From Bacteroidales bacterium (GTDB taxonomy: Bacteria > Bacteroidota > Bacteroidia > Bacteroidales > UBA12170): a DNA stretch of 64,000 bases. The stretch covers positions 1 through 64,000 of the forward strand of contig JADGDY010000002.1 of assembly GCA_016744655.1 (NCBI GenBank), read 5' to 3'. Position 1 is the stretch's first letter; each line of letters opens with the position of its first letter. The position numbers and the translations under genes were made by a program. Under the pieces are notes generated by a model. The model had not been told where the DNA came from. It did no database searches and worked only from the letters and a program-made list of their open reading frames with translations. Shown piece by piece: positions 1 to 64,000 of the stretch.

Positions 1-1057
1 CCAATCAATATTGATTGAAAATGGTATTACAGCAATATTAATATTTGAATTATCAGAAGTTACAGGAAATACTGGTAACCTCACTGGTATGGTAAAAGAC
101 TCTATTACAGGAGAACCAATTCTGGAAGCTACAGTTTCTGTATTAGATCAAACAATCAATACTGACACCGATGGTATGTATTTATTTTCTGACTTAGCAA
201 TTGGTATGCAAGAAGTAACAGTAAGTGCTAATGGATACGAAACACAAACCCAATCTATTTTGATTGAAAATGGTGAAACAGTAATATTAATATTTGAATT
301 ATCAGAAGTTACAGGAAATACTGGTAACCTCACTGGTATGGTAAAAGATTCTATTACAGGAGAACCAATTCTGGAAGCTGCAGTTCATGTATTAGATCAA
401 ACTACCAATACTGATACCGATGGTATGTATTTATTTTCTGACCTAGCAATTGGTATGCAAGAAGTAACAGTAAGTGCTAATGGATACGAAACACAAGCTC
501 AATCTATTTTGATTGAAAATGGTGAAACAGTAGTATTAGATTTTGAATTATCAGAAGTTACAGGAAATACTGGTAACCTCACTGGTATGGTAAAAGATTC
601 TATTACAGGAGAACCAATTCTGGAAGCTACAGTTTCTGTATTAGATCAAACAACCAATACTGATACCGATGGTATGTATTTATTTTCTGACCTAGCAATT
701 GGTATGCAAGAAGTAACAGTAAGTGCTAATGGATACGAAACACAAGCTCAATCTATTTTGATTGAAAGTGGTGAAACAGTAGTATTGGATTTTGAATTAT
801 CAGAGATTGCAATTAGTACAGGTAATCTTTCAGGTATCGTTAAGGATTCCCTTTCTGGTAATCCAATCATGGGAGCTACAGTTTCTATATTGGATCAAAC
901 TACCAATACAAATGCAGATGGTAAATATTATTTTGCCGACCTAGTAACTGGCATCCAGGAGGTTTCAGTTTTTGCCAATGGATATGAAGCACAAACTCAA
1001 TCCATATTGATTGAAGATGGTACTATAGCTGTTTTAATCTTTGAACTTAATGAATTG
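1..1057 (+). repeat. In-frame 249-bp tandem repeats
   Basis: Units begin at 62, 311, 560 and 809, a strict period of 249 bp (83 codons), with a partial unit before base 62. Units 1-3 differ at only a few positions, mostly silent or single-residue changes. Unit 4 is clearly diverged but keeps the same length. The near identity of the first three points to recent duplication or gene conversion inside the gene. Confidence 0.95.
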
Positions 1058-1672
1058 TTTCTAGCTCCTCCAATAAATTTGACAGGCCCAGAATATGTGG
1101 TTTTCAATAATCCTATTGAGCTTATTTGGAATGCTCCAAGTAGTCTTTTAAATACAAAAGATGACTATAGTAATCAGGCACTGTCTATTATTGATTCCGA
1201 AAATAAAAATGATGTTTTTTTATCTCAATCAAAAAGTATATTAGGATACAACATATATACATCTCTTAATAACGGTTCCTTTGAGTATCTAGATTTCACA
1301 GAAGAAACTAGCTACATTGATAATAGCTATAATATAGTAGGAATACATTCTTATTATGTTACTGCTGTATATGAAGAAGGAGAATCAGAGCCATCAAATG
1401 AGATAATTGTAGATGTGATTCTGGCTCTTACAGAAGATCTAGATAATGCAATTCAATTATACCCTAATCCTGTTATAAATTATTTATACCTAAGCTCTAA
1501 TCTTTCAATTAAGCAAATAACAGCTTTTGACAATATTGGAAGAGTTGTTATATCGGAAAAAGTAAATACTCAAAGGCATCAGATTAATATATCAAATATT
1601 GAATCTGGAATATATACATTCCAAATTGAAACAGATGAAAGGATATATTCAAAGCGGATAATTATTAAGTAA
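1..1672 (+). CDS. T9SS-secreted protein with carboxypeptidase-regulatory-like repeats (5' end outside the window)
   Basis: The reading frame is already open at base 2, where the first codons match the end of a repeat unit, so the true start lies upstream. The visible part has one partial and four full repeats of about 83 residues, each a carboxypeptidase-regulatory-like (CarboxypepD_reg) beta-sandwich with the pattern GxLTGxVKDSxTGxPIxxA...TDxDGxYxFxDL...VSANGYE. The first three full repeats are almost identical and the fourth has diverged. A region that looks like a fibronectin-type fold follows (about residues 355-470), then a C-terminal type A T9SS sorting domain (LYPNPV ... GIYTFQI ... 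KRIIIK). The protein is therefore expected to cross the outer membrane by type IX secretion and be attached to or released from the surface. Its function is unknown; repeat arrays of this kind often form stalks or adhesin-like spacers. A terminator follows the stop. Confidence 0.85.
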   Translation, partial: QSILIENGITAILIFELSEVTGNTGNLTGMVKDSITGEPILEATVSVLDQTINTDTDGMYLFSDLAIGMQEVTVSANGYETQTQSILIENGETVILIFELSEVTGNTGNLTGMVKDSITGEPILEAAVHVLDQTTNTDTDGMYLFSDLAIGMQEVTVSANGYETQAQSILIENGETVVLDFELSEVTGNTGNLTGMVKDSITGEPILEATVSVLDQTTNTDTDGMYLFSDLAIGMQEVTVSANGYETQAQSILIESGETVVLDFELSEIAISTGNLSGIVKDSLSGNPIMGATVSILDQTTNTNADGKYYFADLVTGIQEVSVFANGYEAQTQSILIEDGTIAVLIFELNELFLAPPINLTGPEYVVFNNPIELIWNAPSSLLNTKDDYSNQALSIIDSENKNDVFLSQSKSILGYNIYTSLNNGSFEYLDFTEETSYIDNSYNIVGIHSYYVTAVYEEGESEPSNEIIVDVILALTEDLDNAIQLYPNPVINYLYLSSNLSIKQITAFDNIGRVVISEKVNTQRHQINISNIESGIYTFQIETDERIYSKRIIIK

Positions 1673-1689
1673 ATTAAGTTTATGATCAT

Positions 1690-1724
1690 AGGGGTGGCAA
1701 TTAATTTTGTCACCCCTTTTGTTT
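1690..1724 (+). terminator. Rho-independent terminator after the repeat protein
   Basis: AGGGGTG (1690-1696) pairs with CACCCCT (1711-1717) around a 14-base loop and is followed by a T-rich run. It begins 18 bases after the stop of the T9SS cargo gene. Confidence 0.8.
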
Positions 1725-1955
1725 TATATTGACTCTTCAATGATTAAATTGATCATACATTATAATAAAATTAGCTACAATAATAGTGTCAACTTTTCCT
1801 TTTTTCGGTCAAATCAAAATTAGACTGTCTAAATCAAATTCCGAGCATTTCCATGGGTGTATATGTTAGTCATATAAATAAAGATCCCATAAAGGATTAT
1901 TTCCATCTCATTGTTAATGTAGAACTCAGGTTAGTAAGATGTGAAACCAAGTAGT

Positions 1956-2252
1956 TTACTCTAAAAACCTAACTTTAGCTTCCTCTTTATCAAAAGAAGA
2001 CTTCTTAAAGGGATGCGCCTCGGTATTAAACACATAATCATCCAAATTGAACTCTCCATTACCCATGGTAAAGGATAAATAGAAATACTTCATGGTTTCG
2101 GCAAAGAAGAAGGTGGGCATATAATCCTTTTTCTCCATGGTTTGCACATCCTTAATGGAGGAGAAAGCTACATCGGTTCTGCAGTATTTCATGATGTCTC
2201 TCCAATATTGTTCTATCATATCTTCATATACTTTCTTACCTGTAAAATGCAA
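1956..2252 (-). pseudogene. GH47 alpha-mannosidase-like C-terminal fragment
   Basis: About 98 codons nearly identical to the C-terminus of the intact GH47 gene at 5774-7216: YEDMIEQYW, DVQTMEKKDYMPTFFFAET, MGNGEF and the family signature VFNTEAHPFKK are all present. Homology starts abruptly around 2250, at the point matching HYTGKKKYED in the intact protein, so the first 400 or so residues, including the signal peptide and most of the (alpha/alpha) barrel, are missing. Upstream DNA switches directly into a fragment of a different glycoside hydrolase on the opposite strand. The high identity suggests a fairly recent duplication or recombination. It is very unlikely to be functional. Confidence 0.85.
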
Positions 2253-2422
2253 GAGGAGGCTTTGAATTAAGTTTTAAATGGACAGATAGTGAATTAGAGG
2301 AAGTTGAATTGTATTCAAAAAACGGGAATACTTGTACCCTCTATTATAATGGAATGAGCAAAACTATTGAGACTACAAAAGGGGAAAGCTATCGTTTCGA
2401 TGAATACCTTCAGTTGTTATAG
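2246..2422 (+). pseudogene. GH95 alpha-L-fucosidase-like C-terminal fragment
   Basis: Reading from about 2246 gives NARGGFELSFKW, then ELEEVELYSKNGNTCTLYY and KTIETTKGESYRF, ending at TAG 2420-2422. This matches the end of GH95-type glycosidases, whose last domain commonly reads ARGGFEV.M.W.DG.L....I.S..G..C.V.Y. There is an in-frame stop at 2243-2245 and no start codon, so it is a relic. It abuts the GH47 fragment on the other strand within a few bases of 2246-2252, which marks a recombination junction. The GH95 assignment rests on remembered family patterns and should be checked by search. Confidence 0.6.
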
Positions 2423-2615
2423 ATTAAATTCGTTTGTATACTGTTATAAAACAGCGTTTTTTAAGACAAAAAATTGGCTTTACTAGAGGATGGTTTTTGT
2501 AATCAAATGGATAATGATAATCCTTCAATATTTATATTATATTTCATATAAATGTCTACCAGATATAGATTCATCACTATATTTGGTACACTTACTATTC
2601 TTTTCTTAATTGGTA
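2423..2615. other. Spacer between gene relics
   Basis: A T-rich stretch between the GH95 relic and the second GH47 relic. I see no reading frame, hairpin with a T tail, or promoter that I can support here. Confidence 0.5.
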
Positions 2616-2945
2616 TTATTCAGTCAATCCCAATCTAATCTTCACTTCTCCCCTATCAAAAGAAAACTTCTTAAAAGGACGTGCTTCGGTATTAAACACG
2701 TAATCATTTAGGCTTAATTTACTATTAACTTGAGGTACTGATTTAAAAAACAAGTAAAACCTTACTGTTCTTATAATTTTGTTTTAGCAAAAAAAGAGCT
2801 TCTCTCAATGACTAGAAGATGATCATTTGATTCTTCTATCCCAAGAACAAATTGTCCTTCCTCTGAACATCAAAACTAAGAAAACTCATCTGAGCGATAT
2901 CCACCATCATTTGAACAGCAATTAAATTCATTTGAATTATATATT
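2616..2945 (-). pseudogene. Second, older GH47 C-terminal relic
   Basis: The minus strand ending at TAA (2616-2618) reads LNDYVFNTEARPFKKFSFD and then EVKIRLGL, clearly homologous to the end of the intact GH47 protein (LDDYVFNTEAHPFKKSSFD, EVKLRLGL). Further upstream, pieces in shifted frames (SSFFAKTK, then RFYLFFKS) line up with PTFFFAETMKYFYLAF. Several stops and frameshifts interrupt it. Homology is firm to about 2735, probable to about 2810 and only tentative to 2945. It is more degraded and less similar than the fragment at 1956-2252, so it is probably an older loss. Confidence 0.65.
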
Positions 2946-3015
2946 TCGACTTATAAATGATCTGTCATCTAATTTTGTGCACCAAATTACTTGAAATTAA
3001 ATCTAAATATTACAG

Positions 3016-3927
3016 ATGAAGAACATCAGAAATATCATTTATCTTTTTTACCTCTTAGTTTTTGCCACCCCGTCAATAGGGATTTCACAAAATGATAGTC
3101 TAGGAACTGCTTCATTAGAGAAATTTCCTGTTATAAGTTGTAATTATTTGCATTATGTCAAATCTTCTAATAGTTCAGATAACTATATTCATACTAATAG
3201 GGAATTAAACTTCAAGCTTAATTATGCTTATGAGTTACATCAAGATTCATTATACCTGTTGGCCGGTTTGCAATTCTCAAATACAAACTATAAATATCCT
3301 TCAATTTACTCGATTACAAACGATAATTTAATCCATGGATTATACTATTTTGGCATAAGCAAATTATCAAAAAAGGGATATAAATATGTTGGATTAATTA
3401 GCCCAATAATGGCTTCTTCCTTAGACAATAAAATAAGGAAAAGGGATCTCTTCATCCAAACAGATTTTATTATTTCCAAAAGAATAAAGCCTCATTTCGA
3501 GCTTGGATTTGGTTTCTCTTATGGTACCGGAATTTCCAAGAATACTAATTATGTTTTCTATCCATTAACAACAGTTAAATATAGAAAAGGTAATGTATTA
3601 ATATCTGGCCTATTGCCTTCAAAAATATCATGTGTTAAAAGTATTGGTAAACACGATTTTGGTATTATTGCCAGATATCGAGATACTTTTTTCAACAATA
3701 CCAGCAGATTGGTCGTTATTGATGATACACAAATGCTTCGAAACAAAAAGTTCACTATTGGCCCTTCATATCAACTCAACATATTCAAAGATTTATATTT
3801 TGAACTTGAATTAGATATTGTTCTTGTAGACAAGCATTACCGATACATTAACACAAAAGAAAAAAGTTATACATTTAATTCTTCAGAGAAGTTTATTATA
3901 AGTTTAGCTTTACACATTCTTAAATAA
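3016..3927 (+). CDS. Hypothetical outer-membrane beta-barrel-like protein
   Basis: A 303-residue protein with an N-terminal signal peptide (residues 1 to about 24, ending ...SIGISQ). The rest is dominated by alternating polar/aromatic strands of about 10 residues (YLLAGLQFSNTNY, LIHGLYYFGISKL, PHFELGFGFSYGTG, FELELDIVLV) and ends in a strand, typical of an outer-membrane barrel. It vaguely resembles DUF6268-type Bacteroidota barrels, but I do not recognise a family with confidence. The LytS-type kinase starts 10 bp downstream and the LytTR regulator 9 bp after that, so the three genes look like one operon. The protein may be a sensor input or a target of that two-component system. Confidence 0.7.
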   Translation: MKNIRNIIYLFYLLVFATPSIGISQNDSLGTASLEKFPVISCNYLHYVKSSNSSDNYIHTNRELNFKLNYAYELHQDSLYLLAGLQFSNTNYKYPSIYSITNDNLIHGLYYFGISKLSKKGYKYVGLISPIMASSLDNKIRKRDLFIQTDFIISKRIKPHFELGFGFSYGTGISKNTNYVFYPLTTVKYRKGNVLISGLLPSKISCVKSIGKHDFGIIARYRDTFFNNTSRLVVIDDTQMLRNKKFTIGPSYQLNIFKDLYFELELDIVLVDKHYRYINTKEKSYTFNSSEKFIISLALHILK

Positions 3928-3937
3928 TAACATAGAA

Positions 3938-4963
3938 ATGAATCTACTTAAATTACCCAGGTATAGCCTGTTATCAATATTGCTTAGAATAATTGTGGTA
4001 AGTATTATTGCTGTAGCACACATGCAACTTCTTATTCTTATTTTGGAACTATTAGACAAAAACTCTAACGTTGACCTTTTAGAATATTCTATTTTAATCA
4101 TTGGTTTTAATATTATTGTAGAAAGTAATTTGGCACTTGACTTATTATACAAAAGGTTATTCCCTTTACCTCAAAAGCTAAATCAAAGAATGATAGTTCA
4201 ATTTAGTGTTGGTGTTATCATATTAATGGTTCTTTCATTTATTCTTATTAGTTTATTGCCTTATAAACTAGAGTCTGAAAACATCATATTTTCCATTAAT
4301 TTAGTCATTGGTTTGGTTTTAATAAATGGTATGTCATCTAGGCTAATTCTATATAATATTACAGACCAACTTATACATTCAGAAAAACAAATTGCTCAGT
4401 TGAAACAGGAGAAGTTAAAATTGGATTATTTAAACTTACAAGATAAACTTGATCCTCATTTTTTATTCAACAACCTAACTATTTTGAAGTCGTTAGCTTA
4501 TCATAAGAACGAATACACCGTTCCTTTTATTGAAAATTTCACAGATATCTATCGATATGTACTCCAAAGTAGCGACAAACAATTGGTGACAATAAATGAA
4601 GAGATAGAATTCATAGAGTCATTTTTAGATTTGCATAAAATAAGAATAGGAGAAGGATTAAAGATTAAAATAGATATCAATAATTCAGTAAGAACAAGAA
4701 AAATATCTCCACTTACTTTGCAATTACTGGTAGAGAACTCTTTGAAACATAATATTGTAAGCAAATCATCCCCTTTGAATATCAAGATTTACACTGAAGA
4801 GGATTTTATCGTAGTGGACAATAATATTAGAAAGAAACAAAGTACCTATTCAACCAAAATGGGACTAGAAAATTTAAGAATGCGTTATGAGTTTTTAACT
4901 GAAAAATTGATTATTTTCGATGATACAAATAATCATTTCACCGTTAAAGTACCCCTATTATAA
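3938..4963 (+). CDS. LytS/YehU-type membrane sensor histidine kinase
   Basis: A 341-residue kinase. The first 150 residues hold about four hydrophobic segments (near residues 10-35, 45-65, 85-105 and 115-135). A coiled linker (QIAQLKQEKLKLDYLNLQDKL) leads to the His_kinase domain (PF06580 type): phospho-acceptor H174 in DPHFLFNNL, followed by an N-box LLVENSLKHN and a short ATP lid ending MGLENLRMRY. The G-box is reduced, as is usual for this family. It should autophosphorylate and pass phosphate to the LytTR regulator encoded 9 bp downstream. The signal is unknown; the preceding beta-barrel gene is the obvious candidate partner. Confidence 0.88.
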   Translation: MNLLKLPRYSLLSILLRIIVVSIIAVAHMQLLILILELLDKNSNVDLLEYSILIIGFNIIVESNLALDLLYKRLFPLPQKLNQRMIVQFSVGVIILMVLSFILISLLPYKLESENIIFSINLVIGLVLINGMSSRLILYNITDQLIHSEKQIAQLKQEKLKLDYLNLQDKLDPHFLFNNLTILKSLAYHKNEYTVPFIENFTDIYRYVLQSSDKQLVTINEEIEFIESFLDLHKIRIGEGLKIKIDINNSVRTRKISPLTLQLLVENSLKHNIVSKSSPLNIKIYTEEDFIVVDNNIRKKQSTYSTKMGLENLRMRYEFLTEKLIIFDDTNNHFTVKVPLL

Positions 4964-4972
4964 TCTTTAAAT

Positions 4973-5740
4973 ATGAAAGAAATACTAATTATTGAAGACG
5001 AACCTATTATTAGCGATTTACTAATCTCTATGGTAAAGAAACTTCGTCCAAATTGGAAAATATTAACGGTTCTCGAAAGTGTAGAGGAATCTATCTTTTG
5101 GTTAAAAACAAACCCATCACCTGATTTAATATTTTTAGATATCCAACTGAATGATGATATCTGTTTCACCATATTTGATGAGGTTATTGTAGATAGTAAA
5201 ATTATTTTCACAACAGCCTATGATAATTATGCTATTCAAGCATTTGATCTTAATTCCATACATTATCTTTTAAAACCAATCCGAGAATATAAGCTAGTTC
5301 ATGCCATAGAAAAATTCGAATCTTCAATTATGGGCTCCACTCTTGATGAGAAAAAAATTTATAGTAGTATTTTAAAAGCAATGAATGCTGATCAGAGAAG
5401 TTATAGATCTAAAATCCTTATTCATGGTATCACATCATATTACCAGGTTTTTATTCAAGACATTGCCTATTTTCAAATTGAAAACAAAGCTCTTTATGCC
5501 ATTACTTCAGATAAAAAGGAACATATTATAGACTCCACAATAGAGAGTTTAATGCCCCAATTAGATCCTCAGCTCTTTTTTAGAGTGAATAGAAGCACCA
5601 TTGTCAATATTAAATTTATTTTCAATTTTGAAAACTATTTTTCAGGAAAACTCATCTTGAATCTTCTCCCTCCATTCTCAAAAACTTTTAAAATAAGTAG
5701 ACTCAAGGCTAATGCCTTCAAAATTTGGATGGGGCAATAA
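4973..5740 (+). CDS. LytTR-family response regulator
   Basis: A 255-residue protein: an N-terminal receiver domain (residues 1-120) with acidic pocket E8-D9-E10, phospho-acceptor D56 in LIFLDIQ, T80/T81 and conserved K101 in LLKP. A linker follows, then a C-terminal LytTR DNA-binding domain (about 150-250: IAYFQIENKALYAIT, FFRVNRSTIVN). It is expected to bind direct-repeat promoter sites when phosphorylated by the kinase encoded just upstream. It is the last gene of the three-gene operon and faces the GH47 gene convergently with 33 bp between stops, so it may or may not control that gene. I see no distinct terminator in that gap. Confidence 0.9.
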   Translation: MKEILIIEDEPIISDLLISMVKKLRPNWKILTVLESVEESIFWLKTNPSPDLIFLDIQLNDDICFTIFDEVIVDSKIIFTTAYDNYAIQAFDLNSIHYLLKPIREYKLVHAIEKFESSIMGSTLDEKKIYSSILKAMNADQRSYRSKILIHGITSYYQVFIQDIAYFQIENKALYAITSDKKEHIIDSTIESLMPQLDPQLFFRVNRSTIVNIKFIFNFENYFSGKLILNLLPPFSKTFKISRLKANAFKIWMGQ

Positions 5741-5773
5741 TTGTTACCAATAAATTTCTGTCAAAGTATAATA

Positions 5774-7216
5774 CTATTTCAATCCCAACCTAAGCTTCAC
5801 CTCTTCTGCATCAAAAGAAGACTTCTTAAAAGGATGTGCTTCGGTGTTGAATACATAATCATCAAGAATAAACTCCCCATTACCCATGGTGAAAGCCAAG
5901 TAGAAATATTTCATGGTTTCGGCGAAAAAGAAAGTGGGCATATAATCCTTTTTCTCCATGGTTTGCACATCCTTAATGGATGAAAAAGCCACATCGGTTC
6001 TGCAGTATTTCATAATATCGGCCCAGTATTGTTCAATCATATCTTCATATTTCTTCTTGCCTGTATAGTGCAAAAGATAGTAAGCTGACTCAATAATCTC
6101 TGGATTTAGATCGTAAACAGGATAAGTGGGAACTGCAGCATCGTAATCGTAAATCATAGGTTCTAAACCATATTTATTCCATAGCCAATCCCAAGTGGCT
6201 TGGTTTTTCTCAGCTCTTTCTATATCACCACTTATTGCTAATACGGCTGGAAAGAAAGCATCATATAATGTCACAATTCCACCTTCTTTGATCTCATCAT
6301 TATCAGCATACATAAATTTGGTTTGCTTTTCTCCACTGTGCATATCAACTCTTCGGTACCAAAATGAAGTATCACTTTCATCAACCAAATAGGTGTTGAT
6401 GGCATAAATACTCTTCTCCCAAATGGGTTTTAAATCTTCATCGCCGAAGAGGAGGTAGGCTTTATAAAGATATTCGTAATAAGAATCAATTCCGGCACAG
6501 ATATGACTGGTTCCGTGTTTCCATTCTCCGGTTTCCACATCAATAAGCTCTGCTACTAAATTGATTTCCGAAACGCGATCCCACACGGCTAAATTTGCTT
6601 TTTTGGCAGTCTGATAATAAACAGGATTCTTGGTATAATAACTTAAAATCCCCATTTCCAACATATAAGATGCTGCTTCGGCCACGTTAATTTGAGAACC
6701 TTTTGCTTCTCCTGTTTTTAAGTTGAACCAATAATAGGGCATCCCAGTTGGCGAATCGAATGCTGCTAACATTTTCTGACCAAACTCTTCTGTTTTATCA
6801 AGTATCTTTTGGTCTTTGGTGTATTCGTACATGGCCAGCATACCACCTAGAATTCTAATGTTAACCTCAAAGGTTTTTACAAACAAATCTTTATCCCAGC
6901 TAATGGAATCGATAACATAGTTTTCAACCTCCTTAGCATATTCATCCAAGCCCATTACTTTCATGGTGCTATAGGCATCGATGGGAGATATTGCCAAAGA
7001 TTCTTCATACCAATCTTGGTAACTTTTAGAGAGCGGTAGTAATACATCATGTCCCCAAGCATAGGTTTTATAGGCTTCCCAGCTTCTTACAAATTCCGAT
7101 TTAACTTCTAATGCTAAATCTATTTCTACTTCTTTTGTTGCTGTTTCTTTTGGTGGATTATTACAAGAAGTAAAAAGAAGGAAAAGTGATGATAAAATTA
7201 TTAATAATTGTTTCAT
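5774..7216 (-). CDS. GH47 family alpha-mannosidase-like lipoprotein
   Basis: Start placed at the Met at 7216, which opens a lipoprotein signal (MKQLLIILSSLFLLFTSC, Cys at 18); the longer frame only adds non-conserved residues. The mature protein (about 480 residues) shows glycoside hydrolase family 47 landmarks along its length: SWEAYKTYAWGHDVLLPLS near the N-terminus, a DAFFPAVLAISGD segment, ESAYYLLHYTG, FFFAETMKYFYLAF and the C-terminal VFNTEAHPF, whose Thr binds calcium in characterised members. GH47 enzymes are exo-alpha-1,2-mannosidases acting on N-glycan-type mannose chains; bacterial members of this length are known but few are characterised. It probably acts at the outer membrane or periplasm on scavenged mannan or glycoprotein glycans. 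Two truncated copies of its C-terminus lie at 1956-2252 and 2616-2945. Confidence 0.85.
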   Translation of the reverse strand: MKQLLIILSSLFLLFTSCNNPPKETATKEVEIDLALEVKSEFVRSWEAYKTYAWGHDVLLPLSKSYQDWYEESLAISPIDAYSTMKVMGLDEYAKEVENYVIDSISWDKDLFVKTFEVNIRILGGMLAMYEYTKDQKILDKTEEFGQKMLAAFDSPTGMPYYWFNLKTGEAKGSQINVAEAASYMLEMGILSYYTKNPVYYQTAKKANLAVWDRVSEINLVAELIDVETGEWKHGTSHICAGIDSYYEYLYKAYLLFGDEDLKPIWEKSIYAINTYLVDESDTSFWYRRVDMHSGEKQTKFMYADNDEIKEGGIVTLYDAFFPAVLAISGDIERAEKNQATWDWLWNKYGLEPMIYDYDAAVPTYPVYDLNPEIIESAYYLLHYTGKKKYEDMIEQYWADIMKYCRTDVAFSSIKDVQTMEKKDYMPTFFFAETMKYFYLAFTMGNGEFILDDYVFNTEAHPFKKSSFDAEEVKLRLGLK

Positions 7217-7270
7217 TTTGATGGATTTACTGTTTCTTTTCCAAGAATAATTTACGATTTTTCTTTCACA

Positions 7271-7304
7271 CAAAGCTAGTATCTTTATTAAAGAATAGGA
7301 ACAA
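7271..7304 (-). promoter_or_regulatory. Candidate promoter of the GH47 gene
   Basis: On the minus strand, a perfect -7 element TAGCTTTG (7271-7278) is preceded at a 23-base spacing by TTG (7302-7304). This fits the Flavobacterium-type TTG-N17..23-TAnnTTTG consensus, at the long end of the range. Predicted transcription would start near 7264, leaving a leader of about 48 bases. Confidence 0.45.
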
Positions 7305-7655
7305 AAACATTGAAGTTAAATGTAAATATATTGCTTTATGACGATATATATTGAAGTAATACAGCTCTTAGGATATTGAAAACTGAGTACAAGTAACACA
7401 GAATCTCCTGAACTGTAGTTATATTTGAAGATCTGGTATTGTTGAACTGCAGCTCGGGAAAGCTGCGTTACTCCTAGAAGAAACAATGATCAGCTTTGCC
7501 GACCCTTGTTTCTGAAAAAATCCGTAAAAATTATCGGAAACGGTAGATGGATTTTCTTTTTATTAAAAAACATGTCGATTTCTAAATGTAAACTCAAAGT
7601 GTGAGTTTGCCTTGAATAGGGGTATGTTAATTTCTTGTATATGTAGAAACTGGAT
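7305..7655. other. Intergenic region between the GH47 gene and rsmG
   Basis: About 350 bp with no supportable gene. It holds a small hairpin GCAGCT-cgggaa-AGCTGC (7449-7466 region) and a short inverted repeat AAACTCA...TGAGTTT near 7590-7608. The meaning of either is unknown. Confidence 0.5.
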
Positions 7656-8270
7656 TTAATATAAATGCACTACTTTCTTAGTTTCAAAGAATTCCTCTTC
7701 ATAGATTTTATGGAGATCGAGAATTTTGTAGTCTTTGTCGGTTCCCATGATTTCTTCTAAAACATCACCTCCTTTAATATAGAGTATACCATTTTTTAAA
7801 TCGTTGAATCCTTTTTTCTTGATTTTATTATTAATCCAAGAACAGAATTCTGGTAGACGAGTTACCGCACGACTAACCACAAAATCAAACTGACCTTTTA
7901 CTTGATTTGCTCGGATTTGCTCGGAAGTCACATTTCTTAAACCCAATTGCTCGGTGATGTCTTGTACTACCATGATCTTTTTACCAATGGAATCTACCAA
8001 ATGAAAACGAACCTGTGGAAACATAATGGCTAAAGGAATTCCTGGGAAACCTCCTCCAGTTCCCACATCTAATACTAAAGAGTTTGGTTTAAACTCCATC
8101 ATTTTAGCTATAGATAAGGAATGTAGAATATGACGCTCCATTAATTGGTCACTATCTTTTCTACTTACCAAATTGATTTTCGAGTTCCAATCTAAATACA
8201 AGGCTTCAGCCTTTAGGTATAAGTCAATTTGCTTGTCGGTAAGATTGGGGAAGTATTTCTTTAATATCAT
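7656..8270 (-). CDS. rsmG: 16S rRNA (guanine-N7) methyltransferase RsmG
   Basis: Start set at the Met at 8270 (MILKKYFPNLTDKQI), giving 204 residues, the usual size for the family; the longer frame adds 33 atypical residues. The Rossmann SAM-binding motif is clear (LVLDVGTGGGFPGIPLAI), as are the RsmG hallmarks NLVSRKD...LMERHILHSLS near the N-terminus and FDFVVSRAVTRL later. RsmG methylates G527 (E. coli numbering) of 16S rRNA with SAM; its loss gives low-level streptomycin resistance in other bacteria. It is a single transcription unit here, with no gidA/mnmG neighbour. Confidence 0.95.
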   Translation of the reverse strand: MILKKYFPNLTDKQIDLYLKAEALYLDWNSKINLVSRKDSDQLMERHILHSLSIAKMMEFKPNSLVLDVGTGGGFPGIPLAIMFPQVRFHLVDSIGKKIMVVQDITEQLGLRNVTSEQIRANQVKGQFDFVVSRAVTRLPEFCSWINNKIKKKGFNDLKNGILYIKGGDVLEEIMGTDKDYKILDLHKIYEEEFFETKKVVHLY

Positions 8271-8498
8271 GTTTTTTGCTCTAATGATTTGCAAAGGTCG
8301 GAAAATTACGGCAGAATTTGAAAGGAAAATCAAGCGAAATTCTCCATATGGTAAGCGAATCTTATTCATTGGACAGTTTACATATCATGTACTATTTCCT
8401 AGTTGTTATTTCATGGAAACACTCTATAATCATTGAATTTCACTCTGGGATCTATGTACCTTTAATCAACCAATTCTCTAGCTCAAAACAATTATAGC

Positions 8499-10292
8499 AT
8501 GAAAGATATTCAACCAACCAGCCTAATAGGGCTTTTCCTATTATTGGCCTATGCTGCGTGCGCGCAAGTTATTCCTGAAAATAAAAGAGTTGATTGGTCG
8601 CAAGCTGGACTTATACAAGAACTCCCATCCTCAGAAAATATTATATCAGTAATGGACTTTGGTGCAACTGGGAATGGTATAAACAATGACTCTCCAGCTG
8701 TTGTAGCAGCCTTGGAACAACTAAATAATGAAGCAGGAGTGTTATTTTTTCCTCCAGGAACATATCTGCTCAATCAACCCATTTTAACCTATAATAACTT
8801 AACCATTCGAGGAGCTGGTGCATCAGAAACTCATCTTCTTTTTTTTCTTTCCTCCGACAATATTCACTCTATTCAAAGTAGCGCTTCACAGTCTTCAGAT
8901 TTCTATTCTGTTATAAGCGGCTATACAAAAGGATCCACGCAAATTATTGTTGAGGAGGCCAATGATATACAAGCAGGCGATTTTATAGAAATACAGCAAG
9001 AGAACGGAGATTGGGATATTAACCCAGCTAGTTGGGCCGCAAATTCGGTAGGACAAGTAATTAGAGTAGCTAGTGTAAATAACAATGAAATTAGCTTTGA
9101 GGACGCGATTAGAACAGATTATGATACATCTTTAAACCCTGTTTATAGAAAAATAGATCCTATAGAGAATGTGAAAATAGAAAACTTAAAAAACGAAAGG
9201 TATGATGCTCCTGATGATGGTGGAGCTAAAAATTTCTATTTTTCATATGCTGTAAACTGTCAAATTAGTGGAGTGGAATCTGTAAAAAGCCAAGGAAGTC
9301 ATATTTATGCAACACATAGTTCCAATTTGTTTTTCTTCGGTAACTACCTTCACGATGCATTTATTTTTGACGGTACAGATACCCGTGGCTACGGTATCAC
9401 CTTAAATATGCATACTGGTAATTGCCTTATAGAGAACAATATATTTAAAAACCTCAGACACGCCATGATGGTAAAAACTGGAGCCAATGGAAATGTTTTT
9501 TCCTATAATTACTCCCGTGAACCTCACCGTTCGGAACCCATTAGCGATTATTCTGGTGATATTTCTGTGCACGGGCATTATGCCTATGCAAACCTTTTTG
9601 AAGAAAATATAATACAGAATATTATTATCGATCATTATTGGGGCCCAGGCGGGCCATTAAATACCTTCTTTAGGAATAGAACCGAGCTTTATGGCTTGAT
9701 CATGACCACGAATAGCGAACTAGAAACTGCTAATCAGAATTTTGTTGGCAACGAAATCACCAATAATTTCCCCTATGGATTTTATACCATTACAGGGCAG
9801 GATCATTTTCAGTATGGCAATAATGATGGCGGAACAGCTGTTCCTTCAGGTACTTCTAATTTACTTGATGAATCCTACTATTACTCAGAGCGCCCTTGGT
9901 TTTTAGAATCCTCATTTGCATTTCCTGGAATAGGTTACCCTAACTCATTAAATCAGTTTAGCAATCCGTCACAAGAAAGATGGCTAGAAGGCGGCGAAAT
10001 GGTGGTGGAAATAGTTGCTACAGTTGGTACACAGCAGGCTTCTATTGATAAATATATCATTCGTTTAATGGGAAATCCTGTACATGATGAAGTGTTTTTG
10101 GAGTATTCTGAAAACATTGGATCTTTTAATTACCGTATTTACGATCTACATGGTCGATTACAGCTTCAAGGTATTTGTACGGCTTCGGATATGAGTTGTA
10201 GTATTCAAGTTGGTCAGTTACCTAAAGGAATTTATTTAATTGAGATTAAACGAAGAGATTTGTCGCAGGTGTTGAAGTTTAATAAACTTTAA
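8499..10292 (+). CDS. Secreted right-handed beta-helix (pectate lyase 3-like) protein with T9SS sorting domain
   Basis: A 597-residue protein with a signal peptide (residues 1-22, ...LLAYAACAQ). Residues about 48-130 match the Pectate_lyase_3/GH28-like N-terminal beta-helix start (VMDFGATGNGINNDSPAVVAAL ... GVLFFPPGTYLL ... TIRGAG). Helical coils with Asn ladders follow (NCLIENNIFKNLRHAMMVKTGANGNVFSYNY ... NLFEENIIQNIIIDHYWG). The C-terminus (about 525-597) is a T9SS sorting domain (GNPVHDEVFLEY ... GIYLIEIKRRDLSQVLKFNKL). It is probably a secreted polysaccharide lyase or hydrolase of unknown substrate; I could not identify catalytic residues with certainty. There are no polysaccharide-locus genes next to it. 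Confidence 0.8.
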   Translation: MKDIQPTSLIGLFLLLAYAACAQVIPENKRVDWSQAGLIQELPSSENIISVMDFGATGNGINNDSPAVVAALEQLNNEAGVLFFPPGTYLLNQPILTYNNLTIRGAGASETHLLFFLSSDNIHSIQSSASQSSDFYSVISGYTKGSTQIIVEEANDIQAGDFIEIQQENGDWDINPASWAANSVGQVIRVASVNNNEISFEDAIRTDYDTSLNPVYRKIDPIENVKIENLKNERYDAPDDGGAKNFYFSYAVNCQISGVESVKSQGSHIYATHSSNLFFFGNYLHDAFIFDGTDTRGYGITLNMHTGNCLIENNIFKNLRHAMMVKTGANGNVFSYNYSREPHRSEPISDYSGDISVHGHYAYANLFEENIIQNIIIDHYWGPGGPLNTFFRNRTELYGLIMTTNSELETANQNFVGNEITNNFPYGFYTITGQDHFQYGNNDGGTAVPSGTSNLLDESYYYSERPWFLESSFAFPGIGYPNSLNQFSNPSQERWLEGGEMVVEIVATVGTQQASIDKYIIRLMGNPVHDEVFLEYSENIGSFNYRIYDLHGRLQLQGICTASDMSCSIQVGQLPKGIYLIEIKRRDLSQVLKFNKL

Positions 10293-10514
10293 TAAAATCA
10301 AACACTACTCTTCTATAATGGGAAAGCTGTCCACAAAGGAAAGTTTGCCAGAGTAATTCATTGTGTTAATAAGCAGTTTATCGAAAAAAACACTATAGGA
10401 AAGTAAACAAAGAGGTTTCCTCAGAAGAGCTTTGGCTGTTTTAAACCTTACTTTTTGTTAATTCTATTTCATCCTTTGTGAGGAGAAATCAATAAAGAAG
10501 GTTTTTATTGGAAA

Positions 10515-11207
10515 TTATGAATTAAGAAAGAAGACCCCTCCGCCATCTATTAATGGGCCTTGGTATAATTCCTCAAAAGAAATATTCTTGGACTCAAATA
10601 ATTCTTGAAGCCTTTTTCCTTCACTATAGTGACTCAAGCTTCCCAATAGAAATACTTTATTGTCCATAATGCCACAAGCTCCTGGAAGAAAGCCATGATC
10701 CTGACCACTTAGAGTTACATCATGAGCATCAAAATAATGAACTTCTAAACCTTCGGCCGTGAGGGTTTTTTCAATTCCTTTATCTGAGGTGATGAAGCTT
10801 CCATCTGGCAGGGATAAAAGGTTACATCTGGTATAGGCCTGACTTACAGAAATGAATTTCTTATTGGCACTATGACGTAGGATACAAGAAGTGGAATAGT
10901 CTTGTTTATGAATTAAATACTGTGGTGTTGACACGGCATTATAATAACTTGTTTCAGGAAATTCATTGCCTAGTTTTTCTTTTCCTCTTAAAAAAGTTAT
11001 TCTATGTTGCTTTAGAATATCTATTAAACTTCTAGGAGCATTTGGTGCTATGATCACCAAGTTCTCCATCTGAAACATAAAAATATCAGGATGTCCACTA
11101 ATAGAAGGATAAACGGTTCCAAAAGACTCCAGCTGAAAAACTTCTCCAAATTTACTTAATTTTTCAATTGCAGATTCAGGAATACGGGCATCAATAATAA
11201 TCAACAT
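10515..11207 (-). CDS. Conserved protein of unknown function (DUF6873-like), coupled to a radical SAM gene
   Basis: Start chosen at the Met at 11207 (MLIIIDARIPESAI), 17 bases inside the end of the upstream radical SAM gene; a start at 11234 is possible. The product has 230 residues and no signal peptide or membrane segment. Conserved-looking patches are DARIPESAIEKLSKFG, ILRHSANKKFISVSQAYTRCN, SGQDHGFLPGACGIMDN and the C-terminal PLIDGGGVFFLNS. The repeated D/G-rich turns recall the guanidino-group-modifying (pentein) fold that I associate with DUF6873, but catalytic residues are not evident. The overlap implies translational coupling and a shared job with the radical SAM enzyme. Confidence 0.65.
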   Translation of the reverse strand: MLIIIDARIPESAIEKLSKFGEVFQLESFGTVYPSISGHPDIFMFQMENLVIIAPNAPRSLIDILKQHRITFLRGKEKLGNEFPETSYYNAVSTPQYLIHKQDYSTSCILRHSANKKFISVSQAYTRCNLLSLPDGSFITSDKGIEKTLTAEGLEVHYFDAHDVTLSGQDHGFLPGACGIMDNKVFLLGSLSHYSEGKRLQELFESKNISFEELYQGPLIDGGGVFFLNS

Positions 11208-12198
11208 AGAAAGCTCTTTTGATGAGTTTGACATCTGTTTTTATTTTCACTGACAAAAAATGATTTGATAATAATTGTGAATTTTCTGATTTGTGACCAA
11301 TAGCAAAATTCAATTGATCATGTGGCACATATATTATAATAGCTTTATCTGGCTTAAATTCTATTCTTTCAAATAAATGTTCTTTCCAAATCTCTGTCAT
11401 CACTAATTCTTTGAAGGATGGATGATAGGGTCCTCCAACTAGGGAATGATTTGGGTCTAACTCTTCGGAAGGATGTAGTCCAATACGAATCACATTTACA
11501 TTAGCCTCCTCAAAAAGTAAATATAAATCTTTCACCCATAAAATAGCTTCTGTTAACCTCATGGGTGTGTATTTACCCATTTCCATAAGGCCTTCCAACT
11601 GAGTTCCTTTAATGACTAGGCAAGGATATATTCTAGTGTTTTTAGCGCCCAACTCAATTATTCTTTTCGCCGTATGAAGTGCTTTCTCACGTGTATCACC
11701 AGGCAAACCTATCATCATTTGTAAACCCAGTTCAAATCCAGCTTCAATAATCATTTTACTGGCATTCTCAACATCTTCAATGTTATGCCCTCTACCACTT
11801 TTTGCTAAAACTTCTTCATCTAATGTTTGAGCACCTAGTTCTATGGTTTTTACTTTGTATTTCTTAAGAAGATTGAGGATGTCTTCATTGATATAATCTG
11901 GGCGCGTACTTAGTCTTATTCCTTCCACCCTGGAACCATTAACGTATTTAGCAGCAGTTTCTAAGTAAGCTTTTTGGATGTCAATGGGAATTCCTGTAAA
12001 ACTTCCACCAAAAAAAGCAATTTCCACACGGCTTCTTTTGGCTGGTATGGTTTCTAAGTAAGATTCAATTTTGTCTTTTACTGCTTGTATATCGGGAATA
12101 TGTTGCTGACCACTAATTTTTTTTTGGTCACAAAACACACATTGATGGGGACAAGCCATCTCAGGAATAAATATAGGTATATTATAGTGTTTGAGCAT
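11191..12198 (-). CDS. Elp3-like radical SAM protein
   Basis: 335 residues. The N-terminus carries a radical SAM cluster motif CxxxCxxC (C16, C20, C23 in MACPHQCVFC). A (beta/alpha) barrel follows with the Elp3-type features AFFGGSFTGIP, GIRLSTRPDYI, TIELGAQTLDEEVL and LQMMIGLPGDT. It corresponds to the radical SAM half of Elp3/COG1243 proteins without the C-terminal acetyltransferase domain. Substrate and reaction are unknown; tRNA modification is a guess from the family. It is transcribed with the overlapping downstream gene of unknown function. Confidence 0.85.
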   Translation of the reverse strand: MLKHYNIPIFIPEMACPHQCVFCDQKKISGQQHIPDIQAVKDKIESYLETIPAKRSRVEIAFFGGSFTGIPIDIQKAYLETAAKYVNGSRVEGIRLSTRPDYINEDILNLLKKYKVKTIELGAQTLDEEVLAKSGRGHNIEDVENASKMIIEAGFELGLQMMIGLPGDTREKALHTAKRIIELGAKNTRIYPCLVIKGTQLEGLMEMGKYTPMRLTEAILWVKDLYLLFEEANVNVIRIGLHPSEELDPNHSLVGGPYHPSFKELVMTEIWKEHLFERIEFKPDKAIIIYVPHDQLNFAIGHKSENSQLLSNHFLSVKIKTDVKLIKRAFYVDYY

Positions 12199-12872
12199 TT
12201 TAGTAATTCCTTAATTTCAATTTCAAGAATAAAGGTAGTGAAATACAGCGAGAACTCAAAGAAATTTCATTTCAATACCTCTTTATTAACATATTGGAAT
12301 AAAGGGATCATATTAATTTTTATGGGGACAAGCAATAAATAGAATCAGAGTTGAATTTATTTGCTTATTCTTTTCTTTGCTTGCCCAAAGAAAAGAACCA
12401 AAAAAAAGGTCACATTATTCAAGGTGTTATCATTTTCCCTATGGTTGAATAATAACATTCCATTCCAGACGGAATCAAGCATATTCATGCCTGATTTGGA
12501 TCCGCCTTCCATTCACTACACTACGAAAAATGAGTAGTAGAAGGGTTAATTAGTCTTTTGCTTGTTAGTTGCCTTTCAGCATTTTTGTTGTTTCAAACGT
12601 TTGTTTATGAGTTGAATATGATAATCATAAAGAAAATACATTGATTACTAATGAAAGAACATTAAAGCTCCGGACTTTGATGACCTCAACTGAAGAAACA
12701 AAAAAAAGATAGAGTTTTCCTTAGGAAATACTTCTTTTTGAGTTTGAAATGGTATTAATGGGTCCCGAATAAAGTCGATGAGGATACTCCTTAGAGGATT
12801 ACACAATGTACTATCTCCCTAATAAGACAGCAATAGATCTTTCGAATAAAGCAACTAATAAAGTAAATGAGT
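12199..12872. other. Long intergenic region with a perfect hairpin
   Basis: About 670 bp without a credible gene. It contains an 11-bp perfect inverted repeat with a 6-base loop at 12369-12396 (TCTTTTCTTTG / CAAAGAAAAGA), directly followed by an A-run. Another small hairpin ATTCC-AGAC-GGAAT lies near 12461-12475. The hairpin resembles short dispersed intergenic elements I recall from Bacteroidota genomes, but only one copy is in this window. Confidence 0.55.
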
Positions 12873-13229
12873 TTAACGAGTTTCTTCTAAAGTAAAGCTT
12901 ACACTTTTCATTTTACCACCTAGGGGAGGATTCATCTTTTGTATTTTTACTTTTCCATATTCCATGCTAGGATATTCAGAAAACAACTTTTTAATAATTC
13001 TTCGTCCCACATGCTCAAGCAAATCTGAACTAATAGCCATTTCAGCTTTTATCAATTGAAAAACATCTAAATAACTAATAGTATCATTTATACTATCGCT
13101 AGCTTCAGCTCTTGTGGTATCGTTTCTAAAATAGAAGTCAACAGTAAAGTGAGTTCCTATTTCTTTTTCTTCTTTAAAGCATCCGTGGTAGGAATAGAAT
13201 TCCATTGCTTCTATGGCAATCATCGACAT
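12873..13229 (-). CDS. folB: Dihydroneopterin aldolase
   Basis: 118 residues, the normal FolB length. Family features are the N-terminal AMEFYSYHGCFKEEKEIG (YHG with a conserved Glu), the mid-region TISYLDVFQLIKAEM, and the C-terminal KIQKMNPPLGGKMKSVSFTLE. FolB converts 7,8-dihydroneopterin to 6-hydroxymethyl-7,8-dihydropterin in tetrahydrofolate synthesis and works as a cytoplasmic oligomer. Its start is 6 bp after the stop of hflX, so the two form one transcription unit. No other fol gene is nearby. Confidence 0.92.
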   Translation of the reverse strand: MSMIAIEAMEFYSYHGCFKEEKEIGTHFTVDFYFRNDTTRAEASDSINDTISYLDVFQLIKAEMAISSDLLEHVGRRIIKKLFSEYPSMEYGKVKIQKMNPPLGGKMKSVSFTLEETR

Positions 13230-13235
13230 ATGGTT

Positions 13236-14429
13236 CTAGTATAAAAAGTTATTGTATGGATATCTAACGGCATGAATTCTCTTAACTTCAGCATATAACA
13301 TTTTTCGAAGTTCAGGAACATTAGTTTTATCTTTAGCAGAAATAAACAAGGCCGGCATGTTTTCTTTGCTCATCCAAGTTTCTTTCCAATAATTTAAATC
13401 ATAGTTTTTCTTGGTAATTGGAGTTAAGTCATCTTCATCTTTTTGCTCATACGTATAAGCATCTATTTTATTGAATAGCATGATTACCGGCTTGTCCCCA
13501 GCTCCTATTTCACTTAAAGTCTGATTCACTACTTTAATTTGATCCTCAAAATCGGGATGAGAAATATCAACCAAATGAATAAGTAAGTCAGATTCTCTAA
13601 CTTCATCTAAAGTAGATTTAAAGCTTTCCACCAAACCATGAGGAAGCTTTCTGATAAACCCAACCGTATCGGAAAGAAGGAATGGTAGATTATCTACAAC
13701 CACTTTTCTCACAGTAGTATCAAGGGTGGCAAATAGCTTGTTTTCTGCAAAAACTTCAGTTTTGCTCAATAAGGTCATTAAGGTACTTTTACCAACATTA
13801 GTATAACCTACCAATGCAGCTCTTACAAGACTTCCTCTGTTTTGTCTTTGAGTAGACATTTGCTTATCAATATCTTTCAATCGTGTTTTCAACAATGAAA
13901 TTCTATCTCGAATAATCCTTCTATCCGTTTCAATCTCCGTTTCACCAGGACCTCTCATGCCAATTCCTCCTCTTTGTCGCTCAAGGTGAGTCCACATACG
14001 AGTTAACCGAGGCAACAGGTATTGATACTGTGCCAATTCCACTTGTACTTTCGCGTGAGCGGTTTGAGCCCTTTGAGCAAAAATATCGAGAATTAAATTG
14101 GTTCTATCCATGATTTTAATCTCCAAAACCTTTTCTAGGTTTCTGATCTGGGAGGCGCCCAATTCATCATCAAATACTGCCAAATCAATATTCTCGGCCT
14201 TAATATAAGCTGCGATCTCATTTAACTTACCGGAACCAACAAATGTTTTTTGGTCTGGGCGAGATAACTTTTGTACGAAGCGTTTCACCTCCAATGCGCC
14301 TGCAGTCGTCACCAAAAAGGCCAGTTCATCAAGATATTCCTGACTTTTTTCAGCATTTTGATTTTGGGTAATCAAACCTATTAAAATGGCTCTTTCTGTT
14401 TTATTCTCTTTGGTTTTGTAATTGGACAT
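13236..14429 (-). CDS. hflX: Ribosome-associated GTPase HflX
   Basis: Start placed at the Met at 14429 (MSNYKTKENKTERAILIGL), giving 397 residues; the longer frame adds ten unlikely residues. It has the HflX N-domain (FVGSGKLNEI ... VFDDELGASQIRNLE), the coiled-coil linker with the signature GGIGMRGPGETEIETDRR, and a G domain with P-loop GYTNVGKS at about 208-215, switch II DTVGF, and NKID. HflX binds 50S and 70S particles and rescues or splits stalled ribosomes, particularly under stress. It is the first gene of an hflX-folB operon. A -7 promoter element (minus-strand TATTTTTG, 14447-14454) lies 17 bases upstream of the start. Confidence 0.95.
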   Translation of the reverse strand: MSNYKTKENKTERAILIGLITQNQNAEKSQEYLDELAFLVTTAGALEVKRFVQKLSRPDQKTFVGSGKLNEIAAYIKAENIDLAVFDDELGASQIRNLEKVLEIKIMDRTNLILDIFAQRAQTAHAKVQVELAQYQYLLPRLTRMWTHLERQRGGIGMRGPGETEIETDRRIIRDRISLLKTRLKDIDKQMSTQRQNRGSLVRAALVGYTNVGKSTLMTLLSKTEVFAENKLFATLDTTVRKVVVDNLPFLLSDTVGFIRKLPHGLVESFKSTLDEVRESDLLIHLVDISHPDFEDQIKVVNQTLSEIGAGDKPVIMLFNKIDAYTYEQKDEDDLTPITKKNYDLNYWKETWMSKENMPALFISAKDKTNVPELRKMLYAEVKRIHAVRYPYNNFLY

Positions 14430-14529
14430 ATTAAAATTTTGAGCTGCAAAAATACGCAAAATGACTCAAATGCTTTGTGCTATAAATATATAATATTAAA
14501 TCGCCTTTAAATCAGAATATAAGCGCTTT

Positions 14530-14557
14530 TTGCATGTCGAAAATAATCCTAAATTTG
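14530..14557 (+). promoter_or_regulatory. Promoter of the phosphofructokinase gene
   Basis: TTG (14530-14532), a 17-base spacer and a perfect -7 element TAAATTTG (14550-14557) match the Bacteroidota housekeeping promoter consensus. Transcription is predicted near 14563, giving a leader of about 35 bases. Confidence 0.6.
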
Positions 14558-14599
14558 CGCTTCAATAAAACCATTATATAAAAATTTAATATAGCACAG

Positions 14600-15832
14600 A
14601 TGCAGAAATCTATTGTTTTACTAGCCGGTGGTGGTCCAGCTCCCGGTATCAACACTGTTATTGCCACAGTGGCCAAAGTATTCTTAAAAGCTGGCTTTAA
14701 AGTTATTGGATTAAATGGGGGGTTCAAAGCCTTATTTGCTGAAGCTCCTAATGTTACAGAATTTGATTTTGCATTGGCCGATCGTATCCATAAAGAAGGT
14801 GGATCCGCTATTCAAATGAGTAGATATAAGCCGAAAGATGACGAGTTTCGTGCAGATATATTTATCAAACACAATGTGAAACTCCTGGTTACCATTGGAG
14901 GAGATGATACAGCCTCAACAGCCAATAGAATTGCCAAATATCTATCCAGTAAAAATATTCGAATTCAAAATATTCATGTTCCAAAAACCATCGATAACGA
15001 TCTTCCTTTACCCGAAGGAACTCCTACTTTTGGTTATCACTCAGCAAAAAGTGAAGGAGTAAGAATTGCTACTACTATATATGAAGATGCCAGAACTAGT
15101 GGAAACTGGTTTATCGTTAGTGCCATGGGACGTGAAGCTGGTCACTTAGCTTTCGGAATTGGAGCTGCCTGTCATTACCCTATGATTATTATTCCTGAGA
15201 TGTTTAATAAAACAACCATTACTCTAGATAAGATCATCCGATTGATTATATCCTCTATACTAAAACGTAAGCTTTTAGGTATTAACTATGGTGTTGTTAT
15301 TGTTAGTGAAGGCGTTTTCCATAGCATGGGTGACGAAGAGATTGAAAAGTCAGGAATCAACTTCACATATGATGAACATGGTCACCCAGAATTAGGGAAT
15401 TTAAGTAAAGCCCATATATTCAACGTTTTATTACAGCAAGAATTGAAAAAGATTGAGCTTAAAATCAAGAGTCGTCCTGTGGAAATTGGATATGAAATTA
15501 GATGTGTTCAGCCTGTAGCTTTTGATTTAGTATATTGCGCAAACCTTGGAATGGGAGTAAAAAAACTATTCGATTTAGGAATCACAGGTGCTATGGTTAC
15601 AGCAGATCATAAAGGAGACATCTATCCTCTTTATTTGAAAGATGTTGAAGATGAAGAAGGCAAAATAAAGCCAAGGTTGGTAAATATATATTCTGAGAAG
15701 TTTAAAATGGTATATGAAGACAACCAACAATATTTAGTAGAAGATGATTATGATACTGCTAGGTATTATCTGGAAAAACCGGATGACTACGATTTCTTTA
15801 AAGTATTAAACTGGGAAGAAGACGAAATATAA
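14600..15832 (+). CDS. pfp: 6-phosphofructokinase, pyrophosphate-dependent type
   Basis: 410 residues. The N-terminal nucleotide/PPi loop reads GGGPAPGIN (from residue 8). The donor-specificity site is GGDDT (100-104), where a second Asp replaces the Gly of ATP-dependent enzymes, and the catalytic segment is PKTIDND (128-134) with Lys before TID. Both features are those of PPi-dependent PFKs. MGREAGHLAFGIG and the sugar-phosphate EIR site (ready near residue 300 as EIRCVQPVAFD) are also present. The enzyme interconverts fructose 6-phosphate and fructose 1,6-bisphosphate using PPi, making the glycolytic step reversible and saving ATP. It is a single-gene unit with its own promoter and a strong terminator. 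PPi use is inferred from the motif, not proven. Confidence 0.9.
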   Translation: MQKSIVLLAGGGPAPGINTVIATVAKVFLKAGFKVIGLNGGFKALFAEAPNVTEFDFALADRIHKEGGSAIQMSRYKPKDDEFRADIFIKHNVKLLVTIGGDDTASTANRIAKYLSSKNIRIQNIHVPKTIDNDLPLPEGTPTFGYHSAKSEGVRIATTIYEDARTSGNWFIVSAMGREAGHLAFGIGAACHYPMIIIPEMFNKTTITLDKIIRLIISSILKRKLLGINYGVVIVSEGVFHSMGDEEIEKSGINFTYDEHGHPELGNLSKAHIFNVLLQQELKKIELKIKSRPVEIGYEIRCVQPVAFDLVYCANLGMGVKKLFDLGITGAMVTADHKGDIYPLYLKDVEDEEGKIKPRLVNIYSEKFKMVYEDNQQYLVEDDYDTARYYLEKPDDYDFFKVLNWEEDEI

Positions 15833-15850
15833 AAAAAACTAATCAAATAC

Positions 15851-15887
15851 AAAAGAGACAAGTTCATTTTAAGAACTTGTCTCTTTT
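15851..15887. terminator. Strong bidirectional terminator between pfp and the thioredoxin-like gene
   Basis: A perfect 15-bp stem (AAAAGAGACAAGTTC at 15851-15865 with GAACTTGTCTCTTTT at 15873-15887) and a 7-base loop. With A and T runs on both sides it can stop the two convergent genes that flank it. Confidence 0.9.
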
Positions 15888-15936
15888 GTGCTTTAGTTCG
15901 CATATTTAGTACTATTTTATGCCTTATTATAAGTTT

Positions 15937-16269
15937 TTACTCAAACATCATTTGGTAATATCTGTCAATACTTTCTTTTAATTCAGGAATAGAAACATAT
16001 TTACTTTTTCTTATGTATTCTTTTCGGTCAAAAAATGCCAATAATGTAGGCATTGAGAAAACCCCGTAGTCAGCAGTTATTTCTGGATGATCCTCAGAGT
16101 TAACAAAATATAGTTTCATTTTAGGGTAATACTTGACTAATAGTTCTTCTACTTTGGGTCTTAGGCTCTTGCAAGGAGCACAATTGTTACTGTAAAAATA
16201 TACTAGTAGGGCTTCATCATTTAATATAGCTTCTTGAAGTTGAGCTAATTGTTGCAGTTCTTTGTCCAT
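15937..16269 (-). CDS. Thioredoxin-like protein with CAPC active site
   Basis: 110 residues with one thioredoxin domain: the active-site motif is C30-A-P-C33 in YFYSNNCAPCKSLRP, and the cis-Pro loop is FSMPTLLAF. No signal peptide is seen, so it is expected in the cytoplasm as a general disulfide reductase. CAPC differs from the canonical CGPC of thioredoxin 1, so redox potential and partners may differ. It is divergent from a membrane-protein pair, with a shared short promoter region. Confidence 0.88.
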   Translation of the reverse strand: MDKELQQLAQLQEAILNDEALLVYFYSNNCAPCKSLRPKVEELLVKYYPKMKLYFVNSEDHPEITADYGVFSMPTLLAFFDRKEYIRKSKYVSIPELKESIDRYYQMMFE

Positions 16270-16289
16270 AGCAAATAAAAATTTAAGGC

Positions 16290-16319
16290 GGCAAAACTAA
16301 TAAAATTATTAATTTTGCC
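16290..16319. promoter_or_regulatory. Overlapping divergent promoters
   Basis: Perfect -7 elements occur on both strands only 10 bp apart: minus-strand TAGTTTTG (16292-16299) for the thioredoxin-like gene and plus-strand TAATTTTG (16310-16317) for the membrane-protein pair. They sit in an inverted repeat with arms GGCAAAA and TTTTGCC. Neither has a clear -33 TTG. Because each core overlaps the upstream region of the other, the two genes probably compete for polymerase. Confidence 0.5.
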
Positions 16320-16333
16320 CTAAAGATACATCA

Positions 16334-16786
16334 ATGATAGACCAAAATAATAATTCCACTAACGAAATTGCCAAACGCCCTGATGGTTTGACGATACTTT
16401 GCGTCCTTAGTTTTATAGGATCAGGATTGGCTTTTATATCTAATTTTATGGTATTTATGATATTTCCATCCATACCAGAGATTATGGATAGCGATGAATT
16501 TATTCAGATGCCAAACTTAGAACCTGAATTGCTTTTAGAATTCCTCACATCGGCAGGTAGGAGTTACTTTCTTATTGGGTCTTTATTATACTTATTGTCA
16601 TTTGTTGGAGTGTTTTTGATGTGGAAACTGAGAAAAAAAGGAATTCACTTTTATGCCATGGCACAAATTGCTCTTTTGATTATTCCTCTGATATTTATCA
16701 GTACAGAATTATCGGCCCTTCCGAGTTTACTAATTACCGTATTATTCATTTTATTGTATTCAAGATTCCTTAAAGTGATGTATTAA
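16334..16786 (+). CDS. Small integral membrane protein, four predicted helices
   Basis: 150 residues. A short polar N-terminus is followed by four hydrophobic segments (about 17-42, 75-97, 105-123 and 128-148) with few charges. I do not recognise the family. Its stop overlaps the start of the next gene by one base (TAATG), so the two are translationally coupled and probably act together, for example as subunits of a small membrane complex. Confidence 0.75.
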   Translation: MIDQNNNSTNEIAKRPDGLTILCVLSFIGSGLAFISNFMVFMIFPSIPEIMDSDEFIQMPNLEPELLLEFLTSAGRSYFLIGSLLYLLSFVGVFLMWKLRKKGIHFYAMAQIALLIIPLIFISTELSALPSLLITVLFILLYSRFLKVMY

Positions 16787-17208
16787 TGAATCAAAAAAAC
16801 AAACTACCTTTTCTGTTAAGTATTCTGCTTTACAGCTTGTTATTATTAGCATTACTGATTTTAGTAGTCTTTGCATTATTGTCTATAAATCAATACCAAT
16901 TTGCCTATTTACTTGATGCATACAGCAGTCGTAGTTTTGAGTTTAGTCTACTTACCCAATTGTATACACCCTTTCTATTTATTATCATCTACATAGTTTC
17001 AATTATTTTGATGATTCTCACCAAGAAGATAGGCTATTATTTATTCTATTTATTAAACCTTTTTTTAGTTGTCGTTTTAATACTTCACCCACCCATTCAT
17101 TTTTTAAATATTAGCGTTATTATCCTAATAAATCTCATCATTTTTTGGCAGTTTTCCTCTTATGAAAAGACCAAATTGAAGCAAGAATTGGTAATTATTG
17201 AAGATTAG
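16786..17208 (+). CDS. Small integral membrane protein, partner of the preceding gene
   Basis: 140 residues with four predicted transmembrane helices (about 5-32, 60-85, 88-108 and 112-130) and a short charged C-terminal tail. No recognisable domain. The ATG overlaps the stop of the upstream gene in TAATG, a typical coupling arrangement. Size and topology are similar to those of its partner but the sequences are not obviously related. Confidence 0.7.
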   Translation: MNQKNKLPFLLSILLYSLLLLALLILVVFALLSINQYQFAYLLDAYSSRSFEFSLLTQLYTPFLFIIIYIVSIILMILTKKIGYYLFYLLNLFLVVVLILHPPIHFLNISVIILINLIIFWQFSSYEKTKLKQELVIIED

Positions 17209-17686
17209 TCAATATTAAAAATGCCCTTTTTTGATGAATTCTGATCGAAATTGGACATTTATTTCTAAAAATAGTCTAATTTTATAATAATGCTTATGTA
17301 TTTGTATTCGCGTATGAGGTTAGTTTTTGATGTCTTAAGTTGTTGACAAATGTTAATAAAGCATAAAAAACCATGCCTCCTTTTGTAAAAAGCAGATTAT
17401 CAAACTATTAGATCATTGTTTTTATTGTGGTATTTCACTTCTTTATTTAGAAAGATTCCATCTAATATCTTTCTATAAACAGTAGTATGGTCTTGCATTC
17501 CGAAAGGCTAAAAACCCTAATTGTAACATTGATAATAAATTAACAATAAGTTTTCGTTAAATATCCATTGAAAAATGGCAAAATCATTGTAAATTAGCAA
17601 GCATAAATCATTTGTTTCTATGGGGGAAGCAATAAACAATAAATCAATTTTAAATCAATTCAATTATTAACTAATTTTTTGAAGTT
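17209..17686. other. Intergenic region upstream of susC
   Basis: About 480 bp, very AT-rich, with no credible gene. A weak candidate promoter for the SusC gene is TTG (17568-17570), a 19-base spacer and TAAATTAG (17590-17597), which departs from TAnnTTTG at two positions. It would give a leader of about 85 bases. No regulator gene of the usual SusR or anti-sigma type accompanies the pair. Confidence 0.4.
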
Positions 17687-20600
17687 ATGAGAAAATTAAC
17701 TCTACTACTCGCATTGATCGGCTTTTTGGGCGTTCAAGGAGTATTTGCGCAAACTTCTGTAACTGGTACAATAACTGATGCAGATAATGGAGGAACTCTT
17801 CCAGGCGTATCTGTTTTAGTTAAAGGAACCAGTATCGGAACGGTAACCGATATGGATGGTAAGTATAGCTTACAAGTTCCTGAGGACGCTGCAGCTCTTC
17901 AGTATTCATTCGTTGGAATGGAACCACAAGAAGTTGCTTACACTGGACAAACTACTATTGACGTAGCTATGCTTGCCAGTGCTTTAAAACTAGATGAGGT
18001 AGTTGTTACTGCCTTAGGTGTTTCTCGCGAGAAAAAATCACTGGGTTATGCTACTCAAGAGGTAACGGGTGATGATTTGAACAAAATCTCAAACGACAAC
18101 TTTATCAATTCTATTTCTGGTAAAGTTGCTGGTGTTCAAATTAAGAACAACACAAACATGGGTGGTTCTTCGAATATTATTATTCGTGGTAACTCCTCTC
18201 TTACACAAAACAATCAGGCTTTATTTGTTATTGATGGTGTTCCTGTGGATAACTCCAATACAAATAACACTGGACAAACCACTGGTAGAAGTGGATTTGA
18301 CTACGGTAGTGCTGCTTCAGATATCAACCCAGAGGATATTGAAAGTATGAACGTATTGAAAGGTGCTGCTGCATCTGCTCTTTATGGTTCTCGTGCTGCG
18401 AATGGTGTAATTATGATTACAACTAAAAAAGGTAAAAAAGCTGGTGAAGGTTCAAAAAGAATTGGTGTGAACATCCATTCAAATGTAACTGTAGGTTTTG
18501 TTGACAAATCAACTTTCCCTAAATACCAAACTAATTATGGTTCTGGTTATGGCCCATATTATAGTGGTGGTGATTATCCAGGTTTAGAAGAAATTGATGT
18601 GAACGGAGATGGTGTTACTGAACTCGTAGTGCCTTTTACTGAAGATGCTTCAATGGGACAACAATTTGATCCTAATTTGAATGTTGTTCATTGGGATTAT
18701 TTCGATCCAACTTCGCCTAATTATCAAAAAATGCACCCTTATATAAATTCTCCAAATGGTGCTGAAACATTCTTTAATGACCAATTAACATTGAAAAATA
18801 GTATTGATGTTAACGGTGGAAGTGATGTATCTACTTTTCGCGTTGGATATACAAACATGTACCAAAAAGGTATTTTGCCTAACTCTCAGTTAGACAAGAA
18901 TACATTTAATATTAGTGCTTCGTATGATGTTCTTAAGAATGTAAAAGTATCTGCTGCAGCGAATTATTATAAGACAAATGGTAAAGGTCGTAACCATACA
19001 GGCTATAGTGAAAATATTGTGGCTGGGATGCGTCAGTGGTGGCAAACTAATGTTGATTTAAAAGAGCAGGAGCGTGCTTATGAAGCTGAGAATCAAAATG
19101 TAACTTGGAATAGAAGTGGTTGGAATAATGGAGCACCAATTTATTGGGATAATCCTTATTTCCAAAGATATGAGTCTTATCAAACTGATGAGAGAAACCG
19201 TATCGTTGGTTATTTCCAAGCTGATTGGAAAATTAATGACCATTTTAATTTAATGGGTCGTGCTTCTGTTGATACTTATGATGAGCTTCAAGAAGAAAGA
19301 AAAGCCATGGGGTCAATTGCTAATGAGTTTGGTGTTGGTAGAGTTGAACAGACTTCGGGTTATTTTAGATTAGACCGTAGATTTATGGAAGCTAATTATG
19401 ATCTTAAATTAGACTATCATAAAGATTTAGGTGAAGACTGGAATTTAAATGCTTTTGCGGGTGTAAACATTCGTCGTAATAATATTAACGAAGCTTTCGC
19501 TTCTACAAATGGTGGTTTATTAGTCCCTAATGTATATGCTTTAAGAAATGCTGCTGCTATTAGTGCGGATGAAAATGTATATAAAAAAGGTGTTAATGGT
19601 TATTATCTAGCTGCTTCACTTGCTTATAAAAGCATGTTATATTTAGATGCGACCTATCGTTATGATATTTCTTCTACCTTACCAAAAACAGACTGGGCTT
19701 ATGGATACTATTCAATATCTGGTAGCTGGTTGTTCTCAGAGATGGTAGAAGCTGATTGGATGCAGTTAGGTAAAGTTAGAGTGAATTACGCTCAAGTAGG
19801 TAATGATGCTCCATATTTATCATTATATGATACTTATGACCAATTCCCTAGTTTTAATGGTAATGCAGTAGTTTCTGTACCTAGTACTACAAACAATGTA
19901 AATCTTAAGCCTGAAACAACACATTCTTTAGAAGCAGGTTTTGAAATGACTATGCTAAACAATCGTTTAGGAGTTGATTTTGCATATTACAAGACAAATA
20001 CAGAAGATCAGATTATGCCAGTTGCTGTTTCTACAGCTACAGGTTATTCGCGTAAGTATTTTAATGCTGGAGAGATTCAAAACTCTGGTATTGAATTAGC
20101 TCTTAGAGGTACTGCAATGAAAACTAATGATTTCCGTTGGGATATCAACTTAAACTTTGCTAAAAATACATCTAAAGTGGTATCGTTATTTGATAAAGAT
20201 GGTCAGAAAGTTGATAATCTTCAATTAGGTTCTTTACAAGGTGGTGTTACTATTAACGCTAAAGTTGGTGAACCTTATGGTGTAATTCAAGGACAAGATT
20301 ATGTTTATCATAATGGACAGAAGGTAATAAACTCTAGTGGTTATTATTTAAAGTCTCCTACATCTGATAATATTCTAGGTGATATTAACCCAGATTTCAA
20401 TATGGGATTAAACAATGCTTTCTCTTGGAAGAATATTTCTTTCAGTTTCTTAATTGATTGGCAACAAGGTGGATCTTTATTCTCTCTTGACCAATATTAT
20501 GGTAGAGCAACTGGTCTTTACGAAGAAACAGATTATACTAACGACTTAGGAAATCCTGTTCGTAACCCTGTTACATATAATGATGATGGATCTTATGCAA

Positions 20601-20983
20601 GCACTTCAGGTGGTCTTGTTTTAGAAGGTGTTGTTGAACAAGAAGATGGTTCATACACTACAAATACTAAGCGTGTTGAAGGTGGTAACTATAAAGTATT
20701 TGGTTACAGTAGAAACCCAAATGCTGCTTTTATTTATGATGCTACATATATCAAGTTAAGAGAAGCTGTTATTACTTATAATATGCCAAGAAAAGTTATG
20801 GATAAGACATTTATTCATGGTGCTTCATTTAGCTTAGTAGGTGGTAATCTATGGATTATCTCTAAAGAACTTCCTCATGCAGATCCTGAAGCATCACAAG
20901 GTGCTGGTAACATTCAAGGATGGCAATCAGGTGTGATGCCTTCTTTAAGAACTATTGGATTCAGTGTTAAATTACAATTTTAA
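17687..20983 (+). CDS. SusC/RagA-family TonB-dependent outer-membrane transporter
   Basis: 1098 residues. A signal peptide (1-21, ...GVFAQ) is followed by a carboxypeptidase-regulatory-like domain (about 24-100: GTITDADNGGTLPGVSVLVKG) and a plug domain. The plug carries the SusC signatures LDEVVVTALGVSREKKSLGYA, IIIRGNSSL, LFVIDGVPVDN and MNVLKGAAASALYGSRAANGVIMITTKKG. The remainder is a 22-strand TonB-dependent barrel ending in a terminal Phe (FSVKLQF). It imports a large ligand, usually an oligosaccharide or peptide, using TonB energy. The SusD-like lipoprotein gene starts 11 bp downstream. No glycosidase follows, so the ligand cannot be predicted. Confidence 0.96.
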   Translation: MRKLTLLLALIGFLGVQGVFAQTSVTGTITDADNGGTLPGVSVLVKGTSIGTVTDMDGKYSLQVPEDAAALQYSFVGMEPQEVAYTGQTTIDVAMLASALKLDEVVVTALGVSREKKSLGYATQEVTGDDLNKISNDNFINSISGKVAGVQIKNNTNMGGSSNIIIRGNSSLTQNNQALFVIDGVPVDNSNTNNTGQTTGRSGFDYGSAASDINPEDIESMNVLKGAAASALYGSRAANGVIMITTKKGKKAGEGSKRIGVNIHSNVTVGFVDKSTFPKYQTNYGSGYGPYYSGGDYPGLEEIDVNGDGVTELVVPFTEDASMGQQFDPNLNVVHWDYFDPTSPNYQKMHPYINSPNGAETFFNDQLTLKNSIDVNGGSDVSTFRVGYTNMYQKGILPNSQLDKNTFNISASYDVLKNVKVSAAANYYKTNGKGRNHTGYSENIVAGMRQWWQTNVDLKEQERAYEAENQNVTWNRSGWNNGAPIYWDNPYFQRYESYQTDERNRIVGYFQADWKINDHFNLMGRASVDTYDELQEERKAMGSIANEFGVGRVEQTSGYFRLDRRFMEANYDLKLDYHKDLGEDWNLNAFAGVNIRRNNINEAFASTNGGLLVPNVYALRNAAAISADENVYKKGVNGYYLAASLAYKSMLYLDATYRYDISSTLPKTDWAYGYYSISGSWLFSEMVEADWMQLGKVRVNYAQVGNDAPYLSLYDTYDQFPSFNGNAVVSVPSTTNNVNLKPETTHSLEAGFEMTMLNNRLGVDFAYYKTNTEDQIMPVAVSTATGYSRKYFNAGEIQNSGIELALRGTAMKTNDFRWDINLNFAKNTSKVVSLFDKDGQKVDNLQLGSLQGGVTINAKVGEPYGVIQGQDYVYHNGQKVINSSGYYLKSPTSDNILGDINPDFNMGLNNAFSWKNISFSFLIDWQQGGSLFSLDQYYGRATGLYEETDYTNDLGNPVRNPVTYNDDGSYASTSGGLVLEGVVEQEDGSYTTNTKRVEGGNYKVFGYSRNPNAAFIYDATYIKLREAVITYNMPRKVMDKTFIHGASFSLVGGNLWIISKELPHADPEASQGAGNIQGWQSGVMPSLRTIGFSVKLQF

Positions 20984-20994
20984 AACGAAGTATT

Positions 20995-22599
20995 ATGAAA
21001 AGAATATATTTAATCTTAATAGTTTTAGTCGGGATCTCGGTTTCTTGTACTAAAAACTTCGAAGACTGGCAAAAGGATGAGAAGCATCCTGCCGAAGTGT
21101 CTGGGGAAATGCTTTTTACCCATGCACAAAAAGCACTAGCCGATCAAGTTGCTAGTAGCAATGTGAACCTAAACAATCATAAACTATATGCCCAATATTG
21201 GACAGAGACAACTTATACTGATGAGGCGAATTATGATTTAATCAACAGAAATATCCCTGATAATGTATTTAGAGTAATTTATCGTGATATTTTGAAAGAT
21301 CTTCAGCAAGCAAAAGTTATAATGGCTAGTGAAGCAACAACTACAGTAGAGGCTGAAAAAGCGAAAGCTAATAGGTTGATTATTGTTGATGTATTAGAAG
21401 TATATGCTTACCAAAGATTAGTTGATATTTTTGGAAATGTACCTTATTCTGAAGCATTAGATATTGATGCTACTTTGAACCCAAAGTATGATGATGGTAT
21501 GACGATTTATAAAGATTTATATGAGAAATTGAAAGTTGTTACGGAAAGTTTAAATCCAGATGCAGGAAGTTTTGGTGATGACTATCAATCTTCAGATTTA
21601 TATTACGGAGGTGATGTACAATCTTGGATTACTTTTGCAGAATCTTTAAAATTTAGATTAGCTATTACTATAGCAGATGCTGACGATGCAACAGCAAAAA
21701 GCTGGGCTGAGGCAGCTGCAGCAAAAACTTTTGCAAGTAGTGCTGAAGATGCTAAGTTAGTTTATGAAGCTGCTCCCCTAGACAATACAAATCCAATTTA
21801 TCAGGATTTAGTAGCTAGTGGTCGTAAGGATTTTATACCTGCTAATACTGTAATTGATTATATGAATACACTAGCTGATCCGAGAGTGAGTGCATATTTT
21901 GCTGATCAGATTGAGTTTTCATATGATAAAGACGAAACAACTAATGCAAAGGTAGATACTGAATTACCTGGTACAGGTAAGAAGGTATTATATTATGCAA
22001 ATGACTCTGTAGTTCATGTACAATTGCCTTTTACTGTTTTAGCAGTAGATTCTATGGATGTGTTTACTTATTATGAAGGAGGTGTTTATGGTTCTTCAAA
22101 TGCTTGGGCTAACTATTCTCATGTTGGTACTATGATTTTGGATGCTACATTCCCTATTCAACTGCTTTCTTTCACAGAAATGGAATTCTACAAAGCCGAA
22201 GCTGCTGCTCGTGGATGGTCAGTTGGTGGAACAGCTCTAGAGCATTATGAAGCTGCAATTACTGCTTCATTCGCTGAATGGGGTACTGAAGGTGCTGAAG
22301 ACTATATTGCTTCAGAGGGTGTAGCTTGGGATGGAACAACAGATTGGAAAAAAGCTATTGGTATGCAAGCATACCTTGGGTATTACCAAAGAGGTTTCGA
22401 AGGCTGGACTACTTATAGAAGATTAGACTGGCCAGAAATGAATGTTCCTGAAGGTGCTATTACTACTGATGGTGGCGTGCCAAGAAGGTTCACTTATCCT
22501 GTAAATGAGCAAACATTAAATGCTGATAATTATTACCAAGCAGCCGATGCTGTTGGTGGTGATATGATGGAAACTAAATTGTTCTGGGATAAACATTAA
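20995..22599 (+). CDS. SusD/RagB-like surface lipoprotein
   Basis: 534 residues with a lipoprotein signal (Cys at 18, GISVSC). The TPR-type helical core of SusD-like_2 proteins is apparent: FTHAQKALADQ, LYAQYWTETTYTDEANYDLINRNIPDN, VYAYQRLVDIFGNVPYSEALD, ESLKFRLAITIADAD, and the C-terminal TEMEFYKAEAAARGWSVGGTALEHYEAAI ... TYRRLDWPEM. It acts as the lid and ligand-binding partner of the SusC transporter on the cell surface. The alanine/glycine-rich composition of the middle part is normal. The unit ends at a strong terminator. Confidence 0.95.
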   Translation: MKRIYLILIVLVGISVSCTKNFEDWQKDEKHPAEVSGEMLFTHAQKALADQVASSNVNLNNHKLYAQYWTETTYTDEANYDLINRNIPDNVFRVIYRDILKDLQQAKVIMASEATTTVEAEKAKANRLIIVDVLEVYAYQRLVDIFGNVPYSEALDIDATLNPKYDDGMTIYKDLYEKLKVVTESLNPDAGSFGDDYQSSDLYYGGDVQSWITFAESLKFRLAITIADADDATAKSWAEAAAAKTFASSAEDAKLVYEAAPLDNTNPIYQDLVASGRKDFIPANTVIDYMNTLADPRVSAYFADQIEFSYDKDETTNAKVDTELPGTGKKVLYYANDSVVHVQLPFTVLAVDSMDVFTYYEGGVYGSSNAWANYSHVGTMILDATFPIQLLSFTEMEFYKAEAAARGWSVGGTALEHYEAAITASFAEWGTEGAEDYIASEGVAWDGTTDWKKAIGMQAYLGYYQRGFEGWTTYRRLDWPEMNVPEGAITTDGGVPRRFTYPVNEQTLNADNYYQAADAVGGDMMETKLFWDKH

Positions 22600-22620
22600 T
22601 TCCAAAATAATATTTGATAC

Positions 22621-22650
22621 AAAGCCTTACTTTCGAGTAAGGCTTTTTTT
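22621..22650 (+). terminator. Terminator of the susCD unit
   Basis: A perfect 11-bp stem AAAGCCTTACT / AGTAAGGCTTT with a TTCG tetraloop, followed by a run of T. It lies 22 bases after the SusD-like stop. Confidence 0.92.
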
Positions 22651-22721
22651 ATGCCATTTTTGTAACATTTTTAGTATTTTCGCAAATTCAATTTTTATCG
22701 ATAATAATAAGCTAATCAGAT

Positions 22722-24473
22722 ATGTTAAGATCACACACCTGCGGGGAACTTAGAATAGAGAATGTTAACGAAACCATCACATTGAGTGGCTGGGTGCAGA
22801 AATCAAGAGACTTAGGAGGGATGACCTTCGTGGATATTAGAGACCGTTATGGAATTACTCAGGTGGTTTTTAATATGGAAGAAAATGCTGCCCTTTGCGA
22901 ACAAGCTCGTAAATTAGGTAGAGAATTTGTGATTAGCCTTAAGGGTAAAGTTGCCGAAAGAAGCAATAAAAATGCTAAAATGCCTACCGGAGACGTTGAA
23001 ATCATAGCAGAAGAACTCGTTATACTCAATAAAGCTAAATTACCTCCTTTTACAATTGAGGATGATACTGACGGAGGCGAAGAGATCAGAATGAAATACC
23101 GCTATCTTGATTTGCGACGAGCTCCTCTAAGAAAAAATTTAGAATTACGTCATAGACTTTCTATTGCTACTCGTAATTATTTAGATAAACAACGTTTCTT
23201 CGAAATTGAAACCCCATATCTCATCAAATCTACTCCTGAAGGCGCTAGAGATTTCGTAGTTCCAAGTAGAATGAATGCCAATGAGTTTTATGCCTTACCA
23301 CAATCTCCTCAAACATTTAAACAATTGTTGATGGTGGCTGGTTACGACCGTTATTATCAAATTGTAAAATGTTTCCGCGACGAGGATTTAAGAGCCGACC
23401 GTCAGCCAGAATTTACACAGATTGACTGTGAAATGGCTTTCGTGGAGCAAGAAGATATTTTAAGCACTTTCGAAGGAATGGCAAAACATCTTTTTAAAGA
23501 AGTAAAAGGTGTAGAGATTAATGACTTCCCAAGAATGGAATATGCTGATGCCATGAAATACTATGGTTCTGACAAGCCAGATATCCGTTTTGATATGAAA
23601 TTTGTAGAGTTGAATTCAGTAACACAAAACAAAGGTTTCAAAGTTTTTGATGATGCTGAAATTGTATTAGGAATAAATGCTAAAACCTGTGCTTCATACA
23701 CTAGAAAGCAATTAGATAAACTTATTGACTTTGTGAAGAAACCACAAATTGGTGCCAAAGGATTGGTTTATGTAAAATGTAATGAGGATGGTAGTTTTAA
23801 ATCATCGGTTGATAAATTTTACAACCAAGAAGACTTAAAAGCTTGGGCTGAAATGATGAATGCTGAAGCTGGGGATTTACTTCTAGTGATGTCGGGCGAT
23901 ACTGAGAAAACTCAAAAAGCCATGAACGAGCTTCGCTTAGAAATGGGTGAAAGATTAGGTTTAAGAGATCCAAATGTATTTGCACCATTATGGGTAGTTG
24001 ACTTCCCATTATTGGAGTGGGACGAGAAAACAGAGCGTTTTCATGCCATGCACCATCCCTTCACCTCTCCAAAGCAAGAAGATTTACATCTATTAGATAA
24101 TGAACCAGGTAAAGTAAGAGCTAATGCCTACGATATGGTGATTAATGGTGTTGAAATTGGAGGAGGTTCTATCCGAATCCATGATCGTGATTTACAAAAA
24201 CTCATGTTCAAACACTTAGGCTTCACTGACGAAGAAGCACAAGAACAATTTGGTTTCTTAATGGATGCCTTTGAGTTTGGTGCACCTCCTCATGGTGGAA
24301 TTGCCTTAGGTTTTGATAGATTAGCTGCCCTATTTGGTGGTTCAGATTCTATTAGAGATTATATTGCCTTCCCTAAAAACAATACAGGCCGAGATATGAT
24401 GATCGATTCTCCTTCTGAAGTAGCACAAGCACAGTTGGACGAGTTGTTCTTACAGACGGTGAAGAAACAATAG
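22722..24473 (+). CDS. aspS: Aspartyl-tRNA synthetase
   Basis: 583 residues, full length for a bacterial AspRS. It has an N-terminal OB-fold anticodon-binding domain ([22 protein letters not shown], about 20-40), class II motif 2 at about 218-240 ([22 protein letters not shown]), the bacterial GAD insertion (about 290-400), the segment [14 protein letters not shown], and motif 3 at about 525-540 ([16 protein letters not shown]). It charges tRNA-Asp with aspartate in the cytoplasm. Whether it also charges tRNA-Asn cannot be decided here. It is a single-gene unit. Confidence 0.97.
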
Positions 24474-24480
24474 AATATAA

Positions 24481-24517
24481 AATATATCCGCGGATTACAC
24501 AGATTTACGCGAATTTT
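24481..24517. repeat. Short intergenic repeat of the CCGCGGATTACACAGATT type
   Basis: The stretch TATCCGCGGATTACACAG and the following ATTTACGCGAATT match a short dispersed intergenic motif I recall as common in Bacteroidota. It includes the palindrome ATCCGCGGAT. Only one copy is in the window, so the call depends on outside knowledge. Confidence 0.35.
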
Positions 24518-24556
24518 AAAAAGCAAGGATAAACACAGTTTTCCCTTGCTTTTTTG
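24518..24556 (+). terminator. Terminator after aspS
   Basis: AAAAAGCAAGG (24518-24528) pairs with CCTTGCTTTTT (24544-24554) around a 15-base loop, with flanking A and T runs. It may work in both directions; the FNR-like gene converges on it. Confidence 0.8.
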
Positions 24557-24643
24557 TTTATTTCTAATGAGGGTAGTGAGGGAGGAATCTCTAATATGAA
24601 TAAAAGCAAACTTGTTCTGGATAACATCGCGACCACGAAATTA

Positions 24644-25333
24644 CTATCCTGAAATACTAATTTTCTCCAATTTCTCTTTATCCAATATTTCAAAGTGATT
24701 GTTATTACAAATAATAATGCCCTCCTCTGAAAACTCCTTGAGGATTCTAATAGTAGTTTCTTTTGTCATAGCAGAAATATCAGCCAAATCCTGTCTGCTT
24801 AAAACAGTATCGAACACATCGTTTTCATAGATTGAATTGGCTAAATACAGTAAGCAATCTGCCATTTTCCCATGGGTTTGTTTATGGGTTAAACTCAGCA
24901 TTTTTTGGAATTGCAAAATTACCTTTGAATTAACGTGGCGCAAAATAGCGGTGCTATATTCAGGGTTAGATTTCATGAATTCCTCATGCCGTGAAACTTT
25001 TATAAAACAGGCCACCGTTTCTTCCATGGCGACAGCCGTAAAATGATGGCTATTGTCAGTTAAAAAACCAGGGCCCAAGACCAAATCAACAGGCTTAAGT
25101 ATGGATAAAATGATTCTTTTTTCCGAATTTTCATCCTCAAGATAAATTTTTACCATTCCACTGGTAATGCAAATCATATGTGTTAGAGGACCACCCGTTT
25201 TAAATATGGTTTCTCCAGCCTTGTACCTTACTTCTCTTCGGTTATCATTTATTTCATGTAGTTGATCATCAGATAAATAACAGAACATATTTATCTTGTT
25301 ATTACAAGTAAAACAGTCGCTCGTTTTCTTCAT
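24644..25333 (-). CDS. Crp/Fnr-family transcriptional regulator, FNR-like
   Basis: 229 residues: an N-terminal cyclic-nucleotide-binding-type beta roll (about 25-140), a dimerisation helix, and a C-terminal winged helix (about 165-220: SRQDLADISAMTKETTIRILKEF). Cysteines at 7, 10, 18 and 109 resemble the four cluster ligands of E. coli FNR (C20, C23, C29, C122), with CxxC spacing and about 91 residues between the third and fourth. The recognition helix KETTIR keeps the Glu and Arg that read TGA/TCA half-sites in CRP and FNR. I infer an oxygen- or redox-responsive regulator. It is divergent from the cytochrome locus, with a perfect FNR-type box between them. An iron-sulfur cluster is not proven; many Bacteroidota Crp/Fnr proteins carry N-terminal Cys of unknown role. 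Confidence 0.88.
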   Translation of the reverse strand: MKKTSDCFTCNNKINMFCYLSDDQLHEINDNRREVRYKAGETIFKTGGPLTHMICITSGMVKIYLEDENSEKRIILSILKPVDLVLGPGFLTDNSHHFTAVAMEETVACFIKVSRHEEFMKSNPEYSTAILRHVNSKVILQFQKMLSLTHKQTHGKMADCLLYLANSIYENDVFDTVLSRQDLADISAMTKETTIRILKEFSEEGIIICNNNHFEILDKEKLEKISISG

Positions 25334-25423
25334 AATTAAGTAGTCGGTTAGTGGTTTTGTTAATATAGGTCAATTAATATAATTGTCGAATTAGGTTTTG
25401 GTACTGACAAATATCGTAAAAAT

Positions 25424-25439
25424 ATTGATCTATATCAAT
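25424..25439. promoter_or_regulatory. Perfect FNR-type operator
   Basis: TTGAT-CTAT-ATCAA (25425-25438) is an exact match to the TTGAT-N4-ATCAA FNR consensus, extended by one matched base on each side. Its centre is about 98 bp upstream of the regulator start and 127 bp upstream of the first cytochrome start. It could therefore serve autoregulation, control of the cytochromes, or both. A weaker half-matching palindrome, TGAT-TTAAG-ATCA, lies about 20 bp to the right. Confidence 0.75.
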
Positions 25440-25558
25440 TAATTATGATTTAAGATCATTTTCTTAGCGTTTAGTATCATGGTGTTAAAATCTGTTAATT
25501 AACTCTTAATTCTTATTATTGTATTGGAGAAAATAAAACTTATTAAAACATAATTATT

Positions 25559-26602
25559 ATGAAAAAAGGGAACAGATTTTATTTGGTTCTAAGCTTGTTT
25601 ATTGCCATTGCATTTGCTTTCACCAATTGTACCAAAGAAGGACCAGCCGGACCAGCTGGAGCTACTGGACAAAATGGTGTTGATGGTGTAAATGGAACAG
25701 ACGGAACCGATGGCGTTGATGGAAACGCTTTGTGCTTAGAGTGTCATACTCTAGGTAAAATGGAGGGTATAGGGCATTCTTATGAATTATCACAACACGC
25801 TGCAGGTGATTTTGTTGGGTATGCTGGAGCAAGAAATGATTGTGCTAAATGTCACTCTCACGAAGGATTTATGGAGACTCTCCGTACAGGTAGAGATACT
25901 ACTGCTGCTAATATTCCAATTCCAACAGCATTTACTTGTAAAACTTGTCATGGAAGTCATGTGAGCTTCGATCCTGAAGAAGGTGATTTAACACCTCTTA
26001 ATGCGATTGAACCATTTACTTTAATGATGGATGGACATACCACTACTATGGATATGGGACATTCTAATTTATGTGCTGGTTGTCACCAACCTCGCAGACC
26101 AGCTCCTGTTGCTGATGAAGATGGCAATTTTGCTATTACCAGTTCGCATTATGGACCACACCACGGGCCTCAATCTACAGTATTAGAAGGAATTGGTGGT
26201 TATGAAGTTGGAGCAGGATATCCTGAGCCAGGTTCTGATATTCACCGTCAGCAAAGTTCTTGTTTAGATTGTCACGTAAAATATACTCCAGGTGCAGATT
26301 ATGGTGGACATAAATTTTCTGCTGGTGTAGGTGCTTGTACAACTTGTCACCCTGATGCTACTGATCTAGATATTAATGGTAAACAAACTGAAATTGCTGG
26401 TTTAACAGAAGAACTAAAAGTTTTATTAATGGCTCAAGGTATTTTAGATGCTGAAGGACATGTTGTTCCTGGTACTTATACAATTAATCAAGCCGGTGCA
26501 TTCTATAATTATGCAACTGTTGTAGAAGATAGATCTAAAGGTGTTCACAACTATGAGTATGTGAAAACACTATTGATTAATTCTATTGCTGTAATGCAGT
26601 AA
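25559..26602 (+). CDS. Six-haem c-type cytochrome lipoprotein with collagen-like stalk
   Basis: 347 residues. The signal peptide ends in a lipobox-like AFTNC (Cys24). The mature N-terminus is a collagen-like Gly-X-Y tract (residues 28-56, GPAGPAGATGQNGVDGVNG and on). Six CxxCH haem motifs follow, starting at C59, C95, C127, C172, C235 and C260, with extra His residues that may be distal ligands. The C-terminal 80 residues have no haem. As a lipoprotein with a flexible stalk, it may stand off the membrane, possibly on the outer surface. It heads the cytochrome locus but is followed by its own terminator, so it may be expressed more strongly than the genes downstream. No match to a characterised reductase is recognised. 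Confidence 0.88.
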   Translation: MKKGNRFYLVLSLFIAIAFAFTNCTKEGPAGPAGATGQNGVDGVNGTDGTDGVDGNALCLECHTLGKMEGIGHSYELSQHAAGDFVGYAGARNDCAKCHSHEGFMETLRTGRDTTAANIPIPTAFTCKTCHGSHVSFDPEEGDLTPLNAIEPFTLMMDGHTTTMDMGHSNLCAGCHQPRRPAPVADEDGNFAITSSHYGPHHGPQSTVLEGIGGYEVGAGYPEPGSDIHRQQSSCLDCHVKYTPGADYGGHKFSAGVGACTTCHPDATDLDINGKQTEIAGLTEELKVLLMAQGILDAEGHVVPGTYTINQAGAFYNYATVVEDRSKGVHNYEYVKTLLINSIAVMQ

Positions 26603-26628
26603 TAATCTTGAAATTATTTAATCAAAAT

Positions 26629-26661
26629 AAAAAAGGCTTCAAATTGTTTGGAGCCTTTTTA
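26629..26661 (+). terminator. Terminator after the six-haem cytochrome
   Basis: AAAAAGGCT and AGCCTTTTT form a stem around a loop of about 13 bases with a T run. It separates the first cytochrome gene from the rest of the locus and may be only partly efficient. Confidence 0.75.
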
Positions 26662-26778
26662 TAGCTTATGGCATAAATAGGTAAATAAAACATTTAAGTT
26701 GTTGTAATTAAGTTAGCTAACCATAAGAATGAATTTTTGTATCTTGTGCATTGTTATTCATTAAAATAAATCAAAATC

Positions 26779-27165
26779 ATGAATAAATTATTAAAATACA
26801 CTTTATTATTAATTGGTATCGTTGGATTCTTTTCCTCTTGCCAATACAAATTTAATATCGAACCCATTATTCCACCGCCAGATCCTACAGATACCATTTA
26901 CTTCTCTCAGGATATTCTTCCCATATGGAACACCGATAATAACTGTACTTCTTGTCATAATTCAGGTGGAACAGCTCCAGATCTAACAACAGACAATGCT
27001 TATGCAGCAGTTGTTCCTTCATATGTGAATACCACTTCACCTAATGAGAGTGTTATTTATACCGCAGCAGATCCCAACACATACACTCATGGATGGAAAA
27101 AATATACAAGCTCAGAAGCAGCTATTGTTTTACAATGGATAGAACAAGGTGCTTTGAATAATTAG
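26779..27165 (+). CDS. Monohaem c-type cytochrome lipoprotein
   Basis: 128 residues. A lipoprotein signal ends in FFSSC (Cys21). A Pro-rich linker (EPIIPPPDPTD) is followed by one haem site, C56-T-S-C59-H60, in the context ILPIWNTDNNCTSCHNSGGTAPDL. That context resembles the haem-binding segment of DUF1549/PSCyt1-like domains. A Met is not obvious as sixth ligand. The gene lies 1 bp before the next reading frame, which opens a dense operon of barrel, monohaem, seven-haem and cytochrome b genes. Confidence 0.85.
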   Translation: MNKLLKYTLLLIGIVGFFSSCQYKFNIEPIIPPPDPTDTIYFSQDILPIWNTDNNCTSCHNSGGTAPDLTTDNAYAAVVPSYVNTTSPNESVIYTAADPNTYTHGWKKYTSSEAAIVLQWIEQGALNN

Positions 27166-27187
27166 TATGAATTTAAAATTTGAAAAA

Positions 27188-28084
27188 ATGAAAAAGATAG
27201 TATTTATTATATTGGGGCTTTATATGAGTTTTGGAATGGCGTTTGCACAAGAAACAGAAATCGAAAAGCCAAAAGACCGACCTATTAGAGCTCCATTTGA
27301 AAGTGGAATTTTAATCGATAACCAAACTACTGTAGTGCCAAGTAAAAAGACATTGGAAATGCATATTCAGCACCGTTTTGGTCTCATTAAAAACAATGGA
27401 GCATCTGACCTTTGGGGAATTTATGCACCATCGGCTAATACCAGAATGGGATTTAATTATTCACTTACCGATGATATTATGATAGGTTATGGTATCACAA
27501 AGAAAAACATGTATAACGATTTTCAAGTGAAATGGACCTTCTTAAAACAAACCCGTAAGAATACCATTCCTCTGACCATTTCTGCATATGGAAACATGGC
27601 CATCGATGGACAAAAGGATGATGTTTATGGAGATGACTATGAGTTTGCAAATAGGATGAGTTATTTTGCTCAGGTTATTGTAGGCCGTAAGTTTAGTGAG
27701 GCGTTTTCATTAGAGTTAAATGCCAGTTTTACTCATTATAATTCAGTTAAGTCAGAAGTTGCAAATATTACTGGCTATGAGCATGACGTGATAGGAATTG
27801 GTGGTCATTTTAGGTTTAAATTTTCTCCGCAATCCTCTATTTTAATTATGTATACTACTCCTCTCAATATAAGCAGTATGCACGAAAACACAACAGTATT
27901 GAATGCATGGAAATCGAATTTTGGTGTAGCTTATGAAGTAGCTACTAGTACCCATGCTTTCCAAATATTTGTTTCTACAGCAAATGGAATTGTACCTCAA
28001 GATATTTATATGTATAACGAAGCTGATTTGTCTGAAACTGAATTCCGTTTTGGATTCAACATCACTCGTTTATGGAACTTTTAA
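27188..28084 (+). CDS. Predicted outer-membrane beta-barrel (DUF5777-like)
   Basis: Start set at the Met at 27188 (MKKIVFIILGLYMSFGMAFAQ), a good signal peptide; a start at 27167 would add seven residues. The mature part, about 278 residues, shows alternating strands throughout (TLEMHIQHRFGLI, TRMGFNYSLTDDIMIGYGIT, FQVKWTFLKQ, FSLELNASFTHYNS) and a final strand ending in F (FRFGFNITRLWNF). It matches what I recall of the DUF5777 family. Position between haem proteins suggests an outer-membrane channel that could hold or contact a cytochrome, as MtrB does, but it is much smaller than MtrB. That role is inference only. Confidence 0.75.
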   Translation: MKKIVFIILGLYMSFGMAFAQETEIEKPKDRPIRAPFESGILIDNQTTVVPSKKTLEMHIQHRFGLIKNNGASDLWGIYAPSANTRMGFNYSLTDDIMIGYGITKKNMYNDFQVKWTFLKQTRKNTIPLTISAYGNMAIDGQKDDVYGDDYEFANRMSYFAQVIVGRKFSEAFSLELNASFTHYNSVKSEVANITGYEHDVIGIGGHFRFKFSPQSSILIMYTTPLNISSMHENTTVLNAWKSNFGVAYEVATSTHAFQIFVSTANGIVPQDIYMYNEADLSETEFRFGFNITRLWNF

Positions 28085-28113
28085 TTAGAATCTTTAACTA
28101 AAAAACTAATAGA

Positions 28114-28539
28114 ATGAAATCAATAAAGAAAACAGTATTGACTTTAGCAACAGTGGTTTTTGCTTTATCAATGATGGCTTTTGTAATGCCTCAAGATCAG
28201 AAAAAAGGTGGTCCTTGGGAGATTCCTGCAGAATATCAAAGTATGACTAACCCTTATGCTGATGATGCCAGCTTAAATAAAATTGGAAAAATGCTTTATA
28301 GCAAGCATTGTAAATCTTGTCATGGTAACAAAGGATTAGGCGATGGCCCAAAGGCAAAGAAATTAGATACTTTTGCTGGTGATTTTTCTACTTCAGAATT
28401 TCATGCCATGAGCGATGGAGAAATGTTTTACAAGTCGATAATTGGCCGTGATGAAATGCCAAATTACGAAGGCAAAATTCCAGATGTTGAAGATCGTTGG
28501 GCCATCATCAATTATATGAGAGCTACTTTTAAGAAATAA
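28114..28539 (+). CDS. Periplasmic monohaem cytochrome c
   Basis: 141 residues. Signal peptide of about 25 residues (...MMAFVMPQ). One class I cytochrome c domain: haem site C66-K-S-C69-H70 in YSKHCKSCHGNKGLGDGPKAKKL and a likely distal Met in GRDEMPNYEGKI near residue 112. It is a small soluble electron carrier, probably moving electrons between the seven-haem protein and the outer membrane. Its stop is 3 bp before the next start, showing tight coupling. Confidence 0.92.
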   Translation: MKSIKKTVLTLATVVFALSMMAFVMPQDQKKGGPWEIPAEYQSMTNPYADDASLNKIGKMLYSKHCKSCHGNKGLGDGPKAKKLDTFAGDFSTSEFHAMSDGEMFYKSIIGRDEMPNYEGKIPDVEDRWAIINYMRATFKK

Positions 28540-28542
28540 CAA

Positions 28543-29514
28543 ATGATAAAGCTATCACATAAATATAGCTTGGTTTTTCTCCTGAGTTTTGCTGTTCTTT
28601 TCTCTTCTGCACAAGAAGAGGTTAGGGAATATACCAATGCAGGAGAAAACCATCATTGTTTAAAATGCCACGGACAATCCTTTTATACTTTTTATAATGA
28701 TTGGACAGAATTGGATGTAAGAAAGATTATGCCACAGGAATATTATGTGGATACAGTTATGTTTTATTCTGCCAGCCATTGGGATTTCAAATGTACCGAT
28801 TGCCATACAGAAGATTATCAGACCTTTCCTCATGATGGGGAGCTTCGTATGGAGTTTTTGAATACTTGTGTCGACTGTCATGGTGGAGATGAGGATTGGG
28901 AGCATTTCAAATTTGAAGATATAGAAGAAGACTTTAATGCCAGTGTGCATAGTCCCGAAACACTTCCAAATTTTAGTTGTTGGAGTTGTCACGACCCTCA
29001 TAGCTATAAATTGGATTACCGCAATACTGAAGACCTAATTTCTACCATCAGCAAGAATAATGATGCTTGTATGAAGTGTCATAATCAAGAAAGTCACATG
29101 CGTTTGCATACTGATGAGCCTTTCAAGGATTTAGCGACAAGCCACGAGTTTTTACCCAATCAAAGAGCCCATTACAATAAAGTTCGTTGTATTGAGTGTC
29201 ATGGTGATTTAGATGGAGAAGCTTTGGTGGCGCATAAAATACTTCCTGCTGAAGAAAGTGTGAAGAATTGTAAAGAATGTCACTCCAAGAATTCCTTGTT
29301 AATGGCCAGCCTTTATAAGTTCCAATCGCAAGAAAACAGAAAGAAATTTGGTTTTTACAATGCCAGCATCCTCAATGAATCTTATGTGATAGGAGCATCA
29401 AAGAATTACATCTTGAATGTTTTTACCATTGTGGTTTTTGCATTGAGTATTTTGGCCATTCTAACACATGCAATTATTCTTAGAATCTCAAAAAAGAAAA
29501 ATCATGGCAAATAG
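28543..29514 (+). CDS. Seven-haem c-type cytochrome, membrane-anchored
   Basis: 323 residues. Signal peptide (...VLFSSAQ). Seven CxxCH sites start at C39, C84, C109, C146, C176, C216 and C243, giving a cytochrome c3/NrfB-like chain of haems. A C-terminal transmembrane helix (about 290-312, ILNVFTIVVFALSILAILTHAII) ends in RISKKKNHGK, placing the haem domain in the periplasm and the tail in the cytoplasm. It overlaps the cytochrome b gene by 11 bp. The pair resembles a quinol dehydrogenase module in which the b subunit takes electrons from menaquinol and passes them to the multihaem chain. Confidence 0.9.
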   Translation: MIKLSHKYSLVFLLSFAVLFSSAQEEVREYTNAGENHHCLKCHGQSFYTFYNDWTELDVRKIMPQEYYVDTVMFYSASHWDFKCTDCHTEDYQTFPHDGELRMEFLNTCVDCHGGDEDWEHFKFEDIEEDFNASVHSPETLPNFSCWSCHDPHSYKLDYRNTEDLISTISKNNDACMKCHNQESHMRLHTDEPFKDLATSHEFLPNQRAHYNKVRCIECHGDLDGEALVAHKILPAEESVKNCKECHSKNSLLMASLYKFQSQENRKKFGFYNASILNESYVIGASKNYILNVFTIVVFALSILAILTHAIILRISKKKNHGK

Positions 29515-30118
29515 ACTTTATTTATATCCCATTTGGTTAAGGATTTGGCATATGATAAATGCGCTTCTATTTTTAGCCCTGATAGTCACAGGATTGAGTA
29601 TGCAATATTCTCCTGTTGAAAACCCTCTTATTGAGTTCCAAACTGCCATTGCTGTTCATAATATAGCTGGAATTTTAATCATTGCTGCTTATATTATCTT
29701 TATGGTGACTAATTTTTCTTCTTCAAATAAAAAGTATTATGTGATGAAGAAAAAAGGCTTAATGGACCGATTGATGAAGCAAAGTAGATATTATGCTTAT
29801 GGCATGTTTAAAGGTGAATCTACACCCTTCCCAGTAACTGAAGATGAAAAATTCAATCCACTGCAAAAACTAAGTTATGTGGGAGTGATTTATATTCTAC
29901 TTCCCATATTGATGATTACCGGATTGGCATTGCTATATCCAGAGTTTATCGTTCATAAGGTATTTGGATTAAACGGAACCATGCTTACAGCTTTATTGCA
30001 TATGTTTATGGGATTCCTTCTAACCTTGTTTTTACTCATCCACTTGTACTTCGCAAGTTTAAGTAAGAAGAAGTTTGCCAACTTTAAGTCAATGATTACA
30101 GGCTGGCATGAGCACTAG
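29504..30118 (+). CDS. Cytochrome b561-like dihaem membrane subunit
   Basis: Start set at the Met at 29504 (MANRLYLYPIWLRIWH), overlapping the seven-haem gene by 11 bp; the longer frame from 29468 is unlikely. 204 residues with four predicted helices. Histidines fit for haem b ligands: WH in helix 1, AVHN in helix 2, and two in the last helix region (LLHMFMGF and LLIHLYF). It matches the FdnI/NapC-partner type of cytochrome b561 that oxidises menaquinol. It ends the locus and is followed by a strong terminator. Confidence 0.87.
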   Translation: MANRLYLYPIWLRIWHMINALLFLALIVTGLSMQYSPVENPLIEFQTAIAVHNIAGILIIAAYIIFMVTNFSSSNKKYYVMKKKGLMDRLMKQSRYYAYGMFKGESTPFPVTEDEKFNPLQKLSYVGVIYILLPILMITGLALLYPEFIVHKVFGLNGTMLTALLHMFMGFLLTLFLLIHLYFASLSKKKFANFKSMITGWHEH

Positions 30119-30140
30119 ACTTTTAAAGAATTATAAATCT

Positions 30141-30190
30141 AAAAGAAAAAGGATGTCATCAATTAATAAGATGACATCCTTTTTTCTTTT
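30141..30190. terminator. Bidirectional terminator after the cytochrome locus
   Basis: AAAAAGGATGTCATC (30146-30160) pairs perfectly with GATGACATCCTTTTT (30170-30184) around a 9-base loop, with further A/T pairing outside. It serves the convergent cytochrome b and glycyl-tRNA synthetase genes. Confidence 0.92.
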
Positions 30191-30204
30191 AGAATAATTG
30201 TTTT

Positions 30205-31725
30205 TTATCCTTTAATCTTTTTTGCAATCATTTGACTTAGATCGCCAATGGCAACACGTTCTTGTTTCATGGTGTCTCTATCACGAATAGTAACTGTATT
30301 GTCTTCTAGAGTTTGATGATCTACAGTGATACAATATGGAGTTCCAATGGCATCTTGGCGACGGTAACGTTTACCAATAGCATCTTTTTCCTCGTACTGA
30401 CACATATAATCCATTTTTAACGCATCAACTATTTCCCTTGCTTTCTCAGGTAAACCATCTTTCTTTAATAATGGAAGGATAGCAGCTTTATAAGGAGATA
30501 ATTGAGCTGGAATATTCAATACTGTTCTTTCTGAACCATCCTCTAATTTTTCTTCATTATATGAATGAGCCAACACAGTAAGGAACATTCTATCTAATCC
30601 AATAGAAGTCTCTACTACATATGGCACATAGCTTTCATTTATTTCTGGATCGAAATATCTAAGCTTTTTCCCACTGTGTTCTTCATGGGCATTTAAATCG
30701 AAATCGGTACGGCTATGAATACCTTCTAATTCTTTAAAACCAAAAGGGAAACGGAATTCAATATCAGCAGCAGCATTGGCATAGTGTGCTAGTTTCTCAT
30801 GGTCGTGGAAACGATAATTTTCTTCTCCCATACCTAATGATTGATGCCAAGCCATTCTCTTTTCTTTCCAGTATTCATACCATTTGAGCTCTTCACCTGG
30901 GCGTACAAAGAATTGCATTTCCATTTGCTCGAATTCACGCATACGGAAGATAAACTGGCGAGCTACAATCTCGTTTCTGAAGGCTTTTCCAATCTGTGCA
31001 ATACCGAAAGGAATCTTCATACGGCCTGTTTTCTGAACATTCAAATAGTTCACAAAGATGCCTTGTGCAGTTTCCGGACGAAGATAAATCTCGTTGGCGC
31101 CATCAGCCGTAGAACCCATTTGAGTAGAAAACATCAAATTGAATTGACGAACATCGGTCCAGTTTTTAGAGCCAGAGATAGGACAAGCAATTCCTAAATC
31201 CTCAATAACCTTCTTTACCTCGTCTAGATCATCAGCTTCTAAAGCACCAAAAAATCGCTTAGAGATGCTGGCAATTTTCTCTTTATTCGCTAAAACTCTC
31301 GGGTTGGTATTTAAGAATTCTTCTTTATCAAAAGCATCACCAAAACGCTTTGATGCTTTTTTAACTTCTTTCTCAATTTTGCCTTCAATTTTAGCCATAT
31401 AATCTTCCACTAAAACATCAGCACGATACCTTTTCTTAGAATCTTTGTTGTCGATCATAGGGTCGCTAAAAGCATCCACGTGACCAGAAGCCTTCCAAGT
31501 GGTAGGATGCATAAAAATTGCAGAATCAATTCCCACAATGTTTTCGTGCATTTGTACCATGGCTTTCCACCAATATTCTTTGATATTTTTTTTGAGTTCG
31601 GCACCATTCTGTGCATAATCATAAACAGCTGCTAGGCCATCGTATATCTCACTGGATTGAAATACAAAGCCATACTCTTTGGCATGTGCAACAACCTTCT
31701 TAAATTTATCTTCGTTATTTTGCAT
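30205..31725 (-). CDS. glyQS: Glycyl-tRNA synthetase, alpha2 (eukaryote-like) type
   Basis: 506 residues, the single-chain dimeric form, not the bacterial alpha/beta tetramer. Class II motifs are seen: motif 2 region GIAQIGKAFRNEIVARQFIFRMREFEQMEMQFF, the Gly-specific YRFHDHEKLAHYANAAADIEF, motif 3 VVETSIGLDRMFLTVLAHSY, and the C-terminal anticodon-binding domain (about 400-500: LSPYKAAILPLLKKDGL). The N-terminus is MQNNEDKFKKVVAHAKEYGFVFQSSEIYDG. It charges tRNA-Gly. A perfect -7 element TATTTTTG on the minus strand (31730-31737) ends just four bases before the ATG, so the transcript may be almost leaderless. Confidence 0.96.
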   Translation of the reverse strand: MQNNEDKFKKVVAHAKEYGFVFQSSEIYDGLAAVYDYAQNGAELKKNIKEYWWKAMVQMHENIVGIDSAIFMHPTTWKASGHVDAFSDPMIDNKDSKKRYRADVLVEDYMAKIEGKIEKEVKKASKRFGDAFDKEEFLNTNPRVLANKEKIASISKRFFGALEADDLDEVKKVIEDLGIACPISGSKNWTDVRQFNLMFSTQMGSTADGANEIYLRPETAQGIFVNYLNVQKTGRMKIPFGIAQIGKAFRNEIVARQFIFRMREFEQMEMQFFVRPGEELKWYEYWKEKRMAWHQSLGMGEENYRFHDHEKLAHYANAAADIEFRFPFGFKELEGIHSRTDFDLNAHEEHSGKKLRYFDPEINESYVPYVVETSIGLDRMFLTVLAHSYNEEKLEDGSERTVLNIPAQLSPYKAAILPLLKKDGLPEKAREIVDALKMDYMCQYEEKDAIGKRYRRQDAIGTPYCITVDHQTLEDNTVTIRDRDTMKQERVAIGDLSQMIAKKIKG

Positions 31726-31803
31726 TTTGCAAAAATAGAAGTTTGATTGAATAGAGCCTAATTTGTAGGGAGAAAAAGTTACGTTCTGTGTTAGTTCTAT
31801 GAA

Positions 31804-32127
31804 TTAATCAATAAATGTTTCCTTCAAAACAGATTTTACCTCTTTTATTTCTGGTTTGGATAAGCTTCCTAGTATTTTTAGAACCCTTGCTTTATTAATG
31901 GTTCTAATTTGATCTATTACTGCCCATCCTAATTTATTATCATGTTTTATTTCAACACGTGTTGGATAAATTCTTGAAGTAGTTGTCATCGGAGCAATAG
32001 TAATAGTTCTGAGGTGCCGATTCATTTCATCAGGAGAAATAATAATGCAAGGTCTAGTTTTTTTTATTTCGCTACTAATAGTAGGATCTAAATTTACCAA
32101 GATAATTTGATATTGTATTAACTCCAT
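31804..32127 (-). CDS. mazF: MazF/PemK-family toxin endoribonuclease
   Basis: 107 residues, typical length. MazF-family features: a start with YQIILVNLDPTISSEIKKTRPCIIISPDEMNRHLRTITIAPMTT, the internal LGWAVIDQIRTINKARV, and LGSLSKPEI. MazF toxins cut mRNA at short sequences in the cytoplasm. The antitoxin gene lies 11 bp upstream on the same strand, giving the usual antitoxin-toxin order. It sits between housekeeping genes glyQS and tatA, without other mobile features. Confidence 0.9.
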   Translation of the reverse strand: MELIQYQIILVNLDPTISSEIKKTRPCIIISPDEMNRHLRTITIAPMTTTSRIYPTRVEIKHDNKLGWAVIDQIRTINKARVLKILGSLSKPEIKEVKSVLKETFID

Positions 32128-32138
32128 TCTTCAAGGTT

Positions 32139-32363
32139 TTAATTTTCAAATACATCATCAATTAATAACTGATCATCTCCATTATTATTCATTTCCTGAA
32201 AAGCTTTATCCCAACCTTTTCTAGGGTTTGCAATGGGCTTAATAATGAAAAAGCTTTTTTCAAGGATTAATTCTACTTTATCCTTGATGTTATATTTTTC
32301 AATGATTGTTTTAGAAAGTCTAAAACCTTTTGAATTACCTATTTGTATGACTGAAACTTCCAT
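32139..32363 (-). CDS. mazE: MazE-like (AbrB/SpoVT fold) antitoxin
   Basis: Start set at the Met at 32363 (MEVSVIQIGNSKGFRLSKTII), where the conserved AbrB swapped-hairpin domain begins; the longer frame is probably not translated. 74 residues: DNA-binding N-terminus (VIQIGNSKGFRL ... DKVELILEKSFFIIKP) and an acidic, flexible C-terminus (GWDKAFQEMNNNGDDQLLIDDVFEN) that should wrap MazF. It neutralises the toxin and represses its own promoter. Confidence 0.88.
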   Translation of the reverse strand: MEVSVIQIGNSKGFRLSKTIIEKYNIKDKVELILEKSFFIIKPIANPRKGWDKAFQEMNNNGDDQLLIDDVFEN

Positions 32364-32444
32364 AAAACACATTTTAAATGTAATTACAAAGTTAGTACAA
32401 AATATATGCAATAGCAAGTGAGAAAAAACAATAAACATTAAATA

Positions 32445-32474
32445 TTGCAGCTAGCGATCAATTTCATATATTTG
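32445..32474 (+). promoter_or_regulatory. Promoter of tatA
   Basis: TTG (32445-32447), a 19-base spacer and a perfect -7 element TATATTTG (32467-32474). This is a textbook Bacteroidota promoter, with a leader of about 17 bases before the tatA ATG. Confidence 0.7.
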
Positions 32475-32496
32475 CAGTACGTAAATACTTGAAACT

Positions 32497-32694
32497 ATGA
32501 CAACACATATTTTATTATACGGCATGCCCAGCGTTTGGTCACTAGCATTAATAGCTGTGGTGGTATTATTGATTTTTGGAGGGAAGAAAATTCCAGAATT
32601 AATGAAAGGATTGGGTAGCGGTATTAAAGAGTTTAAAAAAGGAGTAGGTGAAGATGAAGACGATACTCCAAAAGAAATTGACGACAAAAAATAA
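32497..32694 (+). CDS. tatA: Sec-independent protein translocase subunit TatA
   Basis: 65 residues: a single N-terminal hydrophobic helix (about 12-27, [21 protein letters not shown]) with the conserved FGGKKIPEL hinge, an amphipathic helix ([16 protein letters not shown]) and a short acidic tail. TatA oligomers form the pore for folded proteins exported by the twin-arginine route. TatB and TatC are not adjacent. It is a single-gene unit with its own promoter and terminator. Confidence 0.94.
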
Positions 32695-32726
32695 AAAAAA
32701 AGCGGTATTAATACCGCTTTTTTTTA
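32695..32726 (+). terminator. Terminator of tatA
   Basis: AGCGGTATTAATACCGCT (32701-32718) is a perfect palindrome flanked by A and T runs. It begins 6 bases after the tatA stop. Confidence 0.9.
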
Positions 32727-32747
32727 TGTCTTGAATTATTTAGTGTC

Positions 32748-32826
32748 TGTCTATAAAGTCCGCTAATATCGTTACGCTCGTCCTCATTATCGAACTTTCT
32801 AGAGCAAATACTTGACTTTATAGACA
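32748..32826. repeat. 13-bp inverted repeat with a 53-bp centre
   Basis: TGTCTATAAAGTC (32748-32760) and GACTTTATAGACA (32814-32826) are perfect inverted copies. The element lies between convergent tatA and the acyltransferase gene, just after the tatA terminator. The layout resembles a small non-autonomous element or a processing hairpin; a similar arrangement with a different sequence is at 43545-43609. Confidence 0.6.
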
Positions 32827-32830
32827 AGCT

Positions 32831-33694
32831 CTATTTAGCTCGATGTTTCCACCTGCGGTGGGTCCATAGATAATTATCAGGATTTCTTCGAATCATATCT
32901 TCTATCTTAGAAATGTAAATCATGGAGATTTCTCCAAAGTCATAATCATTTGGTTGATCAGTAATCATTTCAAAACGTATTCGATAATGACTTCTCTTTG
33001 GTCTTTCGATATTCATAAACCAAATACTCTGATCCATTTCTTTAGCTAAGCGCTCTGGCCCAGTGAATATGGGCACATTTACTCCAAAGTATTCTCCTCT
33101 AAATTTATACTTTTCTTTTGGAGACTGATCAGCAATTAAACCACAGAGACTGAGTTTTCCGGGCTCTTGTTTCTTTAACACTTCAACAAACTTACTGGCT
33201 CTATTCAGTTGTAAACCGAATCGTTCTCGATTCGTTCTGATCAACTTGTCCAAAGGTTTATTACTTAAAGGGGTGTATGAAATATAAGCTTCTATATTTT
33301 CTGGAAGAGAATGTCCAGCAAAAATCATCCATTCCCAACTAAAGGCATGAGCAGCTGTTAGAATAGCCCCCTGTTGTTCCTTTTGGATATAGGAAATCAC
33401 TTCATCATAATTCTCAATTACGTATCGCTTTTCAAAAGTAGAGGCACTCATGCTAAAGGCTTTAATACTCTCTACAATAAAGTCGAAGAAGTTTCTGTAG
33501 AATTTCTTTAATATCTTTTCTTTTTCCTTAATGGTTTTATCTGGAAAAGCAATATTTAGATTTTCCATTACCACTTTCTTTCTATATCCAATGATATAAT
33601 GATTCAACAACCATAAAAAGTCAGCTACACCGTGCCAAAACAAGAATGGTAAATAGGATAATGCTTTTAAAAAATAATATAATATTGAGCTCAA
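32831..33694 (-). CDS. LpxL/HtrB-family lipid A acyltransferase
   Basis: 287 residues. An N-terminal membrane-association segment (about 1-30) is followed by the acyltransferase fold with the H(X)4E catalytic motif in AAHAFSWEWMIF, then KEKYKFRGEYFGVNVPIFTGPERLAKEM and the C-terminal YLWTHRRWKHR, which is diagnostic of LpxL/LpxM-type enzymes. It transfers a secondary acyl chain onto the lipid A precursor at the inner membrane. The exact acyl group and position cannot be read from the sequence. Its stop is close to the inverted repeat that separates it from tatA. Confidence 0.88.
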   Translation of the reverse strand: MSSILYYFLKALSYLPFLFWHGVADFLWLLNHYIIGYRKKVVMENLNIAFPDKTIKEKEKILKKFYRNFFDFIVESIKAFSMSASTFEKRYVIENYDEVISYIQKEQQGAILTAAHAFSWEWMIFAGHSLPENIEAYISYTPLSNKPLDKLIRTNRERFGLQLNRASKFVEVLKKQEPGKLSLCGLIADQSPKEKYKFRGEYFGVNVPIFTGPERLAKEMDQSIWFMNIERPKRSHYRIRFEMITDQPNDYDFGEISMIYISKIEDMIRRNPDNYLWTHRRWKHRAK

Positions 33695-34007
33695 AATAAT
33701 TTTTTGACAAAGATATGGGTTTTTTAGGATTCGAAATTATCTGTTTTCTACAAAAGAAACCTTCATTTTAAGTGTAAAACGGAGGTGATTTCTGTTTTTT
33801 GAAAGGATATTGAAGCTATTTTTGCAACAAAGTTAGGTTATCATAAAAACATATATTAATGAGCTGGCAGTTGAAGTATAAAATCTGTGTAAATAGGAAA
33901 GCACTCTGTATTTAATTTGGTTATTAAAATTCGATAAATTAATAAAACAAATTATTTAGTGTCACTTTGTGCCTTAGAGCCATAGTGGCAAATAAAAACA
34001 GAACAAA
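33695..34007. other. Intergenic region upstream of hutH
   Basis: About 310 bp, AT-rich. A minus-strand -7 element TATCTTTG for the acyltransferase gene lies at about 33706-33713. Next to hutH is a copy of the dispersed CTTTGTGCCTTAGAGCC...GTGGCAAA sequence (33957-33993) seen also near 52500-52590. No gene is visible. Confidence 0.5.
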
Positions 34008-35504
34008 ATGAATACACATTATATTTCAAGCAATAGATTAGATGTCAATATCGTAAAGAATGTAGTTTTTGGTGATTATAAAATTGCTTTATCAGATGAA
34101 GCCATCGAAAACATAGAGAAATGCCGTACTTACCTCGATGAGAAAATGAAAACTCACGAAGGCCCAATTTACGGTATCAATACAGGTTTTGGTTCTTTAT
34201 ACAAGCACTCTATTTCAAAAGAAGACTTAGGTACATTACAAAAAAACCTAGTGATGTCTCATGCTTGTGGAACAGGTGATTTGGTTCCGATGGAAATTGT
34301 GAAAATCATGATTTTCTTGAAAATCCAATCTCTTTCTTACGGAAATTCTGGAGTACAATTGGTCACAGTTCAACGCTTGGTTGATTTCTACAATAATGGA
34401 ATTTTCCCAATGGTCTTTCAGCAAGGTTCATTAGGAGCTAGTGGCGATTTATCTCCATTGGCACATTTGGCTCTTCCATTATTGGGATTAGGTAAAGCTT
34501 TTCATAATGGAGAAGTAAAAACAGGGGAGGCTATCAATAAAGAATTCAACTGGGAACCTATCGAATTGCAATCTAAAGAAGGATTGGCCCTATTAAATGG
34601 AACTCAGTTTATGGGTTCATATGCGGTTTACGAGTTAATTGAGACTCAAAAAATCAGCTTCTTGGCTGATTTTATTGGAGCTATTTCTTTAGATGCATAT
34701 GATGGAAGAATTGAGCCTTTCCACCCAAAAGTACATGAAATTAGACCTCACGATGGGCAAATAGAAACTGCTAAAAACATCCGTGAGATTTTAGAAGGTA
34801 GTGAACTCATTACCCGCGACAAAGTTCATGTTCAAGACCCATATAGCTTCCGTTGTATGCCACAGGTTCATGGTGCGAGTAAAGATGCCATTAGCTATGT
34901 GACTAAAGTGGTAGAAACTGAAATCAACAGTGCTACTGATAATCCAAATATTTTCCCAGAGGATGATTTAATTATTTCTGCTGGTAACTTCCACGGACAA
35001 CCTTTAGCTATTGCTCTCGATACACTCGGATTGGCGTTGGCTGAATTAGGAAATATCTCTGAGAGAAGAACCTATAAATTGGTAGCAGGACAAAGAGAAT
35101 TACCATCATTCTTGGTAGCCAAGCCTGGACTCAACTCCGGCTTTATGATTCCTCAATATACAGCGGCTTCTATTGTTTCGCAGAGTAAGCAATATACCAT
35201 GCCATCCTCTTCCGATTCTATTTCTTCGTCTCAAGGACAAGAAGATCACGTGAGTATGGGAGCCAATGCTGCCACTAAAGCCTACAAGATAACAGAGAAT
35301 ACCATGAGGGTTTTAGCCATTGAGTTATTCAATGCTGCACAAGCTTTAGAATTCCGTCGTCCAGCTAAATCTAGCGATGTTATAGAAGACTTTGTTGCTG
35401 CCTACAGAACAAAAGTAGAATTTGTAGAAGTTGATAAAGTAATGCATGATGAAATACAAAAAAGTGTTGATTTCTTAGATGCTTTAGATGTTGAAGACGA
35501 ATAA
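34008..35504 (+). CDS. hutH: Histidine ammonia-lyase (aromatic amino acid lyase family)
   Basis: 498 residues. The MIO cofactor triad is Ala144-Ser145-Gly146 in GSLGASGDLSPLAHLALPLLG, which cyclises to the electrophilic prosthetic group. Other family marks are YGINTGFGSL near residue 54, the selectivity loop VMSHACGTGD, LLNGTQFM, DPYSFRCMPQVHGA, NFHGQPLA and SSQGQEDHVSMG. The SHA at the selectivity loop fits histidine as substrate, giving urocanate and ammonia; tyrosine lyases usually have His in the next position. No hutU, hutI or other histidine-degradation genes are in the window, so the pathway must be completed elsewhere or the substrate differs. Terminator follows. Confidence 0.87.
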   Translation: MNTHYISSNRLDVNIVKNVVFGDYKIALSDEAIENIEKCRTYLDEKMKTHEGPIYGINTGFGSLYKHSISKEDLGTLQKNLVMSHACGTGDLVPMEIVKIMIFLKIQSLSYGNSGVQLVTVQRLVDFYNNGIFPMVFQQGSLGASGDLSPLAHLALPLLGLGKAFHNGEVKTGEAINKEFNWEPIELQSKEGLALLNGTQFMGSYAVYELIETQKISFLADFIGAISLDAYDGRIEPFHPKVHEIRPHDGQIETAKNIREILEGSELITRDKVHVQDPYSFRCMPQVHGASKDAISYVTKVVETEINSATDNPNIFPEDDLIISAGNFHGQPLAIALDTLGLALAELGNISERRTYKLVAGQRELPSFLVAKPGLNSGFMIPQYTAASIVSQSKQYTMPSSSDSISSSQGQEDHVSMGANAATKAYKITENTMRVLAIELFNAAQALEFRRPAKSSDVIEDFVAAYRTKVEFVEVDKVMHDEIQKSVDFLDALDVEDE

Positions 35505-35526
35505 AAAAAGTATACTAATAATTGTT

Positions 35527-35558
35527 TAAAAAAAGTGAGCTTTACGCTCACTTTTTTA
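35527..35558 (+). terminator. Terminator of hutH
   Basis: AAAAAAAGTGAGC pairs with GCTCACTTTTTT around a TTTAC loop, ending in T-rich sequence. Confidence 0.9.
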
Positions 35559-35560
35559 TT

Positions 35561-35931
35561 TTACAGCGGAAAATTCAGATATATGAATAATGGAATCATG
35601 ATTTAAATACAAATTTGACATCCATTTATTATATCATAGGTATTACAGGATATTCATAGCTATCAGAAATGTTTTAGTAGAATGATATTCAGGATCTTTT
35701 TTTGCCCCTATCGGAAATCACACTTTATATTCCACTAGGTTAATTTATAAATATGTTCAATTAATTCCCATCGAATAGTTAGTGGAATCAGAACGATTTA
35801 AATCACTTGATATGGTTTTTAATTGGTAAGATCTTTGTTCTTAATATCCTCGGTGTTTTATTGTTATCTAACTCAGATCTCAAATGGATTTGTGCAACTA
35901 AAATTCCCTATTTTTGTAAAAACCTAAAACA
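35561..35931. other. Intergenic region upstream of the lactonase gene
   Basis: About 370 bp without a gene. At 35795-35828 lies a 34-bp motif (GATTTAAATCACTTGATATG and on) that recurs at 44031-44064 with 30 of 34 matches. Near the end is a promoter: TTG (35890-35892), 16-base spacer and a perfect TATTTTTG (35909-35916), with transcription predicted about 10 bases before the lactonase ATG. Confidence 0.55.
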
Positions 35932-37032
35932 ATGAAAAACTTAATACTACTCAGCCTTATCCTATTAATAGGCTGTACAAATACTACAAAACAGGAAAAT
36001 AAAGAATCTACTAAGTTTTATGTGGGGACTTATACCGATAAAGACAGTAAAGGAATTTATCAATATGAGTTGCTTGAGGATGGTAGCATGATGTTTAAGG
36101 GCTTGGCGGCTGAATCTGAAAACCCTTCTTTTCTAGCGAAATCAAAAGATGGGAAATATCTTATTGTGGCAAATGAAATTAGTGATGATCAAAATCAAGG
36201 AAGCGTAGAATCTTATTCCATTCTAGAAGATACCTTGCTATTAAAAGATAGAAAAAGTAGTGGAGGAGCACACCCTTGTTTTGTGACAATAAATGAGGAG
36301 GATTTTATATTAGCAGCCAACTATACTGGAGGCAATGTGGTACTTTTGAAACTCAATGAGCAGGGTGAGTTAAAAGAGCTGGACATGCAAAATCATCAAG
36401 GCAAAGGCACAACTGCGCGACAAGAAGCACCTCATGCACACTCGGCGTGGTTTGCTCCCAATGAGAAAGATATTATTGCAGTGGATTTAGGAACCAACGA
36501 TTTATGGTTTTCCAAATTACAAAACAATAAATTTACTCCATTGGCTCAACAAAAGTTGGCCATGACGGAAGGTGCTGGTCCCAGACACCTTTGTTTTCAC
36601 CCAAATGGTCAATGGATTTATGTGCTAAATGAACTCAATGGAAGCATTACACTTGTTGAACTAGATGCTACAGGAACTTATCAAACTCGTTCTTCTATTT
36701 CCACTTTAGAATCTGGCTTCTCTGGAGAAAACTCCTCCGCCGATATTTATATTTCCTCCGATGGTAAATTTGTGTATGCCAGCAACCGTGGCCCTAATAA
36801 TATGGCCATTTTTAAAGTGGAAGAGAAATCGGGCAATCTTGACCTCCTCTCACATCAATCTACTCATGGAAACTGGCCCCGTAACTTTAGCTTTTCTCCC
36901 GATGGGAACTATATTTTAGTGGCTCATCAATACAGCAATAATATCACCTGTTTTAAGCGTGATTTCCATACTGGCCTTCTTAAATATGTGGGTGAGATAT
37001 CGGCACCTAACCCGGTTTGTATTGTGTTTTAA
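35932..37032 (+). CDS. Lactonase-family (6-phosphogluconolactonase-like) beta-propeller lipoprotein
   Basis: 366 residues with a lipoprotein signal (Cys15, LILLIGC). The body is a seven-bladed beta-propeller of the Lactonase family (PF10282, YbhE type): FYVGTYTDKDSKGIYQYELLEDG, ENPSFLAKSKDGKYLIVANE, AGPRHLCFHPNGQWIYVLNELNGSITLVELD, and STHGNWPRNFSFSPDGNYILVAHQYSNNITCFKRD. Cytoplasmic YbhE hydrolyses 6-phosphogluconolactone; the lipid anchor here means an extracytoplasmic location, so the substrate is more likely a free sugar lactone. Single-gene unit. Confidence 0.88.
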   Translation: MKNLILLSLILLIGCTNTTKQENKESTKFYVGTYTDKDSKGIYQYELLEDGSMMFKGLAAESENPSFLAKSKDGKYLIVANEISDDQNQGSVESYSILEDTLLLKDRKSSGGAHPCFVTINEEDFILAANYTGGNVVLLKLNEQGELKELDMQNHQGKGTTARQEAPHAHSAWFAPNEKDIIAVDLGTNDLWFSKLQNNKFTPLAQQKLAMTEGAGPRHLCFHPNGQWIYVLNELNGSITLVELDATGTYQTRSSISTLESGFSGENSSADIYISSDGKFVYASNRGPNNMAIFKVEEKSGNLDLLSHQSTHGNWPRNFSFSPDGNYILVAHQYSNNITCFKRDFHTGLLKYVGEISAPNPVCIVF

Positions 37033-37187
37033 GGTGATTTTCTACTTGTATGAACCATCTTTCTATTATTCTAATATCTCATTACCACACAAAAAAGGTT
37101 TGATATTTAATCTGCAGATATCTTTGTAAGAGTTAGAAAACATTATATTTACAGACACAAGTCAAACTTAAATAAAAAGAAGAAAAC

Positions 37188-37604
37188 ATGTGGAAACTTT
37201 CAATGGAATATTGGAATGAACTCGCACAGCAAATGCTTTTGATTAGTGCCTTACTCAGTGGTTTTTCAATTGCAGTAGTTGCTAGTTTATTGGTTTTTAC
37301 CTCCAAACACCCTATTATCAACAGAATACTGAAAACTGCAACTATTGCAGCTGGAAGTTTCTTGGTTACGGTTTTTGCCATGACCAGAATCATCATGATG
37401 ACCACTACTGGATATCCCAATAAAGTTGTAGAAGCAGATTTATTATTACCTAGAATTGTTGGCATATCAACACTTTTCGTGGGTATCATTTCATTATCTA
37501 TTGTTATCTCCTTATCAGGTTGGACAAATTCAAAAAGCACAGGTGTATTTACCACTGTTATTGGTGTATTAACCTTTTTAGGAATCATTACTATGTTGTT
37601 TTAG
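37188..37604 (+). CDS. Hypothetical four-helix membrane protein
   Basis: 138 residues with four hydrophobic helices (about 13-38, 46-68, 82-108 and 115-137) and a short amphipathic N-terminus MWKLSMEYWNELAQQ. I do not recognise a family. A TTTG-N17-TATATTTA promoter-like sequence, one mismatch from consensus, lies some 40 bp upstream. It stands alone between the lactonase and the GH18 gene. Confidence 0.65.
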   Translation: MWKLSMEYWNELAQQMLLISALLSGFSIAVVASLLVFTSKHPIINRILKTATIAAGSFLVTVFAMTRIIMMTTTGYPNKVVEADLLLPRIVGISTLFVGIISLSIVISLSGWTNSKSTGVFTTVIGVLTFLGIITMLF

Positions 37605-37692
37605 CTAATCATCTCAAACAAAATGCCAGTACGTACTTGGGATGAGACTAAGAAAAATCAATTATACTTACAATGTTGTTATACGAACTTCT

Positions 37693-38979
37693 ATGAAGAA
37701 CCTATTCATTGCTATCTTTTCGTTGAGTATTTTATTAGGCTGCAACATTGAAAACAAACCTAATGACAAAAAGAACATTGTTATAAGCTCATATGATAAT
37801 GATCATTTTATTAGTCAACGTCGTTTACTTGAACAAGGATTTGAGAATCTTGACCTTAGCTCAGAGTCACAATGGGATAGCCTAAACAATATTACTCATA
37901 AAAAAGTAATTCATACAAAAGGAAATGTTCTTCCTGATATTCGCACATTTGGTTGGCATCTCTATTCCAATGGATCATCATATAAAAATTATAATTTCAG
38001 AATGCTCTGGGGGTTATCTTATTTCTCGTATTCGGTGGAGCCAAAAACAGGCGGCTATAAAAGCATTCATCAATGGAAAACAACAGCTTTAGTTGATAGT
38101 GCACAGATTAATGGCTGCAAGATATTTCTTACTGTTTCGAATTTCGGGAGAAACAACAATTCTATTTTCTTAGAAAACCCAATAGCTCAAAAAACACTAA
38201 TAGATAGCTTATCCAGTCTACTAAACCTTAGGTCAGCTGATGGGATAAATATTGATTTTGAAGGAATTTCTAAAGAAAATAAAGACGATTATACAAAGTT
38301 TATTCTTCAAATTTCAAGAAGTCTAAAACAAGAGAATCCAAAATATATGGTTTCGCTCTGCCTTTATGCAACTGACTGGAATGATATTTTTGATATAGAA
38401 GCCATTGATTCATCTATTGATTTTTACACCTTAATGGGATATGATTATTACGGAAGTTTTAGTAGAACCACTGGACCAGTAACTCCTTTTAAAAATAGTA
38501 AAACATTCGGAAAAGGTCTAAAAACATCAGTTAATTACTACAATAACAAAGGGGCTCAACTCAGTAAATTAATTGTTGGTTTACCATATTACGGAGTAGA
38601 ATGGTATACTAAAAAATCTGAGATGGGCACGGTAGTGACAAAATTCAGATCTCATCCACCTTATAAATCAATAAGAGAAGTTTACCTTGATTCATTAAAA
38701 TTCCCCATACAATTTGACTCTAAAAGTTCATCAAGTTATTTAATTATTCGCGATAGCAACGAAAGTTATCGTCAAATCTTTTTTGAAGACAAAAGATCAT
38801 TATCGCTTAAATATGATTGGATAAAAAACAACAAAATAGGAGGTGTTGGAATCTGGGCTTTAGGATACGACGATGGTTATTCTAGACTTTGGAATTTATT
38901 AGCTGAGAAATTTTCACAAGAACAGAATGAAACAATATACAAAAATCAACAAATGCCAGATTCGCAAAAGCCTGACTGA
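37693..38979 (+). CDS. GH18-family (chitinase-like) lipoprotein
   Basis: Start set at the Met at 37693, which opens a lipoprotein signal (MKNLFIAIFSLSILLGC, Cys17); the longer frame has no signal. 428 residues. The GH18 catalytic motif DGINIDFE (183-190) gives catalytic E190, preceded by KIFLTVSNFG (strand 3) and followed by DFYTLMGYDYYG and KLIVGLPYYGVEW (strands 6-7). The C-terminal GGVGIWALGYDDG is the usual closing strand. It should hydrolyse beta-1,4-GlcNAc linkages (chitin, peptidoglycan or N-glycan cores) outside the cytoplasm. Substrate is not predictable; no chitin-binding domain is seen. Confidence 0.88.
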   Translation: MKNLFIAIFSLSILLGCNIENKPNDKKNIVISSYDNDHFISQRRLLEQGFENLDLSSESQWDSLNNITHKKVIHTKGNVLPDIRTFGWHLYSNGSSYKNYNFRMLWGLSYFSYSVEPKTGGYKSIHQWKTTALVDSAQINGCKIFLTVSNFGRNNNSIFLENPIAQKTLIDSLSSLLNLRSADGINIDFEGISKENKDDYTKFILQISRSLKQENPKYMVSLCLYATDWNDIFDIEAIDSSIDFYTLMGYDYYGSFSRTTGPVTPFKNSKTFGKGLKTSVNYYNNKGAQLSKLIVGLPYYGVEWYTKKSEMGTVVTKFRSHPPYKSIREVYLDSLKFPIQFDSKSSSSYLIIRDSNESYRQIFFEDKRSLSLKYDWIKNNKIGGVGIWALGYDDGYSRLWNLLAEKFSQEQNETIYKNQQMPDSQKPD

Positions 38980-39019
38980 CGTATCTATCATGTACAGAAA
39001 ACTTTAGCTTCAAGATCTA

Positions 39020-39050
39020 TTTGTATTTCATGCTAAGCTTTTTACCTTTG
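39020..39050 (+). promoter_or_regulatory. Promoter of the CotH-like gene
   Basis: TTTG (39020-39023), 19-base spacer and TACCTTTG (39043-39050) match the Bacteroidota consensus exactly. Predicted leader about 38 bases. Confidence 0.75.
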
Positions 39051-39094
39051 TAGCACTAAACTTACTACTAAGCCAACTGACTGAAACACAAACA

Positions 39095-40600
39095 ATGAAC
39101 AATTACAAACTCTTCTTACTTCTTTTACTACCAGGTCTTTTCATACTTTCCTGTGCTAAAGATGACATTATTCCTGAACAAGTAATAGCAGATATCAATC
39201 TTCAAACTTTTTCTTTTCTTAAAGCCGACAACCCAAGTCTTATTAGAGATATCCAATTTCTTATTGAGGAGGATAAAATTTACGGCAGCCTTCCTCCAGA
39301 AACTGATATGACTAAACTCATTGCCACATTTAGTCTTATTGGAGGTGAAGCTTATATTGGGCAAACACATCTGATGAGTGGTGAAACCATATTTGATTAT
39401 TCCGAAATCGTGGAGCTAGAGATTAAAGGTGATAATGGTACTGAAGCTCATTTTGAGTTGGAGGCCATCAGATTTACCGGACTTCCCATTTTTTATATCA
39501 ACACCGGAGGAGTCTCCATTTCGAGTACCGAAGAATATGTATCGGCACATATCTCTTTTGATGGAACAAAGGATTTTGAAGATTTCGAGGACGAGATTTT
39601 AATTCGAGGACGAGGGAATTCTACTTGGTATTTTCACGATAAGAAACCCTATCAGGTGAAGTTTGAAGAGAAAACGAGTATCCTAGGGATGCCTGAAGAT
39701 AGAAAGTGGATATTCTTGGCAGAGCATTCCGACAAAACCCTTCTAAGAAATGCATTAGCATTGGAAATGGGTAAACTTAGTAATTTGGAATACACACCTC
39801 AGTTTCACTATGCCGAAGTTTTTGTAAACAACGAATATGTGGGCACTTATAATATCACCCAAAAAGTAGAAGAGACCAAAAACCGATTAGATATTGGCAA
39901 TGATGGATATCTACTAGAAATAGATCAGCTTTATCGCCTCGACGATGATGATGTCTATTTCTATACCTCCCCATTCCTTATTTGTGTGAAGGAACCCAAG
40001 ATTGATTCCATCAGTCCCGAATATGATTTCATCAATAATTACATCAATGAGATGGAGGAGGTTTTTAATAGCGACAATTTCAATCACCCCGAATTGGGTT
40101 ATAAAAAGTATATCGATGTAGATAGTTTTATCGATTGGTATATCATCAACGAAATCACCAAAAACCAAGATGCTAGAGACTATTCCAGTATTTTTATGCA
40201 TCTAATACCCGGAAAAAAGCTAAAGATGGGTCCAATATGGGATTTTGATTTAGCCTTCGGAAATGTCTATTATTCAGAGTGTAAAGATCCTACAGGCTTT
40301 TGGGTAAAAGACCATGCGTGGTACCAACAGTTATTTCAAGATCAGGAGTTTATCAATATAGTTAAATCTCGTTTTAATTATTACAGAAGTCATCAAGAAT
40401 ATCTCCTTCAATTTATCGATCAAACTGCCTATCAATTAAGAATGGCCCAAGAAAAAAACAACGATAAGTGGCAAGTTTACGGTCAATGGCTATGGCCCAA
40501 TAATGTGGTTTTCTGGAGTCATCATGAAGAAGTAGATTATTTAAAATCATGGCTCTCTGAGCGATTGGATTGGTTGAATGGGGCTTATGGGGAAATGTAG
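39095..40600 (+). CDS. CotH-kinase-family lipoprotein
   Basis: 501 residues with a lipoprotein signal (Cys20, LFILSC). An Ig-like N-terminal region (about 25-145) is followed by the CotH domain: ILIRGRGNSTW, KKPYQVKFEEKTSILGMPEDRKWIFLAEHSDKTLLRNALALEMG, YAEVFVNNEYVGTYNITQKVEETKNRLDI, INEITKNQDARDYSSIFMH and GPIWDFDLAFGN. CotH of Bacillus is a spore-coat protein kinase, and similar domains occur in many secreted bacterial proteins. The D-x-D-type segment (WDFDLAFG) is consistent with a metal-binding atypical kinase site. Target and function are unknown here. Confidence 0.87.
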   Translation: MNNYKLFLLLLLPGLFILSCAKDDIIPEQVIADINLQTFSFLKADNPSLIRDIQFLIEEDKIYGSLPPETDMTKLIATFSLIGGEAYIGQTHLMSGETIFDYSEIVELEIKGDNGTEAHFELEAIRFTGLPIFYINTGGVSISSTEEYVSAHISFDGTKDFEDFEDEILIRGRGNSTWYFHDKKPYQVKFEEKTSILGMPEDRKWIFLAEHSDKTLLRNALALEMGKLSNLEYTPQFHYAEVFVNNEYVGTYNITQKVEETKNRLDIGNDGYLLEIDQLYRLDDDDVYFYTSPFLICVKEPKIDSISPEYDFINNYINEMEEVFNSDNFNHPELGYKKYIDVDSFIDWYIINEITKNQDARDYSSIFMHLIPGKKLKMGPIWDFDLAFGNVYYSECKDPTGFWVKDHAWYQQLFQDQEFINIVKSRFNYYRSHQEYLLQFIDQTAYQLRMAQEKNNDKWQVYGQWLWPNNVVFWSHHEEVDYLKSWLSERLDWLNGAYGEM

Positions 40601-40753
40601 ATTCATCTCCTCACTCTCTTTCACTACGGGTTTAAAAAAAGGAGTTTTGCATTTTTAAGGATAATCTACTGGTTTTTATTTCATATAATGTTAGGAAATA
40701 GGTATCACTAGAATCGATTCGTGATATTAAATTTTCAAAAAAAATGGATTAAG

Positions 40754-41572
40754 TTAATCACCAACCAAAAGCAGTAAACGCATCACTTCTTCTTGAAAAC
40801 TATTGCTAAGAGGAATATTTTGGATAACAGTAGTTTTTTTTGAGTTCCCTTTTAATTGATATTCAACTGTTAGAAAGTTAATATCTATCTTATCAATAAA
40901 TTTGGTATTCACAGCAAACTGTCTGTGGGTTCTACATATACTAGTTTCTCCCAATTGATTAAATGTTTGTTTGAGGACATTTGGAATAGTAATATCACCC
41001 TTTGTGGTCCGAGCAATGGTGTAATTTCTTGCAGATTCAAGATAAACAAGATCCTTAATCAATAATCGCTGATATGATCCTTTTTTTGTTCGGTAGAAAA
41101 TACGATCTTTTAAAACCTTTACCTCGCCGTCTTGTTGTTGATCGATACTAAGTTCTATATTAATTTGTATATCTCTTTCACTTACATCTGCACGAGACCC
41201 ACCAACTTTATACATTGCCATTTCGATAGCATTTCGAATATCATGATTTTTAAAAGGTTTGGTTAAATATGCAGCTGGTAGTGTTTCGCTTACTCGTTTT
41301 AAAGTTCTATGATCGTCGAGTCTACTCAAATAAATAATAGGAATAGCAAGATTTTCTTGTATTTGGGCAGCTGTATCTACCCCATCAAGTTCTCCATCTA
41401 ATTCAATATCCATTAAAACCAAATCTGGGCTTTCTTGCTCTACTACCTCCAATGCTTCCTCACCACTTTCTACAGAACCACAAACCTCATAATTAAGTTG
41501 CTCAAGATAAGTACTTACCTGTTCTGCAATAAGAATTTCATTCTCAACAATGAGTATTTTTATTGAATTCAT
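40754..41572 (-). CDS. Response regulator, receiver plus LytTR domain
   Basis: Start set at the Met at 41572 (MNSIKILIVENEILIAEQV); 41575 is one codon earlier and equally possible. 272 residues: a CheY-like receiver (1-120, D55 in LVLMDIELDG, K in AYLTKPFK), a linker, and a C-terminal LytTR domain (about 175-265: LVYLESARNYTIARTTKGDITIPNVLKQTF ... FAVNTKFIDKID). It is divergent from the TPR histidine kinase gene, with about 80 bp between starts, and is its obvious partner. Confidence 0.9.
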   Translation of the reverse strand: MNSIKILIVENEILIAEQVSTYLEQLNYEVCGSVESGEEALEVVEQESPDLVLMDIELDGELDGVDTAAQIQENLAIPIIYLSRLDDHRTLKRVSETLPAAYLTKPFKNHDIRNAIEMAMYKVGGSRADVSERDIQINIELSIDQQQDGEVKVLKDRIFYRTKKGSYQRLLIKDLVYLESARNYTIARTTKGDITIPNVLKQTFNQLGETSICRTHRQFAVNTKFIDKIDINFLTVEYQLKGNSKKTTVIQNIPLSNSFQEEVMRLLLLVGD

Positions 41573-41652
41573 CATATTAAATAATGGGTATATATAAGAT
41601 AAACTCAAAAATAGTTATTTTTGGCATTCATTTACATCTATACCATATTTAC

Positions 41653-43542
41653 ATGTTAAGAAATATTTGTCTAATCATTATCATCCTAGCTTTGGGGCTA
41701 TTTAGCAACCTTTGTGCCAATACTCAAGGCCATAGAGAATTTTCTCCTGAAGACTCCTTAATCCGGGTTGAAGTTGTGAAAATAATCATTCATGCCAATG
41801 TTCATAATAGGAAAGGTGATTTTAAAGAAGCCTTTAAGGGATATGATAAAGCAGATAGTATTAGTTTAAGCATGGATGACTTCTTTCTTTTGGCATCAAG
41901 TAAGTATAACCGAGGTTTGTGTTACTATAGGATGGGTGATTATATTAAATATAGAGACTTATTAGAAAAGGCTATCATCTTAAGCAAGAAATCTGGTGAA
42001 GGGGAAGCAAATGCTCAATATGTTTTGGGATTAGGGATTCTCTATAAAAAACAAGGCGATTATGACAATGCTGTAAAATTTATTCTCCGCTCATTATCAG
42101 GTTTGGAACAAAAAGGAGATTTGAATAATATGGCTTCTGCATATACTGCACTTGCTGGTATCCAAAAGGAATTAATCAATGATTCATTAGCAATAAAATA
42201 TTATCAAAAAAGCTTAGGTATTTATAAGAGTTTAAATGACTCAATAGGTATTTCCAGTTTATTTAATAATATTGGGTTCTTTTATACAAAAAGAGCTGTT
42301 TTTGATAGTGCTATAATTTACCTAAGAGGAGCTAAAGTCTATAAAGAAAATTTAAAAAATAAATCTTCTCTTATAACTACGCTTAACAATTTAGGAGATG
42401 TTTATTATAATTTAAATCAATTTGATTCAGCACATTATTATTATCAATTATCTTATAAGAATGCAATAGAATCTAAAAATGAACTTAACACGGTTTCTGT
42501 TTCAAATTCATTGGCAGAATTATATATTAATGAGAAAAATTATCCAGAAGCTTTAGAATATTTATCAAAGGCCCAACCTGTTGCTGAATTGAACCTTGCA
42601 AATAAAATTTTACTGGAAAATTATAGACTAAGTAGCTTAGTATACTCAAAAACTGATAATTATGAAAATGCTTTTTTGTATTCTAAGAAATATATTGAAT
42701 TAAATAATCAAATATTTGATCAAGAAAAAACCAAAGGAATCAATGAATTGCATTTTCAATATGATACTGAGAAAAAAGACTTAACCATAAAGAACCTTAA
42801 TGAGATTAATGTAGTAAAAAGTCAATCTTTGAAAACGAGAAATAGAAGCTTAATTGTTATTTCCTCATTTTTAATTCTGCTAATTATATTATCAATCTTT
42901 CTTTACAGTGCTTTTAAGGCCAAAAGAAATGCTTTAGATCAAGTACAGTTACTCATGAGGGAAAAGCAACACAGAACCAAAAATAATCTTCAATTATTAT
43001 CGAGTGTTTTAAGCTTACAGTCTTTAAAGGCTGATGGTGAAACTAAACAAATGGCAATGGCAGGTGAACACAGGGTACAATCCATTGTCTTGTTAGATAA
43101 GTTGTTGTCTAATGAAAAAGAGGGAGATAAAATAGAAATAACAGCCTATATACAGAATTTGATTGAAGGTCTTAAAGAAGCCTATGATCATCAAAATAGA
43201 ATTGTTTTTGACTTACAATTAGACTCGTTTTTATTGGCTGCTCATCAAGCTACTCATTTGGGGTTAATAATTAACGAACTCATTACTAATTCTTTGAAAT
43301 ATGCCTTTGATGACCATGATAATCCAAAAATCATCGTATTGTGTAAAAAAGATAACTCAGGATTTTGTAATTTGACAATAAAAGATAATGGACCAGGTAT
43401 TATAAAGGCTTTTAATTTGTCAAAAACCACTTCTCTAGGTTTAAAACTAGTAAAATCTATGAGTAAGCAACTAAAAGGTGTTTTTAATATTAAGGGAGAC
43501 GATGGTTTTGAATTTAATATGCACTTTAAACTAAAAAGCTAA
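41653..43542 (+). CDS. TPR-domain sensor histidine kinase (HisKA_2 type)
   Basis: Start set at the Met at 41653 (MLRNICLIIIILALGLFSNLC), a signal peptide; the frame from 41584 has 23 extra residues. 629 residues: periplasmic TPR repeats (about 40-370, including GDYDNAVKFILRSLSGLEQKG and LINDSLAIKYYQKSLGIYKSL), a transmembrane helix (about 400-420), then a HisKA_2 domain with phospho-acceptor H440 in EKQHRTKNN, and a HATPase_c domain (LGLIINELITNSLKYAF ... IKDNGPGI ... SLGLKLVKSM). A perfect -7 element TATTTTTG is at 41616-41623. It should signal to the LytTR regulator encoded divergently. Confidence 0.9.
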   Translation: MLRNICLIIIILALGLFSNLCANTQGHREFSPEDSLIRVEVVKIIIHANVHNRKGDFKEAFKGYDKADSISLSMDDFFLLASSKYNRGLCYYRMGDYIKYRDLLEKAIILSKKSGEGEANAQYVLGLGILYKKQGDYDNAVKFILRSLSGLEQKGDLNNMASAYTALAGIQKELINDSLAIKYYQKSLGIYKSLNDSIGISSLFNNIGFFYTKRAVFDSAIIYLRGAKVYKENLKNKSSLITTLNNLGDVYYNLNQFDSAHYYYQLSYKNAIESKNELNTVSVSNSLAELYINEKNYPEALEYLSKAQPVAELNLANKILLENYRLSSLVYSKTDNYENAFLYSKKYIELNNQIFDQEKTKGINELHFQYDTEKKDLTIKNLNEINVVKSQSLKTRNRSLIVISSFLILLIILSIFLYSAFKAKRNALDQVQLLMREKQHRTKNNLQLLSSVLSLQSLKADGETKQMAMAGEHRVQSIVLLDKLLSNEKEGDKIEITAYIQNLIEGLKEAYDHQNRIVFDLQLDSFLLAAHQATHLGLIINELITNSLKYAFDDHDNPKIIVLCKKDNSGFCNLTIKDNGPGIIKAFNLSKTTSLGLKLVKSMSKQLKGVFNIKGDDGFEFNMHFKLKS

Positions 43543-43544
43543 GA

Positions 43545-43609
43545 GCTGTCTCAAAGGCTAGATTGCTGTGAATTAATAGAAACAGTCGCTTTTAACCCTT
43601 TGAGACAGC
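43545..43609. terminator. 13-bp inverted repeat between convergent genes
   Basis: GCTGTCTCAAAGG (43545-43557) and CCTTTGAGACAGC (43597-43609) are perfect inverted copies with a 39-base centre, followed by TTTT. It begins 2 bases after the kinase stop. The long loop makes it an unusual terminator; it may instead be a small dispersed element. Confidence 0.5.
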
Positions 43610-43626
43610 ATTTTAAGTTTATTGCT

Positions 43627-43992
43627 TTAGTAAAATACCATGTAGACTATAGATGAAACTATCTCTTCTCCAATGATGACATTCCTAGTATAAGTTCCTG
43701 GTAGCAAATCAGAAAATAAATAATTTCCATTTGTATCAATATTGGTACTTTTTATGGTTGTATTTGAGTTGTTTTTAAGTTCAACTCTTACACCAAGTGC
43801 TCTTTCTTCATCAGTTATACTAAAGTGACCTAAAATTACCGGATCTTCATTATTCACTATATCATCTTCTCCAGCAGCTTTAAATTGATTATCAGTTTTA
43901 TTTTGAGGAATTATTATGCCATCTTCTTTTTGGCAGCTTGACATTAATACAACAAAAACTACAAGGCTTAAAATCTTAAATATATTTTTCAT
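43627..43992 (-). CDS. Small lipoprotein with a carboxypeptidase-regulatory-like domain
   Basis: 121 residues. Lipoprotein signal with Cys20 (FVVLMSSCQKEDG). The C-terminal half (about 65-121) is a single beta-sandwich of the SdrD-B/CarboxypepD_reg type: GVRVELKNNSNTTIKSTNIDTNGNYLFSDLLPGTYTRNVIIG. It is probably a periplasmic or surface-anchored protein. Function unknown. It is convergent with the TPR kinase gene. Confidence 0.7.
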   Translation of the reverse strand: MKNIFKILSLVVFVVLMSSCQKEDGIIIPQNKTDNQFKAAGEDDIVNNEDPVILGHFSITDEERALGVRVELKNNSNTTIKSTNIDTNGNYLFSDLLPGTYTRNVIIGEEIVSSIVYMVFY

Positions 43993-44408
43993 GTTTATTT
44001 TTTTAAAATATTAGTACTTTGAGATCTGAAGATTTATATCACTTAATATGGTTTTTAGTTGGTATTAATTCAGATTTCACAAACAATTACATAATTTTGA
44101 AACAGTTTCAGATGAGAGGAGTTAACTAAAGAAGTCTATTTTTATTAATTAGTATACCCTTTCACAAAAACGGTTTGATTCTTATTTTTGCCATTCATGA
44201 ACTGACAATATTTGTTTTAAAGACTTTTGAATTGTTATCGATATGGCAAAACTAAAAGTTTATATTTGTCAAGACCATGACATGTATTGACATTGTAGTG
44301 TCATTTACCATACAAAACCGAAACCTGTAATTATTTGTTTTATCGCTAATTAGCTGCAACGATTCTTAACTTGAGAAGGGGGATTTATTATATTTAAAGG
44401 TAGAGATA
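43993..44408. other. Intergenic region with a repeated 34-bp motif and candidate promoter
   Basis: At 44031-44064 is the second copy of the 34-bp motif found at 35795-35828. A perfect -7 element TATATTTG occurs at 44261-44268, with no clear -33 box. Just after it ATGACA and TGTCAT form an inverted repeat (about 44277-44304). These may control the gene at 44409. Confidence 0.5.
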
Positions 44409-44795
44409 ATGGATAACAGTAAAGAATTTGAAAAGACTCTAATTGAAAAAGTACATATGGAATTAACCGGACATTTAAGTTTGGAACCCAATCGTATGCA
44501 CTTTGAAAAATTGCACCAAAAAACAGGCGCAAGTGTTAGAAAGCTAAAGGAGATGTTTGGGGTATATAGTAAGCGCAGTAAGGTGAGTCACGAATATACT
44601 TTAACAAAAATGGCCCAGTTTATTGGTTACGAAGATTGGAATGATTTTTTAAAGCAAGAAATAAAAAGCAAATCTTCACAAGTCTTACCTATTAAAGAAA
44701 GTAAACCAGCTCACATTCAGGTGAGCAAGAAAGTGAATGTAAATACCAAAAAAGATAAAAAAGTAGTGATTTCAATTACTATTAAAAGTAAGTAA
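44409..44795 (+). CDS. Small basic protein of unknown function
   Basis: 128 residues, rich in Lys, without signal peptide or membrane segment. The N-terminal two thirds look helical (FEKTLIEKVHMELTGHLSLEPNRMHFEKLHQKTGASVRKLKEMFG ... YTLTKMAQFIGYEDWNDFLKQE), in the style of a small DNA-binding helical bundle. The C-terminal 40 residues are a basic, low-complexity tail (SKKVNVNTKKDKKVVISITIKSK). I do not recognise the family. A perfect 40-bp palindrome follows the stop within 30 bp. Confidence 0.6.
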   Translation: MDNSKEFEKTLIEKVHMELTGHLSLEPNRMHFEKLHQKTGASVRKLKEMFGVYSKRSKVSHEYTLTKMAQFIGYEDWNDFLKQEIKSKSSQVLPIKESKPAHIQVSKKVNVNTKKDKKVVISITIKSK

Positions 44796-44824
44796 ACCTA
44801 GAATAAAATGTATAAATAAAAAAA

Positions 44825-44864
44825 GTCAATTAATTTTTAAAGAATTCTTTAAAAATTAATTGAC
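44825..44864. repeat. Perfect 40-bp palindrome
   Basis: The 20 bases at 44825-44844 (GTCAATTAATTTTTAAAGAA) are followed at once by their exact reverse complement at 44845-44864, with no spacer. The centre is GAATTC. It could act as the terminator of the preceding gene, although it lacks a T tail and the stem is AT-rich; it could also be a protein-binding site. Confidence 0.85.
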
Positions 44865-45038
44865 CAATGCGCTTTGAAACGAGTGTTAGTCATGCAAAGT
44901 CATTGTCTCGAGATAGACAATAATTTGAAGAAAGAAGACTGGTTTGCAAGAAGGGAAGTAGCAAACCAATCTTTAATGTTACTAAGAGATTTTAAAACTA
45001 ATCACAATATTAGACATAAGCAATACCCAAACCGAAAA

Positions 45039-45102
45039 AGTACGAGGGCCCGTTTGCGGAGTACGAGGGTCCGTTTGTGGAGTACGAAGGGGTCGTTTTT
45101 GG
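45039..45102 (+). repeat. Three tandem 21/22-bp repeats
   Basis: Units at 45039-45059, 45060-45080 and 45081-45102 share AGTACGAGGG.CCGTTTG.GG, with the third diverged. One reading frame would encode YEGPFAEYEGPFVEYEG, a seven-residue repeat. The GC content is clearly higher than in the surroundings. No convincing gene contains the repeat. Confidence 0.75.
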
Positions 45103-45179
45103 AAATAAAGCTTTTTGAGCAAATGTTAAAAAAAATGGTTATTGCTCAATTTTTTGTCATTTTTTATAACCTGACTTAA

Positions 45180-45308
45180 TAAATCGAGACACTTTTCTAT
45201 CAACTTCTTGTAATTTTTTAGCACTTATCATTATACTAAAAATCTATTCTAGTATAATTTTCTGAATATTTGAATTTAAAAACATCTTCCCTTTTCACAA
45301 AATATATC
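45180..45308. other. AT-rich spacer before decayed genes
   Basis: A short inverted repeat TTATACTA...TAGTATAA occurs near 45230-45258. No gene is visible. Confidence 0.4.
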
Positions 45309-45407
45309 CTAAATGATACCCATACTTGAAGTATATGAATAGTAATAATACGCAACTCCGATTCCAATAAAAGCCTGTTCTAATTTTTCTTCTGTAAAAT
45401 TATTCAT
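45309..45407 (-). pseudogene. Possible N-terminal relic of a type I restriction HsdR-like protein
   Basis: A 32-codon frame begins with MNNFTEEKLEQAFI, which resembles the start of type I restriction R subunits (FTEEKLE.AFI.LL...GY). It then runs into unrelated sequence and stops at 45309-45311. The ATG follows directly after the stop codon of the DUF1016 relic. The match covers only about 14 residues, so this call is tentative. Confidence 0.35.
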
Positions 45408-45533
45408 CTAATCCTTCTTTTTGTCTCTGCTAAGTAATATCCCAATAGTAGGTTTATCATCTTCTACCTTTGCCAAACTATCTACCGTCGAGAGGTAAAA
45501 ACTCAGTTTGCCTGCATATTCAGGTATAACCTT
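45408..45533 (-). pseudogene. Relic of a DUF1016 (YhcG-type PDDEXK) nuclease
   Basis: The minus strand reads VIPEYAGKLSFYLSTVDSLAK, then EDDKPTIGILLSRDKKKD before a TAG at 45408-45410. This matches the core of the DUF1016 C-terminal nuclease domain, where PEYAGKL.FYL.AVD ... D.PTIG.LLC is highly conserved. Stops and a frame break lie upstream, and the downstream half of the domain is missing. The family often travels with restriction-modification genes, which fits the possible HsdR relic next to it. Confidence 0.65.
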
Positions 45534-45545
45534 TTGACTGTATCA

Positions 45546-46973
45546 TTAAGATAATTTATACTGGATTAACTCTTGTATAAGACCTCTAAATATAAATCCG
45601 TGAAATGGAAGTACAAGATACCAGTATATCCTTCCGGATAATCCTTTAGGACGGAATGTAGCTGTTTGAATAAGTGTATTATCTTGTATATGGAATTCTA
45701 ACCATGCTTCCCCTGGTAACTTCATTTCAGCAAATAATAGCAATCGCTTTTCGCTTCTATTGGCATAAATAACACGCCAAAAATCCAAGGTATCACCGGC
45801 ATGTATATGATTCGAATTTGTTCTCCCCCTTCTTAATCCAACTCCACCAAAAAGCTTATCTATAAATCCTCTGAGTTCCCAAAGCCAATTTGCGTAATAC
45901 CATCCCGTTTTACCTCCTATCTGCCATATCTTTTCTTCACAGGACGAAATATCTACTACTTGTTTCTTACGCATATCTTTATAACATCCGAACTCAGGAA
46001 CCTTCAAATAATCAGAAATTTTGAAATTCATCCTTCCGCTTATGGTAGAATCTTTCCAACTCGAAACAATCTCGTTTTGCTTTATTTTTCTAAAGGCTTG
46101 CTTTATGCATTCTTCATAAGTTAATGGTTGCAGATGAAGCAATTTATTAACCTCCTCATCTTCGGCTATCACTTCAACTTTCATGCTGTCTACCAATGAA
46201 ATGGCAAGTTTATAGGTTGTTGATGTTACAAAAAACAACCAGTATGAAGAAAGTTTGGGAGTCATTATAGGTACAGTCCAAATATAGCGTTTCAGTCCTC
46301 TTACTGATGCAAAGGACAATAGCATTTCTTTATAGCTAAGAATATCAGGGCCGGCAATATCAAAGCTTTTATTAAAGGCTTTTTCATTACCCAGTAATCC
46401 TATTAGGATTTTAATGACATCAGCAATTCCAATGGGTTGGCATTTTGTTTTCAGCCATTTTGGAGCAATCATAATTGGTAATTTCTCTACCAAATCGCGG
46501 ATGATTTCAAAGGAAGCACTCCCCGAACCTATGATGATTCCAGCTCTAGCAGTACTAAGTGCATAATTCCCTTTGGCCAATTCAATCTCTACGTTTTTTC
46601 TTGAATTCAGGTGTTTAGATAATGTTTGTGAGTTGACTATCCCGCTTAAATATATGACTTGTTTAACTCTCGTTTCATTAAGCTTTTCTCTAAAATTAAT
46701 CGCCGATTGCTTTTCTAATTCATGGTAGTTTTTAGAACTTGACATGGAGTGAACCAAATAATAGGCAAAATCGATATCATGGGGAATATTATAGAAGGTG
46801 GATTTATCAATTAAGTCAAGCTCAATGACATCAATCCTTTCTTTTATTGAGTCTTCTGGATGAAATTTCTTCTTATCTCTTACACAACAAACAACATGAT
46901 GGCCCATATTTACTAATGTGGGTAATAATCTTTTTCCAATATATCCTGTTGCTCCAGTTAGAAGGATTTTCAT
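45546..46973 (-). CDS. SDR-family NAD(P)-binding protein with C-terminal DUF2867 domain
   Basis: 475 residues. N-terminal atypical short-chain dehydrogenase domain with dinucleotide motif GATGYIGKRLLP (residues 6-17) and YYLVHSMSSSKNYHELEKQSAINF. The C-terminal part (about 320-475) is a DUF2867/SRPBCC-like domain: GGKTGWYYANWLWELRGFIDKLFGGVGLRRGR, LPGEAWLEFHI and LSGRIYWYLVLPFHGFIF. The arrangement is that of the YbjT-like oxidoreductases of unknown substrate. A 64-codon conserved gene lies 16 bp upstream on the same strand. Confidence 0.87.
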   Translation of the reverse strand: MKILLTGATGYIGKRLLPTLVNMGHHVVCCVRDKKKFHPEDSIKERIDVIELDLIDKSTFYNIPHDIDFAYYLVHSMSSSKNYHELEKQSAINFREKLNETRVKQVIYLSGIVNSQTLSKHLNSRKNVEIELAKGNYALSTARAGIIIGSGSASFEIIRDLVEKLPIMIAPKWLKTKCQPIGIADVIKILIGLLGNEKAFNKSFDIAGPDILSYKEMLLSFASVRGLKRYIWTVPIMTPKLSSYWLFFVTSTTYKLAISLVDSMKVEVIAEDEEVNKLLHLQPLTYEECIKQAFRKIKQNEIVSSWKDSTISGRMNFKISDYLKVPEFGCYKDMRKKQVVDISSCEEKIWQIGGKTGWYYANWLWELRGFIDKLFGGVGLRRGRTNSNHIHAGDTLDFWRVIYANRSEKRLLLFAEMKLPGEAWLEFHIQDNTLIQTATFRPKGLSGRIYWYLVLPFHGFIFRGLIQELIQYKLS

Positions 46974-46989
46974 GCTTAGTAATTATAAA

Positions 46990-47184
46990 TTAATGCTCAT
47001 TTAATGAATTTAATATCTCTTCATATTCTTTAAACCGATGTTGTCGAATAGGTCTAATTTTTGGCTCTGTGTCAAAGTAAAGCAGCAGGCAAGGGCTAAT
47101 AGCCTTGTATTTATCAACATACTCATAGCGAATAAGCTCCTTATTTTTAATTCTTTGTTTTATTTTATTGTGGTATGGGTACAT
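46990..47184 (-). CDS. Small conserved protein of unknown function
   Basis: 64 residues: MYPYHNKIKQRIKNKELI, YEYVDKYKAISPCLLLYF and TEPKIRPIRQHRFKEYEEIL. I recall closely similar small proteins in other Bacteroidota; they have no assigned function. No signal peptide. It sits 16 bp upstream of the SDR/DUF2867 gene in the same direction and is likely cotranscribed with it. Confidence 0.65.
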   Translation of the reverse strand: MYPYHNKIKQRIKNKELIRYEYVDKYKAISPCLLLYFDTEPKIRPIRQHRFKEYEEILNSLNEH

Positions 47185-47223
47185 TCATCAATTTTATTAG
47201 CAGTAAATATACAAAATCATGAG

Positions 47224-47441
47224 TTAAAATTCCTTTCCATCTATCTCTGGTAGTATATGAATAATACCTGCTATCAAAAAAACTACAATTATCGTTATTA
47301 AAAAAAATTTCTCCAAGTTTTAAAGTTTGATTCATGTGGTCTTGACATTTCATCTGAAAGTGTCCCTTTGAATCCTTTAAATGCCCAAACGACAAGAGCA
47401 CCAACGATTTCAATTACAAAATCACTTATTGAATTACGCAT
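47224..47441 (-). pseudogene. Frameshifted small membrane protein (about 72 residues)
   Basis: From ATG at 47441 the frame reads MRNSISDFVIEIVGALVVW, then AFKGFKGTLSDEMSRPHE and TWRNFF, and hits a stop inside a run of eight T (plus-strand A run 47300-47307). Adding one T to that run continues the frame into a clean transmembrane helix, LITIIVVFLIAGIIHILPEI, and a stop at 47224-47226. The span is 218 bases; one more makes exactly 73 codons. The break can be a true inactivation, a slippery phase-variable or programmed site, or a sequencing error in the homopolymer. Confidence 0.65.
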
Positions 47442-47614
47442 TTTATTTCTTTTTAAATTGATGAGATTCCAAACATTGCTATTTGCCTTCCGAAAAATAG
47501 TCCGAATCTATCTTTGTTAATTTCGCCATTTCATTTTTTGTTAGATAGAAGCAAAGTTATATTTAAAAATTATAAATGTACAAAAAGCCTTTTCAATAAA
47601 CGTTAACTGTTAAG

Positions 47615-47720
47615 TGTATGGTGCCATAAGGGATTGCGGGCTTCAAGACTATCAAGTTACCACCAAATTTGATGCGGGTGACACCACTCGAAAACCTCTG
47701 AAACCCTTATGCACGATACA
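47615..47720. repeat. Long imperfect hairpin with 17-18 bp arms
   Basis: The left arm TGTATGGTGCCATAAGGG (47615-47632) pairs with the right arm CCCTTATGCACGATACA (47704-47720) with one bulged base and one mismatch. The centre of about 70 bases is more GC-rich than the flanks. The layout recalls folded recombination sites such as attC, or an RNA structure, but the core sites of attC are not clear. It lies directly downstream of the GPP34 gene stop. Confidence 0.5.
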
Positions 47721-47740
47721 TATTATTGTGTGAGGTTGTT

Positions 47741-48436
47741 TTAGTTTGTCGTTGTTGTAATGGTAGTCGTCGCAATTATTATGATAAGTACTGCAATTAT
47801 TGTATCATGAAGTTCTTTAATCAACTGACCTGTGGTATCTGCAAACTGATAGTCTTTAATGATGCTTTTTATCTTTTTATCATTCTTTTTTGCAATCTCC
47901 TTACAATACACTTCTTTATTTAATCCACATGAATCAACAAGACTAATAATCATAATTTCATCTATCTCAGCTTTCGAATTATTTTTGATGATGTCATTTA
48001 ATCGTTGGCGTACAGTTTTTTCTGGAATTTCATTCTTTGTCGGGTATTTTCTTTTTGTGAAAATCCACAGTATCTTATTCTCCTTTTCCTCTAAGATTCC
48101 TAATGAAATTAACTTACGAAGTACTGATTTACGTAAAAAACCTTCTTTATTACCCAACAACTCAATCCAACGACCGACTTTTCTTTCTATCTTCGATTCA
48201 GATATTTTTTCTAGGCAATAATCTAAGATTTCATCATTCAATTTATCTTTGTTTATTATCTTAACTTTATTCTCAATAATTTCAATTCTCTCCTTAACGG
48301 AAAGCTCAAACAACACTGCTCCTGCAATGCAATATCCAAAAACCATTGAATCTGCTACAAAAGCCCCTTTTTCATCATCTAGTGCAAGAAGAACCAGTTT
48401 ATCTATTAAGGTTAAATTTGGTGTATTATCACTCAT
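47741..48436 (-). CDS. GPP34 (Golgi phosphoprotein 3-like) domain protein
   Basis: 231 residues. Matches the GPP34/GOLPH3 family: LTLIDKLVLLALDDEKGAFVADSMVFGYCIAGAVLFEL at the N-terminus and IIKDYQFADTTGQLIKELHDTIIAVL at the C-terminus. Eukaryotic GOLPH3 binds phosphatidylinositol 4-phosphate and retains Golgi glycosyltransferases; bacterial members are soluble proteins of unknown role. This one ends in a hydrophobic helix and a Thr-rich tail (TIIAVLIIIIATTTITTTTN), so it may be tail-anchored. It lies among decayed genes and is perhaps horizontally acquired. Confidence 0.82.
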   Translation of the reverse strand: MSDNTPNLTLIDKLVLLALDDEKGAFVADSMVFGYCIAGAVLFELSVKERIEIIENKVKIINKDKLNDEILDYCLEKISESKIERKVGRWIELLGNKEGFLRKSVLRKLISLGILEEKENKILWIFTKRKYPTKNEIPEKTVRQRLNDIIKNNSKAEIDEIMIISLVDSCGLNKEVYCKEIAKKNDKKIKSIIKDYQFADTTGQLIKELHDTIIAVLIIIIATTTITTTTN

Positions 48437-48807
48437 ATTTCTTTGTTTTATATAAATTTATTCATTCTAGCTTTTTGATTTCTCTAGGTAAACACTCCTA
48501 TGCTACTCAGTCAATTTGTACTATCCCTGACTGTCCTCTGGGGATTGGTTTAATCCCACAATACTTCTTATAAGGCCATTTTTACTATACATATCCAACA
48601 AAGTTTGGCGGATATACTTCAACTTTATCATTTATAAAAACACAAAGAAATCTATCAAAAGGCTTATAAATGCAATATAACATGTTTGATTAAATGATAG
48701 TCAAATTTAAGAAATCTTTAATTCCGTTTATATTGTTTGAATTTTTACCAGGCCTAAGGCTTATTTCTTTCAAGTCACCTTTGGTTATTGAGCTAATGGA
48801 AATAATC
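48437..48807. other. Intergenic region, possible decayed coding remnant
   Basis: About 370 bp. The minus strand around 48490-48575 reads PYKKYCGIKPIPRGQSGIVQID before a stop. It looks like decayed coding sequence but I cannot assign it. No promoter or terminator is convincing. Confidence 0.35.
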
Positions 48808-49955
48808 CTATTCCTTTTGCAGGGAAATTTTTCCTATTTCTCCACTTGGTTTAAGCACTGTATAAAATAGTTGGTTGGGTTGTTCAGCATCATCAAACTC
48901 AATCATCAAATCACCGTTATTACTCTTTTTATATCCAGTTTTTGCAAAATAAATGGTCTCTGAATAGGGAATTAGTTCTGTGGAACCAAAATATAGTTTC
49001 TCCTCTTTTATGGTCACTTTATAGCCTTGATATTCTCCAGTAAGTGTTGTGGGTGGGTTTATATTTTCCGTATTCAATAATGCTTGATAATATTTCGTAT
49101 ACCAATCAAAATAGCTTTGTTTATAGTTTGATAACAACCCATTTGAAAGCTGTTTTTTAATTAATAAACTTTGGATTTTATATACAGCTAGCTTTGGGTC
49201 GATATCAATGTCAGGCTGTACTTTTTTTTGCTCCCAATTATCATTAGTAACTGGTGAAAGTACTCTTCCGGTAGGGATAAATGCTATGAAACCATGGCCA
49301 AAGGTTCATCATCACCCGAATGTGCTCCTCCATAATATGGCTTACCAACAATGATTGCTTTTTTATAGGCTTGCATGGCATAAGCAAAGGCCTCTGCCGC
49401 CGAACCCGTATTTTTATTAATGACTATATAGAGCGGTTTTTCGGGTCTTCTTTCGCCAGGAATATCAAATAAAATCCTTCCTTGAGTTAGCTCATCAGTT
49501 TTTCTGCAATAATCAGTAAGGTATATCCTATCATCACCCTGCTCAAAAAAGTAACTCGCTAAAAAGTGTCCTATCTTACCACTCCCTCCCGGATTATCTC
49601 TTAAATCAATAATATAGGCATCACTGCTTTTTAAAAACTCCATAGTAGCTGCTGCTACTTTAAAAGCCTCTTCGTATTCGTGACATTCTGTAATTTTTAT
49701 ATAACCAATATTCCCATTCAGGTTTTTCACCTCTTTTGAGAAAACCTCGATATCTTTTGAGAATGTTGTTTTTTTCAAAGCCTCAGACATTTCTATCCCT
49801 TTGTCTTCAAAAACATAAGCCTCCTCTAGGTTTGTAGCTAGTTTATGGATAATATCTTCTTGCTGACTTTTAGTAAGGCTATTTACTTCTTGTGCGAAAA
49901 GGCTAATTACTGATAAGATTAAACCTAAAAAGAAGATGGGTTTTAATTGTTTCAT
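48808..49955 (-). pseudogene. Decayed S41-family peptidase, paralogue of the gene at 57830-59134
   Basis: Closely similar to the intact paralogue along its length, with two lesions. First, residues 77-128 of the intact protein (52 codons) are missing in frame, between two copies of GAAGT(A/G)AA-type sequence that encode EV-K/N. Second, one base is lost near 49300: DDEPLAHGF becomes DDEPLAMVS and a stop, after which homology continues in another frame to a stop at 48808 (ending GEIGKISLQKE). The N-terminal 223-codon part still encodes the signal peptide, NPGGSGKIGHF and the presumed catalytic Ser region NTGSAAEAFAYAMQ, but lacks the last 160 or so residues. Probably inactive. Confidence 0.88.
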
Positions 49956-51141
49956 ATATGGTATTTTCTGTGTTTTTACGAATAATATAAAGCCATTGAT
50001 ATGCCCTTTAATATATCCTTTGATAGCATTATGATGTTATGGTTACGGATAATAGAGTCTTCATTACGATTTAGTATTTCCTAGGCACATAAATACATTT
50101 TTCTCAGTATATAAATTAAGTTTCTTCAAGAGACTTTTGTATTTTGATCTAGGTCATAATCTAATTTCATATACATGATATATTATTTTGATGTAGGTTA
50201 TAACTCGATTTCATATAGGTCAAGATAGGAATATTACAGGAGGAAAAACAGAATAGATGCCTTGTTATGACAGTATTGTAGCTTTGATATTGGTTTTCTT
50301 ATGATGTAAGGTCTATGTTTTATTAATTGAGGAGGCTTATTAGGCGAGATTCCTATTAAAACAAAAATTTTCTTCTTTGAAAATCTTGCCTACTATAAGG
50401 CCTTGGGGCTACTTTCCCTTTTTGCTGGACAAGTTGTGGAATAGCTGTAGCACAAAGAATCACAAAGGATTTCACAAAGTGCCATAAAGAAAAAAGGCTA
50501 TTATTCACCTCTTGAGCCACTCCCAGTTTTTGAAAGGCCTGCCCTCTGTCTTCGAAACATAATTACAATTAAGGGATGAACTTTTGTTTATAATGGAGTT
50601 TGTATCGTTATGAATTCTGAATTAAACTCTGCAAAGTTTATGAAGACTTCCAGCGGAAGTCTAATTCCGCCTTATCAGGAAGTCGTTAAGCGGAGCAAAT
50701 GGTTTGAAGGAAACAAAAACAATATTGTTTGACGCTCGTTAGTGATAATTCACAGAATTTCACTAAAAGGAGGAGTTTATTGTTTTTCCGAAAAACAATT
50801 TGTGGAGTAGACTTGATGATACAGCGGTGGTTTTGATACACTTTTTAAAAAGTGTAAAAGGATAAACCTGTCTAACAGAGTTTTAGCTCGAAAAATATAT
50901 GTCATTGAAAATGAATCCTTAAAACTTGATTAACTCAATTAATATAATCACATTTTTCTTATTCTAAAAGTGCTGAGTAAAATCTAGTATGAAGAAATTG
51001 ATTTATTCTGGCTTAATTACACAATAATGCTACAGGCATCAAAATAGGAATTAACCAGAAAAAAGATGAGTTTGTCCTAAACCAACACACCTATTTACAG
51101 CCAAATAAATACAAAATGAATATCTTTGGAAAAAACGCATT
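49956..51141. other. Long non-coding region with several hairpins and repeats
   Basis: About 1.2 kb with no credible gene. The first 100 bp resembles the region upstream of the intact S41 paralogue (59135-59290). A 33-bp direct repeat lies at 50141-50217 and a dispersed cacaaag-type repeat at 50446-50491. Hairpins are AGACTTCC/GGAAGTCT (50644-50662), TTGTTTTT/AAAAACAA (50780-50798) and the palindrome ACACTTTTTAAAAAGTGT (50838-50855). A -7 element TATCTTTG (51121-51128) precedes the HU-like gene. Confidence 0.55.
50141..50217. repeat. 33-bp direct repeat, period 44
   Basis: Copies at 50141-50173 and 50185-50217 share 27 of 33 bases, beginning ATTTTGAT.TAGGT.ATAA and ending GATTTCATATA-like. 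All differences but one are transitions. The TTGATCTAGGTCA part of the first copy resembles a degenerate Crp/Fnr-type half-palindrome. Confidence 0.65.
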
Positions 51142-51525
51142 ATGATCTCGTATAAAATTGTGGCATTAGCCGATAAAATCTCTACTGAGGAGACTACTTA
51201 TCAATACTATCCTCGGATTTGCAATCGCAAGAAAATCAATATCCATCAACTCTCCAAACTGATTTCTGAACAAAGTACCGCTTCGGAGGCTGATGTTCAT
51301 CTGGTGCTCTGGTCTTTAATTCATAACATCCCCAATTTGTTAATGGATAATTATAGCATTCATCTAGATAACTTGGGTGTTTTTAGTCTACACGCACAAG
51401 CCAAGGGCAGCCCCACAGAAAAAGAAGCCAAAGCCAAGAATATTACCAATCTTAAAATCGCATTTAGGCCTAGCAAAGTAATTAGGGATGAATTGCGTTT
51501 TGCTAAGTTTAGGAAGGTGAAATAA
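51142..51525 (+). CDS. HU-family DNA-binding protein (HU-HIG type)
   Basis: 127 residues. It matches the Bacteroidota HU-like family with an extended N-terminus (ISYKIVALADKISTEETTYQYYPRICNRKKINIHQLSKLISEQSTAS). The HU core is LVLWSLIHNIPNLLMDNYSIHLDNLGVFSLHAQAKG, and the C-terminal strand is TNLKIAFRPSKVIRDEL. Such proteins bind DNA as dimers; members of this type are often found near integrated or accessory regions. Single-gene unit. Confidence 0.87.
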   Translation: MISYKIVALADKISTEETTYQYYPRICNRKKINIHQLSKLISEQSTASEADVHLVLWSLIHNIPNLLMDNYSIHLDNLGVFSLHAQAKGSPTEKEAKAKNITNLKIAFRPSKVIRDELRFAKFRKVK

Positions 51526-51634
51526 TTGTTCTCAAATAAGGGAATTAGCTTTTATCACGAAAATGAGTTAAGAATACACAAATAAGAAAGGAGTTGAAAT
51601 ATTAATAGCCTATTTGTTAGCTCTATAAAACTTC

Positions 51635-52315
51635 TCAAAACAACTGGTAAACCCAATCAGAAATAACATGATCTTTATTCAAATATATAAGCGTGATGCC
51701 AATGGAATCATAAATCCCATGAATCAATACCAATAGGAGTAAATTATTTCTGTTTCTATTAAAAAGTAATGAAATGGCAAATGACCATAAAAACACAGAC
51801 ACTATACCAATAAGTCCTTGGTAGGCATGAGAAATCCCAAAATAGAGTGATGTAATCAATGCTGAAAGTAACCATGTCCTATTGCCATTGCCCAATAATT
51901 CAGCCAATGCTTTCATATAATATCCCCGAAACAGGAATTCCTCTCCAAATGCTGCAAATACCCACATAACAAGCATTAAGCCAATATAACCTTCTACGTT
52001 TCCTCTAATATCGTCTATAGATGATAAATCATATTCTCCTAGCCATGTTTGAAGTAAAGGGTCTATAATAGCGCTAAATCCAATAAATAAAGCTATCGCA
52101 ATATATAAACTCTTAAAAATGGTTTTTCCAGTAATTTTCTGTCCTATTCCAAATCTAGCCCAATCATATTTACCTCCTTTTAATATTAGAAAGGCGATAC
52201 CTAGACTAAAGAAAAAGACAAAGTTTCTATCTATTAGTCCAAATATTGGTGCAATGAGCATGACTAAAACTACGGTATAGGGTTTGTTTAAATAATGGTA
52301 TAATTTCGTTTTCAT
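51635..52315 (-). CDS. CPBP-family intramembrane metalloprotease (CAAX protease-like)
   Basis: 226 residues with about six to seven transmembrane helices. The Abi/CPBP motifs are all present: E125-E126-xxx-R130 in FGEEFLFRG, FxxxH with F159 and H163 in YFGISHAYQG, and H199 in VLIHGIYDS. These form the intramembrane zinc site that in Rce1 cleaves prenylated CAAX proteins. In bacteria the targets are mostly unknown; some members give self-immunity to bacteriocins. It stands alone here. Confidence 0.9.
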   Translation of the reverse strand: MKTKLYHYLNKPYTVVLVMLIAPIFGLIDRNFVFFFSLGIAFLILKGGKYDWARFGIGQKITGKTIFKSLYIAIALFIGFSAIIDPLLQTWLGEYDLSSIDDIRGNVEGYIGLMLVMWVFAAFGEEFLFRGYYMKALAELLGNGNRTWLLSALITSLYFGISHAYQGLIGIVSVFLWSFAISLLFNRNRNNLLLLVLIHGIYDSIGITLIYLNKDHVISDWVYQLF

Positions 52316-52652
52316 TTCTGTTTGTTTTAAATTGATAATTTGAGTTGTTTAGATAATACTTATGATTAGGCGAACAGTTTATTGTTGGTGTAAAACTGAT
52401 TTGTAATTATTGTTAATTGTCTGAAGTTTCGCATCATAATTCATTATCAGAAAAGATTCAAAATCAGCTTGTTTCAAACTATTGTTTGGTTTTGTGAAGC
52501 TTGGCATCTTTGTGTCCCTTGTGGCAAAATACTGACAATTAGCCACTAAGGCACAATGGCTCAAAGAATCACAAAGTCTCTCAGAACATTTTTGGAATTC
52601 TTGCATACCTGACATTCTTTATGTTTAAGTGCGAAACTTCAGTTAATTGATA
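52316..52652. other. Intergenic region with dispersed repeat
   Basis: About 340 bp. Bases 52499-52590 carry a cluster of the dispersed CTTTGTG.CCCTTGTGGCAAA / GCCACTAAGGCACAA type also seen at 33957-33993, 50446-50491 and 61606-61670. No gene is supported. Confidence 0.5.
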
Positions 52653-53825
52653 TTATATTTCTACTTTCTCTCCATTTGCTAATACTCGATAGTATTTATT
52701 GTTCTTAATAAGAAGTCCTTCAGTTTGCCCTTTAGGCCAATACTTTTGATAATCTTTTGGATGCTTCACATCAATTCCGATTACCTTTCCATTATACTGC
52801 CTGTTAACTTTTGATTGAAGGGTATGACCTACTATAATGGCCTTTGCATTAAACTTATTGATTCCTAATTCCACTTGTTCTTGACTTAAATCATCTTTAA
52901 AATATCCTCTATACCAACATATTCCTATCCTCTTTGAAATTAATATACTCTCCTCCGTTTTTTCAACTTTTGGATAATATGGCTTATAATAATTACTGCG
53001 GATAAGCTCATTAATCTCATCTAAACTAAAGTCTAAGTCTGCAATATCAGGATGTATGCCACCATGAGCAAAAAGATTTCCATTGATGAGTTCTAGGGAA
53101 TTTTTACTTGACATCCACTTGCCTAAAAATGAATTTCTGCTATATAAATCACTTTGAACTATTCCCATAATATTGGATACTGCAAGGTATTTATCAGCCG
53201 CCGCACGATAATTCCCTTGCATATTCTTCAACTCATGATTCCCAATAATAAAATGCACATAACCACCAACTTTTTTGGCTTCCTGTTCTAATTTGTAGAT
53301 AAACCAAAGCACTTGCGTTACCGACCATCCTCTGTCTACAAAATCACCAACCAAAACCAAATGTCCGGTTTTAAATGTCCAATTGAGGTCCTTATCAATC
53401 ACTTTGTTTTGAATGAGAAAATCTCTAAAGGCTTTATAACTTCCTTCGATATCTGAGATGGCAATTATTGGATTTTCATCCTTATAGCTAGTTTTGGGAG
53501 GCTGTATATCTGATTTAAGTGTGAAATCGAAACTTGTGGAGTCAATTTGAAAGTAACTTTTGGTGGTGATATTAGAATCAACAGAGTACTCTTTTGAATC
53601 CACATAAAAACCATCCTCTTTGCTTCCTTTGATATAGTTTATATTTAAAATACTATCGTTTTTATAGAAAACATATGGGCCTTCATTATCTACTTTATAA
53701 ATTAAAGGGCTATCTCCGTAGTGCAAACTTGCTCCATGATATAAACCAAAGATAACAGCAATTATTCCGAGTATTAAAAATGTTAAACTTTGGTGTTTTA
53801 AATATCTTAATATCCTTTTCTTCAT
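52653..53825 (-). CDS. Calcineurin-like metallophosphoesterase, membrane-anchored
   Basis: Start set at the Met at 53825; the longer frame adds ten residues. 390 residues: an N-terminal membrane helix (about 13-29, LTFLILGIIAVIFGLYH), then a domain of about 80 residues of unknown fold, then a PPP-like metallophosphatase core. The core shows D125-I-E127 (in AISDIEGSYKAF), GDFVDRG (D161, D164), GNHE (N196, H197) and a C-terminal VGHT. The first motif has Glu where most family members have His (DxH), as in a subset of Bacteroidota sequences I recall. It probably acts in the periplasm on a phosphoester of unknown identity. Confidence 0.85.
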   Translation of the reverse strand: MKKRILRYLKHQSLTFLILGIIAVIFGLYHGASLHYGDSPLIYKVDNEGPYVFYKNDSILNINYIKGSKEDGFYVDSKEYSVDSNITTKSYFQIDSTSFDFTLKSDIQPPKTSYKDENPIIAISDIEGSYKAFRDFLIQNKVIDKDLNWTFKTGHLVLVGDFVDRGWSVTQVLWFIYKLEQEAKKVGGYVHFIIGNHELKNMQGNYRAAADKYLAVSNIMGIVQSDLYSRNSFLGKWMSSKNSLELINGNLFAHGGIHPDIADLDFSLDEINELIRSNYYKPYYPKVEKTEESILISKRIGICWYRGYFKDDLSQEQVELGINKFNAKAIIVGHTLQSKVNRQYNGKVIGIDVKHPKDYQKYWPKGQTEGLLIKNNKYYRVLANGEKVEI

Positions 53826-54034
53826 TTTAATTTCCGTTTTAATTATTTTGAGCAAAACTACCTGCTATGATTCTGACTCTCTAATAATTGGGATATACGA
53901 CACTTGAGGAGGGATACAAATATTCATTCTGTTTATGAAATGTGTTTATCCCATAAAACATGAATTTGAACACCAGAAAAAGGTTGTTGGTCAAGTTCTT
54001 TTGTCAAGAAGTTATTTCAGTTTATTATTGCAGT

Positions 54035-54847
54035 ATGATATTGAAAATAAGTAAAAGAAAAAGAGCATTAATTATTGGAATCGCAACAGTGACGGCATTA
54101 ATTCCAATAGTCATTACAGCATTTGAATTAATCACAACAGATAAAGAATCGGTTGTTTTTCTAGAAAACTTTCCCGCTTCCATTGGCTTACTTTTTATCT
54201 TGTACTATGTTATACTTATCATTCTAGGCCTTTTTTGGTTTACAAATCAGGTGGTCTCCTTCTTGAAGTTGAAAAGTGAAACATCAAAAGCAGAATTGCA
54301 GCATTTAAAGAGTCAAGTGAATCCTCATTTCTTTTTTAATATGCTAAACAATTTATATGGATTGGTTGAAAGTGATTCAAAAAAAGCGCAAGAGCTCATT
54401 CTCAAACTATCAGATTTAATGCGCTATAGTATTTATGAGGGTGAAAAAGAAACGGTAACACTTAAAGAGGAAGTGGAGTATTTGAAAAACTATATTGAGC
54501 TTCACAAAATGCGTTACCATAAAGAAGTTGATGTGGTATTTAATTGTGAAATTGATGAAAACAAGGAAGTGATGCCTTTGTTATTTATCATACTTTTAGA
54601 AAATGCATTTAAGCATGGAGTTGAAAATTTAAGAGAAAATGCTTTTGTACACCTAAACATGACTACCTTTGAAGATATGATTCAGTTTGATATTGAAAAC
54701 AATTTTGATAATTCTGATGGTGTTGAAGGTTCTGGAATAGGTTTAAAGAATTTAAAGCGAAGGTTAGAATTGGTTTATCCTAAAAAACACCATTTGTCTT
54801 TCTCAATATCTGAGGATGTTTATAAAGCGAAATTAATTTTAAACTAG
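54035..54847 (+). CDS. LytS-type sensor histidine kinase
   Basis: Start chosen at the Met at 54035 (MILKISKRKRALIIGIATVTAL), just before the first membrane helix; 53960 is possible. 270 residues: two transmembrane helices (about 11-30 and 48-72), a linker, and a His_kinase domain with H98 in NPHFFFNMLNNLYGL. A HATPase region has LLENAFKHG and GSGIGLKNLKRRLEL. It is a minimal kinase with little periplasmic domain, so it probably senses membrane or small-molecule signals. The LytTR regulator starts 2 bp after its stop. Confidence 0.88.
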   Translation: MILKISKRKRALIIGIATVTALIPIVITAFELITTDKESVVFLENFPASIGLLFILYYVILIILGLFWFTNQVVSFLKLKSETSKAELQHLKSQVNPHFFFNMLNNLYGLVESDSKKAQELILKLSDLMRYSIYEGEKETVTLKEEVEYLKNYIELHKMRYHKEVDVVFNCEIDENKEVMPLLFIILLENAFKHGVENLRENAFVHLNMTTFEDMIQFDIENNFDNSDGVEGSGIGLKNLKRRLELVYPKKHHLSFSISEDVYKAKLILN

Positions 54848-54849
54848 CT

Positions 54850-55545
54850 ATGATTACCTATTTAATTATTGATGATGAGTATATAGCACATGATATTATA
54901 AAGGGCTATTGCGATTTATTACCAAATATGCAGCTGAAAAAAAGCTGCTATGATGGATTGGAAGCATTCGAATATTTGAATAATAATGATGTTGATTTAA
55001 TCTTTTTAGATTTAAATATGCCAAAGCTAAAAGGTTTTGATTTTCTTAAAACACTAAAGAATCCACCAAAAGTAATCGTAACAACGGCTTATAAAGAATA
55101 TGCACTCGAAGGATATGAACTTAATATTTCCGATTATTTATTGAAGCCATTTGGTTTTGAACGCTTCCTAAAAGCAATTAATAAAACCTTCAGTTCTACT
55201 ATATCTCAAGCTTTAAATTTACCCCAAACCAGTACCGATTCAAAACGCATCTTTCTAAAGAATAATACAAAGTATAGCCAAGTAGAAATTAATCATATCT
55301 TAGTTTTAGAAGCATCTGGAAATTATACCAAGGTCATCACAAGACTGGAAACCATCACTGTTCGTGAAAAGCTATCCTCTGTTTTAGACTTATTGCCAAA
55401 AGAAGACTTTTTACAAGTTCATAAATCGTTTGTGGTGGCTCCAAAATATATCAAAAGCATAGAGGGCAACAGGATATTTATTGAAGAGCATATTATTCCT
55501 GTAGGAAAACTATATAAAGCTAATGTTGTTCAATTATTGAGGTAG
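54850..55545 (+). CDS. LytTR-family response regulator
   Basis: 231 residues: a receiver domain (1-115) with D8-D9-E10, phospho-acceptor D54 in LIFLDLNMP, and K99 in LLKPFGF. The C-terminal LytTR domain (about 135-230) reads ILVLEASGNYTKVITRLETITVREKLSSVLDLL ... FLQVHKSFVVAPKYIKSIEG. It pairs with the kinase encoded immediately upstream. Targets are unknown. Confidence 0.92.
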   Translation: MITYLIIDDEYIAHDIIKGYCDLLPNMQLKKSCYDGLEAFEYLNNNDVDLIFLDLNMPKLKGFDFLKTLKNPPKVIVTTAYKEYALEGYELNISDYLLKPFGFERFLKAINKTFSSTISQALNLPQTSTDSKRIFLKNNTKYSQVEINHILVLEASGNYTKVITRLETITVREKLSSVLDLLPKEDFLQVHKSFVVAPKYIKSIEGNRIFIEEHIIPVGKLYKANVVQLLR

Positions 55546-55684
55546 GTTCTATCATCAATTGTTCTGTATAAATAATGATGAATTGGCAAAGAAAGTTGTT
55601 TAATATGATACAATTTTCAACTAAAAGAAGTAGAAATATTTTAGTTTGTTCTAAAGATAAAGACTATCAAATTCTAGCATAGGT

Positions 55685-57676
55685 CTACTTCAAATGTTTA
55701 GCAAAAAAGCCCATCATTGTTTTATACAATTCTATTCTATTTTCTTCACGTCTAAATCCATGGCCTTCGTTATATTTTACCATATATGGAACATCGTAGC
55801 CTCTTTGCCGTAAATTTCTAACTATTTGATCAGCTTCATTGATATTCACTCTTGGATCATTTGCACCCTGTATTACAAATATTGGTTTTGTAATTTTATC
55901 AGCATTTAAAGCGGGAGAAACTTCTTTCATAATGTTCTTCTCTTCTGCAATTTCAGGATTATACCATCGTTCACACCATAGGTCTATATAGGGTTTCCAA
56001 TATGGTGGCATGGAATTAAGAAGCGTGAATAAATTCGAAGGACCAACATTATCAACTCCACACGCATATAAATCAGGTGTTTTAACCAAACTACCCAGAG
56101 TAGCCAAACCTCCATAACTGCTACCATAAATAGCAATTTTATTTTCATTTATCCAGCCTTGTTTTTTTATATAAGCAACAGCATCCTCTAAATCATCAAG
56201 CATTTTTCTTCCAACCTGATTGTATCCTGCTCGTTCAAACATTTTGCCATAACCACCAGAGCCTCTAAAGTTTACTCGAAGTGTGGCATAACCTCTACTT
56301 GCAAATAGTTGATCTGACCTACGGAATCCCCAACTATCCCTAGTACTATGTGGCCCACCATGCGGAAGTACAATCATTGGCACTTTTTCCCCATCTTTCA
56401 GCTGCTTTGGAATAGTAACATAGCCATGAATTGTTAATCCATCTCTACTCTCGAATTGGATAGGCTGCATTTCAGCCATGTCTTCTTCTTTCAATTGAGG
56501 CATTAAGTCGAAAATCTTTTTGAAAGAATCTTTTTCTGTATTGTACAAATAATAAGTTCTATAAAGCTTATCGCTTGTGACTTTAATCAAGTATTTGTCT
56601 TCTTTATCAGAAACACTAGAGATAAAAAACTGTTTGCCTTTGAATTGATTTTCAAACTTTTTGTGTAGTTTCTTATAGGTATCACTTACAGGAATTATCA
56701 CATTCTTTACTCCTGTATAAGAATAGTAATCTATTTCATGATTTCTATTTTTAGAAAGATAGAATTGATCAACATCATAAGTATTATCTCTATATATTTT
56801 CTTAATGATTTTCTTTTCTTTTAAATCATAAAGAAGGATCTCTTTTGTATCACTATCTAGGTCTGATATAATATAGGCATCATGTTTATATTCTGTTGCG
56901 GGATTAAATTCATTTATATCAAAACTTTCTTTCCAGTTTGTGCTTTTTATTATCTCAAAAGGAGTATTTTCTGATGTTCTGTAGTAGAGAACCGAATACT
57001 TTTCGTTTTCCAGCTTAGAAAAACCTCTCAGATTTCCATCTTTATCAAAAACATATAAGCTGATTGGAGAATTAACATTTTTATTATCATACAATTTATG
57101 CACCTCTCCGGTGACGATATTAATTTTGTAAGGCTCAAATATCTGAGGATTATCCTTATTCATTTCAATAATCATGTAATCAGGCTGTTCTTCCAGAGAT
57201 TCTAGAATCTCAACTTGAACATTTTCAAATGGTGTTAAGGGTTTGAAATTAGAACCGTCTATATCAACAGCAAATAATTGATAATTCTCATTTCCTCCTT
57301 GGTCATGTGTATAAACTAATCTATTGTTATTTGCCCATCCATACCATGTGATTAACTCTTTATCTTCTTCTAATGCTCTGGTAACTATATTAGTTTCAGT
57401 ATCCTTAATATAAATGTGTTTTTTCCCGTTCTCATCTTTTTCTCTGTAGGATAAGTATTTTCCATCAGGTGACAATCTGAAATGTGATTGTTTAGGTTTT
57501 ATAAAATAATCTTCCACTGAATATTTATAATCACCCTTTTCAAAAGCAGCAATTTTAGCAAGCTCTTCGGTTGTTGAGGGAAGACTAGTATCTCCAGTTA
57601 ACTTCCCAGATTTTGTTTGTGCGGAAATATTAATGACGATTAATATGAAGATCAATTTGATGCTAATTTTTTTCAT
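55685..57676 (-). CDS. S9-family serine peptidase (prolyl oligopeptidase/acylaminoacyl-peptidase type)
   Basis: 663 residues with a signal peptide (1-19, ...IVINISAQ). The N-terminal half is a beta-propeller (SPDGKYLSYREKDENGKKHIYIKD and related blades). The C-terminal alpha/beta-hydrolase domain has the nucleophile S520 in YGSSYGG, D607 in GANDPRVN and H639 in NEGHGF, plus the oxyanion-side HGGPHSTRDSWGF. It should release short peptides or dipeptides in the periplasm. It is a single-gene unit downstream of (and convergent with) the LytTR gene. Confidence 0.93.
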   Translation of the reverse strand: MKKISIKLIFILIVINISAQTKSGKLTGDTSLPSTTEELAKIAAFEKGDYKYSVEDYFIKPKQSHFRLSPDGKYLSYREKDENGKKHIYIKDTETNIVTRALEEDKELITWYGWANNNRLVYTHDQGGNENYQLFAVDIDGSNFKPLTPFENVQVEILESLEEQPDYMIIEMNKDNPQIFEPYKINIVTGEVHKLYDNKNVNSPISLYVFDKDGNLRGFSKLENEKYSVLYYRTSENTPFEIIKSTNWKESFDINEFNPATEYKHDAYIISDLDSDTKEILLYDLKEKKIIKKIYRDNTYDVDQFYLSKNRNHEIDYYSYTGVKNVIIPVSDTYKKLHKKFENQFKGKQFFISSVSDKEDKYLIKVTSDKLYRTYYLYNTEKDSFKKIFDLMPQLKEEDMAEMQPIQFESRDGLTIHGYVTIPKQLKDGEKVPMIVLPHGGPHSTRDSWGFRRSDQLFASRGYATLRVNFRGSGGYGKMFERAGYNQVGRKMLDDLEDAVAYIKKQGWINENKIAIYGSSYGGLATLGSLVKTPDLYACGVDNVGPSNLFTLLNSMPPYWKPYIDLWCERWYNPEIAEEKNIMKEVSPALNADKITKPIFVIQGANDPRVNINEADQIVRNLRQRGYDVPYMVKYNEGHGFRREENRIELYKTMMGFFAKHLK

Positions 57677-57829
57677 GTTTATTTATTTCATTTTTGTTTT
57701 TAATACGACTATCTCTGTTTATAATGAGATAAAACTGAATGATTATAACTTAGTTTATTTGATGTGAAGTTCATCTTTTAAGTAATTCTGTGTTTTAGTT
57801 GCTCTGGAATATATGTATTGTAATCAGTT

Positions 57830-59134
57830 CTATTTTTTATTAAGTGGAACTTTCTCTACTTCTCCATTGGGTTTAATTACGGTATAAAACAATTTGTTGG
57901 GTTTTTGAGCATTATCAAATTCAATAATCAAATCTCCATTATGACTCTTTTTATAACCCGTTTTTGCAAAATAAATGGTTTCTGAATAGGGAATCAACTC
58001 CGTTAAGCCAAAATAAAGTTTCTCATCTTTTATTGATACTTTGTAGCCCTTATAATCTCCAGTAAGTATTGCTGGCGGAATTATCTTTTCAGTATTCAAT
58101 AAAGCCTCATAATATTTTGAGTACCAATCAAAATAAGTTTGTTTCATACTAGATAATGAATCATTTAAAATCCATTGATTAATTAGTAAACTTTGGATTT
58201 TGTAGACCGCAAGTTTTGGATCAATGTTAATGTCTGGTTGCACACCAATTTGTTCCCAATTATCATTAGTTACTGGTGACAATACTCTTCCGGAAGGAAT
58301 AAAAGCTATGAAACCATGAGCTAAAGGCTCATCATCTCCCGAATGGGCTCCTCCATAAGAGGGCTTACCTACAATGATTGCTTTTTTATAAGCTTGCATG
58401 GCATAAGCAAAAGCCTCTGCTGCCGAACCTGTATTTTTATTATTGACTATATATAGCGGCTTTTCGGGTCTTCTTTCTCCTGGAATGTCAAACAAAACCC
58501 TCCCCTGAGTTAGTTCGTCAGTTTTTCTACAATAATCAGTAAGATATATTCTATCATCACCATGCTCAAAAAAGTAACTACCAAGAAAGTGTCCAATTTT
58601 CCCACTTCCACCTGGATTATCTCTTAAATCAATAATATATGCATCACTATTTTTTAAAAACTCCATAGCTGCAGCTGCTACTTTAAAGGCTTCTTCATAT
58701 TCATGACATTCTGTAATTTTAATATAGCCAATATTGCCATTTAGGTTTTTTACTTCTCTAAATCCATAATTTTTAAATCTTACTTCTTCCTCATAGATTA
58801 GTTCAGCAGATTCTGATTCTATGGGGTCAATAAGCTCCTGAAATAAAGTGGGGTCATATAAAAACTGCAAATGAGCATCCTTAGCCAAATTACTTAACAG
58901 CTCGTTTACTTCCTTTGAAAACATCTCAATATCTTTTGAAAACTTAGCCTTTTTCAAAGCTTCAGACATTTCTATCGCTTTATCTTCAAAAACATAAGCC
59001 TCCTCCAAATTTGAAGCCAGTTTATTGATAACTTCCTCTTGCTGACTTTTAGTAAGGGGATTTTCTTCTTGCCCAAAGAGACTAATTGTGAGTGTAATTA
59101 ATCCTAAAAAAAAGATGAATTTTAATTGTTTCAT
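57830..59134 (-). CDS. S41-family (tricorn/CtpA-like) peptidase, intact paralogue
   Basis: 434 residues with a signal peptide (1-21, ...TISLFGQ). S41 protease core: GNIGYIKITECHEYEEAFKVAA, DAYIIDLRDNPGGSGKIGHFL, then the presumed nucleophile S237 in NTGSAAEAFAYAMQ, and IVGKPSYGGAHSGDD. A C-terminal domain of about 130 residues follows (GYKVSIKDEKLYFG ... LFYTVIKPNGEVEKV). No PDZ domain is obvious. It probably degrades peptides or processes C-termini in the periplasm. A broken paralogue lies at 48808-49955. Confidence 0.88.
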   Translation of the reverse strand: MKQLKFIFFLGLITLTISLFGQEENPLTKSQQEEVINKLASNLEEAYVFEDKAIEMSEALKKAKFSKDIEMFSKEVNELLSNLAKDAHLQFLYDPTLFQELIDPIESESAELIYEEEVRFKNYGFREVKNLNGNIGYIKITECHEYEEAFKVAAAAMEFLKNSDAYIIDLRDNPGGSGKIGHFLGSYFFEHGDDRIYLTDYCRKTDELTQGRVLFDIPGERRPEKPLYIVNNKNTGSAAEAFAYAMQAYKKAIIVGKPSYGGAHSGDDEPLAHGFIAFIPSGRVLSPVTNDNWEQIGVQPDINIDPKLAVYKIQSLLINQWILNDSLSSMKQTYFDWYSKYYEALLNTEKIIPPAILTGDYKGYKVSIKDEKLYFGLTELIPYSETIYFAKTGYKKSHNGDLIIEFDNAQKPNKLFYTVIKPNGEVEKVPLNKK

Positions 59135-59506
59135 ATTTGGTGTTTTATGTGTGTCTTCACGAATAATACATCCTGTTTAAAACAGTGTGATGGCAGAATG
59201 ACACATTGTGCACAGCCAAAGCCATTGATGTGCCCTTTCGCTATATTCTTTGATAGATTTATGTGCCCAAGGTTACGAATGAAATATGGAATATATAGAA
59301 TGTTTCAGCGCATTCTCTAAAATATTAATTGAAATTGCTTTGGTTCTGAGGTTTTCTTTCGGTCCTATTTATTATTGTATGCTGTTATATTCCTTAATAA
59401 TCTTCATTTCTTCACTAAATCACTTCTGTTTCTGTGGAGGAACCAAAAAATCAGATTTCATACATAGCATGGTTTATTTTTATTTGTAAGATCGGAATTT
59501 TATGAA
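59135..59506. other. Upstream region of the S41 gene, duplicated with an insertion
   Basis: Parts of this 370-bp region match the start-proximal region of the decayed copy at 49956-50060 (for example ACGAATAATA and AAGCCATTGATGTGCCCTTT). Between those two blocks there are about 55 extra bases here (around 59168-59220) that contain TGTG/CACA inverted halves. No gene is supported. Confidence 0.5.
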
Positions 59507-60118
59507 TTAAAAAGTATAACCGATTGAGAATTCTCCATAAAATGGGGACATGAATTCATATTCCTCTTCAAATTGGTCAATTATGGACTCAATGGAGTTG
59601 TTTGTCGGATTTGCTTCCCTAGTATTTATATCAAGTCCATATCCCAATGAAAAGACTATATTAAAACCACTATTCCAGGCCCATCGTTTTCCTGCGTTCA
59701 GTCCAAAAGAATAAGATTGTATGTCAAGATCGAACTTGTCGGCCTCTAAGTCACCATTTCCTTTGTAATTCCTATATCTAGTGTAAGCTCCAAGAAATAG
59801 AGAATTCATTTCTCCAGACAAATGCCTTCGGTAATTCAGTGTAAAACCTATTCCACTTGACTCTATCGAAGCGTCTGTGTAGGCCTTAGGAACATCTTCA
59901 TAGTCGAAGCGAGCAACAATTCCATTCTTCGGACTAATCAGATATTCATAGTTAATCGAATAAAAACCGAAAATTGGAGCGATAGGACATATATTAATGG
60001 CGTGCTTGAATTCACTGCGTGGGGAATTTGATTTAGTTGAAGAAGATTCTTCTCCCACTTGTGCAACTACATTACTGCTTAGGAAAATACAAATGAATAA
60101 TGTTTTTAATGTTTTCAT
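59507..60118 (-). CDS. Outer-membrane beta-barrel protein (DUF3575-like)
   Basis: 203 residues. Signal peptide (1-19, ...SSNVVAQ). The mature protein is a small barrel of about eight strands: HAINICPIAPIFGFYSINYEYLI, GIGFTLNYRRHLSG, SLFLGAYTRYRNY, YSFGLNAGKRWAW, FNIVFSLGYGLDI, and a terminal strand with a final Phe (GEFSIGYTF). It resembles DUF3575-type proteins. Function unknown; likely a minor outer-membrane structural or adhesin-type protein. Confidence 0.78.
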   Translation of the reverse strand: MKTLKTLFICIFLSSNVVAQVGEESSSTKSNSPRSEFKHAINICPIAPIFGFYSINYEYLISPKNGIVARFDYEDVPKAYTDASIESSGIGFTLNYRRHLSGEMNSLFLGAYTRYRNYKGNGDLEADKFDLDIQSYSFGLNAGKRWAWNSGFNIVFSLGYGLDINTREANPTNNSIESIIDQFEEEYEFMSPFYGEFSIGYTF

Positions 60119-60303
60119 TATTTAATGTTTATTAATTAATTTTTGTTTCGGCAAAGATCTTACTATGTGAAAGATGCTGCAAATCCTTATGCAGCAATGT
60201 GTGTCAAATTTGTAGAATACATAAAAACTATGAAGCAGAAGTATCATTTATGACGCAAGTGATACTTTTATCCAATGAAATACAAATTCACAACTGTATG
60301 AAT

Positions 60304-61356
60304 TTATTCATCAATAAATTCTATTATCGTTTTGATGTATTCCTCTTTTTGTTCATACCATATTTCATGACCTGCATTTTCAATAAATGAAATCTGAGAA
60401 TTTGGGTATAAGTCCACATATTCATATCCAGAAGCATAAGACAGAAAATCGCATTGTCCTTTTAACACCAATATTGGAGCTTGAACGGTTTTTACTTTAT
60501 CTCTAATTTCTGGATAGTCAGCACTATTCGTTGCAATATATGCATATAGCCCAGCTCCTCCTTCTTCGGGTAAAGTATGACTAGCGTCACATACTATACC
60601 TTTCACAACATTGCTTACCAAAGAATTAAGTATCCTATCCATTTGTTTATCTGAAATAAGCTTTTTATCCAAAAAGTGAGCTCCTAAAACAGCAACTATC
60701 ATTTTGGGTTTTCGAGCATAGCTTTCCACATCTTTAAGATAGTTATAGGGTTCTATGAATTTTAATGAATCAGGGGCGGGATATATAGAATCTAAATCCG
60801 CATATTCATTTCCAGTTTTCAAATGGGGTTTGAATGCACCTGGAGAACTGAAGACTATTTTCTCAATTTTCTCAGGGTATCTTGCTGAATAATGAGATAT
60901 GATTATAGAACCAAAAGATTGTCCAATTAAAATGACTTTTTCTGCTCCAATCTTTTGTGTGATGATTTCATCTAAATCAATCAAATGCTTTTCAAAGCTG
61001 ATATCAGAATATTTGTCTAATCTATCAGACAAACCAGATCCTCGTTGATCGTATAGGTAAACGTCATTTCCTTCTAGAGCCAAACTTTTCATGGTTTCTA
61101 TAATGCTTGAATGAATATATGCCCCAGGGCCTCCATGCAAGAAAACTATAGGTGTTTTGTTTAAGCTGTCTATTCCTTCTAATTGAGTAAATGCGATTCT
61201 AAATCCTTCACTCATTTCCCAATATCTAGTGCTTTCTCTTTCTTCTAGTGGCTTTATTATTTCCTTTTCAGGAATTATCAATAATACCATAAATACAAGA
61301 GCCAAAACTCCTATTAGGATACCAATCCATTTAAATATTTTCTTTATTGTTCTCAT
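60304..61356 (-). CDS. Alpha/beta hydrolase, prolyl iminopeptidase-like, membrane-anchored
   Basis: 350 residues. An N-terminal helix (about 8-28, IFKWIGILIGVLALVFMVLL) anchors it. The catalytic domain has the oxyanion HGGPG motif (75-79), DQRGSGLSD, the nucleophile S147 in LIGQSFGS, D303 in LKGQCDF and H330 in ENAGHEIW. HGGPG together with DQRGSG is typical of S33 prolyl iminopeptidases and related hydrolases. It probably hydrolyses a small amide or ester in the periplasm or at the inner membrane. Substrate is unknown. Confidence 0.87.
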   Translation of the reverse strand: MRTIKKIFKWIGILIGVLALVFMVLLIIPEKEIIKPLEERESTRYWEMSEGFRIAFTQLEGIDSLNKTPIVFLHGGPGAYIHSSIIETMKSLALEGNDVYLYDQRGSGLSDRLDKYSDISFEKHLIDLDEIITQKIGAEKVILIGQSFGSIIISHYSARYPEKIEKIVFSSPGAFKPHLKTGNEYADLDSIYPAPDSLKFIEPYNYLKDVESYARKPKMIVAVLGAHFLDKKLISDKQMDRILNSLVSNVVKGIVCDASHTLPEEGGAGLYAYIATNSADYPEIRDKVKTVQAPILVLKGQCDFLSYASGYEYVDLYPNSQISFIENAGHEIWYEQKEEYIKTIIEFIDE

Positions 61357-62021
61357 ATTTTGGGTTTTCCTTTTGATGATGATTCTTAATATTGGTTACC
61401 GAAAACATAATTTGAAAGCATTTAGGTAGACAGTGTATTTGACGCTTATTATAAAATTAAACATCCATAATTAGGATAAAAATATCAAAAGGCAGGGCAA
61501 ACCCATTTTATAATACAAATCCTCCAACCAGATTGATTTTCAGTAAAATAGAAGTTGAATAATCCTATCAAAATATAAATTTCTTCTTTGAGAAACTTTG
61601 AGCCCCTCTGTGTAATAGCTGTACCATAAAGGAAATCAAAGGCTTACTTTAAGAGCCACAAAGAAATAAGATGGATCTGTTCTGAATGAAATGGTATCGT
61701 AACAAAGCTTATAAAAGGTTTAAGTTGAGATTCGTATTGTGTTTATGGTCTTTAGTTGAGTATTCTTAATATTCTCCAGGCCTTTTTAATAATTAATTAT
61801 TTGCTCAAATTTAGAAATTGTTTTGAATTCTATTGGAATGATATATCAATATTATTACGAAAATAGGAACTATTGCTTTTATGCATGTAGCTATTAGATT
61901 AGCTTTTAAAACAGTCAATCTTTTGACCCAATAAAACCTCCGCTCCATCATTTCCTTTTGCAAATTGTCTTGATTTTTATTATATTAGCATACACCAACC
62001 ATAAGAACAAAACCACAAGGA
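61357..62021. other. Long intergenic region with a copy of a duplicated module
   Basis: About 665 bp. Bases 61558-61680 align loosely with 50350-50510 (shared TTTCTTCTTTGA, AATAGCTGTA and the cacaaag repeat), suggesting a shared ancestor for the two regions. No gene is seen. The kinase gene that follows has no clear promoter. Confidence 0.45.
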
Positions 62022-64000
62022 ATGAAAAAACTAATCAGCTTCATTTCCATTATCTTTCTATTTTCAAATGTTAATAGTAAAACGCTATTACCTCCTCAAC
62101 TAGCTGATAGCTTGATTGAAGTATTGGATAATAGACCTACAAAAGATAGCATCAGAGCCGAACTTCTCAATCAGATTGGCTTTGAAATTTATACCACCAA
62201 TTTAGATTTAACTAAGAAATATGCCGATGAACTTTTAGAACTTTCTAAAGAAATCGACTATGATGAAGGTGTTTTAAAGGCCTATAATTTATTGGGTATC
62301 TATTTCGACTATAAAGGAGATTATAATGAAGCCTTGGTGCAATATGGAATGTCATTACGAAAAGCAGAACAAATAAACTATTTGAGAGGTGTTTCATCAG
62401 GTCTCAACAACCTAGGAACCATTTATGAAGTGTTAGGGAATTATCCTCAAGCTCTGTATTACTACCAGGAATCTCTTAAAATAGATTTGCAAAGAAATGA
62501 CAATTACGGAATTGCTAATTCGTATATCAATATAGGGAATCTGTACGAGAACCTTCATGACAATGAGAAAGCCATGAATTACTATCAAAAATGTCTTCAT
62601 TTATCAGATTCTTTGGACTTCGATATACTTAAAGCCTATAGCCTAATGAATATAGGCTATGTATTAAATGTTATAGGTGATAAACAAGAAGCCAGAAAAT
62701 TTTTCAAAAATTCATTTGAAATATCGGAAGACCATAATCAAGTTGAAGGGATGCTATTGGCATGTTTAATGATTGGTATATTGGAAAAAGAAGAAGGTAA
62801 TCATAAATTGGCTAAAGAGGAATTAAATAAGGCCTTAGCTGCCAGTATTAAAATGGGTTCTGTTACGCAGGAGCGATATTGTTACTTTCATTTGGCTGGA
62901 GTATATTACAATCAAAAAAACTATAAAAGAGCTTTAGATTTGGTAAAATTAGCCTATGTGGATGATGAAATTAGTGATGAAAACCTAAGAATGAATACAG
63001 CTGAATTGCTATCACAGATTTATGCTGCCACTAAAAAGTATGATCTAGCTTATCAATATCATGTTATTTTTAAATCCTTACAAGACCACTCTTTTAACGA
63101 GGAAAACATTCAGGAAATAAGCAATTTAGAATATCAATACAAGTATGAGAACAAGAAGAAAGCATTTGAACTGGAACAAGAAAAGAAAGATGCCATCAAT
63201 AAAGCTAAACACCAACGGCAAATAGCTATCCAACATTCACTCATTCTTATTTCTGTGTTACTCACCTTACTATCCATATTGATATTATATAGCTTAATTC
63301 AGCGTAGAAAAGCCAACAAACTGCTTCAGAAGCAAAAGATAAATTTAAAGGAGGCAAATAATTTGCTTATGCTACAGAAAAAAGAGATAGAGACAGTAGC
63401 TAAAGAGCTCGAAAAAGCAAATGAGACGAAAGACAAGTTCTTCTCTATCATTGCTCACGATTTGCGTTCTCCTTTTACTACCATATTAGGCTTTTCTAAT
63501 ATTCTACTCGAAAGCCATGAAGAGTTCGACAAAGAATCGCTTGAAACCTTCCTCAGCAAAATTAAAAATGGTTCGGAGACTGCTCTTATATTACTGGAAA
63601 ACCTATTTAGCTGGGCTCGCGCCAATTCAGGGAATATTAAATTCTCTCCTAAATCTATAGAACTTGAGCCATTGGTGAACCTGGTTTGTAATCTATATGA
63701 AAGTGGTGCCAATAGTAAAAATATTGAATTAAAATGCTTGGTATATCCAAGTACTCAGATATTTGCCGATGAGGAAATGCTAAGAACCATTTTAAGAAAT
63801 CTAGTTTCAAATGCATTGAAGTTCACCAAAGCCCAAGGCACCATAGAGGTAGCAACAAAAAATGAGGAGAGTAAAACGGTCATTTTAGTGAAAGACAATG
63901 GTATTGGCATGAGCAAAAACCAAGTGAATAGTTTATTTGAGTTGAACAAGAAAACAGTTACACGAGGCACCTCTGGAGAAAGAGGAACAGGCCTAGGTTT
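62022..64000 (+). CDS. TPR-domain sensor histidine kinase (3' end outside the window)
   Basis: Open from ATG at 62022 to the right edge with no stop (659 full codons). Signal peptide (MKKLISFISIIFLFSNVNS), then six to seven TPR repeats (about 40-360, for example GVSSGLNNLGTIYEVLGNYPQALYYYQESL and ANSYINIGNLYENLHDNEKAMNYYQKCL). A transmembrane helix (about 410-430) and a coiled coil follow, then a HisKA domain with H479 in FFSIIAHDLRSPFTTILGFSNIL. The HATPase_c domain has an N-box ILRNLVSNALKFTK, a G1-box DNGIGM and the start of a G2 box RGTGLG. A response regulator or other domain may follow outside the window. Confidence 0.92.
   Translation, partial: MKKLISFISIIFLFSNVNSKTLLPPQLADSLIEVLDNRPTKDSIRAELLNQIGFEIYTTNLDLTKKYADELLELSKEIDYDEGVLKAYNLLGIYFDYKGDYNEALVQYGMSLRKAEQINYLRGVSSGLNNLGTIYEVLGNYPQALYYYQESLKIDLQRNDNYGIANSYINIGNLYENLHDNEKAMNYYQKCLHLSDSLDFDILKAYSLMNIGYVLNVIGDKQEARKFFKNSFEISEDHNQVEGMLLACLMIGILEKEEGNHKLAKEELNKALAASIKMGSVTQERYCYFHLAGVYYNQKNYKRALDLVKLAYVDDEISDENLRMNTAELLSQIYAATKKYDLAYQYHVIFKSLQDHSFNEENIQEISNLEYQYKYENKKKAFELEQEKKDAINKAKHQRQIAIQHSLILISVLLTLLSILILYSLIQRRKANKLLQKQKINLKEANNLLMLQKKEIETVAKELEKANETKDKFFSIIAHDLRSPFTTILGFSNILLESHEEFDKESLETFLSKIKNGSETALILLENLFSWARANSGNIKFSPKSIELEPLVNLVCNLYESGANSKNIELKCLVYPSTQIFADEEMLRTILRNLVSNALKFTKAQGTIEVATKNEESKTVILVKDNGIGMSKNQVNSLFELNKKTVTRGTSGERGTGLG

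Follow-up and report, generated by a model that had tools for sequence, protein, structure and literature searches.

Porin-cytochrome systems of the Mtr/Pcc class are defined by a large outer-membrane barrel of the MtrB/PioB family, a periplasmic multihaem MtrA-like cytochrome inserted into that barrel, and a multihaem lipoprotein cytochrome at the cell surface. The hallmark of NrfA nitrite reductases is a catalytic haem bound by a CXXCK motif, and oxygen sensing by FNR involves four cluster cysteines and targets marked by FNR boxes. A smaller solution is represented by Cyc2, which has been modelled as a 16-strand porin whose haem domain forms a periplasmic plug and does not span the membrane. 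At the cell surface, OcwA serves as a terminal reductase that can reduce iron; it also reduces nitrite (slowly) and hydroxylamine, and its haem 5 is an open active-site haem. PDB entry 6qvm is titled as an undecahaem cytochrome from the S-layer of Carboxydothermus ferrireducens and, judging by the equal length of 681 aa, is probably OmhA. Reduction of Fe(III) and Mn(IV) oxides has been reported for cultured Bacteroidota with the genes left unassigned (PMC5760507).

In the window, the 64,000-nucleotide stretch of Bacteroidales DNA analysed here, ORF calls and family searches placed six co-directional plus-strand genes between aspS and glyS, and their CXXCH motifs amount to 6 + 1 + 1 + 7 = 15 c-type haems, in agreement with an earlier note on this DNA that had counted six genes in one direction and 15 haems. 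The first gene, MHC6 (25559–26602, +), encodes a six-CXXCH lipoprotein with a collagen-like Gly-X-Y stalk and a haem core of the OcwA/NrfA type, and is proposed to be the terminal cytochrome at the cell surface. Next in order are mono1 (26779–27165, +; ORF call and a weak PF13442 match), a monohaem lipoprotein with a proline-rich linker; a DUF5777 outer-membrane beta-barrel (27167–28084, +), the start of which is probably at 27188; mono2 (28114–28539, +; PF13442/PF00034 and conservation), a periplasmic monohaem cytochrome c with an invariant distal Met115; MHC7 (28543–29514, +), a seven-CXXCH cytochrome with a C-terminal transmembrane helix as membrane anchor; and a cytochrome b561-type quinol-oxidising subunit (29504–30118, +). 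The DUF5777-like barrel and the b561-like module had both been named in the earlier note, and the family scores confirm them (PF19089, 238 bits against a cut-off of 23; PF01292, 90 bits). Although the listed b561 ORF spans 29468–30118, its true start is probably 29504, not 29468, because b561 homologues open with MAxxLYLYP; the gene would therefore overlap the seven-haem gene by about 11 nt. A strong intrinsic-terminator-like hairpin (26630–26660, +; −15.8 kcal/mol, z −4.8, followed by a U-run) lies in the gap after MHC6, and the locus is therefore probably transcribed as two units, one holding only MHC6 and the other running from mono1 to b561. In keeping with this, MHC6 is found on the opposite strand or several kilobases away in some relatives. 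A sigma-70 promoter scan gave scores no better than those of shuffled sequences, and an Rfam scan of 17–38 kb gave no matches. We regard it as moderately probable that this locus exports electrons to an extracellular acceptor in Bacteroidales under FNR control.

When an MHC7 profile was run against about 85,000 species genomes, 356 relatives were retrieved, and all of the best 80 carry Bacteroidota names. Neighbourhoods were counted in these best 80 of the 356 loci, selected on MHC7 alone, and all such counts are minima, with contigs often ending within the cluster. Synteny, a check named in the earlier note, is conserved: DUF5777 is present in 79 of the 80 loci (no more than three ORFs upstream in 75), and b561 adjoins MHC7 downstream in 77 at a median gap of 1 nt. 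Furthermore, mono1 was found in 76 of the best 80, mono2 in 58, MHC6 in 61 and the FNR gene in 60. The gene set is kept far beyond chance. Among 60 relatives, the cluster occurs in six of ten genomes of the same genus and extends to numerous other families of the order. An order-wide sample of 294 genomes contained MHC7 in 66, MHC6 in 73, both in 57 and DUF5777 in 122, and a phylum-wide sample of 296 genomes yielded five MHC7 matches: the genome studied here, one other nearly full match and three partial ones. The system is common within Bacteroidales and rare in other parts of Bacteroidota. Many sediment Bacteroidales carry the cluster. MHC6 is at times found without the other cluster genes, and these at times without MHC6; this separate occurrence, like the resemblance of MHC6 to NrfA enzymes, was counted against electron export.

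AlphaFold2 predicted a 12-strand barrel for DUF5777 (pLDDT 82), and the nearest solved folds were the small 12–14-strand barrels FapF, KdgM, the COG4313 channel and NalP; a PDB sequence search with DUF5777 returned no relative. Kinship to FapF, NalP, KdgM or OmpG is not claimed on the basis of these fold matches, since small barrels look alike. The phylogenetic tree of DUF5777 separates into two groups (branch support 99), the first adjoining MHC7/MHC6 and the second adjoining YceI and other genes; the second DUF5777 copy of the same genome (locus L086) belongs to the YceI-type group. Among the matches listed, at least 1 of 85 top-scoring and at least 48 of 65 lower-scoring DUF5777 matches lie near MHC7/MHC6. 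The linkage of the barrel to cytochromes, raised in the earlier note, is thus upheld for this clade, which always occurs with cytochromes, but not for the wider family, which mostly occurs without multihaem ones. In the literature searched, which did not include subscription journals, nothing was found on DUF5777 or on collagen-like or T9SS multihaem cytochromes, an absence of little weight; the cluster would assign a function to part of DUF5777.

From established barrel geometry, a barrel of 12 predicted strands is probably too narrow for an MtrA-type cytochrome, which leaves a porin-cytochrome crossing unproven. The cluster also holds no multihaem insert for the barrel: MHC7, the sole periplasmic multihaem protein, is anchored in the inner membrane, and the others are monohaem. 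The predicted 12 strands, the missing multihaem insert and the lack of a visible electron path across the membrane in the model were likewise counted against export. A stronger form of the export reading is a true porin-cytochrome conduit, in which mono1 would plug DUF5777 in the manner of Cyc2 and electrons would travel along the lumen to an external MHC6. In 80 of 83 cases, spread over both DUF5777 groups, the gene directly upstream of DUF5777 codes for a mono1-like lipoprotein, invariant residues are found at both ends of the barrel, and Cyc2 provides a precedent for a monohaem domain combined with a barrel; nevertheless, we consider such a conduit rather doubtful, given only 12 predicted strands and given that, despite its 16 strands, Cyc2 itself is modelled with a non-spanning plug. 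A bis-His haem site within the barrel, formed by the invariant H69 and H263, was considered and rejected, as the predicted topology places the two residues at opposite ends and H69 faces the hydrophobic side.

The homologues of MHC6 share six haem motifs, a lipid-attachment Cys and a run of Gly-X-Y triplets, usually 5 to 10 of them. The lipobox-plus-stalk pattern was recognised automatically in 71 of 82 sequences; among the remaining 11, nine have the same start by eye, one is truncated and one is the T9SS protein of locus L099 described below. The haem motifs are all CXXCH, with CX4CH at the last one in some relatives, and CXXCK is absent. Six further His are conserved (H80, H134, H201, H229, H251 and H330). 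The best PDB matches of the MHC6 profile were 6qvm (E 1e-16) and OcwA (6i5b; E 1.5e-14), with NrfA behind, and the fold comparison gave OcwA (Z 13.7) and 6qvm (Z 13.4) ahead of NrfA and other nitrite reductases (Z at most 11.3). Since confidence in the MHC6 model is low except in the C-terminal half (mean pLDDT 70), the profile match outweighs the fold match; both indicate an NrfA-like haem core with C-terminal helices, and haem 2 of MHC6 aligns with haem 5 of OcwA. The role of MHC6 as a surface terminal cytochrome is proposed because the solved structures closest to it are those of surface metal reductases, and a location at the cell surface is supported indirectly. In one relative (locus L099), the cluster includes an extra nine-haem cytochrome of the MHC6 family with a terminal T9SS sorting domain scoring over the cut-off, which is good evidence that a cluster cytochrome is exported there. 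No clear Bacteroidota lipoprotein export signal was established on MHC6 or mono1, and this, together with the weak N-terminal half of the MHC6 model, was also set against export.

The NrfA-type core of MHC6 also raises the question of whether this protein is a reductase of nitrite, hydroxylamine or a sulfur oxyanion, periplasmic or at the surface, with the barrel serving as a substrate pore. The activity of OcwA on nitrite and hydroxylamine would suit such a role, and the b561 subunit is nearest to a PhsC-type thiosulfate reductase model, scoring 188 bits against this NCBIfam model, below the cut-off of 204. We nonetheless judge this alternative unlikely: MHC6 lacks a CXXCK haem, its conserved extra His are as numerous as its haems, and its nearest relatives are metal reductases and not NrfA. 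Moreover, genuine NrfA is encoded away from the cluster in the genome studied here and in all five other genomes tested, and Labilibaculum filiforme, which carries the cluster, reduced neither nitrite nor sulfate (PMC5760507).

On the inner-membrane side, MHC7 possesses seven invariant His besides those of its haem motifs, which would give seven bis-His haems and thus suggests a relay rather than a catalyst. The conserved His of b561 (H28, H64, H178 and H192) form the set expected for two b haems. Among the best 80 MHC7 loci, NrfC/DsrO-like proteins are added in 23 and NrfD/DsrP-like proteins in 19; further additions in relatives are a fusion of a 19-haem protein with a b561-like domain, a hexahaem protein resembling NapC, and the cytochrome maturation genes ResB/CcsA. 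A search of the genome studied here for the 19-haem b561-fused protein, run without a positive control, gave no match. The modules that recur beside the cluster are of the quinol or electron-transfer type. The earlier note had reported no terminal reductase at the locus, and the relatives concur: in the best 80 MHC7 loci, neither a molybdopterin enzyme nor any other catalytic reductase is a recurrent neighbour of the cluster.

A CRP/FNR-family regulator (24644–25333, −; PF00027 and PF13545) is encoded divergently from the six genes. The FNR-type operator TTGATCTATATCAA (25425–25438, with no strand assigned), a perfect FNR box situated 120 nt 5' of MHC6, is the only match in the window, where 0.38 would be expected by chance. 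The pattern TTGA-N6-TCAA is present in 40 of 88 equivalent upstream regions, against an expectation of 0.026 per region. In the regulator, a CxxC motif (C7, C10) and C109 are kept in relatives, and the third cluster Cys position is not conserved. Of the oxygen regulation suggested earlier, FNR-type control is borne out by the perfect box and its recurrence upstream of relatives, but oxygen sensing itself is, from the sequence of the regulator, only likely.

The physiology of a cultured relative bears on the acceptor. Labilibaculum filiforme 59.16B is a fermenter reported to reduce Fe(III) oxides, an activity for which the authors gave no gene assignment and suggested NrfHA (PMC5760507). Its genome (locus L167) carries mono1-DUF5777-mono2-MHC7-b561; MHC6 lies about 6.6 kb beyond this block, and a single NrfA is encoded elsewhere. 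Neither L. filiforme nor the genome studied here gave an MtrB/PioB (PF11854) match over the cut-off, in a search whose control panel contained no strong positive. The joint presence of the cluster and Fe(III)-oxide reduction is a correlation in one strain. The cluster is the best candidate found for iron-oxide reduction by such fermenters, and because a culturable Fe(III)-oxide reducer with a sequenced genome possesses these conserved genes, the question becomes directly testable.

Electron export is favoured because the gene set recurs in the 80 loci selected on MHC7 alone, the barrel clade is specific to these clusters, a T9SS tail is present in L099, MHC6 is related to OcwA and 6qvm, and MHC7 combines a bis-His relay with a membrane anchor; because quinol modules are added, no catalytic reductase is found and FNR boxes precede the genes; and because L. 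filiforme has the cluster without MtrB/PioB over the cut-off. In the proposed mechanism, b561 would oxidise menaquinol at the inner membrane and hand the electrons to its anchored partner MHC7, the bis-His relay of which would pass them to the small periplasmic cytochromes mono2 and mono1. The mono1-DUF5777 pair would form the outer-membrane station, and the stalked lipoprotein MHC6 would most likely reduce Fe(III)/Mn(IV) oxides, humics or another extracellular acceptor. Such a chain, induced anaerobically, may offer fermenters a route of electron disposal. The quinol-to-surface logic of the earlier note is retained on the strength of b561, the MHC7 relay and the proximity of MHC6 to surface metal reductases; the direction of electron flow, the surface position of MHC6 and the acceptor are what we infer. 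An inward chain oxidising Fe(II), metallic iron or a partner cell appears very unlikely: bidirectional operation is possible for such conduits (PMC8258643), but FNR-type control and the occurrence of the cluster in an Fe(III)-oxide-reducing fermenter favour outward flow.

Like MtrCAB and OmbB-OmaB-OmcB, the locus combines in one cluster quinol oxidation, a periplasmic relay, a barrel and a lipoprotein cytochrome (here proposed to be at the surface). However, its barrel belongs to PF19089 and not to PF11854 and has 12 predicted strands, while MtrB has more than the 16 of Cyc2; no multihaem insert is present, and the terminal cytochrome is of the OcwA/NrfA kind. The cluster therefore lies outside the Mtr/Pcc class, which it resembles in outline without sharing its defining barrel and inserted multihaem cytochrome, and the same outline is what remains of the Mtr/Pcc-like conduit put forward earlier, since two monohaem proteins and a barrel of 12 predicted strands that lacks a multihaem insert make no obvious wire. 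With Cyc2 it shares the combination of a small barrel and a small monohaem cytochrome, but Cyc2 is a fusion with 16 strands, whereas here the genes are unfused, 12 strands are predicted, multihaem partners stand on either side and the direction is presumably reductive. The YceI-linked DUF5777 loci of Bacteroidota have the same barrel family and an upstream monohaem lipoprotein but form a separate clade, with YceI in place of MHC6, MHC7 and b561. A new, Bacteroidota-specific crossing of the outer membrane, in which a 12-strand barrel and a monohaem lipoprotein deliver electrons to a collagen-stalked OcwA-type cytochrome and so explain Fe/Mn oxide reduction, is a tentative proposal that we rate as possible rather than probable; if true, extracellular respiration would reach beyond MtrB-type barrels. 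OcwA of Thermincola potens and 6qvm align with MHC6 in their NrfA-like C-terminal haem core, whereas MHC6 has six haems, a lipid anchor, a collagen-like stalk and a Gram-negative outer-membrane setting, so that the OcwA family would, on the same proposal, gain a Gram-negative branch.

At least 12 relatives carry, adjoining the conduit cluster, a gene for a nineteen-haem protein of ~930 aa with a fused C-terminal b561-like membrane domain (relatives' loci L060:9507-12302, L057:1851-4637 and L070:12366-15167), which is apparently a quinol oxidase in a single protein. Within the conduit cluster of one relative (L099:14573-16210, + strand) lies the gene for an NrfA/MHC6-like cytochrome that has nine haems and carries a sorting domain for type IX secretion (37 bits to TIGR04183, against a cut-off of 23). 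MHC6, the six-haem lipoprotein, is also encoded by stand-alone genes (L075:9320-10330, L076:9583-10722 and L077:9011-10279), which share the collagen-like stalk of the cluster protein and have neither barrel nor MHC7, the seven-haem cytochrome, in their neighbourhood.

In the second clade of DUF5777 barrels (L078-L087), the linked genes encode YceI, PSCyt1-like cytochromes with one haem and a tRNA_anti-like protein; the clade's member in the genome under study lies on contig C10 (L086), and in L078 the barrel gene adjoins genes that appear alternative complex III-like.

Elsewhere in the window, a PemK/MazF-family toxin gene (31804-32438, - strand; PF02452, 98 bits) is preceded by a small ORF, probably its antitoxin, and a protein with a GPP34 domain (PF05719; Golgi phosphoprotein 3) is encoded at 47741-48436 (- strand), an occurrence of this domain in a bacterium.
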